36,651 bases of DNA from an uncultured Oscillospiraceae bacterium (GTDB lineage: Bacteria; Bacillota; Clostridia; Oscillospirales; Oscillospiraceae): positions 1-36,651 of the forward strand of contig CANQCS010000022.1 in assembly GCA_947589745.1 (NCBI GenBank). The letters are read 5' to 3'. Shown piece by piece: positions 1-36,651 of the stretch. Numbering within the stretch: the stretch's first letter is position 1; every line of letters starts with the position of its first letter. The notes below the pieces were generated by a model, which worked only from the letters and a program-made list of their open reading frames with translations, ran no database searches and had not been told where the DNA came from. Made by a program: the position numbers and the translations under genes.

Positions 1-641
1 CACGGGAAAAGTAGGCAAAAGCGTGCTCAAGAAAACCAGGAATGGTTTTCTTGAGAATCTTTCCTTATTTTTTGTTTCCTTTTGCGCTCCCCCTGTGGTT
101 GGGTTGGTCTAAACCGGGCCGGGTCCCGTGTATGGGATGTTGCGGCTACCCGAATACGTCCCCAAGGAGATTGAAGCGCTGGTGCGGGGGCTCATTGGGT
201 GCGTTGGTCGGTTTTGTTGACCGACTGCTGGTTGCTCCGTTCCACTACGCAATTGGCAGATTTCCGTATACGGCCTGAGTCCGACTGCGTTCTGCTCCGT
301 TCTACTACGCAGAAGAAACATGTTTCGTATACGGCCCGAATAGCACCGCGCCATCAATTGCGTAGTGGAACGGAGCAACCAGCAGTAAGACTACGGAAAA
401 AACAAATCAGCAGTACCGATGAATGCTTTCCCTGGCCCCTAGTTCCACCATCCATCTGCCCTTAACCGTCATCCCTGGGGATTCTTAAGGGGCCCCAGCC
501 CCTTAAGCAATTTTTTGGTTACTTTTTGTTTGCACAAAAAGTAACCCAGGGTCAGCAGGGACCGGAGGTCCCTACCAGGACTGGCTAGGGGCCGGAGGCC
601 CCTGCCGCCGCACCGAGGGGGCTGCGCCCCCAGCCCCCTGC
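1..641 (+). repeat. Composite intergenic repeat, copy A (left end cut by window edge)
   Basis: Non-coding block shared with copies at 2110-2774 (direct) and 19164-19880 (inverted). Visible parts in order: the right arm of a first hairpin (1-14); a perfect 13-bp stem with loop ggaa (26-55); about 170 bp of conserved sequence; two 24-nt inverted arms (232-255 and 355-378) that are exact reverse complements; a GGTTACTTTTTG hairpin (517-546); then GC-rich blocks of the ggggccggaggcccc and ggggctgcgcccc type. Between the arms this copy carries an extra module with a third, degenerate arm (about 289-312) that copy B lacks. The short open frames here read through the repeat arms and are not credible genes. 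The block ends next to the hisJ stop codon. Confidence 0.85.
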
Positions 642-1457
642 TCAGAGCCTTTCCCCATGAAACCCGTGTGCTGTCAGCACCCATCTTTCACGGAACCCAC
701 ACTCCCGCGCCAGCGCCTGTGCCTGCGCAAAGCCGAAGGCCACAGCGCCTGCGCTGTGACAGTCGCTGGTGATGCAAATTCGGCCGCCGCGCCCGCAGAT
801 GGCGCGCAGCAGAAACGGTGCGGGGTAGGGGGTGGTGCGGCAGCCGCGGGACATGGCCCCGGTGTTGATCTCGAACAGCAGGTCCTTCACCGGCAGGGCC
901 TCCAGCGCGGACAGGGCGGCGGCCCGGTAGCGGGGGTCCGTCTCGTCAAAGAGCGCGCCGCCCTCGTTGAACTTGGTCACCAGGTCAAAGTGCCCCACGA
1001 TCTGGCAGCCGGTGCGGGCCACCTGTGCCACCCGCCCATAGTACGCCTCGGCGAAGGCGAGGAAGTCCCCGCCGAAGTGCTCCCCCACGGCCCGGACGAA
1101 GCTGTCCCGCCCCTCGTCCACGCTGAGGGGAACGCCGTCCGCCCAGACCGTGTGGACCGAGCCGATGAGGTAGTCATAGCCGTCCCCCGGCGGGGGCGAG
1201 TCCAGGTCCTGCTCCAGCCCCAGGAAGATTGCCAGCCGTTCCCGGTACTTCTCCCGCAGCCCCAGCACCTCGGCGCGGTAGGTGGGGACGTCCTCCGGCG
1301 CCATGGTCCAGCCGTCGGGGTCGATGGGGGCAGGGAGGGGGCTGTGCTCGGAGAACCCCAGGGAGGTACACCCGGCGGCCAGGGCCCCCAGGACCATCTC
1401 CTCCGGCGTGTTCTTCCCGTCGCCGTAGACGGTGTGGGTGTGAAGATTCTGCGTCAT
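642..1457 (-). CDS. hisJ: Histidinol-phosphatase, PHP family
   Basis: Hydrolyses L-histidinol phosphate to histidinol, the eighth step of histidine synthesis (also called HisK in some species). 271 residues, normal for the family. The PHP fold shows as the N-terminal HTHTVYGDG metal motif, a central GSVH motif, GHFDLV, and the C-terminal TSDCHSAG metal ligands. The ATG overlaps the hisIE stop by 4 nt (ATGA at 1454-1457), so translation is probably coupled. A longer upstream extension is open but only runs antiparallel-frame through hisIE and lacks family similarity. Last gene of the his operon; composite repeat A follows directly. Confidence 0.93.
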
Positions 1458-2101
1458 ACCATCTTTTCCTGCTTGACCTTGTGGTCGATGACGTGGCGGG
1501 AGGCCAGCTCCTTGGTGATGTCCTCCACGGAGATGCCCATTTCCACCATCAGCACCATCACGTGGTACATGAGGTCCGCGATCTCGTAGACGGTCTCCCG
1601 CTTGTCCCCGCCCTTGCCGGCGATAATGACCTCGGTGGACTCCTCGCCCACCTTCTTCAGAATTTTGTCGAGGCCCTTCTGGAAGAGGTAGGTGGTATAG
1701 GACCCCTCCGGGAGCTGTTCCTTGCGCCCCTGGAGCAGGCCGTACAGCCCATCCACGGAGAAGGGCGCGGGGGAGCTGCCCTCGAAGACTAGATCGTTGA
1801 AGCAGGAGTCGGTGCCCAGATGGCAGGCGGGGCCATCCTTGTTGACGGCGACCACCAGGGCGTCCCGGTCGCAGTCGGCGGTGATGGAGACGATGTGCTG
1901 CACATTGCCGCTGGTCTCGCCCTTGCGCCACAGCTCCTGCCGGGAGCGGGACCAGAAGCAGGTCCGGCCCTCCTTCATGGAGATCTCCAGGCTCTCCCGG
2001 TTCATGTACGCCAGCGTCAGGACTTTTTTGCTTTCCGCGTCCACCACGATGGCGGGGATAAGGCCGTTGGCATCAAACTTTAATTCTTCTGTTTTCAACA
2101 T
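1454..2101 (-). CDS. hisIE: Bifunctional phosphoribosyl-AMP cyclohydrolase / phosphoribosyl-ATP pyrophosphatase
   Basis: Carries out steps 2 and 3 of histidine synthesis: removal of pyrophosphate from PR-ATP (HisE) and ring opening of PR-AMP (HisI). 215 residues. The N-terminal half is HisI ([30 protein letters not shown], and the zinc/metal region DCDRDALV followed by a Cys-His segment). The C-terminal half is HisE ([21 protein letters not shown], then EVIIAGK and [12 protein letters not shown]). ATG at 2101 is preceded by AAGGAAGG; an upstream in-frame start gives a non-conserved 15-residue extension. Separated from the rest of the operon by composite repeat B, whose end lies just upstream of this ribosome-binding site. 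Confidence 0.95.
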
Positions 2102-2109
2102 AAAGATAA

Positions 2110-2774
2110 ATCCTTCCTTGTGTGGTAGGGGGCCTCCGGCCCCCACCAGGTCTGATGCGCACCCCCGATGGGTGCGCCCCTGGCCTACTTTTCCCCCACG
2201 GGAAAAGTAGGCAAAAGCGTGCTCAAGAAAACCAGGAATGGTTTTCTTGAGAATCTTTCCTTATTTTTTGTTTTTATTTTGCGCTCCCCCTGTGGCTGGT
2301 TTTTCCTAAACCGAACCGGGGACCGTGTATGGGATGTTGCGGCTACCCAAGTATGTCCCCAAGGAGAGTGAAGCGCTGGTGCAGGGGCTCATTGGGTGCG
2401 TTGGTCGGTTTTGTACTTGTCCAACTGCCGGTTGCTCCGTTCCACTACGCAACTGACAAATGTTTCGTCACGCACCCGAACAGAACCGAGCCATCAATTG
2501 CGTAGTGGAACGGAGCAACCAGCAGTAAGACTACGGAAAAACAAGGGGGCACCCCCGATGAATGATTTCTCTGGCCCCTAGTTCTACCATCCATCTGCTC
2601 TTAACAAAAATTAGTTAGAGGTCCAGCCCTACGGGCTGGCGCCCTTTTGGGTACTTTTCCCGCGTGGGAAAAGTACCCCAGGGTGCCCCTGGGCACTGAA
2701 AGACAGAATAAGAGGTGGTAGGGGCCGGAGGCCCCTACTGATTTGCACTGTGGGGCTGCGCCCCCTAGCCCCCC
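2110..2774 (+). repeat. Composite intergenic repeat, copy B
   Basis: Complete copy of the element also seen at 1-641 and, inverted, at 19164-19880. Order: GC-rich hairpins including gcaccc/gggtgc; a 13-bp stem GCCTACTTTTCCC (2183-2195) pairing with 2200-2212; a 13-bp stem 2222-2234/2239-2251; the inverted arms 2432-2455 (one mismatch) and 2495-2518; a GGGTACTTTTCCC stem 2649-2661/2666-2678; then ggggccggaggcccc and ggggctgcgcccc. It lies inside the his operon, between the stop of the GNAT gene and the start of hisIE, and is read through in the opposite sense to its + label, as in the other copies. Right boundary touches the GNAT stop codon. Confidence 0.88.
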
Positions 2775-3254
2775 TTAGAGGTCCAGAATATACCACTTGT
2801 CGCATCCGTAGTGCCCGGTGGCACCCATCGGCGCATCCAGCAGCCGGAAACCATGCTTCCGGTAAAACCTTTCTGCTGCCGCCATGTTATGGGCGGTCTC
2901 CAAATAACACTGCCGGTAGTGTTCCCTGGCGAACGCCAGCGCCGGGCGGATCAGGTCGTGGGCCACCCCGCGGCCTCTCGCCGCGGGGTAACAATACATT
3001 TTTTGCAGTTCGCAGACGCCCGCTGCGCCGGGGAGTTCCCCGATGCCGGTGCCGCCCAGGAGGTTGCCCTCCGGGTCCACCGCTACCCAGTATTTCCGGC
3101 CCGGCCGGTCGTAGACCTCTGAGAACCGCCCCAGGTACGGGTCCGCCCAGGCAAAGCCCTCACGGTTCAAGCCAAACTCGGTGAGACAGTAGCGGATCAG
3201 CTGCTCCACTGCGGCGTTGTCCTGGGGCTGTATTTCGCGGATCGTGTATTCCAT
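2775..3254 (-). CDS. GNAT-family N-acetyltransferase
   Basis: 159 residues forming a single GNAT domain: acetyl-CoA binding loop in the segment ELQKMYCYPAARGRGVAHDL (Q/RxxGxG/A-type RGRGVA), then the helix and AERFYRKHGFRLLD that close the fold. Such enzymes transfer an acetyl group to an amine; the substrate cannot be read from the sequence. ATG at 3254 has an AGGAGG six bases upstream that includes the hisF stop region, and the gap to hisF is only 10 nt, so it is transcribed with the his genes and probably translationally coupled. No known histidine step needs an acetyltransferase, so it may act on a side product or simply be a passenger. It is followed directly by composite repeat B. Confidence 0.85.
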   Translation of the reverse strand: MEYTIREIQPQDNAAVEQLIRYCLTEFGLNREGFAWADPYLGRFSEVYDRPGRKYWVAVDPEGNLLGGTGIGELPGAAGVCELQKMYCYPAARGRGVAHDLIRPALAFAREHYRQCYLETAHNMAAAERFYRKHGFRLLDAPMGATGHYGCDKWYILDL

Positions 3255-3264
3255 GGCCCGCCTC

Positions 3265-4032
3265 CTAGAACCCAGACAGCCGCATATTGATGCCGTCCGC
3301 GGCCAGTTCCCGCTTCAGGTCCGGGATGGCCACCTCGCCGAAGTGGAAGATGGAAGCCGCCAGACCCGCGTCCACCTTGGGCAGGGCGTGGAACAGCTCC
3401 TTGAAGTGGTCCACGCACCCGGCTCCGCCGGAGGCGATCACCGGCACGTCCACCACGTCGCACACCGCCTCCAGCATCTCCAGGTCGAAGCCGTTCTTGA
3501 CCCCGTCAGTGTCGATGCTGTTCAGGACGATCTCCCCGGCGCCGTTCTTCACGCCGCTCTTGATCCACTGGATGGCGTCCAGGCCTGTGTCCTCCCGGCC
3601 GCCCTTGGCGAATACCCGGAACTGCCCGTCCACCCGCTTGGCGTCCACCGACAGCACCACGCACTGGTCGCCGTAGCGCCGGGCCGCCTGGGGGATCAGG
3701 GAGGGGTCCCGGATGGCCCCGGAGTTGACGCTGACCTTGTCCGCGCCGCACTTCAGCACCCGGTCAAAGTCGTCCACCGTGTTGATGCCGCCCCCCACGG
3801 TCAGGGGGATGAAGATGGTGGAGGCCACCTCCGTCAGAATGTCTGTAAAGAGCGCCCGCCCTTCCGCCGAGGCGGTAATGTCGTAGAACACCAGCTCGTC
3901 GGCCCCGCAGTCGCTGTAAAACTTGGCCAGCCGCACCGGGGAGCTCACGTCGTGGAGGCCCAGGAAGTTGACGCCCTTGACCACCCGCCCGTCCTTCACG
4001 TCCAGGCAGGGGATAATGCGCTTGGTGATCAC
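3265..4032 (-). CDS. hisF: Imidazole glycerol phosphate synthase, cyclase subunit
   Basis: Uses ammonia delivered by HisH to turn PRFAR into imidazole glycerol phosphate and AICAR. 255 residues, (beta/alpha)8 barrel. The catalytic Asp pair is seen at IIPCLDVKDGRVVKG (Asp11) and NSIDTDGVKNGFD; phosphate-binding loops GGGI and ASGGAG are present. I place the start at the GTG at 4032, because GTG-ATC-ACC-AAG gives the canonical start of the family, GGAGG lies seven bases upstream, and it overlaps the hisA stop by 4 nt (GTGA). A longer frame upstream is not conserved. Confidence 0.95.
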   Translation of the reverse strand: MITKRIIPCLDVKDGRVVKGVNFLGLHDVSSPVRLAKFYSDCGADELVFYDITASAEGRALFTDILTEVASTIFIPLTVGGGINTVDDFDRVLKCGADKVSVNSGAIRDPSLIPQAARRYGDQCVVLSVDAKRVDGQFRVFAKGGREDTGLDAIQWIKSGVKNGAGEIVLNSIDTDGVKNGFDLEMLEAVCDVVDVPVIASGGAGCVDHFKELFHALPKVDAGLAASIFHFGEVAIPDLKRELAADGINMRLSGF

Positions 4033-4751
4033 TGGGGGCCTCCTTCCTTCACGGCCAGGGCCAGATCGACTGCCCCGGCGTACCACGCCTTGCCCACGAT
4101 GGCGGCATAGACGCCCATGGCACCCAGCCGCCGCAGGTCCCCGTTGGAGGACACGCCGCCGGAGGCGGTGACGAAGCAGCCGGGTACCGCCGCTTGCAGC
4201 GCCGCCAGCCGGTCCCAGGAGGGCCCGGACAGAGCGCCGTCGGTGTCGATATCCGTAAAGATGATATACTTTACGGCGATTGCCGCCATGGATTTGGCGA
4301 ACTCAATATAGTCCAGCCCGGCGTCCCGCTCCCAGCCGGAGGTGCGGACGGTGCCGTCCTTGGCGTCGATGCCCACGGCGACGCGCTCCGGGCCGTAGGC
4401 GGCGATGGCCTGCTGGACAAAGTCCGGGTCGCTGACCGCCGCCGAGCCGATGACCGCCCGCCGGACGCCCAGGGCGAACACCGCCTCCAGGTCCGCCATT
4501 GACCGGATGCCGCCGCCCAGCTCCACCGAGAAGCCCACCCGGCACACGGCCCTGACGATCTCGCCGTTCTTCCGCTGGCCGTCCCGGGCCCCGTCCAGGT
4601 CCACCATGTGGAGGTGCCTAGCCCCGGCGGCGAGAAACGCTTTCGCTGTGGCCACCGGGTCGTCGGCCACCTGGTGGACCGTTTCAAAGTCACCCTTGTA
4701 CAGGCGGACTACTTTGCCATCTTTCAGGTCGATGGCGGGAAAGATCAACAT
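4029..4751 (-). CDS. hisA: ProFAR isomerase (phosphoribosylformimino-AICAR ribotide isomerase)
   Basis: Amadori isomerisation of ProFAR to PRFAR, step 4 of the pathway. 240 residues, (beta/alpha)8 barrel related to HisF. Catalytic Asp8 in FPAIDLKDGKVVRLYKG and the second Asp in FTDIDTDGALSGP are both present, with the phosphate-binding GGGIRS and ASGGVSS loops. Starts inside the end of hisH (7-nt overlap) and overlaps hisF by 4 nt, so hisH-hisA-hisF are tightly coupled. Confidence 0.96.
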   Translation of the reverse strand: MLIFPAIDLKDGKVVRLYKGDFETVHQVADDPVATAKAFLAAGARHLHMVDLDGARDGQRKNGEIVRAVCRVGFSVELGGGIRSMADLEAVFALGVRRAVIGSAAVSDPDFVQQAIAAYGPERVAVGIDAKDGTVRTSGWERDAGLDYIEFAKSMAAIAVKYIIFTDIDTDGALSGPSWDRLAALQAAVPGCFVTASGGVSSNGDLRRLGAMGVYAAIVGKAWYAGAVDLALAVKEGGPQ

Positions 4752-5365
4752 ACCGCGCCCTCCTCACAAAAAGCCCGCAGGATATCCAGGCCCACGGTTC
4801 CGCTCTTCTCCGGGTGGAACTGGACCCCGAACACGTTGTCCCGCTGGACCGCGGCGGTGAGGTACGCGCCGTACTCGGTATCCGCGGTGACGTAGTCCTC
4901 GCACCCGGCGGCGTAGTAGGAGTGGACGAAGTACACGCAGTCGCCCTCCCGGATGTACCGGAACAGGGGGGACGGCTTGGGGAACCGCAGGGCGTTCCAG
5001 CCGATCTGGGGGATCTTCAGCCCCGCCGGGATGGCGTCCGCGATAGGCACCACCCGGCCGGGGATCAGCCCCAGGCCCCGGTGCTCACCGTACTCGTAGC
5101 TGACGTCAAAGAGGAGCTGCATCCCCAGGCAGATGCCCAGCAGGGGCTTTCCGCCGATGGCCTCCTCGGTGACCAGCCTGTCCAGCCCGTCCCGCCGCAG
5201 CAGGGCGGCGGCGTCCTGGAACGCGCCTACGCCGGGGAGGATCAGCTTGTCTGCCCGCCGGATGACCTCCGGGTCCCCGGTGACCACCGCCTCCGCGCCG
5301 ATGGCGGCCAGGGAGCTCCTGAGGGAGAACAGGTTCCCCACGCCGTAGTCGATGATGGCGACCAC
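4745..5365 (-). CDS. hisH: Imidazole glycerol phosphate synthase, glutaminase subunit
   Basis: Class I glutamine amidotransferase that hydrolyses glutamine and channels ammonia to HisF. 206 residues. The triad is visible: Cys79 in LGICLGMQLLF, and His184/Glu186 in VQFHPEKSG; the oxyanion-region PGVGAF and the N-terminal IIDYGVGNLFSL are typical. The ATG shares one base with the hisB stop (5365). Confidence 0.96.
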   Translation of the reverse strand: MVAIIDYGVGNLFSLRSSLAAIGAEAVVTGDPEVIRRADKLILPGVGAFQDAAALLRRDGLDRLVTEEAIGGKPLLGICLGMQLLFDVSYEYGEHRGLGLIPGRVVPIADAIPAGLKIPQIGWNALRFPKPSPLFRYIREGDCVYFVHSYYAAGCEDYVTADTEYGAYLTAAVQRDNVFGVQFHPEKSGTVGLDILRAFCEEGAVC

Positions 5366-5952
5366 TACAGCACCCCCTTGGTGGAGGGGATTTCCTGGGA
5401 AAACCGCTGGTCGATGGCCGACGCCTCCGCCAGGGACCGGGCCAGGGACTTGAACATCCCCTCGATGATGTGGTGACTGTTTTTCCCCGCAAGCTGCCGG
5501 ATGTGGATGGTGCTGTCGCTCCGCCGGGCAAAGGCGATAAAGAACTCCTCCGCCAGTTGGGTGTCGAAGGTGCCGATCTTCTCCGTGGGGATCTGGGCCT
5601 CATAGCACAGCATCCCCCGGCCGGACAGGTCCACGGCGGTGAGAATCAGCGCCTCGTCCATGGGCAGGAGCATGGAGCCGTACCGCTTCACACCCCGCTT
5701 GTCCCCCAGGGCCCGGGCGAAGGCGTCCCCCAGGCAGATGCCGATGTCCTCCACCGTGTGGTGGTCGTCCACGTAGGTGTCGCCCTTGCAGGTGACGGTC
5801 AGGTCGAACCGCCCGTGGCGGGCAAAGAGGGTCAGCATGTGGTCCAGGAACCCGCAGCCGGTGTTGATCCGGCTGACGCCTGTGCCGTCCAGGTCCAGGG
5901 TCAGGCGGATATCGGTCTCCGCCGTCTTCCGCACGATCTCCGCGTCACGCAT
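5365..5952 (-). CDS. hisB: Imidazoleglycerol-phosphate dehydratase
   Basis: Dehydrates IGP to imidazole acetol phosphate, step 6. 195 residues, the monofunctional form without the fused phosphatase of enterobacteria, consistent with the separate PHP phosphatase hisJ here. Both manganese-binding repeats are visible: FLDHML plus DDHHTVED in the first half and KNSHHIIE in the second. Overlaps hisC by 8 nt. Confidence 0.96.
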   Translation of the reverse strand: MRDAEIVRKTAETDIRLTLDLDGTGVSRINTGCGFLDHMLTLFARHGRFDLTVTCKGDTYVDDHHTVEDIGICLGDAFARALGDKRGVKRYGSMLLPMDEALILTAVDLSGRGMLCYEAQIPTEKIGTFDTQLAEEFFIAFARRSDSTIHIRQLAGKNSHHIIEGMFKSLARSLAEASAIDQRFSQEIPSTKGVL

Positions 5953-7021
5953 CCTGCCCGGCCTCCTTCAGGATCTCCCGCACCTTCTCCAGGAACACGT
6001 CCATTTGCGCCCTGCTGCCGATGGTGACCCGGCACCAGTCGGCGATCTCCGGCTTGTTCCAGTGCCGCACCAGGACGCCCTTCTCCTTCAGCTTCCGGTA
6101 GATGGTGTCCCCATCCACAGCTTTGCAGCGGGTGAAAATGAAATTGGCTTTACTGGGCAAAGTCTCAAAGCCCAGCTTGTCCAGCTCCGATACGGTATAG
6201 GCCCGGTTGTCCTGGACGGTCCTGCTGTTGTTCAGATAGTACTCGTGGCTGTCCAGGGTGGCGATGCCCGCCGCCATGGTGAGCCGGTTGATATTGTAGG
6301 AGTTGGTGGAAAATTTCATCAGCTCCAGGTCCGCGATGATGCCGGGGCTGCCCACGCCGTAGCCCAGCCGCCCCCCGGCCAGGGAGCGGAACTTGGAGAA
6401 GGTCTGACCCACCACCAGGTTGTCGTATTGGTGCACCAGCTCCAGGCAGCTGTCGCCCCCGAAGTCGATGTAGGCCTCGTCGATGAGCACCGCGTTGTCC
6501 GGGTTGGTGCGGACGATATCCTCGATCTCCGCCACCGTGATGGTCCGGCCGGTGGGGGCGTTGGGGTTGGCGATGACGATGTTCTTGCCGATGCCCATGT
6601 AGTCCCTGGGCTCCAGCCGGAAGTTCTCCCGCAGGGGGATGGGGCAGGCGGGCACGCCGTAGAGGCTGGCGTACACGGGGTAGAACCCGTAGCTGACGGC
6701 GGGGAAGGCCACGGGCCGGTCCTTGTCGCAGAAGGCCATGAAAAAGAAGTTCAGCAGCTCGTCGGAGCCGTTGGCCAGGAACAGGTTCTCCGGCTTCACG
6801 TCGTAGAACGCCGCCAGCCGCTGCTTCAGCGCCTTGCCCTCCGGGTCTGGGTACAGGTTCAGCCTGCCCACCTCGGCCTCGTTGATGGCGGCGAATACCG
6901 CCGGGGAGGGCGGGAAGGGGGACTCGTTGGTATTCAGCTTCACGTACTGCTGGTCCTGGGGCTGCTCGCCGGGGACATAGGCCTCCAGACCGGCGAAGCG
7001 GCTGCTCAAAAACTTGCTCAT
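5945..7021 (-). CDS. hisC: Histidinol-phosphate aminotransferase
   Basis: PLP-dependent transamination of imidazole acetol phosphate with glutamate, step 7. 358 residues, fold-type I aminotransferase. Motifs: KLNTNESPFPPSP near the N-terminus, LANGSDELLN, ANPNAPTG, the Asp-Tyr pair in LIDEAYIDF, and the PLP lysine in TFSKFRSLAGGRLGY. ATG at 7021 has GAGGAGG that overlaps the 3' end of hisD, with 3 nt between the genes. Confidence 0.95.
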   Translation of the reverse strand: MSKFLSSRFAGLEAYVPGEQPQDQQYVKLNTNESPFPPSPAVFAAINEAEVGRLNLYPDPEGKALKQRLAAFYDVKPENLFLANGSDELLNFFFMAFCDKDRPVAFPAVSYGFYPVYASLYGVPACPIPLRENFRLEPRDYMGIGKNIVIANPNAPTGRTITVAEIEDIVRTNPDNAVLIDEAYIDFGGDSCLELVHQYDNLVVGQTFSKFRSLAGGRLGYGVGSPGIIADLELMKFSTNSYNINRLTMAAGIATLDSHEYYLNNSRTVQDNRAYTVSELDKLGFETLPSKANFIFTRCKAVDGDTIYRKLKEKGVLVRHWNKPEIADWCRVTIGSRAQMDVFLEKVREILKEAGQDA

Positions 7022-7024
7022 ATG

Positions 7025-8302
7025 TTATTCCTCCTCAAAACGGGATAAGACGCTCCGGGCGTGGGCCTCCAGCGCCTCCTGCCGGGCAAAGGCGGCGATC
7101 TTGTCCGCGGCCTCCGCCAGAGCGGGGCCGGGATAGTAAATAAACTGGGACTTCTTCACGAACTCGTCCACGGACAGGGGGCTGGCGAACCGGGCGGACC
7201 CGCCGGTGGGCAGGGTGTGGTTGGGCCCGGCGAAGTAGTCCCCCACGGCCTCCGGGGTGCTGCGGCCCAGGAACACGGACCCGGCGTTTCGTACCAGCTC
7301 CAGCCAGCGGAAGGGGTCCTCCACGCAGAGCTCCAGGTGCTCCGGGGCCAGGGCGTTGGCGATGCCGATGGCCTGGGCGATGTCCGCTGTCAGCACGATC
7401 TTGCCGTTGGCGGCCAGGGACGCCGCCGCGATCTCCTGCCGGGGCAACAGAGGCAGCTGCCGCTCCAGCTCCCCGTTCACCGCCTCCGCCAGGGCGGGGG
7501 AGTCGGTGATGAGCACGGCGCTGGCGTTTTTGTCGTGCTCCGCCTGGCTCAGCAGGTCCGCCGCCACGTGGCGGGGGTCGCTGCCGCCGTCGGCCACCAC
7601 CAGAATTTCACTGGGCCCGGCGATCATGTCGATGCCCACCTTGCCGAACACCTGCCGCTTGGCCTCCGCCACGAAGGCGTTGCCGGGGCCGGTGATCTTG
7701 TCCACCGCCGGCACCGTCTCCGTGCCGTAGGCCAGGGCCGCAATGGCCTGGGCCCCGCCGCAGCGGAAGACCCGGTCCACCCCGGCTATCCTGGCCGCCG
7801 CCAGAATGGCGGGGTGGATATCGCCGTCGGTGCTGGGAGGGGAGACCAGCACGATCTCCCGGCACCCGGCCACCTTGGCGGGGATGGCGTTCATCAGTAC
7901 CGTGGACACCAGCGGCGCGGTGCCGCCGGGGATGTAGAGGCCCACCTTCTCAATGGGGGTGACCCGCTGGCCCAGGATCACGCCGTTCTCCTCCGTGAGC
8001 CGGAAACCGTTTCGCACCTGCTTGCTGTGGAAGGCCCGGATGCGCTCCGCCGCTTCCTCCAGCACCGCCCGGAACGCCGGGTCCAGGCCAGCCAGGGCCC
8101 CGTCCAGCTCCTCCGCCGGGACCTCCAGGTCCGTCAGCTCCGCGTGATCGAACCGGCTGGCGTACCGCCGGAGGGCGGCGTCGCCGTTCCACCGCACGTC
8201 GTCGATGATCCCGGCCACGATGCCGGTGACGTTCCGGCTGTCCTGGGTCCGGGCCAGTATCTCCGAGAGCGGGACCTGTCCCGCGTCCAAAATCCGTATC
8301 AT
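7025..8302 (-). CDS. hisD: Histidinol dehydrogenase
   Basis: Two-step NAD-dependent oxidation of histidinol to histidine, the last two steps of the pathway. 425 residues. The NAD/zinc features are present: GLYIPGGTAPLVSTVLMNAIPA, DKITGPGN, IDMIAGPSEILV, DLLSQAEHD (zinc ligands) and the C-terminal LPTGG segment. I start at the ATG at 8302 (MIRILDAGQ), which has GAGG upstream; a longer open frame adds 33 unrelated residues that overlap hisG. Confidence 0.95.
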   Translation of the reverse strand: MIRILDAGQVPLSEILARTQDSRNVTGIVAGIIDDVRWNGDAALRRYASRFDHAELTDLEVPAEELDGALAGLDPAFRAVLEEAAERIRAFHSKQVRNGFRLTEENGVILGQRVTPIEKVGLYIPGGTAPLVSTVLMNAIPAKVAGCREIVLVSPPSTDGDIHPAILAAARIAGVDRVFRCGGAQAIAALAYGTETVPAVDKITGPGNAFVAEAKRQVFGKVGIDMIAGPSEILVVADGGSDPRHVAADLLSQAEHDKNASAVLITDSPALAEAVNGELERQLPLLPRQEIAAASLAANGKIVLTADIAQAIGIANALAPEHLELCVEDPFRWLELVRNAGSVFLGRSTPEAVGDYFAGPNHTLPTGGSARFASPLSVDEFVKKSQFIYYPGPALAEAADKIAAFARQEALEAHARSVLSRFEEE

Positions 8303-8318
8303 GTTCTCTGCACCTCGC

Positions 8319-8948
8319 TTATGGGTTTTTCCGCGCCTCCAGCCGTTCGCAGAGGGCGGCGATCTGTTCATGCTTGAATTTGTAGCTGACCTTGTTGGCA
8401 ATGAGCCGGGCGCTGATGGGGACGATGGTCTCCCGGGGCTCCAGGTCGTTCTCCAGCAGGGTCTTGCCGGTCTCCACGATATCCACGATCACGTCGCTGA
8501 GGCCCAGGATGGGCGCGATCTCGATGGAGCCGTTGAGCTTGATAATGTCGATCTCCCGGCTCTGGGCGCTGTAGTACCGGGCGGCGATGTGGGGGAACTT
8601 GGTGGCCACCCGCAGCAGCCGGTCGGCGCTGTCCCGGAAGTCCTTCTTGGCGGCCACGCACATCCGGCACTTGCCCAGGCCCAGGTCCGCCAGCTCGTAC
8701 ACGTCCGGTCCGTACTCCAGCAGAATGTCCTTCCCGGCCACGCCGATATCCGCCGCGCCCCGCTCCACGTAGATGGCCACGTCCGAGGGCTTCACCCAGA
8801 AGTACCGCACCCCGGCCTCCGGGTTCTCGAAGATCAGCTTCCGGTTCTCCTCCTCGATGGCCGGGCAGGGGTAGCCCGCGGCCTTCAGCAGGCCGTACAC
8901 CTTCTCGCCCAGCCGTCCCTTGGGCAGGGCCACGTTCAGCAGCTCCAT
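8319..8948 (-). CDS. hisG: ATP phosphoribosyltransferase, short form catalytic subunit
   Basis: Condenses ATP with PRPP, the committed and feedback-controlled step. 209 residues; this is the short form without the C-terminal ACT-like regulatory domain, which needs HisZ, encoded directly upstream. Conserved N-terminal NVALPKGRLGEKV, RGAADIGVAGKD and the PRPP loop region DIVETGKTLLEN are visible. Start is ambiguous: ATG at 8948 (overlaps the hisZ stop as TGATG) or GTG at 8951 (overlaps as GTGA); both lie a suitable distance from AAGGAGG. Confidence 0.94.
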   Translation of the reverse strand: MELLNVALPKGRLGEKVYGLLKAAGYPCPAIEEENRKLIFENPEAGVRYFWVKPSDVAIYVERGAADIGVAGKDILLEYGPDVYELADLGLGKCRMCVAAKKDFRDSADRLLRVATKFPHIAARYYSAQSREIDIIKLNGSIEIAPILGLSDVIVDIVETGKTLLENDLEPRETIVPISARLIANKVSYKFKHEQIAALCERLEARKNP

Positions 8949-10036
8949 CACCGGCCGCCTCCTTCCCCGAACCGGATCACGTCCCGGTAGCGGAGGCCCG
9001 CCGGGGCCTGCCGCTCCGCCCGGACCACCCGGCCCTGGCGGATCAGCTTCTCCGCCTCCCGGGCCACGGCGGCGGGGTCGTCCTCCTTATTATATAGAAG
9101 GAGAATGTCGCCGTCGAAGCTGTCCTTCTTCTCCAGCCGCTCCAGCTGGTCCAGGTACACCGCGAAGCCCACGGCCCCGCCGGTCTTGCCCATGCGGCGC
9201 ATCAGGTTGTCGTACCGCCCCCCGGCCAGCACCCCGCTGGCGAGCCCCGGCAGGTAGCCCCGGAAGATGACGCCGCTGTAGTAGCTCATGTCGTTGACGA
9301 TGGAGAAGTCCAGCCGCAGCCGCTTGGCCGCGCCCCGGCTCTCCATGAGGCCGCAGAGGCCGGACAGCTCCGCCAGGGCCCCGGCGGCCTCCGGCCCCCG
9401 GACCATGCCCTCCAACACCGGCAGCACCTCCGCCGGGGGCCCGTACAGCAGGGCCAGGCGGCAGAGCCCGTCCGCCAGCTCCTTGGCCGCTCCGGCCTGG
9501 GCGCAGACGGAGCGGATGCCGGAGGCGTTCTTCCGCCCCAGCTCCCGGAGCAGGGCGGACCGCACGTCCTCCTCCAGCCCCGCCAGCAGGGCGGAGACGA
9601 AGCCCATGTGGCTCACGTCCAGCAGGTAGTCCCCGCCGCCGATGGCCTCCAGGCTCTCGGAGGCAAGGTACAGCACCTCACCCTCCGCGAAGAGGTCCAG
9701 GTCCCCCATGCACTCCAGCCCGGTCTGTAAAATCTCCCGGTAGCCCACGGCGGCGGGGGAGGTGCGGTAGACGTGCTCGTGGTAGTACACCTTCTGGAGC
9801 CCGCCGCCCTCCCGGGCGTTCTTCACAATGGAGAGGGTCACGTCCGGCTTCAGCGCCATGAGGCGCCCGTCGGTATCGGTAAAGGTCAGGATGTCCTCGC
9901 TGACCAGAAAGCTCTTGTTCCGCACGTAGAGGTCGTAGGGCTCGAACTTGCTCATGCGGTAGGGGAGGTACCCGTGCCGCCGGTACAGCTCCCGCAGCCG
10001 GAGCCCCGCCCGCTCTTCGCCGCGCATGATATCCAT
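8948..10036 (-). CDS. hisZ: ATP phosphoribosyltransferase regulatory subunit
   Basis: Catalytically dead relative of histidyl-tRNA synthetase that assembles with short HisG and confers histidine feedback inhibition. 362 residues. Class II synthetase-like features: ALKPDVTLSIVK, the motif-2-like VYYHEHVYR, DFSIVNDMSYYSGVIF, and GGRYDNLMRRMG. It lacks the C-terminal anticodon-binding domain of a true HisRS. ATG at 10036 has AAAGGAG about 11 bases upstream, overlapping the stop of the TrpR-like gene; the gap between the two genes is 8 nt. Confidence 0.94.
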   Translation of the reverse strand: MDIMRGEERAGLRLRELYRRHGYLPYRMSKFEPYDLYVRNKSFLVSEDILTFTDTDGRLMALKPDVTLSIVKNAREGGGLQKVYYHEHVYRTSPAAVGYREILQTGLECMGDLDLFAEGEVLYLASESLEAIGGGDYLLDVSHMGFVSALLAGLEEDVRSALLRELGRKNASGIRSVCAQAGAAKELADGLCRLALLYGPPAEVLPVLEGMVRGPEAAGALAELSGLCGLMESRGAAKRLRLDFSIVNDMSYYSGVIFRGYLPGLASGVLAGGRYDNLMRRMGKTGGAVGFAVYLDQLERLEKKDSFDGDILLLYNKEDDPAAVAREAEKLIRQGRVVRAERQAPAGLRYRDVIRFGEGGGR

Positions 10037-10044
10037 GGCTGTCG

Positions 10045-10341
10045 TCACTCCTTTCTCTGCCCCTCCAGCCGGTCCAGCACGGTGCGGTAGCCGCCGGCGC
10101 CGTAGGCGCAGCAGCGGTTGACCCGGCTGATGGTGGCGCTGCTGGCGCCGGTCTCGGCGGCAATGCGGCTGTAGACCATCCGCTGCCCCAGCAGCCGGGC
10201 CACCAGGATGCGCTGGGAGCAGTCCTGGATCTCCCGGCCGGTCATCAGGTCCTCCAGGAAGGCCCGGCACTCCGCCTCGGTCTCCAGGGAGAGGACCGCC
10301 CTCACCAGCAGACGGCCCCCGTCCGTATCAAAAAGGTCCAT
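10045..10341 (-). CDS. yerC: TrpR-like YerC/YecD family regulator, likely histidine repressor
   Basis: 98-residue all-helical protein of the TrpR fold. The helix-turn-helix lies at about residues 54-78 (RMVYSRIAAETGASSATISR), the typical YerC pattern. Comparative genomics of Gram-positive bacteria has proposed this family as the histidine repressor HisR; its position as first gene of a complete his operon, right behind a consensus promoter, fits autoregulation of the operon. That role is inferred, not visible in the sequence. Start at ATG 10341, preceded by AAGGAAGGAG; a further upstream start would lie within the promoter region. Confidence 0.88.
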   Translation of the reverse strand: MDLFDTDGGRLLVRAVLSLETEAECRAFLEDLMTGREIQDCSQRILVARLLGQRMVYSRIAAETGASSATISRVNRCCAYGAGGYRTVLDRLEGQRKE

Positions 10342-10374
10342 CGCTTCGCTCCTTCCTTGATTTTGCACTTTAGC

Positions 10375-10403
10375 ATGATAGCATGGCACAGCGCATAAGT
10401 CAA
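10375..10403 (-). promoter_or_regulatory. Promoter of the his operon with possible operator
   Basis: On the minus strand TTGACT (10398-10403) and TATCAT (10375-10380) are separated by exactly 17 nt, giving a leader of about 27 nt before the yerC ATG. A direct repeat CATGCTA-T-CATGCTA overlaps the -10 box and is a candidate binding site for the TrpR-like protein encoded first in the operon. Promoter match is direct observation; operator role is inference. No leader peptide or T-box is seen. Confidence 0.75.
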
Positions 10404-10565
10404 GGGCGACTTTTTCACGGTCCTCCGGCGGCCTCCTGCCCAGCGGATTCCTGCCTTTTCAGGAAATTTTTAACGGTTTACTGGGCAAAACAGCTAAAAA
10501 TTAAATTGCAAATTTAGTGAAAAGGGAAAACTTTATGGCAAAGCTATAAAATTTTATAATTTTTC
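10404..10565. other. AT-rich divergent intergenic region
   Basis: Between the his promoter and the araC-type promoter the sequence becomes unusually AT-rich for this genome. It contains a perfect 14-bp palindrome TATAAAATTTTATA (about 10546-10559) and an imperfect AAATTGCAAATTT palindrome near 10506. Either could be a regulator site for the divergent AraC-type gene. No coding sequence is seen. Confidence 0.5.
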
Positions 10566-10594
10566 TGGACAAATTGACGGTATATGTGTATAAT
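10566..10594 (+). promoter_or_regulatory. Promoter of the AraC-type regulator gene
   Basis: TGGACA (10566-10571) and a perfect TATAAT (10589-10594) lie 17 nt apart, about 60 bases before the chosen start codon. Confidence 0.7.
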
Positions 10595-10655
10595 GAGGCC
10601 AATCAAAGAGTCGAGGATGTTCCTGTGGGAAAGAGGTCGAGAGGAGGCGATATCC

Positions 10656-11546
10656 ATGCAGGAGCAGCAGAGCAGTATCTATAAGCACTCGATGAAGCTG
10701 GAAAGAAGAACGGCGTCCCTTTACGTCCAGAACACCGGCTGTCAGCAGTGTCCCCCCAGCTATGGGTGGGGCCCCGGCGTGCGGAACCACTTCCTCCTGC
10801 ACCACGTGGTGCGGGGGCGGGGCGTGTACCACTGCCGGGGGCGGCGGTACGAGCTGCAGGCCGGCGACACCTTCCTGATCTATCCGGATACCACCATTCA
10901 CTACCACGCTGACTCCGAGGAGCCCTGGGAGTACGTCTGGGTGGGCTTCAGCGGCCTGGACGCCCAGGGGTATGTGGAGCAGACGGACTTCACCCCCAAC
11001 ATGCCGGTCCTCCGGGCCAAGGACGGGGAGGGCGTCCGGGAGCTGATGGAGGCGGTGTACCAGAGCTGCGGCTCCGCCCCTTGGGAGCAGCTGGAGATGA
11101 ACTCCCGGCTGTACGCCCTGCTGGCGTTCCTGGTCCGCACCGCCCAGCGGCAGGGGAGGCCCAGGGAGGAGACCGACTGCGCCGTTCTGGCGGCGGAGTA
11201 CATCATCCACCACTACGAGGAGCCCATCACCGTGGAGGGCCTGGCGGCCTACACCTCCGTCAGCCACAGCAGCCTCTACCGCCGTTTCCTCAAGCGCTTC
11301 CAGATGTCCCCCAAGCGGTTCCTGATGGCCTACCGCATCGAGCGGGCCTGCGCGCTGCTGACGGAGACGGAGTGCTCCGTCCAGGAGATCTCCAACTCCG
11401 TGGGCTTCGAGGACCCGTTCTACTTCTCCCGGGCCTTCAAGGAGATCAAGGGCGTGTCCCCCCGGCAGTACGCCAACATGGCCAAGGGCCGGGTCAAGCG
11501 CCCGGAGATGGAGGAGAGCAGCATAGAGGCGGCCACTATCGTCTGA
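10656..11546 (+). CDS. AraC-family transcriptional regulator, probably of galactose use
   Basis: 296 residues. The N-terminal half (about 25-150) is a cupin-type sugar-sensing domain (NHFLLHHVVRGRGVYHC, then GDTFLIYPDTTIHYHAD). The C-terminal part (about 180-275) carries two helix-turn-helix units, SVSHSSLYRRFLKRFQMSPK and the signature VGFEDPFYFSRAFKEIKGVSPRQY. Chosen ATG has GAGGAGG ten bases upstream; an alternative upstream start adds 24 residues without similarity. It precedes galK and galT on the same strand, so control of those genes by galactose or an alpha-galactoside is a reasonable inference, but the ligand cannot be read from the sequence. Confidence 0.9.
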   Translation: MQEQQSSIYKHSMKLERRTASLYVQNTGCQQCPPSYGWGPGVRNHFLLHHVVRGRGVYHCRGRRYELQAGDTFLIYPDTTIHYHADSEEPWEYVWVGFSGLDAQGYVEQTDFTPNMPVLRAKDGEGVRELMEAVYQSCGSAPWEQLEMNSRLYALLAFLVRTAQRQGRPREETDCAVLAAEYIIHHYEEPITVEGLAAYTSVSHSSLYRRFLKRFQMSPKRFLMAYRIERACALLTETECSVQEISNSVGFEDPFYFSRAFKEIKGVSPRQYANMAKGRVKRPEMEESSIEAATIV

Positions 11547-11602
11547 CGGTCCCGCACAGCACACACAGCCTGACAAGCACACACGACTTTGTACCCTCTC
11601 AA

Positions 11603-11640
11603 GCGGCGTATGACGGCTCCGGCCGTCATGCGCCGCTATT
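11603..11640 (+). terminator. Hairpin terminator after the AraC-type gene
   Basis: 15-bp stem (one G-T pair) with loop TCCG: arms 11603-11617 and 11622-11636, followed by tatt. Weak T-run, so it may end or only slow transcription. Confidence 0.5.
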
Positions 11641-11815
11641 ATGTCTGGAAAGGCCGCAGCGTTAAGAAAATGTGCCGGCGGCACATTTTTAGCGTAGGCC
11701 GAGCGGCTGTGCCGCGAGGAGGGAACCACGCAAGGACTTTTTTCGCGCCGTGCGCGGCGCGAAACTCTACGAGGCTTTTGGCGTATAGCGGCTCCGGCCG
11801 CCATGCGCTGTCTTT
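11641..11815. repeat. Cluster of hairpins upstream of galK
   Basis: Three further inverted repeats in tandem: AAAATGTGCC/GGCACATTTT (11667-11676/11680-11689, loop of 3); TTTCGCGCC/GGCGCGAAA (11741-11749/11756-11764); and a stem at about 11781-11808 with the same TCCG loop and core as the one at 11603, followed by a T-rich run. The first and last share their central sequence, so this looks like a local duplication of a palindromic unit. No protein-coding potential is evident. Confidence 0.6.
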
Positions 11816-11900
11816 TTGTCCAGATAAGCGCCGGAAAAGTCCTGACAAAAAAATATCGGAAGATGGTCTAAAAATCCATTTTCTTTCCAACGGAGCGCCG

Positions 11901-11906
11901 TATAAT
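11901..11906 (+). promoter_or_regulatory. Candidate -10 box of galK
   Basis: Perfect TATAAT about 60 bases before the galK start. The -35 region at the expected distance is a poor match, as is common for promoters that need an AraC-type activator. Confidence 0.5.
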
Positions 11907-11965
11907 AGAGGCAGAAAAACCCAGGAAAACCCACAAAAATCTGCCGCTTTCAGGAGGGACCGCGT

Positions 11966-13237
11966 ATGTACGAATTTTCCCCGCTGCAAGATTTTGAAAA
12001 ACTCACCGCCGCCCTGCCGGCGCTCTACGGGCCGGACCGGGCCGCCGCCCAGGCGGAGCGGTACCGCCGGGTGCTGGCGGGCCTGGCGGATACCTTTGGC
12101 CCCAAGGACCGAGCCGCCGTCTTTTCCGCCCCCGGCCGCACCGAGATCGGCGGCAACCACACCGACCACCAGCACGGCCTGGTCCTGGCCGCCAGCGTGG
12201 ATCTGGACGTCATCGCCGCCGTGGCCCCCAACGGCCTGGACTGCATCCGGGTCAAGGGCGAGGGCTTCCCCCTGGACACGGTGGACCTGTTGGACCTCAG
12301 TGTCCGTGAGGAGGAGAAGGGCACCTCCGCCGCCCTCATCCGGGGCGTGGCTGCCCAGTTCGCGGAGCGTGGCTGCCGGATCGAGGGCTTCGACGCCTAC
12401 ACCAGCTCCAGCGTCCTCAAGGGCAGCGGCCTCAGCTCCAGCGCCGCCTTCGAGGTGCTGCTGGGAAACATCATCAATTCGCTTTTCTACGGCGGCAGGT
12501 GCGATCCCGTGGAGCTGGCCAAGATCGGCCAGCGGGCGGAGAACGTGTACTTCGGCAAGCCCAGCGGCCTGCTGGACCAGATGGCCTGCTCCGTGGGCGG
12601 CATGGTGGCCATAGACTTCGCGGACACCGCCGACCCGGCGGTGGAGCGGGTGGACTTCGACTTCGCCGCCGCGGGCCACGCCCTGTGTATCATCGACAGC
12701 GGCGCGGACCACGCGGACCTGACCCATGAGTACGCCGCCGTCACCGAGGATCTGCGGGCCGTCTGCGCCCGCTTCGGAAAGAGCGTCCTCCGGGAGGTGC
12801 CGGAGGCGGACTTCCTGGCCGCCCTGCCGGAGCTGCGCCGGGAGTGCGGCGACCGGGCGGTGCTGCGGGCCCTCCACGTCTACGGCGAGAACCGCCGGGC
12901 CGGGGGGGAGGCCGACGCCCTCCGCCGGGGGGACTTCGACGGCTTCCTCCGGCTGGTGAGGGAGTCCGGCCTCTCCAGCTGGCGGTTCCTCCAGAACGTG
13001 GTGCCCGCCGGGTACACCGCCCGCCAGGAGGTGGCGGTGGCCCTGGCACTGTGCGAGGCGCTGCTGGGGGAGCGGGGCGCGTCCCGGGTCCACGGAGGCG
13101 GCTTCGCCGGGACGGTCCAGGCCTTTGTGCCCCTGGACATGCTGGAGCGGTTCCGCAGTGAGATGGACCGGGTGCTGGGCCCGGGGGCCTGCCACGTGCT
13201 GACCGTCCGCCCGGTGGGCGGCGTGCGTCTGGTGTAA
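11966..13237 (+). CDS. galK: Galactokinase
   Basis: Phosphorylates galactose at C1 with ATP, first step of the Leloir pathway. 423 residues, GHMP kinase fold. The galactokinase signature lies at residues 57-71 (GRTEIGGNHTDHQHG), the ATP-binding glycine/serine-rich loop is LKGSGLSSSAAFE (about 151-163), the catalytic Asp is Asp204 in SGLLDQM, and the third GHMP motif is VHGGGFAGTVQAF. AGGAGG stands eight bases before the ATG. galT follows after 13 nt. Confidence 0.94.
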   Translation: MYEFSPLQDFEKLTAALPALYGPDRAAAQAERYRRVLAGLADTFGPKDRAAVFSAPGRTEIGGNHTDHQHGLVLAASVDLDVIAAVAPNGLDCIRVKGEGFPLDTVDLLDLSVREEEKGTSAALIRGVAAQFAERGCRIEGFDAYTSSSVLKGSGLSSSAAFEVLLGNIINSLFYGGRCDPVELAKIGQRAENVYFGKPSGLLDQMACSVGGMVAIDFADTADPAVERVDFDFAAAGHALCIIDSGADHADLTHEYAAVTEDLRAVCARFGKSVLREVPEADFLAALPELRRECGDRAVLRALHVYGENRRAGGEADALRRGDFDGFLRLVRESGLSSWRFLQNVVPAGYTARQEVAVALALCEALLGERGASRVHGGGFAGTVQAFVPLDMLERFRSEMDRVLGPGACHVLTVRPVGGVRLV

Positions 13238-13250
13238 GGAGGGGAGCGCC

Positions 13251-14744
13251 ATGGTCAACGAAGCCATTTCCAAGCTGGTCACCTACGCCGTCCGCACCGG
13301 ACTCATCGACGCCTCCGACGAGACCTGGGCCGTCAACACCATCATGGATGTGCTGAAGCTGGACAGCTACACCGACCCCGGCCAGGAGTGGGGGGAGATC
13401 CAGCTGGCCCCGGTGCTGGACGAGCTGCTGGACGACGCCTACGCCAGGGGCGTCCTCCAGGAGAACACCGTGGTCTACCGGGACCTCTTTGACACCGAGC
13501 TCATGGGCCGCCTGACGCCACGGCACTCCCAGGTCATCGAGAAGTTCCAGACCCTGTACCTGCGAAGCCCGGTGCTGGCCACGGACTGGTACTACGCTTT
13601 CAGCCAGAACACCAACTACATCCGCCGGGACCGCATCGCCCGGGACGTGAAGTGGGTGACCCCCACGGAGTACGGCGACCTGGACATCACCATCAACCTG
13701 TCCAAGCCGGAGAAGGACCCCAAAGCCATTGCAGCCGCCCGGGACCTGCCCGCGTCGGACTACCCCCGCTGCCAGCTCTGCGCCCAGAACGAGGGCTATG
13801 CGGGGCGGGTGAACCACCCGGCCCGGCAGAACCTCCGCATGGTGCCCATCTTCGTCGCCGGGGAGCCCTGGTTTTTGCAGTACAGCCCCTACGTCTACTA
13901 CAATGAACACTGCATCTGCCTCAACAGCGTCCACACCCCCATGAAGATCGACCGGAGCTGCTTCGTGAAGCTGCTGGACTTCGTCTGGCGGTTCCCCCAC
14001 TACTTCGTGGGCTCCAACGCGGACCTGCCCATCGTGGGCGGCTCCATCCTGGCCCACGAGCACTTCCAGGGCGGGCGGTACACCTTCGCCATGGAGCGGG
14101 CCCCCATCGAGCGGCCGGTGATGTTCCCCGGCTTCGAGGATGTGAAGGCCGGCATCGTGAAGTGGCCCATGTCGGTGGTGCGCCTGACGGCGGCGGACCG
14201 GGAGCGGCTGGTGGAGCTGGCGGACAAAATTCTCACCACCTGGCGGGGCTACACCGACGAGGCCTCCATGGTCCTGGCGGAGACCGACGGCGTGCCCCAC
14301 AACACCATCACCCCCATCGCCCGGCGGCGGGGGACGGACTACGAGCTGGACCTGGTGCTCCGCAACAACCTGACCACCCCGGAGCACCCCCTGGGGCTCT
14401 ACCACCCCCACGCCCAGCTCCACCATATCAAGAAGGAGAACATCGGCCTCATCGAGGTCATGGGGCTGGCGGTGCTGCCCGCCCGTTTGAAGGACGAGCT
14501 GTCCGCCCTGGCCGCTACCCTGGTCCGGGGGGAGGACCCGGCACTGGACCCGGTCCTCAGCAAGCACGCGCCTTGGGCCTACGAGCTCTGCAAGCAGTAT
14601 ACCTTTACAGCAGAAAACGCCGAAACCATCCTGCGGCAGGAGGTGGGCAAGGTGTTTGCCCAGGTGCTGGAGGACGCCGGCGTCTACAAGTGTACGCCGG
14701 AGGGCCGGGAGGCGTTTCTGCGGTTCCTCGATACGGTCAGATAA
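13251..14744 (+). CDS. galT: UDP-glucose--hexose-1-phosphate uridylyltransferase, class II
   Basis: Exchanges UMP between UDP-glucose and galactose-1-phosphate. At 497 residues it belongs to the class II GalT family of Firmicutes (about 500 residues), not the 350-residue class I. Supporting segments are QNTNYIRRDRIARDVKW, YNEHCICLNSVHTPM, and GGSILAHEHFQGGRYTF, which should hold the nucleotidylated histidine region. TAAGGAGG precedes the ATG. No galE is present in the window. Confidence 0.93.
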   Translation: MVNEAISKLVTYAVRTGLIDASDETWAVNTIMDVLKLDSYTDPGQEWGEIQLAPVLDELLDDAYARGVLQENTVVYRDLFDTELMGRLTPRHSQVIEKFQTLYLRSPVLATDWYYAFSQNTNYIRRDRIARDVKWVTPTEYGDLDITINLSKPEKDPKAIAAARDLPASDYPRCQLCAQNEGYAGRVNHPARQNLRMVPIFVAGEPWFLQYSPYVYYNEHCICLNSVHTPMKIDRSCFVKLLDFVWRFPHYFVGSNADLPIVGGSILAHEHFQGGRYTFAMERAPIERPVMFPGFEDVKAGIVKWPMSVVRLTAADRERLVELADKILTTWRGYTDEASMVLAETDGVPHNTITPIARRRGTDYELDLVLRNNLTTPEHPLGLYHPHAQLHHIKKENIGLIEVMGLAVLPARLKDELSALAATLVRGEDPALDPVLSKHAPWAYELCKQYTFTAENAETILRQEVGKVFAQVLEDAGVYKCTPEGREAFLRFLDTVR

Positions 14745-14791
14745 GCGGGCAGAGAATCACGCGCTCCGCCAAAAGCACATATTCCAAAAGA

Positions 14792-14825
14792 CCGTCCGGC
14801 ACAACGCCGGGCGGCCTTTTTCGTA
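14792..14825. terminator. Bidirectional terminator between galT and the convergent membrane protein gene
   Basis: Stem CCGTCCGGC / GCCGGGCGG (9 bp, one G-T pair) with loop acaac, followed by CCTTTTT on the plus strand and preceded by AAAAG, which serves the minus strand. Confidence 0.8.
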
Positions 14826-14839
14826 CAAGTTAAATTGCT

Positions 14840-16015
14840 TTACAGCATAGAGAACAGAACATAGATCCAGTGGGCCGCCACACCGGCGCAGAGGCCGCCG
14901 ATGGTGTGGCTGATGATGGCCTTGCCGATCAGCTCCTTGCAGCCCAGGGAGTTCATCATGGAGGCGTGGGTGCTGAGGTAGCCGCTCCAGCACATGCACA
15001 TGGCGGTGAACACCGCCACGTCGCCGGCCCCGGCCTTTCCCTGGGAAATGAGGCTGGACACCAGGCTCATGGCCGCCCCCGCTGCGCCCAGGGCGGTCAC
15101 CGGCACGCCGATGCCCTCCGGGGAGGAGAAACCGAAGAGGGGCTTGAGGAGGAAGTCGATCTTGTCCGCCAGGTCCGGCAGCAGGTGGATACCCTCGTAG
15201 GCCGCGCCGGTGTATGCGCCGCTCTCCGACGGGTTCCCAATGAGCATCATCACCAGGGTGCAGATGATGAGCACGCCGGGGACGATGCTGACGCCCAGCT
15301 TCACGCCGTTGGCGCCGCCCTCCAGCAGCGCCGCCATCAGGCGGTTGCACACGCTGCCGTGGCGCACCGGGCGCATGTTGCTGGGGTAGTCCTGCCTGAC
15401 CTGGAAGGAGGAGCTTGGCGTGACGCCGAAGTGCTTCTTGGTGAAGACCAGCATGATCCGGGTGCTGATGATGCTGCCGATGACCGCGCCCAGCAGTCCC
15501 ACCGCTACCGCTTTGCCCATGGGCTGTCCGGCGGCGGGGCCCAGGCTCAACATGTAGGTGCAGACGATGAGCCCCATGCCGAAGGAGGTGCCCAGGTTGG
15601 TGAGGGCGGGGAGCTGGTAGGGGGCGAAGTAGTGCTTGAAGTAGTCGTCCTCCGCCAGGGCCAGCACCGCCGGGTTGTCCGAGAGGAAGGTGGTGACGAT
15701 GCCCAGGGAGGCCGCGCCGGGGAGGCCGTAGACGGGCCGCATGAAGGGACGCAGGAGCCGGTCCGCCAGGGTGACGGTGCCAAACTCGGAGAGCAGGGCG
15801 GAGATGGCGCTCATCAAAACGCAGATGGCCGTGATGTACAGGACCGTGTCCATCAGCAGGGCGTAGGCCGTGTTCAGCATGGTGTTGATCATGTTGGCGG
15901 CGCCCATTTTCCAGATGAACAGCGCGAAGGGAACGCAGAACCCGATGGGGAAGATAAAGTTCTCCAGACTGATCTCCGGCTTCAGCTCCAAGCCGTTCTC
16001 AACTGTGTCTTTCAT
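14840..16015 (-). CDS. CD0519/CD1768 family multi-pass membrane protein
   Basis: 391 residues with roughly eight to ten hydrophobic segments. It matches my recollection of the Clostridia CD0519/CD1768 membrane family: ENFIFPIGFCVPFALFIWKMGAANMINT at the start, LADRLLRPFMRPVYGLPGAASLGI, a TTFLSDNPAVLALAEDDYF region and TNLGTSFGMGLIV. The fold resembles the nucleoside recognition/gate proteins, so transport or a structural role in the membrane is possible; the substrate is unknown. ATG at 16015 follows AGGAGGT closely. It lies downstream of rnpB on the same strand, convergent to galT. Confidence 0.8.
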   Translation of the reverse strand: MKDTVENGLELKPEISLENFIFPIGFCVPFALFIWKMGAANMINTMLNTAYALLMDTVLYITAICVLMSAISALLSEFGTVTLADRLLRPFMRPVYGLPGAASLGIVTTFLSDNPAVLALAEDDYFKHYFAPYQLPALTNLGTSFGMGLIVCTYMLSLGPAAGQPMGKAVAVGLLGAVIGSIISTRIMLVFTKKHFGVTPSSSFQVRQDYPSNMRPVRHGSVCNRLMAALLEGGANGVKLGVSIVPGVLIICTLVMMLIGNPSESGAYTGAAYEGIHLLPDLADKIDFLLKPLFGFSSPEGIGVPVTALGAAGAAMSLVSSLISQGKAGAGDVAVFTAMCMCWSGYLSTHASMMNSLGCKELIGKAIISHTIGGLCAGVAAHWIYVLFSML

Positions 16016-16052
16016 ACGACCTCCTAAAATATTCTTTTTTCGACACACCACA

Positions 16053-16092
16053 CACAAAATCGGTCCCCCGGCGCGCACCGCGCCGGAGGACC
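16053..16092 (-). terminator. Terminator of rnpB
   Basis: 14-bp stem (arms 16062-16075 and 16079-16092, one G-T pair, loop of 3) directly after the RNase P RNA 3' end, followed on the minus strand by GATTTTGTG. The next gene may depend on readthrough, as no separate promoter is obvious. Confidence 0.7.
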
Positions 16093-16102
16093 CGTATCCA
16101 GC

Positions 16103-16618
16103 CGCGAGCAAGACTGTAAGCCGGGTTCTGTATTTGACAGTCATCTATCTCGACGGCCTGTTGCCAGACCGCTCCAGCCACCTCCTGAGGACGGCCGGGC
16201 CGGCCTGTGTGTCCTCCCACGGTGTTGCTCCGGATAGAGTTTACAGCATCGGACAGTCTCCAGCCGATGGGTGCGCTCTTACCGCACCTTTCCACCCTTA
16301 CCGCAGCGGCTTCTCCGCTGCGGTAAGGGTGGACCGATTCCTGACGGAATCGGGTCGCCTGCGGGCGGGCGATTGCACGTGAAAGTGGGGGCTTGGCGCC
16401 CCCCCTTTCACACGATCCCCCTCGTGCGAAGAGGGGGATCGCCTAACGCAGGGGTCCCTGATCGAAACGGAGAAACCGCCGCGGCGGTATATCTCTGTTG
16501 CACTTTTCCTGAAGTCGCCTTCGGCGGGCGTTACCCGTTATCCTTGCCCTGTGGAGCCCGGACTTTCCTCACAGCGGACCTTTCGGCCTCGCCGCGCGAC
16601 TGTCTGTCTTACTCGCGG
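16103..16618 (-). ncRNA. rnpB: RNase P RNA, class A, with enlarged P12 region
   Basis: Catalytic RNA that trims the 5' leader of tRNA precursors. Read on the minus strand it has GAGGAAAGTCCGGGCTCC and the following acagggc (class A signature), GGTAACGCCCG, AGTGCAACAGAGA, a GGTGCGGTAAGAGCGCACC segment, AAACTCTATCCGGAGCAA and the 3' ACAGAACCCGGCTTAC. P1 pairs CCGCGAGTAAGAC at the 5' end with GTCTTGCTCGCGG at the 3' end, which sets the ends. At about 516 nt it is longer than the usual 350-400 nt. The excess is in 16292-16441: an 18-bp perfect stem (16292-16332), an 8-bp stem (16334-16353), a stem at 16379-16411 and a 10-bp stem (16413-16441). Confidence 0.96.
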
Positions 16619-16623
16619 ACTCT

Positions 16624-16652
16624 ATTGTACACGAGTGGGAGCGATTTGTCAA
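16624..16652 (-). promoter_or_regulatory. Promoter of rnpB
   Basis: Perfect TTGACA (16647-16652) and TACAAT (16624-16629) with a 17-nt spacer on the minus strand; transcription would begin at the predicted P1 5' end near 16618. Confidence 0.9.
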
Positions 16653-16759
16653 TGGCTGTTCGCGACTGACGGATAAATTTTCTGATTTTTTCCTTGAGAG
16701 CCTGACAACCCGGCGCCTCCGGCGGGCGTGGGCGGACGGGAAATCCCGGCGCAATTTCC

Positions 16760-16810
16760 TTGTTTTTTCTCCGCGCCGGTGGTATAATAGCCGCAAAGCG
16801 GCTATTATAC
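16760..16810 (+). promoter_or_regulatory. Candidate murD promoter embedded in an inverted repeat
   Basis: TTGTTT (16760-16765) and perfect TATAAT (16783-16788) are 17 nt apart. The -10 box lies within the left arm of a perfect 13-bp inverted repeat, GTATAATAGCCGC (16782-16794) and its complement at 16798-16810, loop AAA. This could be a repressor site or a hairpin at the transcript start. Confidence 0.5.
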
Positions 16811-16828
16811 TTTGATGATTACAGCCAT

Positions 16829-16903
16829 TTTTCTCGCCGCCTGCGGCGGCAACCGAAAAATTTGGCACATGATACCACTCGCGCTGTGCGCTCATGGTAT
16901 CAT
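16829..16903. repeat. Hairpins in the murD leader
   Basis: A GCCGCC-TGC-GGCGGC hairpin near 16832-16846 and a long stem with outer arms ATGATACCA (16869-16877) and TGGTATCAT (16895-16903) enclosing GCGC-TGT-GCGC. Both lie between the candidate promoter and the murD ribosome-binding site. They resemble the palindromes upstream of galK in style. Role unknown. Confidence 0.5.
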
Positions 16904-16944
16904 ACCCTACCATGAACATGGAGAAAATGAATGGAGGCATCCAT

Positions 16945-18324
16945 ATGACACTGCACGACTACCTGGCCTCGCTGAAGGGCCGCACCGTGGCCGTCATTGG
17001 CATCGGCGTCAGCAACCGGCCACTGTTGAAGCTGCTGCTGGACGCGGGGCTGGACGTGACCGCCTGCGACAAAAAGGACCGGGCCGCCCTGGGGCCCTTG
17101 GCAGAGGAGCTGGAGGCGGAGGGCTGCAAGCTGCACCTGGGCGCGGACTACCTGGAGGGGCTGACCCAGGACGTGATCTTCCGCACCCCCGGCCTGCACC
17201 CCAAGTACCTGGCGGCGGCCAGGGAGCGGGGGAGCACAATTACCTCCGAGATGGAGGTGTTCTTCGACGTGTGCCCGTGCCCCATCATCGCCGTCACTGG
17301 CAGCGACGGGAAGACCACCACCACCACCATCATCGCAAAGCTCCTGGAGGCGGCGGGGCGGCGGGTCCACCTGGGCGGCAACATCGGCCACCCGCTGCTG
17401 AGCGAGGCGGACAGCATCGGGCCGGAGGACGCGGCGGTGGTGGAGCTGAGCTCCTTCCAGCTGATGACCATGCACAGGAGCCCCCACGTGGCGGTGCTGA
17501 CCAACCTGGCCCCCAACCACCTGGATATCCACACCGACATGGCGGAGTACGTGGACGCCAAGGCGGCCATCTACCGCTACCAGAGCGCCAATGACCGGGC
17601 GGTGTTCAACTTGGACAACGACATCACCCGGGAGCTGTCCCAGGAGGCCGTTGCGAAGGTGTCCTACTTTACACGGAAGAATTCCCAGGGACCGGACCGG
17701 GGTTGCTGGCTGAAAGATGGGGCCATCTGGTACCGGGACGAGTCGGGAGAGCGGGCGGTGCTGCCGCTGGCGGATATCCTGCTGCCGGGGGTCCACAACG
17801 TGGAGAACTACATGGCCGCCATCTGCGCGGTGCAGGGGATGGCGCCGGACGAAGCCATCCGGGACTTTGCCCGGACCTTCGGCGGGGTGGAGCACCGCAT
17901 CGAGCTGACGCGGGAGCGCCAGGGCGTGCGGTGGTACAACGACTCCATCGCCTCCAGCCCCAGCCGCACTATCGCGGGGCTGAACTCCTTCCCGGAAAAA
18001 GTCATCCTCATCGCCGGCGGCAAGGACAAGGGCGTCAGCTACGCGCCCCTGGGCCCGGTGGTGAACGACCACGTGAAGCTGATGATCCTCTGCGGGGCCA
18101 CCGCCGGAGCCATCCGGAGGGCCACGGTGGAGGCGGAGAACTACGCCGGGCTGGAAATTGTGGAGGTGGGGGACTACCCCTCTGCCGTGGCCCTGGCGGA
18201 CGAGCGGTCCCAGCCGGGGGACGTGGTGATCCTGTCTCCGGCCAGCACGTCCTTCGATCGGTTCAAGAACTTCGAGGAGCGGGGCAGGGTGTTCAAGCAG
18301 CTGGTCCACGACCTCCCCGACTGA
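16945..18324 (+). CDS. murD: UDP-N-acetylmuramoyl-L-alanine--D-glutamate ligase
   Basis: ATP-dependent addition of D-glutamate to UDP-MurNAc-L-Ala in the cytoplasm, an essential step of peptidoglycan synthesis. 459 residues. N-terminal Rossmann-type UDP-binding domain (TVAVIGIGVSNRP), central Mur ligase P-loop TGSDGKTTTT (about 118-127), GGNIGHPLL, ELSSFQL, LAPNHLDIH, and the C-terminal domain beginning near GGVEHRIEL with YNDSIASSPSRTIA. Start chosen at 16945 because GGAGG lies nine bases upstream; an upstream in-frame start has none. It stands alone rather than in a dcw cluster. Confidence 0.95.
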   Translation: MTLHDYLASLKGRTVAVIGIGVSNRPLLKLLLDAGLDVTACDKKDRAALGPLAEELEAEGCKLHLGADYLEGLTQDVIFRTPGLHPKYLAAARERGSTITSEMEVFFDVCPCPIIAVTGSDGKTTTTTIIAKLLEAAGRRVHLGGNIGHPLLSEADSIGPEDAAVVELSSFQLMTMHRSPHVAVLTNLAPNHLDIHTDMAEYVDAKAAIYRYQSANDRAVFNLDNDITRELSQEAVAKVSYFTRKNSQGPDRGCWLKDGAIWYRDESGERAVLPLADILLPGVHNVENYMAAICAVQGMAPDEAIRDFARTFGGVEHRIELTRERQGVRWYNDSIASSPSRTIAGLNSFPEKVILIAGGKDKGVSYAPLGPVVNDHVKLMILCGATAGAIRRATVEAENYAGLEIVEVGDYPSAVALADERSQPGDVVILSPASTSFDRFKNFEERGRVFKQLVHDLPD

Positions 18325-18327
18325 GCA

Positions 18328-18420
18328 CCCAGCCTCCGTCACCGTGCGGCAAGCCCGGACGCGCAGAGGGTGTAGAGCGAGAATAAAAGTTCTTTTTGGC
18401 TCTTTTTCTTTCAAGAAAAA
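18328..18420 (+). repeat. Small hairpin repeat, family 2, copy 1
   Basis: Shares CTCCGTCACCGTGCGGC, then an AGAGCGAGAATAAAAGTTC-type stretch, then a 12-bp A/T-rich stem (GCTCTTTTTCTT paired with AAGAAAAAGAGC) with the inverted copy at about 30713-30812; the stem part recurs at 32820-32856. Lies between murD and yunB. It may also act as a terminator for murD. Confidence 0.75.
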
Positions 18421-18473
18421 GAGCGGAATAAGGAAAAGCCGTCGCCTCATAGGTATCGGTGAGGTGATGCGCA

Positions 18474-19163
18474 ATGCCGAGACGCCGCCGTCCGCCCATG
18501 ACCGGGCGGCAGAGGGTGAGGGTGGTCTGTTTTTTCCTGTCCGCCGCCCTGGTCGCCCTGGCGTGGGTGGGGACAACTCACATGAAGTCCATCCTCAGCA
18601 GCCTGGCGGTGACGCGGGTGTCCAACGCGGTGGGGCGGCTGGTGAGCGACGCGGTGGAGCAGGCCATCGACAGCGGGGATATCCGCTACGACCGGCTGAT
18701 CTCGTTCCGGACGGGGGAGGACGGCCATGTGACGGCGCTGGAGAGCAACATGGCGGAGTTCAACCGCCTCCAGTCGGCGGTAGCCCAGGACGTGCTGGAG
18801 CGGCTGGAGCACATGGAGGAGGCGGACCTGGAGATCCCGCTGGGGACGCTGACGGGCTCACCGCTGCTGGCGGGCCGGGGGCCGGCCTTCACGGTGCGGA
18901 TGCAGGCGGAGGGCACCTGCTCGGTCCGCTTCGGCAACCGGTTCACCCAGGCGGGGATCAACCAAACCATGCACAGCATTTTGTTATATGTTGACGTGTC
19001 CGTCAACATATTGCTGCCGGGGTTCAGCACTGTCACAGACGTGACGAACGCCTTTTCCGTCGCCGAGACGGTGATCGTCGGGCAGGTGCCCGACACTTAC
19101 ACGTATTTTGATTCGGGGAATCCGATGGAAGATGACGCGTTCGATTTTATGATGAACCAGTAG
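18474..19163 (+). CDS. yunB: Sporulation protein YunB
   Basis: 229 residues, close to the family size. A basic N-terminus (PRRRRPP, GRQRVRV) is followed by one membrane segment at about residues 17-37, then a soluble region carrying the conserved NAVGRLVSDAVEQAI, a central SVRFGNRFTQAGINQTMHSI and the tail YVDVSVNILLPG...SVAETVIVGQVPDTYTYF. In Bacillus subtilis yunB is expressed in the mother cell under SigE and is needed for normal spore formation; its biochemical role is not known. GAGGTGA lies just before the ATG. I could not find a convincing SigE promoter; the family 2 hairpin repeat fills much of the upstream gap. Confidence 0.9.
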   Translation: MPRRRRPPMTGRQRVRVVCFFLSAALVALAWVGTTHMKSILSSLAVTRVSNAVGRLVSDAVEQAIDSGDIRYDRLISFRTGEDGHVTALESNMAEFNRLQSAVAQDVLERLEHMEEADLEIPLGTLTGSPLLAGRGPAFTVRMQAEGTCSVRFGNRFTQAGINQTMHSILLYVDVSVNILLPGFSTVTDVTNAFSVAETVIVGQVPDTYTYFDSGNPMEDDAFDFMMNQ

Positions 19164-21940
<2,777 letters not shown>

Positions 21941-21993
21941 CTTTTTTTCATTGGGATTTTCGCCAAAATTGAACAACTTGTCCAAATCCGGGC

Positions 21994-22022
21994 TTGACAT
22001 TTTCCTCAGAGACTGGTATCTT
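21994..22022 (+). promoter_or_regulatory. Promoter of the glycine cleavage operon
   Basis: Perfect TTGACA (21994-21999), 17-nt spacer, TATCTT (22017-22022) with an extended -10 TGG immediately before it. Transcription would start about 35 bases before the riboswitch. Confidence 0.8.
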
Positions 22023-22065
22023 ATAAAAAGTAAGGTTGCGGCAAAAAATTTCATAGGACGGATGA

Positions 22066-22240
22066 TCGTTCCAGGAGAGACCGCGGGTCCGTTCCGCGGC
22101 GCCGAAGGAGCAATGCCACACTCTCTCAGGCAAAAGGGACTGGAGCGGGACGAGATCTGGAAAGCACTTCGGTGCGCCGGCGGGGCAACGGCGGGCATCA
22201 GGCCCGCCGGAATCTCTCAGGCTCAGCATACAGAGGCGTA
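22066..22240 (+). promoter_or_regulatory. Tandem glycine riboswitch
   Basis: Two glycine aptamers in a row. Aptamer 1 (about 22067-22147) has GGAGAGACC, GCGCCGAAGGAGCAA and CTCTCAGGCAAAAGGGAC, with P1 formed by CGTTCCAG and CTGGAGCG. Aptamer 2 (about 22150-22239) has TCTGGAAAGC, GCGCCGGCGGGGCAA and AATCTCTCAGGCTCAG, with P1 formed by ACG..TCTG and CAGA..CGT. Both keep the CTCTCAGG core. The glycine cleavage genes directly downstream confirm the ligand class. Confidence 0.95.
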
Positions 22241-22265
22241 GCACTGGGCTTGCTGCGCCTTTTTC
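22234..22265 (+). terminator. Riboswitch expression-platform terminator
   Basis: AGGCGTAGCA (22234-22243) pairs with TGCTGCGCCT (22251-22260, one G-T pair), followed by TTTTTC. The left arm overlaps the 3' strand of aptamer 2 P1 (22231-22239). Glycine binding should hold P1 and block this hairpin, so the switch turns expression on, the usual sense for gcv operons. Confidence 0.85.
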
Positions 22266-22303
22266 ATTGTGTGAATTTTTATTATTGAGAGGAGAAGAAA
22301 CCA

Positions 22304-24952
22304 ATGAGTGATCTGAAGCGTACCCAGCTCTACGACATCCACGTCGCCGCCGGCGCCACCATGGTGGACTTCGGCGGGTGGGAGATGCCCATTGAGTATC
22401 CCACCAAGATCGTGGCCGAGCACCTGTACACCCGCCATTTCTGCAGCCTGTTTGACGTGTCCCACATGGGCCGCATCCTGGTGGACGGGCCCGACGCCGT
22501 GGCCTTCCTGCAGCACGTGCTGTCCAGCAACGTCCAGGCCCTGGACCTGAACCAGGCCCAGTACGCCATCATCCCCAACGAGAACGGCGGCGCGGTGGAC
22601 GACGCCTACCTGTACCGCTTCGAGGAGGAGCGCTATCTGCTGGTGGTCAACGCCGCCAACACCGACAAGGACCTGGCCCACCTCAACGAGCAGATCAAGG
22701 CTTTCGACGCCAAAATGACCGTCATCACCGGCGACTGGGCCGCCATCGCCGTCCAGGGCCCCAAGTCCAAGGAGCTGCTCCAAATCCTCTCCGGCGGCGA
22801 GGCCCTCACCGAGCCGGTGAAGAACGCCCTGAACACCCTGACCTTCGAGGGCCGCAAGGTCCGCGTGGCCAAGACCGGCTACACCGGCGAGCCCATCGGC
22901 TACGAGGTGTATATCGAGAGCGCGGAGGCCGCCTGGCTGTGGAACAGGCTGATCGAGCTGGGCGCCAAGCCCGCCGGCCTGGGTGCCCGCGACACCCTCC
23001 GCCTGGAGGCCGGCCTGCCCCTGTACGGCCACGACATGGGCCCCGCCCCCGACGGCAGCGAGATGCCCGTGTTCGCCGTGTCCCTGGCCAAGTTCGCGGT
23101 CAGCTTCGCCCCCCAGAAGGGCGACTACGTGGGCCGCAAGCCCCTGGAGCGCCAGTACGCCGCCTTCAAGCGGATCATGGACCGGGATTTCAGCGACCTG
23201 GACGTGCTGCCCAAGCGCATCCAGCCCATTGCCCTGCTGGACAAGGGCGTCATGCGCGCCGGGATGCCCGTCCTGAAGGACGGCGTGCAGGTGGGCTGGG
23301 TCACCAGCGGCACCATGGTCCCGTACTACAAGCATGAGGGCGTGGGCCTCCAGACCGTCATTCTGGACGACGTGGCCAAGCGCTCCATCGGTCTTGCCTA
23401 TATCAACAGCGACATCCTGGAGGACGACGAGGTCCAGGTGGACGTCCGCGGCAAGAAGCTGAAGGCCGTCATTCCTCCGTACCACATGCGCGTGGACGCG
23501 CCTCCCTTTGCCCGTCCCATCATCTACCGTCCCGACGAGGAGGACGGCGCGGCGGCCTCCGGCGACCGGGAGCCCAAGGTCCTGGACCTGATCTCCAAGG
23601 CCATCGACAACCACCAGTGGCGCCAGGAGCGGTGCATCAACCTGATCCCCTCCGAGATGACCCCGTCCCGGGCCGTCCGCCTGCTGTGCGCCAGCGACCC
23701 CGCCTTCCGCTACGCCGAGCACAAGAAGATCAAGAGCTTCTACGACGTGGACGTGTTCTACTATCAGGGCACCAAGTTCATCGATCAGGTGGAGCAGCTG
23801 GCGGTGGAGGAGATGAAGACGTTCCTGGGTTGCTCCGAGGTGGAGACCCGCGCCATCAGCGGCCAGATGAGCAACACCGCCGTGTTCTCCGCCCTCATGG
23901 ACTGGAAGAACCGCCTGGACCGCAAGCACGACCCCAAGCGCCTGGGCTATATCCTCAATAACCACATCGTCAAGGGCGGCCACCTGTCCGCCCAGCCCAT
24001 GGGCGCCCTCCACGACTACGTGGCCATCGACCCCGTCACCGAGCGGCAGGCGGTGGTGAACTTCCCGGTCTGCAAGGACAACATCTACAAGATCGACGCG
24101 GAGGAGACCAAGAAGGTCATCGACCAGTACCGCCCCGAGTTCATCATCTTCGGCAAGAGCATGGTGCTGCACAAGGAGCCCGTGGCCGCCATCCGCGCTT
24201 TCGTGGACGATATGGGCCTCCAGACCACCATCATGTACGACATGGCCCACGTCCTGGGCCTGGTGGGCGACTACTTCCAGAAGCCCTTCCAGGAGGGCGC
24301 GGAGATCGTCACCGGCTCCACCCACAAGACTTTCTTCGGTCCCCAGCGCGGCATCGTCGGCATGAACTGGAAGAAGGGCGAGCTGAAGTACGGCCTGTGG
24401 GAGACCCTGGAGAGCCGCGTGTTCCCGGGCAGCGTGTCCAACCACCACCTGGGCACCCAACTGGGCCTGCTGATGGCCGCCTATGAGATGAACCAGTTCA
24501 AGGACGAGTACCAGAAAGCCGTCATCACCAACGCCAAGCACTTCGCCAAGGCGCTGAAGGCCCAGGGCCTCAACGTGGCCGGCGACCCCGCCATCGACTA
24601 CACCGAGACCCACCAGGTCATCGTCTCCGTGGGCTACGGCACCGGCCCCGAGGTGGCCGAGCGGCTGGAGGCCAACGGCATCATCTGCAACTACCAGGCC
24701 ACCCCCGAGGAGGAGGGCTTCACCGCCTCCGGCGCCCTGCGCATGGGCGTCAACGAGATGACCCGCTTCGGCTTCGGGCCCAAGGAGTTTGACAAGCTGG
24801 CCGAGATCATGGCCGACTGCATCCTCCGGGGCAAGGAGGTCAAGGAGGACGTGGCCGCCCTCCGCGCCGGGTACACCCAGATGCACTACTGCTTCGACGA
24901 CGCGGCTGTCGTGAGCGCCCTGGACGAGCTGGCCAAGAAGACCGGCATCTGA
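22304..24952 (+). CDS. gcvT-glyA: GcvT-serine hydroxymethyltransferase fusion protein
   Basis: 882 residues joining two enzymes normally encoded apart. Residues 1 to about 405 are aminomethyltransferase (T protein): VDFGGWEMPIEYPTKI, DVSHMGRI, NENGGAVDD (with the folate-activating Asp region near 99-100), AKTGYTGEPIGYEVYIE, GLGARDTLRLEAGLPLYGHD. After a linker rich in Asp/Glu/Ala (about 406-424), residues 425-882 are a divergent SHMT: INLIPSEMTPS, FRYAEHKK, SGQMSNTA, GGHLSAQ, DMAHVLGLVG, PLP lysine Lys675 in GSTHKTFFGPQRG, and SGALRMG for carboxylate binding. The SHMT catalytic residues appear intact. The product could pass methylene-THF from glycine cleavage straight to serine formation. First gene after the glycine riboswitch; strong GAGAGGAG upstream; codon use is strongly biased, as in the rest of this operon. 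Confidence 0.93.
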   Translation: MSDLKRTQLYDIHVAAGATMVDFGGWEMPIEYPTKIVAEHLYTRHFCSLFDVSHMGRILVDGPDAVAFLQHVLSSNVQALDLNQAQYAIIPNENGGAVDDAYLYRFEEERYLLVVNAANTDKDLAHLNEQIKAFDAKMTVITGDWAAIAVQGPKSKELLQILSGGEALTEPVKNALNTLTFEGRKVRVAKTGYTGEPIGYEVYIESAEAAWLWNRLIELGAKPAGLGARDTLRLEAGLPLYGHDMGPAPDGSEMPVFAVSLAKFAVSFAPQKGDYVGRKPLERQYAAFKRIMDRDFSDLDVLPKRIQPIALLDKGVMRAGMPVLKDGVQVGWVTSGTMVPYYKHEGVGLQTVILDDVAKRSIGLAYINSDILEDDEVQVDVRGKKLKAVIPPYHMRVDAPPFARPIIYRPDEEDGAAASGDREPKVLDLISKAIDNHQWRQERCINLIPSEMTPSRAVRLLCASDPAFRYAEHKKIKSFYDVDVFYYQGTKFIDQVEQLAVEEMKTFLGCSEVETRAISGQMSNTAVFSALMDWKNRLDRKHDPKRLGYILNNHIVKGGHLSAQPMGALHDYVAIDPVTERQAVVNFPVCKDNIYKIDAEETKKVIDQYRPEFIIFGKSMVLHKEPVAAIRAFVDDMGLQTTIMYDMAHVLGLVGDYFQKPFQEGAEIVTGSTHKTFFGPQRGIVGMNWKKGELKYGLWETLESRVFPGSVSNHHLGTQLGLLMAAYEMNQFKDEYQKAVITNAKHFAKALKAQGLNVAGDPAIDYTETHQVIVSVGYGTGPEVAERLEANGIICNYQATPEEEGFTASGALRMGVNEMTRFGFGPKEFDKLAEIMADCILRGKEVKEDVAALRAGYTQMHYCFDDAAVVSALDELAKKTGI

Positions 24953-25012
24953 TGAGCTTTCCCTGCATGTCAACATGTTTCACCATACACATTTTTTAAG
25001 GAGGACAATACC

Positions 25013-25387
25013 ATGAATTTCCCCGCTGAACTGAAGTACACCAAGGATCACGAGTGGCTGAAGATGATCGACGACACCACCGGCATCGTGGGCATCACCG
25101 ACTTTGCCCAGAGCGAGCTGGGCGACCTGGTGTTCATCAACCTGCCCCAGGAGGGCGACGAAGTGACCAAGGACGAGTCCTTCTGCGACGTGGAGTCCGT
25201 GAAGGCCGTCTCCGACGTGATGAGCCCCGTCACCGGCGTGGTGGCCGAGGTCAACTCCGAGCTGGAGGACGAGCCCCAGATGCTCAACGAGGACCCCTAT
25301 GGCGCCTGGATCGCCAAGATCGAGAACATCACCGAGTTCGGCGACCTGATGGATGCCGCCGACTACGAGGCCATGGTCCAGAAGTAA
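25013..25387 (+). CDS. gcvH: Glycine cleavage system H protein
   Basis: Lipoyl carrier that shuttles the aminomethyl group between P, T and L proteins. 124 residues, normal size. Lipoyl-lysine is Lys64 in ESVKAVSDV, within the family pattern; [10 protein letters not shown] at the N-terminus and [19 protein letters not shown] are typical. TAAGGAGG precedes the ATG. The lipoate ligase encoded later in the operon is the likely modifier. Confidence 0.97.
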
Positions 25388-25400
25388 GGAACCATTCAGA

Positions 25401-25434
25401 CAGAAAAGGGGCCATCGCGGCCCCTTTTCTGTAA
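25401..25434. terminator. Hairpin between gcvH and gcvPA
   Basis: Perfect 13-bp stem CAGAAAAGGGGCC (25401-25413) / GGCCCCTTTTCTG (25419-25431), loop atcgc. The TTTT lies in the arm and is followed by gtaaaac, so it looks like a partial terminator or a processing/stabilising hairpin protecting the gcvT-glyA-gcvH message. Confidence 0.65.
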
Positions 25435-25501
25435 AACGACACCTCGGCGGAAGGGGCGTCATGTCCCTTCCGACCACAAAATGGAAGGAGAAAGAACGCT
25501 T

Positions 25502-26809
<1,308 letters not shown>

Positions 26810-26810
26810 G

Positions 26811-28244
26811 ATGAAGCTGATTTTTGAGAAGGGCGCTCCTGGCCAGCACCTGACCCTGATGCCGGAGTGCGACGTCCCCGAGGTGGAGCTGTCCTGCGCC
26901 CGCAAGACCGCCCCCAAGCTGCCCCACGTGTCCGAGACCGAGCTGACCCGCCACTACACCGCCCTGGCCAAGCGGGTCCACGGCGTCAACGACGGGTTCT
27001 ACCCCCTGGGCTCCTGCACCATGAAGTACAACCCCAAGATCAATGAGGATATGGCCGCCCTGCCGGGCTTCACCCAGATCCACCCCCTCCAGCCCGTGGA
27101 GACCGTCCAGGGCTGTATGGAGGTCCTGTCCACCACCGAGAAGCTGCTGTGCGAGATCACCGGCATGGACGCCATGACCTTCCAGCCCGCCGCCGGCGCC
27201 CACGGTGAGTTCACCGGCCTGCTGCTCATCAAGGCCTACCACACCCACCGGAAGGACACCGCCCGGACCAAGATCATCGTCCCCGACTCCGCCCACGGCA
27301 CCAACCCTGCCTCCGCCGTGATGGCCGGGTACACCGTGGTGAACATCCCCTCCAGCGACGACGGCTGCGTGGATGTGGAGGCCCTGCGGAAGGCCGTGGG
27401 TCCCGACACCGCCGGCCTGATGCTCACCAACCCCAACACCGTGGGCATCTTCGATAAGAACATCCTGGAGATCACCAAGATCGTCCACGAGGCCGGCGGC
27501 CTGTGCTACTACGACGGCGCCAACCTCAACGCCGTCATGGGCGTGGTGCGCCCCGGCGACATGGGCTTCGACGTGATCCACCTGAACCTGCACAAGACCT
27601 TCTCCACGCCTCACGGCGGCGGCGGCCCCGGCGCGGGCGCCGTGGGCTGCAAGGCCCTGCTGAAGGAGTTCCTGCCCGGCCCCGTGGTGGAGCAGTGTCC
27701 CGAATGCGGCCTCTACCGCTTCGCCCAGCCGGAGCACTCCATCGGCCGGGTGAAGGACTTCTACGGCAACTTCGACGTGGTGGTCCGGGCCCTGACCTAC
27801 GTGCTGACCCTGGGCAAGGAGGGCATCCCCGACGCGGCCAAGAACGCGGTGCTGAACGCCAACTATATGATGAAGCGGCTCAGCGAGAAGTACACCATGG
27901 CCTACGCCGGACCCTGCATGCACGAGTTCGTCATGACCCTGGTGGACCTCCACGACACCACCGGCATCTCCGCCATGGACATCGCCAAGGGCCTTCTGGA
28001 CCACGGCATCCATCCGCCGACGATGTACTTCCCGCTCATCGTCCACGAGGCGCTGATGATCGAGCCCACCGAGACCGAGAGCCAGGAGACCATGGACCAC
28101 GTCTGCGACGTGTTCCTGCAGCTGTGGGATCTGGCCCACACCGATCCCCAGGCCCTCCACGACGCCCCCACCAAGACGCCTGTCCGGCGTCTGGATGAAG
28201 TCGGCGCGGCCCGGAACCCGGTGCTGCGCTACGTGGCCGGATGA
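26811..28244 (+). CDS. gcvPB: Glycine dehydrogenase (decarboxylating), subunit 2
   Basis: C-terminal, PLP-carrying half of the split P protein. 477 residues. PLP lysine Lys262 in HLNLHKTFSTPHGGGGPG; also FYPLGSCTMKYNPKIN, QPAAGAHGEFTGL, PDSAHGTNPASAVMAGY and LTNPNTVGIFD. Starts one base after the gcvPA stop, with AAGGAGG inside gcvPA, and overlaps the lipoate ligase gene by 4 nt, so these three are coupled. Confidence 0.96.
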   Translation: MKLIFEKGAPGQHLTLMPECDVPEVELSCARKTAPKLPHVSETELTRHYTALAKRVHGVNDGFYPLGSCTMKYNPKINEDMAALPGFTQIHPLQPVETVQGCMEVLSTTEKLLCEITGMDAMTFQPAAGAHGEFTGLLLIKAYHTHRKDTARTKIIVPDSAHGTNPASAVMAGYTVVNIPSSDDGCVDVEALRKAVGPDTAGLMLTNPNTVGIFDKNILEITKIVHEAGGLCYYDGANLNAVMGVVRPGDMGFDVIHLNLHKTFSTPHGGGGPGAGAVGCKALLKEFLPGPVVEQCPECGLYRFAQPEHSIGRVKDFYGNFDVVVRALTYVLTLGKEGIPDAAKNAVLNANYMMKRLSEKYTMAYAGPCMHEFVMTLVDLHDTTGISAMDIAKGLLDHGIHPPTMYFPLIVHEALMIEPTETESQETMDHVCDVFLQLWDLAHTDPQALHDAPTKTPVRRLDEVGAARNPVLRYVAG

Positions 28245-29227
28245 TCCGGGCCATCCAGCTCTACCGCACGGACTGCACGGACCCCCACCGCAATCTGGCG
28301 GTGGAGCAGTACCTGCTGGAGACCGTGCCGGAGCACACCTGCACCCTGTACCTCTGGCAGAACCGGCGGACGGTGGTCATCGGCCGGAACCAGAACCCCT
28401 GGAAGGAGTGCCGCACCACTCAGCTGGAGGCGGACGGGGGATTTCTCTCCCGCCGCCTCTCCGGCGGGGGGGCCGTGTTCCACGACCTGGGGAACCTGAA
28501 CTTCACCTTCCTGGTCCGCAAGGAGGACTACGACCTGGACCGGCAGCTGTCCGTCATTGCGGAGGCGGGCCGGGCTCTGGGCATCTCCGTGGAGCGGTCC
28601 GGGCGCAACGATCTGCTGGCCGACGGGCGGAAGTTCTCCGGCAACGCCTTCTATGAGCACAACGGCCGCAGCTACCACCACGGCACCATCATGGTGGACG
28701 TGGACGGCAGCGCCCTCAGCCGCTACCTGAGCCCCTCCAAGGCCAAGCTGGAGTCCAAGGGCGTGGCCTCCGTCCGCTCCCGGGTGGTGAACCTGAAGGA
28801 GCTGAAGCCGGACCTGACCATCCCGGAGATGGCCCGGCAGATGGAGGCGGCCTTTGAGCGGGTGTACGGCCTCACGGCCACGCGCCTCCGGGAGGAGAAC
28901 TTCGACCTGGCCTACATCGACCGGCTCACGGAGAAGAACCGGAGCTGGGAGTGGCTCTACGGCCGGGACATGAAGTGTACCCTCCAGTGCGGGGCCCGCT
29001 TCGCCTGGGGCGAGATCGAGCTGCGGCTGCTGACAGGGGAGGGGGTCGTCCGGGAGGCGGCGGTGTACACCGACGCCATGGACTGGTCCCTGGCCCCGGC
29101 GCTGGAGAAGGCGCTGACCGGCTGCCGCCTGCGGCTGGACGAGCTCCAGGCCCGCGTCCGCGCCGCCGGGCTGCCCCCGCAGACGGTGGAGGACCTGTGC
29201 GGGCTGCTGGAACAGCAGGATATCTGA
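28241..29227 (+). CDS. lplA: Lipoate--protein ligase
   Basis: Activates free lipoate with ATP and attaches it to lipoyl-lysines, here most likely Lys64 of GcvH. 328 residues: catalytic domain with RRLSGGGAVFHDLGNLNFTF (about 71-90), Lys131 in NDLLADGRKFSGNAF, and HHGTIMV; plus a C-terminal accessory domain (WEWLYGRDMKCTLQ onwards), which is the part needed for lipoate activation. ATG overlaps the gcvPB stop (ATGA at 28241-28244). Codon use is less biased than in the flanking gcv genes. Confidence 0.93.
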   Translation: MIRAIQLYRTDCTDPHRNLAVEQYLLETVPEHTCTLYLWQNRRTVVIGRNQNPWKECRTTQLEADGGFLSRRLSGGGAVFHDLGNLNFTFLVRKEDYDLDRQLSVIAEAGRALGISVERSGRNDLLADGRKFSGNAFYEHNGRSYHHGTIMVDVDGSALSRYLSPSKAKLESKGVASVRSRVVNLKELKPDLTIPEMARQMEAAFERVYGLTATRLREENFDLAYIDRLTEKNRSWEWLYGRDMKCTLQCGARFAWGEIELRLLTGEGVVREAAVYTDAMDWSLAPALEKALTGCRLRLDELQARVRAAGLPPQTVEDLCGLLEQQDI

Positions 29228-29239
29228 AAAAAACGTGAA

Positions 29240-29273
29240 AAAGGGGATGGCGGTACTTGCCATCCCCTTTGAT
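29240..29273 (+). terminator. Terminator after lplA
   Basis: Perfect 12-bp stem AAAGGGGATGGC (29240-29251) / GCCATCCCCTTT (29259-29270), then gattt. It separates the gcv genes from lpdA; leakage or a promoter after it must supply lpdA transcription, and I see no clear promoter. Confidence 0.7.
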
Positions 29274-29339
29274 TTATGGTACTATTTTGCTGATGGAAGA
29301 ACGATTACCCCGAACAAACTATAAAGGAGTATTTGTACC

Positions 29340-30704
29340 ATGAGTGATTACGCACTGATCGTCATCGGCGCGGGCCCCGGCGGCTATGAGGCCGCGCTGC
29401 ACGCCGCCAAGCTGGGCATCAAGACCGCCCTGGTGGAGAACCGGGACATCGGCGGCACCTGCCTCAACCGTGGCTGCATCCCCACCAAGGCCCTGCTCCA
29501 CGCCGCTGAGGCCGCCCACACCGCCATGAACAGCGCCGAGTGGGGCGTCACCGCCCAGGTGGACGTGGACTTCGCCGCCGCCCACCGGAAGAAGGCCGAG
29601 GTCAGCGACAAGCTGCGCGCCGGCATCGAGGGCCTCCTCAAGCAGAAGAAGGTGGACGTGCTCCGGGGCACCGGCACCATCGTGGCCCCCGGCCAGGTGT
29701 CTGTGGACGGCGCCGTCTACACCGCCGACAACATCATCGTGGCCACCGGCTCCGTGCCCGCCCGGCCCCCCATCCCCGGCCTGGAGAACGCCATCACCTC
29801 TGACGAAATTCTCGCCCCCCAGGACAAGGTGTTCTCCTCCCTGGTCATCATCGGCGGCGGCGTCATCGGCGTGGAGATCGCGTCGGTGTACCAGGCCCTG
29901 GGCTGCAAGATCACCATCGTGGAGGCCATGGAGCGCATCATGCCCAACATGGACCGTGAGATCTGCCAGAACATGACCATGATCCTGAAGAAGCGGGGCG
30001 CCACCGTCAACACCGGCTGCATGGTCAACGCCGTGGAGAAGGACGGCGACGAGCTGGTGGTCAAGTACACCTGCAAGGACCAGCCCGGCGAGGCCCGGGG
30101 CGAGGCGGTGCTGTGCTGCATCGGCCGCCGCTCCAACACCGCGGGGCTCTTCGGTGAGGGCTTCTCCCTGGAGCTGAACCGGGGCCACATCGTGGTGGAT
30201 GAGCACTTCCAGACCAGCGTCCCCGGCATCTACGCCATCGGCGACGTGTCCGCCCGCATCCAGCTGGCCCACGTGGCCACCGCCCAGGGCATCGCCTGCG
30301 TGGACCGCCTGGCCGGCAAGGAGCCCACGGTAGACGTGGACCTGGTGCCCAGCTGCATCTACACCACCCCGGAGATCGCCTCCATCGGCATCACCGCCGA
30401 CGAGGCCAAGGCCAAGGGCATCGCGGTGAAGGTGGGCAAGTCCCTCATGTCCGCCAACGGCAAGACCCTCATCGCCGGCGGCGAGCGGGGCTTCATGAAG
30501 ATCGTGGCCGACGCCCAGACCGGCGTGGTCCTGGGCGCCCAGCTCATGTGCGAGCGGGCCACCGACATGATCTCCCAGTTCACCACCGCCGTGGCCAACG
30601 GCCTGACGGCCAAGCAGCTGGCCAAGGTCATGCGTCCCCATCCCACCTTCGAGGAGGCCGCCGGCGCCGCCGTGGAGGACCTGCTGGACAAGCTGGCCAA
30701 GTAA
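29340..30704 (+). CDS. lpdA: Dihydrolipoyl dehydrogenase (L protein)
   Basis: Flavoprotein that reoxidises dihydrolipoyl-GcvH with NAD. 454 residues. FAD site VIGAGPGGYEAAL; redox disulfide Cys41/Cys46 in GGTCLNRGCIPTK; NAD site IIGGGVIGVEIAS; FAD site YAIGDV; and the C-terminal HPTFEEA His-Glu pair. No fused lipoyl domain. AAGGAG lies upstream of the ATG. It follows the gcv genes and completes the P-H-T-L set. Confidence 0.96.
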   Translation: MSDYALIVIGAGPGGYEAALHAAKLGIKTALVENRDIGGTCLNRGCIPTKALLHAAEAAHTAMNSAEWGVTAQVDVDFAAAHRKKAEVSDKLRAGIEGLLKQKKVDVLRGTGTIVAPGQVSVDGAVYTADNIIVATGSVPARPPIPGLENAITSDEILAPQDKVFSSLVIIGGGVIGVEIASVYQALGCKITIVEAMERIMPNMDREICQNMTMILKKRGATVNTGCMVNAVEKDGDELVVKYTCKDQPGEARGEAVLCCIGRRSNTAGLFGEGFSLELNRGHIVVDEHFQTSVPGIYAIGDVSARIQLAHVATAQGIACVDRLAGKEPTVDVDLVPSCIYTTPEIASIGITADEAKAKGIAVKVGKSLMSANGKTLIAGGERGFMKIVADAQTGVVLGAQLMCERATDMISQFTTAVANGLTAKQLAKVMRPHPTFEEAAGAAVEDLLDKLAK

Positions 30705-30712
30705 CTTCTTTT

Positions 30713-30812
30713 TCTTCCTTCTTTTTCTTGAAAGAAAAAGAAGCAAAAAGAACTTTTACTCTCGCTCTTGGGGCGCTGCGGGACCAAGTCCGCCGCACGG
30801 TGACGGAGTTCC
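30713..30812 (-). repeat. Small hairpin repeat, family 2, copy 2
   Basis: Inverted copy of the unit at 18328-18420: on the minus strand CTCCGTCACCGTGCGGC, a stretch ending GAGCGAGAGTAAAAGTTC, and the stem CTTCTTTTTCTT/AAGAAAAAGAAG. The outer pairs of the stem differ from copy 1 yet still pair. Lies just after the lpdA stop. Confidence 0.75.
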
Positions 30813-30819
30813 TATCTGG

Positions 30820-30860
30820 TTGACAGAAAGGGCGGGCCGCAAGGCCCGCCCTTTGTCAAT
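30820..30860. terminator. Bidirectional terminator between lpdA and the small membrane protein gene
   Basis: Stem AAAGGGCGGGCC (30827-30838) / GGCCCGCCCTTT (30843-30854), loop gcaa, extended by TTGAC/GTCAA. T-tracts on both strands fit the convergent genes on either side. Confidence 0.8.
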
Positions 30861-30865
30861 GTGAT

Positions 30866-31186
30866 TCAATCCAGGTCCTGGATGTTCATTTTGTCGATCT
30901 GCTTCTTTTTCTTCCTCTTCTCCCGGCAGGCGAAGTAGATGGCCAGGAGGACGATGGTGGGGATGTTGGCGAATAGCCACACCAGCAGCAGCTGGATCAC
31001 AAATCCCGCCGAGACGCCCTCCGCCGGAGCCATCATATTGAGGGGATACAGCAGGGAGAACAGGAACGAGATGGCGGGCAGCACCAGCCCCGGCCACTTG
31101 CTCTCCCGGCCGGAGAGGAAGATCTGCAGGGCTATCACGCCCGCCAGAAACAGCAGGAAGAGAAACAGTCTGACAGGAAAGATCAT
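30866..31186 (-). CDS. Small membrane protein of unknown function
   Basis: 106 residues. Three hydrophobic segments are visible: about 3-24, 33-52 and 61-86, followed by a very basic tail (CREKRKKKKQIDK) expected to lie in the cytoplasm. I do not recognise the family. The start overlaps the stop of the DUF2089 gene by 4 nt, so the two are coupled and form a two-gene unit. Confidence 0.75.
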   Translation of the reverse strand: MIFPVRLFLFLLFLAGVIALQIFLSGRESKWPGLVLPAISFLFSLLYPLNMMAPAEGVSAGFVIQLLLVWLFANIPTIVLLAIYFACREKRKKKKQIDKMNIQDLD

Positions 31187-31488
31187 TGCGCAGGCTCCTT
31201 TCGTGTTTTCTTGTACTCGCTGATCAGAATTTTCGCAGTGTCGAAGTCCAGCTTGTCATTCAGCGCCAGGCGCTTGATGAGGGCGATATAGGGGTCCTGC
31301 TCTGCGCTCTCGCTCAGCTGGATCTTCTGAATCAGCCGGTCCAGCCGCAGCCGCACCGTGGGGTAGGTGACCCCGTACTGCCGGGCCACCTCCTTCAGGG
31401 ACCCGGAGGCCAGCAGGAACCGCCGGATGAACGCGGCGTCCTCGTCGTCCAGCCCGGCCATCCAGGCGGGGACCACGTCCAGTCCCAT
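31183..31488 (-). CDS. DUF2089-type predicted DNA-binding protein
   Basis: 101 residues resembling the DUF2089 family: MGLDVVPAWMAGLDDEDAAFIRRFLLASGSLKEVARQYGVTYPTVRLRLDRLIQKI. The SLKEVARQYGVTYPTVRLRLDRL stretch is a helix-turn-helix, so it is probably a transcription regulator, perhaps of its own promoter and the coupled membrane protein gene. The zinc-ribbon-like N-terminus of longer DUF2089 members is absent. ATG at 31488 with GAGG upstream is preferred to a GTG three codons earlier. Confidence 0.82.
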   Translation of the reverse strand: MGLDVVPAWMAGLDDEDAAFIRRFLLASGSLKEVARQYGVTYPTVRLRLDRLIQKIQLSESAEQDPYIALIKRLALNDKLDFDTAKILISEYKKTRKEPAQ

Positions 31489-31515
31489 CCGTACCACCTC
31501 ACTTTCACAATGTTG

Positions 31516-31544
31516 ATTATATGCTTTAATTTTATTAAAGTCAA
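31516..31544 (-). promoter_or_regulatory. Promoter of the DUF2089 gene
   Basis: On the minus strand TTGACT (31539-31544) and perfect TATAAT (31516-31521) are 17 nt apart, in a markedly AT-rich stretch. Confidence 0.85.
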
Positions 31545-31663
31545 TGATAAATTTTGATTTTCATAAAAAGATAGAGACCCTGTCCCAGAAGGTCCGCAGC
31601 GCCCTCCGCAGCGAGGAGGCCCAGAAGGAACCCAGCCCGGGAGGGGAAGGAGAGAGCGGCATC

Positions 31664-32125
31664 ATGCGGATCGGCGTCATTTCCGACACACACGGCCAGC
31701 TGCGGCCCGAGGTGCTGAAGCGCCTGGAGGGTTGCGACTACATCCTCCACGCCGGGGACTTTGACCGGGAGGAGGTGCTGGACCGGCTCCAGGACGTGGC
31801 CCCCACCATGGGCGTCCGGGGCAACAACGACTGGGGACAGTGGGCCGGCAGGCTCCCCAGGACCCGCCGGTTCCAGCTGAACGGCGTCCGGTTCTTCATG
31901 GTCCACAACCGGATGGACGCGCCGTACAGTCTGAAGGACATAGACGTGGTGGTCTTCGGCCACTCCCACCGGTACTGCGAGGACTGGCTGGACGGGGTGC
32001 TGTGGCTGAATCCGGGGAGCTGCGGCTGGCCCCGGTTCGGCACGGACCTGACCATGGCCATCATGACCCTCGACGGGACGGACGTGCGGGTGGAGCGCAT
32101 CGACCTGCCCAGACCGTCCAGATAG
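31664..32125 (+). CDS. YfcE/MJ0936-type metallophosphoesterase
   Basis: 153 residues, single calcineurin-like phosphoesterase domain of the small YfcE type. All metal motifs are present: GVISDTHG at the N-terminus, HAGDFD, GVRGNNDW, and VFGHSHR. Natural substrate unknown; family members cleave phosphodiesters. Chosen ATG gives the canonical RIGVISDTHG start and has GAAGGAG upstream; a start 40 codons earlier overlaps the divergent promoter. Exonuclease gene follows after 11 nt. Confidence 0.9.
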   Translation: MRIGVISDTHGQLRPEVLKRLEGCDYILHAGDFDREEVLDRLQDVAPTMGVRGNNDWGQWAGRLPRTRRFQLNGVRFFMVHNRMDAPYSLKDIDVVVFGHSHRYCEDWLDGVLWLNPGSCGWPRFGTDLTMAIMTLDGTDVRVERIDLPRPSR

Positions 32126-32136
32126 GGGAGGCGGCT

Positions 32137-32676
32137 ATGGCAGAGAGATACATCGCCTTTGACGTGGAGACCCCCAACCGGGCCAACGACCGCATGAGCG
32201 CCATCGGCGTGGCGGTGGTGGAGAACGGCCTCGTCGTGGAGGAGTTCTCCACCCTTGTAAACCCGGAGGCGGGGTTCGACTGGTTCAACATCCAGCTCAC
32301 CGGCATCACCCCGGAGGCGGCGGAGCAGGCCCCCGCCTTCCCGGAGCTGTGGCAGACGTTGCGGCCCATCTTCTCCAGCGGCCTGCTGGTGGCCCACAAC
32401 GCGCCATTCGACATGGGAGTGCTGGCCAAGTGCCTCCGGGACTACGACATCCCCTGGCGGCGGTGGGCGGACTACGCCTGCACGGTCCAGATGGGACGGC
32501 GGCGGTATCCCAACCTGCCCAACCACAGGCTGGACACCCTCTGCGCCTACCTGGATATCCCCCTGGACCACCACCGGGCGGGCAGCGACAGCCGCGCCTG
32601 CGCGGAGCTGCTCATCGACTACATGGACCACGGCCTGGACCCGGAGCAGTTCCGGCGGCACTTCAAGATGGTATGA
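32137..32676 (+). CDS. DEDDh 3'-5' exonuclease (DnaQ-like)
   Basis: 179 residues, one exonuclease domain. Catalytic set visible: Asp9 and Glu11 (AFDVETPN), Asp92 (HNAPFDMG), His146 and Asp151 (HRAGSDSRAC). It resembles the proofreading domain of DNA polymerase III but stands alone, so a role in DNA repair or RNA trimming is possible. GGGGAGG precedes the ATG; likely co-transcribed with the phosphoesterase gene. Confidence 0.9.
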   Translation: MAERYIAFDVETPNRANDRMSAIGVAVVENGLVVEEFSTLVNPEAGFDWFNIQLTGITPEAAEQAPAFPELWQTLRPIFSSGLLVAHNAPFDMGVLAKCLRDYDIPWRRWADYACTVQMGRRRYPNLPNHRLDTLCAYLDIPLDHHRAGSDSRACAELLIDYMDHGLDPEQFRRHFKMV

Positions 32677-32771
32677 CAGGGGAGCGCGGCGGGATACCTA
32701 CGCCGGACAGACCCGGCGGTCTTTTCCGGCAGAGGCTTTGATGCGGCCCCAAAAGATGACAAACGGAAACG

Positions 32772-32820
32772 AATACCGCATGATCCGCGGAAACGGACCA
32801 TGCGGTATTGCTTTTGCTGT
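32772..32820 (+). terminator. Terminator after the exonuclease gene
   Basis: Arms AATACCGCATG (32772-32782) and CATGCGGTATT (32799-32809), with an inner TCCG/CGGA pairing, followed by GCTTTTGCTG. Confidence 0.65.
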
Positions 32821-32858
32821 TGTTCTTTTTGGTACTTTTTCTTTCAAGAAAAAGTATG
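32816..32858 (+). repeat. Family 2 hairpin, partial copy 3
   Basis: Only the hairpin and its TTGTTCTTTTTGG flank are kept: TACTTTTTCTT/AAGAAAAAGTA. Sits between the convergent exonuclease and ASCH-metallopeptidase genes. Confidence 0.65.
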
Positions 32859-32865
32859 CAGTGGC

Positions 32866-34977
32866 TTATTGGTACTCCGCCCAGACCACAGCGTCGGTAC
32901 CGGGCATGGTGAAGGCGGTCTCCTGGGCGGAGGCGTCCGCCGCTTCTCCGGCGGAGACGCGCCAGTGGTGGAAGCGCTTGCCGTCCCCGTCCGTCTCCGG
33001 GGCGGTGAGGGTCAGCGTCTCGCCCTTCTCCGCGAAGACGCCCCGGCTGCTGCCGTTCACCGCGCCGCCGTGGATAAAGACCGCCCTCCGGCGCAGGTCC
33101 GCCAGGCGGCAGAGCTGCCAGTAGCCGCCCCGGTCCTCCCGCAGCGTCAGGGGCGCACCCAGGGTGGGCTTGCCCTCGATGCCGAGGCACAGGCCGTCGC
33201 ACTCAATGTGCCCCCGGCCGTGGGTGCCCACCACGGACACCGTGAAGACCGAGCGCTGGTCGCCCACCGTCAGCCGGTCCCCGTCCCGGTACAGGTAGCC
33301 GCCCTTCCGGCAACGGATGTAGGCGGGGTAGACGTGCTCGAACTCGCACATCTCCTCGTTGTTCCGCACCTGGGCCGGGCGGCCCTCCACAGCCTCGAAC
33401 ACGAAGGTCACGTCCTCCGCCTCGTCGGCCATGTCGGCGGAGGCGTCGTACCACAGGCCCGCATGGCCGTCGGCGCCCTCGGCGTGGACCACCAGGCCGC
33501 TGCGGGTCAGCACTAGCTTGTAGCTCTCGTCAAAGGACAGGGCGTCCCTGCCCGCCGCCTCCTCCGGGTAGGGGAATACGTAGTTGAGCCCGGTCAGGTC
33601 CGGGTCCGGCTCGTCCGGCAGGCCCGTCACATGGACCGTGTCCGGCACCGGCGTCCAGGCCCCGTCCAGGTCCCGGTAGGGGTACAGCTTGGCGAAGAAC
33701 CGGTAGGCGTCGGGGTCGTAGTTGTAGAGCTCCCGCCGGGTGTTGATGGGCCCTCTCGTGCCGTCCCAGCCGTCGTCCTTGGCGCACTCCTTCATCACGT
33801 TGAACCAGATGGTGGAGAGGGTGGCGAAGTACTCGTCGGAGTTGGAGATGGCGTAGGTGTTGGGCCACAGCCCCGCCGCCTTGGCGTGGCGGTAGAGCAT
33901 CTGGAACTCGGTGTACAGGGACCGGTCCTCCATGCGGTCGATGCCCGCGATCTTCACGCCGTGGCCGAACTCGTGGATCAGGATGTTCTCGTTCCAGTAC
34001 CGGGTGGTGTAGTTGGGGTCGGGCCGGGTGTCGCACTCCTTGTGCCAGTGCCAGACGTTGCACTCGGTGATGCTGCACGCGGTGCCGCCGAAGCCCTCCA
34101 CGTAGAGGGCCGCTGTCTCATAGCTGCTCCGGTGCTCCGGGATGTGGAAGGCGCACTCGCCGGGGCCGTACACGGAGAGGGTGGCCCCGGACTCCACCAT
34201 CTGGGCCGCCACCTGGGGGCAGGCGGAGAGCTGGATATCCACCAGTTCCCCGGCCCGCTCCACGGTCTTCATGCCCCACATCAGGGCGGCGCTGCCCTTG
34301 ACGGTGACGCCGGACTTTGTGGTGAGGTAGTACCTGTAGTAGTCCTCGTAGGGGGCCTCCAGATCCCGGCCCTCCAGGGTGACGGTCACCGTGGGCGCGC
34401 CCTCGCCCACGGGCAGCTCCTTGTGGAGGCGGATGGTGGTCATGCGGCAGAAGTGGACGTGGCCCTTGCGGCCGTAGCGGGTCTCCAGGGCCAGGGGCTG
34501 GCCGTCCAGGGTGACGGTGTATGCCTCGGTGCCGGGCTCCTTGCCGAACTCGAAGTCCCCGTCGAAGTAGATCTCGATGTCCCGGCCGTTGATGCGGCGG
34601 GCGTGGGTGGGGTGGATCTCGTAGCCGCCCTCGTAGGGCAGCAGCTCCACGGCGCAGGCCCCCCAGCGGGCCAGGTCCTCCGCCTTGTAGTATTCCGCCA
34701 TGCCCTTGGCGAAGTCCTCCGCCGTGTCCTGCTCCCCGCAGCCCAGGGCCGCCCTGTCATAGGCGGCGAACAGGGCCTGCCAGTCCGGGAAGCGCTTCAC
34801 CGCGCCCACCCGGCGGTACAGCATCTCGTGGCGGTAGGGCAGCTTCTGGAAGATGATGAGGTCCCCGGGCCGGAGCGCCTGCCGCTTCTCGTCGAAGAGC
34901 CGTACCTCCACGGTCTTCCTGCCCTCCCGGATCAGGTCGTAGGGTTCACCCTGCAGCTTCATATAGACATTGCTCAT
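32866..34977 (-). CDS. ASCH domain-zinc metallopeptidase fusion with trefoil-like and InlB-like C-terminal regions
   Basis: 703 residues, no signal peptide or membrane segment. Residues 1-113 form an ASCH (PUA-like) domain, the type that binds RNA or nucleotides: KLQGEPYDLIREGRKTVEVRLFDEKR, then LRPGDLIIF and ARWGACAVELLP. About 150-440 is a zinc metallopeptidase-like region with HEFGH at 335-339 in NENILIHEFGHGVKI; Glu382 in SNSDEYFATLSTIWFN is a likely third metal ligand. About 477-628 resembles a beta-trefoil (ricin-type) or related carbohydrate-binding region, with repeated YKLVLTRSG, GGYLYRDGDRLTV and LCLGIEGKP. About 630-703 resembles a divergent InlB/bacterial surface repeat (GGAVNGSSRGVFAEKGETLTLTAP, FHHWRVS, FTMPGTDAVVWAEY). 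Extracellular-type modules on a cytoplasmic-type domain are odd. Start has AAGGAGG upstream. Function unknown. Confidence 0.82.
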   Translation of the reverse strand: MSNVYMKLQGEPYDLIREGRKTVEVRLFDEKRQALRPGDLIIFQKLPYRHEMLYRRVGAVKRFPDWQALFAAYDRAALGCGEQDTAEDFAKGMAEYYKAEDLARWGACAVELLPYEGGYEIHPTHARRINGRDIEIYFDGDFEFGKEPGTEAYTVTLDGQPLALETRYGRKGHVHFCRMTTIRLHKELPVGEGAPTVTVTLEGRDLEAPYEDYYRYYLTTKSGVTVKGSAALMWGMKTVERAGELVDIQLSACPQVAAQMVESGATLSVYGPGECAFHIPEHRSSYETAALYVEGFGGTACSITECNVWHWHKECDTRPDPNYTTRYWNENILIHEFGHGVKIAGIDRMEDRSLYTEFQMLYRHAKAAGLWPNTYAISNSDEYFATLSTIWFNVMKECAKDDGWDGTRGPINTRRELYNYDPDAYRFFAKLYPYRDLDGAWTPVPDTVHVTGLPDEPDPDLTGLNYVFPYPEEAAGRDALSFDESYKLVLTRSGLVVHAEGADGHAGLWYDASADMADEAEDVTFVFEAVEGRPAQVRNNEEMCEFEHVYPAYIRCRKGGYLYRDGDRLTVGDQRSVFTVSVVGTHGRGHIECDGLCLGIEGKPTLGAPLTLREDRGGYWQLCRLADLRRRAVFIHGGAVNGSSRGVFAEKGETLTLTAPETDGDGKRFHHWRVSAGEAADASAQETAFTMPGTDAVVWAEYQ

Positions 34978-35035
34978 GGATATGCCGTCCTCCTTATCGA
35001 ACAGTTGGAATGAAATGAGGGGTGCTTTCCCGGTG

Positions 35036-35044
35036 ATTGTACCA
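35036..35044 (-). promoter_or_regulatory. Candidate extended -10 of the ASCH-metallopeptidase gene
   Basis: Minus strand TGGTACAAT, an extended -10 element about 60 bases before the start; no good -35 box at 17 nt. Confidence 0.4.
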
Positions 35045-35112
35045 TCCCGGCAGGGGAGAGGCGGCGGAATCAGTCCACTTTTTGTCGAAAAGATTTGTTA
35101 TGACGGAACCGC

Positions 35113-35147
35113 ATGGAAAAGCCCCGGCGCGGAAACGCGCCGGGGCT
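35113..35147 (-). terminator. Terminator of the hydrogenase gene
   Basis: 11-bp stem AGCCCCGGCGC / GCGCCGGGGCT (35120-35130/35137-35147) followed on the minus strand by TTTTCC, 22 bases after the stop codon. Confidence 0.8.
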
Positions 35148-35169
35148 CTGTCTGTATCGAACGCTGCCG

Positions 35170-36651
35170 TCACTTCTTCCGCACCGGGGCCGGGGGCATC
35201 TGCCAGGCGCCGTGGTCCGTGTGCAGCAGGTGGTGGGCCCGCTCGCCGCAGGGCTGGCCCAGATAGTCCTTGTAGAGGGTCTGGACCTCTTCGTTCTCGT
35301 GGCTGAAGCGGATCTTCTCGTGCTTGTCCATGGCCCACAGGGCGCCGCCCCGGTCCTCGGCCATCTCCACGCCGTCGGTGATGGGCTGTCCGCCGCCTCC
35401 AGCGCAGCCGCCGGGACAGGCCATGACCTCCACAAAGTCGTAGTGGACGTCGCCCCGGCGGATGGCCTCCAGCAGCTTCCGGGTCCGGCCCAGGCTGCTG
35501 ACCACCGCCACCCGGACCACGCCCGCGCCGGGGATGTTGAAGGATGCCTCCTTCCAGCCGTCCCGGTCCATGCCCCGGACCGCCCGGAAGGTGTCCGCGT
35601 TGGGGTTCCGGCCGGTGATGAGGTAATAGGCGCTGCGGAGGGCCGCGTCCATGACGCCGCCGGTGGCGCCGAAGATCACCGCCGCGCCGGTGCCGGTACC
35701 CAGGGGGCTGTCGAACTCCGCCTCCGGCAGGTCGCCGATGAGGATGTTGTCCGCCCGGACCATGCGGAGCAGCTCCCGGGTGGTGAGCACCACGTCCACG
35801 TCCGGGTCGCCGCAGGCGTCCCGCATGGGCTCCAGGGCCGCCTCCTGCTTCTTGGCCAGGCAGGGCATGATGGAGATGACGCGGACCTTGTGGGGGTCCA
35901 GCCCCAGCTTCTCCGCGAAGTAGGTCTTGGCCACCGCGCCGAACATCTGCTGGGGGGACTTGGCGGTGGAGAGATTCGCGGTGAACTCCGGGTAGTTGGA
36001 CTTGACGAACCGGACCCAGCCGGGGCAGCAGGAGGTGAACATGGGCCACTGGTACTCCTCCCGGTGGGTGAAGCGCTCCACGAACTCGCTGCCCTCCTCC
36101 ATGATGGTCAGGTCGGCGGAGAAGTTGGTGTCAAAGACGTAGTCGAAGCCGATGCGCTTCAGGGCCGACACCATCCGGCCCGTGGCGGCCGGACCGGGCT
36201 CCAGCCCCGCCGCCTCCGCCCAGGCCACCCGCACCGCCGGGGCCACCTGGACCACCGTGGTGAGGGAGGGGTCCGCCAGCATATCCATCACCGTCTCCGT
36301 GTCGTCCCGCTCCTGGAGGGCGGCGGTGGGGCAGTGGGTGATGCACTGGCCGCAGAGGGCGCAGTCCGCCTCCTTGATCTTCCGGTTCAGGCTGACGTTC
36401 ACCGTCACCCGGGAGCCGGTGCCCGCCACATCCCAGATGTGCAGGCCCTGGATCTTGTCGCAGACCTGGATGCAGCGCATACACTTGATGCACTTGGTCT
36501 CCTCCCGGAGCAGGGGGAAGTCCCGGTCCCAGATGCCCTTGCGCACGTCCAGGCGGTAGGGCATATAGAGCAGGTTGGCCTCCATGGCCACCTTCTGGAG
36601 GGAGCAGTTCCCGCTGCGGATGCAGTAGGTGCAGTGGCAGTCGTGCTGGGA
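35170..36651 (-). CDS. hydA: [FeFe] hydrogenase catalytic subunit, 5' end outside the window
   Basis: At least 493 residues; the frame is open to the right edge, so the N-terminus is missing. Visible from the edge: a His-ligated [4Fe-4S] motif H-x3-C-x2-C-x5-C (HDCHCTYCIRSGNC), two ferredoxin clusters (CIKCMRCIQVC and CALCGQCITHCPTA), then the H-cluster domain with TSCCPGW, MPCLAKKQEA and EVMACPGGCAGGGGQP. The small-subunit-like tail ends in GERAHHLLHTDH. The layout fits the NADH-coupled, multimeric group of hydrogenases, so NuoE/NuoF-like partners are expected just upstream, beyond the window. Role: hydrogen evolution or oxidation to balance NADH and ferredoxin. Confidence 0.95.
   Translation of the reverse strand, partial: SQHDCHCTYCIRSGNCSLQKVAMEANLLYMPYRLDVRKGIWDRDFPLLREETKCIKCMRCIQVCDKIQGLHIWDVAGTGSRVTVNVSLNRKIKEADCALCGQCITHCPTAALQERDDTETVMDMLADPSLTTVVQVAPAVRVAWAEAAGLEPGPAATGRMVSALKRIGFDYVFDTNFSADLTIMEEGSEFVERFTHREEYQWPMFTSCCPGWVRFVKSNYPEFTANLSTAKSPQQMFGAVAKTYFAEKLGLDPHKVRVISIMPCLAKKQEAALEPMRDACGDPDVDVVLTTRELLRMVRADNILIGDLPEAEFDSPLGTGTGAAVIFGATGGVMDAALRSAYYLITGRNPNADTFRAVRGMDRDGWKEASFNIPGAGVVRVAVVSSLGRTRKLLEAIRRGDVHYDFVEVMACPGGCAGGGGQPITDGVEMAEDRGGALWAMDKHEKIRFSHENEEVQTLYKDYLGQPCGERAHHLLHTDHGAWQMPPAPVRKK

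What the first reader, a model, noticed from the sequence alone, without database searches (positions are those of the whole stretch)
32866..34977. ASCH domain fused to a zinc metallopeptidase with surface-type C-terminal modules
One uninterrupted frame joins an N-terminal ASCH domain (1-113), a peptidase-like region with HEFGH at 335-339 and a probable Glu382 ligand, a trefoil-like region (about 477-628) and an InlB-like repeat (about 630-703). ASCH domains are cytoplasmic and RNA/nucleotide-linked; the rest is of the kind found on secreted proteins, yet no signal peptide or anchor is present. Either this is an intracellular protease guided by a PUA-like domain, or a gene fusion that lost the export signal. 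I know of no described system with this order.
Basis: partly seen in the sequence, partly recalled or inferred. Interest (0 to 1): 0.72.

Follow-up and report, generated by a model that had tools for sequence, protein, structure and literature searches.

The report
Cytosolic fusion of secreted-type zinc peptidase
Some gut bacteria carry a protein in which a zinc protease of a normally exported kind has lost its export signal and gained a small RNA/nucleotide-linked domain instead, suggesting a surface enzyme re-used inside the cell; what it cuts is unknown.

Summary
It is not an assembly join: ASCH is fused to this peptidase in seven distinct proteins, the window's and six from 11 genomes of a genus in another family. 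In a midpoint-rooted tree they lie on one side of one branch, so one origin is the simplest reading; the window's copy nests among the others, suggesting horizontal transfer. None has a signal-like N-terminus. The same peptidase occurs in proteins with signal-like N-termini, including one in the window's own genome and one in G804, which also carries the fusion. P0001's peptidase is below the Pfam ATLF cut-off but distantly related to M34/PPEP gluzincins; zinc ligands and catalytic Tyr are invariant in the 13 rows aligned. Best reading: a surface peptidase re-targeted to the cytosol by swapping its export signal for an ASCH module. Substrate and ASCH role are unknown; one homologue's ASCH lost its signature motif, which weakens a universal 'RNA-guided protease' reading. 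Structure prediction could not be run (26 'busy' replies).

The parts
32866..34977 (-). ASCH-peptidase fusion gene, 703 aa plus stop
   Evidence: Open frame; 67% identical full-length homologues; purifying selection
34989..34995 (-). Shine-Dalgarno-like AAGGAGG, 11 nt before ATG 34977, supporting a start at the ASCH domain
   Evidence: Read from the sequence
34639..34977 (-). ASCH domain, residues 1-113, with G19-x-K21-x-x-x-x-R26
   Evidence: Pfam PF04266; phrog_19935 'RNA-binding protein' 6-112, E 1.5e-16; nearest solved chain 2z0t, E 1.2e-8
34333..34635 (-). Ig-like spacer, residues 115-215, shared with exported-type relatives; no Pfam match
   Evidence: Alignment; no Pfam match at E<=1; 'Ig-like' is my reading of position and pattern
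33613..34332 (-). Metallopeptidase, residues 216-455
   Evidence: Aligned with exported-type relatives and with Rhizobium/Gemmatirosa proteins
33961..33975 (-). HEFGH, residues 335-339 (two zinc ligands and the base Glu336)
   Evidence: Sequence; H335, E336, H339 the same in all aligned rows
33853..33855 (-). Tyr375, at the place of the PPEP oxyanion-hole tyrosine
   Evidence: Same in all aligned rows; the 7-residue Tyr-Glu spacing equals Tyr190/Glu197 of PPEP-3
33832..33834 (-). Glu382, probable third zinc ligand
   Evidence: Same in all aligned rows; aligned with the EFFA/EYFA stretch of solved gluzincins
33088..33612 (-). Possibly degenerate trefoil-like region, residues 456-630; mostly absent from two of the seven fusions
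   Evidence: No Pfam match; weak profile match; mostly absent in G192 and G809
32872..33069 (-). Divergent InlB B-repeat, residues 637-702
   Evidence: Pfam PF18998 above cut-off
32772..32809 (-). Terminator-like hairpin (17 pairs) after the gene
35120..35147 (-). GC-rich inverted repeat followed by TTTTCC, terminator-like, between the hydrogenase gene (35170-36591) and this gene; suggests separate transcription
   Evidence: Read by eye; a part is listed by the scan

Best explanation
A cytosolic zinc endopeptidase that arose when the export signal of a secreted 'Ig-like spacer + gluzincin + trefoil' protein was replaced by an ASCH domain, most simply once, in a lineage of the same order; the window's genome probably acquired the gene later by horizontal transfer. 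Shown by computation: the conserved fusion, intact zinc-site signature and catalytic Tyr, no signal-like N-terminus, exported-type relatives, fusions on one side of a branch, purifying selection. Inferred: that the protein stays in the cytosol, that it is an active protease, and that the ASCH domain acts as a ligand-binding or targeting module (RNA, nucleotide or similar) positioning or regulating a protease of narrow specificity. The trefoil-like and InlB parts may be remnants of the exported ancestor, but the evidence on that is mixed.
For: Seven distinct fusion proteins (window; G261, G192, G801, G804, G805, G809). Fusions lie on one side of a branch at 100/99 support, and in 100% of 200 bootstrap trees. 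In-frame space upstream of the start I took is 4 codons in G804/G805 and 7-16 in the other four homologues (frame lengths against lengths); the window's 40 upstream residues hold no signal-like stretch. N-terminal hydropathy is -0.06 to 0.44 in seven fusions against 2.19-2.58 in four exported-type relatives. Own-genome paralogue L002 and G014 L004 have a signal-like N-terminus and, by my reading, SLH repeats (Pfam SLH matches 2 of 15 A2 rows, not named in the table) and a trefoil (L002: RicinB above cut-off); G804 L076 and G807 L075 have a signal-like N-terminus and a hydrophobic C-terminal segment. Zinc site and Tyr the same in 13 of 13 rows. G804/G805 dN/dS: peptidase 0.025, whole protein 0.101. 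ASCH is joined to varied enzymes elsewhere in these bacteria.
Against: No localisation or activity data. The ASCH end is less constrained than the peptidase (close-pair dN/dS 0.285-0.295), is only 27% identical in G801, and lacks the Lys and Arg of GxKxxxxR there. Against 'C-terminal remnants': in the close pairs the trefoil-like part is constrained (dN/dS 0.069 in G804/G805; 0.072 over 25 columns in G192/G809), and the InlB part is constrained in G192/G809 (0.106) though not in G804/G805 (0.708). My cysteine-content test of cytosolic location does not hold up: of 241 frames sampled from this genome, 90 cytosolic-type and 20 exported-type frames do not differ (P 0.13; 131 frames fell in neither class), although the fusions carry 6-7 Cys in the Ig-like+peptidase region against 2-5 in six exported-type rows. 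No conserved neighbour gene points to a substrate. The nearest precedent for an intracellular PPEP-like protein, CD1597, showed no proteolytic activity. No structure model could be obtained.
Confidence: 0.55

Rival explanations
1. Cytosolic, but the ASCH part is only a soluble leader that happened to land there; the enzyme is a general or vestigial intracellular peptidase with no RNA or nucleotide control.
For: The ASCH is degenerate in G801 (27% identity, no Lys/Arg of the motif) and less constrained than the peptidase elsewhere. ASCH shares open frames with many unrelated enzymes in these bacteria.
Against: Six of seven distinct fusions keep GxKxxxxR and the ASCH part is under purifying selection in both close pairs (dN/dS 0.285-0.295).
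Confidence: 0.2
2. A non-proteolytic or substrate-free relative (pseudo-enzyme or structural/spore protein), like C. difficile CD1597: PPEP-like, no signal peptide, extra N-terminal domain, intact HEXXH, no activity found.
For: CD1597 abstract and passages.
Against: The zinc ligands, the catalytic Glu and Tyr375 are the same in all aligned rows, and the peptidase is the most conserved part of the protein in 5 of 6 pairs compared (in the exception, G192/G809, InlB is higher).
Confidence: 0.15
3. Still works outside the cell after non-classical release or lysis; the trefoil-like and InlB parts remain functional adhesion modules.
For: The trefoil-like part is kept in 5 of 7 fusions and an InlB-like end aligns in all 7 (Pfam reaches it in 7 of the 15 A2 rows); the trefoil-like part is constrained in close pairs. 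In the L018 contig the gene lies near genes that I read as alpha-galactosidase and alpha-fucosidase (no profile run).
Against: No signal peptide or anchor by hydropathy; the trefoil-like part has the lowest identity to the window in two of four comparisons (G805, G261), ties with InlB in G192 and is above ASCH in G801, and it is mostly absent in two fusions.
Confidence: 0.1
4. Assembly or annotation artefact.
For: The window comes from a draft assembly of 252 contigs.
Against: ASCH is fused to the same peptidase in six other genomes; two of those proteins are also found in contigs L018/L019, perhaps the same assemblies. The window's neighbouring genes have same-genus matches of up to 85% (hydrogenase) and 89% (exonuclease) identity.
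Confidence: 0.01

Closest known systems
Exported-type Ig-like + gluzincin proteins (L002, L004, L022, L075, L076)
   Same: Same spacer and peptidase (36-41% identical to L002, L022, L075, L076; 32% to L004), same zinc site; RicinB_lectin_2 matches 6 of 15 A2 rows, rows not named
   Different: L002, L004, L075 and L076 have signal-like N-termini, with SLH or a C-terminal hydrophobic segment by my reading; L022 sits inside a very long frame; none has an ASCH domain in the alignment
C. difficile CD1597 (PPEP-like, paper PMC11460543)
   Same: PPEP-like catalytic domain without signal peptide, presumed intracellular, extra N-terminal domain (abstract and passages)
   Different: Its N-terminal domain is of unknown function and about half the protein; it was not compared with the window protein here; no activity was detected for it
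Pro-Pro endopeptidases (PPEP-1, -2, -3) and M34-type gluzincins (Pfam ATLF)
   Same: HExxH, Tyr and Glu ligand with the same 7-residue Tyr-Glu spacing as PPEP-3; acidic residue before the ligand (passages); weak profile matches
   Different: ATLF below cut-off; PPEPs are described as extracellular; Pro-Pro specificity untested
ASCH proteins: YqfB amidohydrolase, ZmASCH ribonuclease
   Same: Pfam ASCH, GxKxxxxR
   Different: Glu24 where YqfB has catalytic Thr24; neither is reported fused to a peptidase in the passages read
Rhizobium nodA-adjacent proteins (e.g. WP_010034735.1) and a Gemmatirosa protein
   Same: Same peptidase core PE-R, GxGG, HEFxH, EYxA
   Different: 22-29% identity; no ASCH match; hydrophobic N-terminal stretch in the Rhizobium sequences by my reading

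Membership tests
ASCH superfamily | Pfam ASCH profile above curated cut-off | tested here: met
   29.4 bits against 21.2
ASCH superfamily | GxKxxxxR motif | tested here: met
   G19, K21, R26 in the window; 6 of 7 distinct fusions; motif from a passage of PMC5615036
YqfB-type N4-acetylcytidine amidohydrolase | Lys21-Thr24-Glu74 triad | tested here: not met
   Thr24 is Glu24, mapped by the K-x-x-T-x-R register of the paper's numbering, not by an alignment; Glu74 was not mapped
Zinc gluzincin (HExxH + Glu) | HExxH, downstream Glu ligand, catalytic Tyr in sequence | tested here: met
   H335, E336, H339, Y375, E382 the same in 13 of 13 rows; zinc binding itself not tested
M34/ATLF (Pfam PF07737) | Profile above curated cut-off | tested here: not met
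   P0001: 20.1 against 27.4 bits. 15 of 15 A2 rows match at E<=0.05, best 1.3e-5; bits of the other rows are not shown
Pro-Pro endopeptidase | Cleaves Pro-Pro bonds | not testable with these tools
   No assay
Pro-Pro endopeptidase | Extracellular, exported by a signal peptide | tested here: not met
   No signal-like N-terminus by hydropathy and frame limits; location itself not measured
Ricin B beta-trefoil | Pfam trefoil profile | tested here: not met
   No match at 456-631
Ricin B beta-trefoil | Profile similarity to trefoil regions of exported-type relatives | tested here: inconclusive
   E 1.1e-4, probability 56%, 59 columns
Divergent InlB B-repeat | Pfam Flg_new_2 above cut-off | tested here: met
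   33.3 against 23.6 bits

The most novel reading that the evidence does not exclude
A cytosolic, ligand-gated protease: the ASCH domain reads an RNA modification or nucleotide signal and switches or positions a highly specific zinc endopeptidase recruited from a surface enzyme. It would be a signal-dependent proteolytic switch assembled by domain swapping, with an exported-type sister enzyme encoded in the same genome (seen here for the window's genome and G804).
Probability: 0.22. Interest if true: 0.75.

Novelty: new variant of a known kind. Interest (0 to 1): 0.5.

Why it matters
It is a clean candidate for a secreted peptidase moved into the cell by one domain swap, with an exported-type sister still encoded in the same genome in at least two cases, so the two can be compared directly. 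It also outlines a peptidase family that reached no Pfam cut-off in P0001 or in three distant members tested, present in gut bacteria of one order, Rhizobium symbiosis plasmids and Gemmatirosa. If the ASCH domain regulates it, this would be a PUA-superfamily domain controlling proteolysis rather than RNA chemistry.

Tried and rejected
Assembly join: rejected by six homologous fusions. Later or earlier start with a hidden signal peptide: rejected by short upstream frames and hydropathy. Phage, viral or plasmid origin of the fusion: no relative confirmed in viral contigs, but that scan used only two patterns, both from the ASCH end; no match in phages; only distant peptidase matches in plasmids (spacer and peptidase as query). 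Defence system: no PADLOC match at E<=0.1 for P0001 or L076. Operon clue: none found; neighbours differ between loci except V-type ATPase genes near three of four g114 loci viewed (my reading of sequences), and the two flanking genes of the window are not together in the same-genus contigs viewed. Empty site anchored on the hydrogenase: not found. Cysteine content as a marker of location: tested and dropped (P 0.13). YqfB-type catalysis: catalytic Thr absent. Literature: no ASCH-peptidase fusion was seen in the listings (8 of 8 papers; 12 of 138; 3 of 3; 8 of 5,901); these are titles and abstract starts of one held open-access library, and the PPEP phylogeny paper is not held. An earlier count said 'no Pfam model at E<=1' for the Rhizobium proteins; that is wrong, one search lists weak matches (best E 0.095, below cut-off).

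Structure prediction of the full protein with alignment A4 was requested 26 times and answered 'busy' each time; hence no fold search either. Searches failed on my wrong coordinates; 93 was repeated corrected, without one of its seven proteins; 100 was not repeated. Searches were scripts that failed on missing files; one search was an empty test script.

Full report
What is there. The minus-strand frame 34977-32866 encodes 703 aa with an AAGGAGG 11 nt upstream of the ATG. Pfam places an ASCH domain at 6-101 and an InlB B-repeat at 637-702, both above curated cut-offs, and a sub-threshold ATLF match at 330-386 around HEFGH. PHROGs adds an 'RNA-binding protein' family at 6-112. NCBIfam and PADLOC give nothing for P0001 at E<=0.1.

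Not an artefact. A genome-contig scan found two 67%-identical full-length homologues, L018 and L019, in MAGs titled 'uncultured Clostridia bacterium', isolate names Lapin-014 and Lapin-004; their proteins equal those of G805 and G804 respectively. Whole-genome searches with A1 found the fusion in the window's genome and in G261 and G192 among 394 genomes of the order, in 6 of 11 genomes of genus g114 (a seventh, G807, has only an exported-type relative), and in no genome but the window's among 391 sampled from the class. In the window's own genus, 0 of 24 other genomes shows the fusion. With the peptidase profile A3, 5 of 394 order genomes, 3 of 398 phylum genomes (one of them, G1155, matching only profile positions 3-107) and 5 of 275 genomes of the g114 family, all g114, match. 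These samples overlap and several genomes are incomplete. Thus seven distinct fusion proteins in two genera are known to me.

Origin. A tree of 13 spacer+peptidase regions puts the 7 fusions on one side of a branch (100/99; 100% of 200 bootstrap trees). The window's copy groups with G804/G805 (90/92, not starred) inside a set of six fusions without G801 (96/95). Rooting is by midpoint and long branches were flagged, so 'single origin' and 'transfer from g114 to the window's lineage' are the simplest readings, not proofs. The window contig looks native: the neighbouring hydrogenase is matched at 82-85% identity in seven of 18 same-genus genomes and at 67% in an eighth; the exonuclease gene is matched at 89% in G019 and 60-72% in the 12 other listed same-genus genomes. 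In G019 the phosphodiesterase and exonuclease genes are present without the fusion beside them.

Exported-type sisters. In the window's own genome, L002 has a signal-like N-terminus, the spacer, the peptidase and a RicinB region above cut-off, and SLH repeats by my reading. G014 (L004) has a signal-like N-terminus and, by my reading, trefoil, spacer, peptidase, trefoil and SLH. Pfam SLH matches 2 and RicinB_lectin_2 6 of the 15 A2 rows, which the table does not name. G804 (L076) and G807 (L075) have a signal-like N-terminus and a hydrophobic, basic C-terminus; G804 also has the fusion, and G805 has two contig-end fragments matching the exported type. G058 and G128 have the peptidase inside frames of 2388 and 2874 aa. 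N-terminal hydropathy maxima are -0.06 to 0.44 in the seven fusions against 2.19-2.58 in L002, L004, L075 and L076.

Peptidase. A tblastn of the spacer+peptidase against plasmids found 51 records, 50 Rhizobium and 1 Gemmatirosa, none covering 80% of the query. I examined three of the 51. Both Rhizobium genes lie near nodA. Alignment A5 keeps PE-R, GxGG, HEFxH, the Tyr and the Glu, with H335, E336, H339, Y375 and E382 the same in 13 of 13 rows. Pfam gives these three nothing above cut-off (best E 0.095, unrelated families). A5 matches lethal factor chains at 2.8e-4 to 5.7e-3, an ATLF-like chain at 4.8e-3 (another at 0.24) and a Pro-Pro endopeptidase at 0.11; unrelated chains begin at 0.39. With A3 alone the best was 0.014. 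In PPEP-3 the residues are His153, Glu154, His157, Tyr190 and Glu197 (passages of PMC12828418): the same 7-residue Tyr-Glu spacing as Y375/E382.

Constraint (Nei-Gojobori, several dS values saturated). G804 against G805: ASCH 92% identical (dN/dS 0.295), spacer 97% (0.053), peptidase 98% (0.025), trefoil-like part 95% (0.069), InlB 88% (0.708). G192 against G809: ASCH 70% (0.285), spacer 83% (0.114), peptidase 94% (0.144), the 25 remaining trefoil columns 92% (0.072), InlB 97% (0.106). Window against G805: ASCH 68%, spacer 73%, peptidase 82%, trefoil-like part 45%, InlB 60%. So the C-terminal parts diverge most over long distance, and the trefoil-like part is mostly missing in G192 and G809, yet where present it is constrained between close relatives; decay of these parts is possible, not shown. 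G801's ASCH is 27% identical to the window's and lacks the Lys and Arg of GxKxxxxR. The ASCH model is reached in 8 of 15 A2 rows, of which nine are fusions including two duplicate pairs.

ASCH elsewhere. Of ten long-frame ASCH hits scanned, out of 14 listed, eight had another Pfam domain above its cut-off in the same stop-to-stop frame: GH32, ArgJ (ASCH there just below cut-off), GNAT, patatin, GtrA, NUDIX, tRNA uracil methyltransferase, thymidylate kinase; L060 and L062 had none. Some of these frames may hold two adjacent genes.

How it most likely works. Export signal replaced by ASCH; cytosolic zinc endopeptidase; ASCH as ligand or targeting module. Only the sequence facts are shown. CD1597 of C. 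difficile (abstract and passages of PMC11460543) is the nearest published parallel that I saw: PPEP-like, no signal peptide, presumed intracellular, unexplained N-terminal domain, no activity found, detected in spores. I did not compare its sequence.

Limits. No structure model (26 busy replies), no localisation data. Cysteine content does not separate cytosolic from exported frames in this genome. The Ig-like label is mine; the name M34 and several gene names of neighbours are recalled or read by eye.

Noticed in passing
L002 (G000:C38): Exported-type paralogue in the same genome: signal-like N-terminus, RicinB region, same spacer and peptidase, SLH by my reading.
   Followed up: partly
L133:3446-4360, L134:2743-3651: Relatives of the peptidase near nodA on Rhizobium symbiosis plasmids, annotated hypothetical protein or glycoside hydrolase; the zinc-site motif argues for a metallopeptidase.
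   Followed up: partly
L030, L033, L034, L054, L055, L068, L049: ASCH in one open frame with GH32, GNAT, patatin, NUDIX, tRNA uracil methyltransferase, thymidylate kinase and GtrA domains: ASCH looks like a promiscuous fusion partner in these bacteria.
   Followed up: partly
L073: G801 fusion with a degenerate ASCH lacking the Lys and Arg of GxKxxxxR but with an intact peptidase motif.
   Followed up: partly
window 32822-32857 and about 30718-30767: Short T-rich inverted-repeat stretch that also matches places in same-genus contigs L127 and L128; looks like a repeated terminator.
   Followed up: no
L003/L022 (G058, G128): The peptidase sits inside very long frames (2388 and 2874 aa) that also hold what looks like a glycoside hydrolase; that part was not tested by profile.
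   Followed up: no
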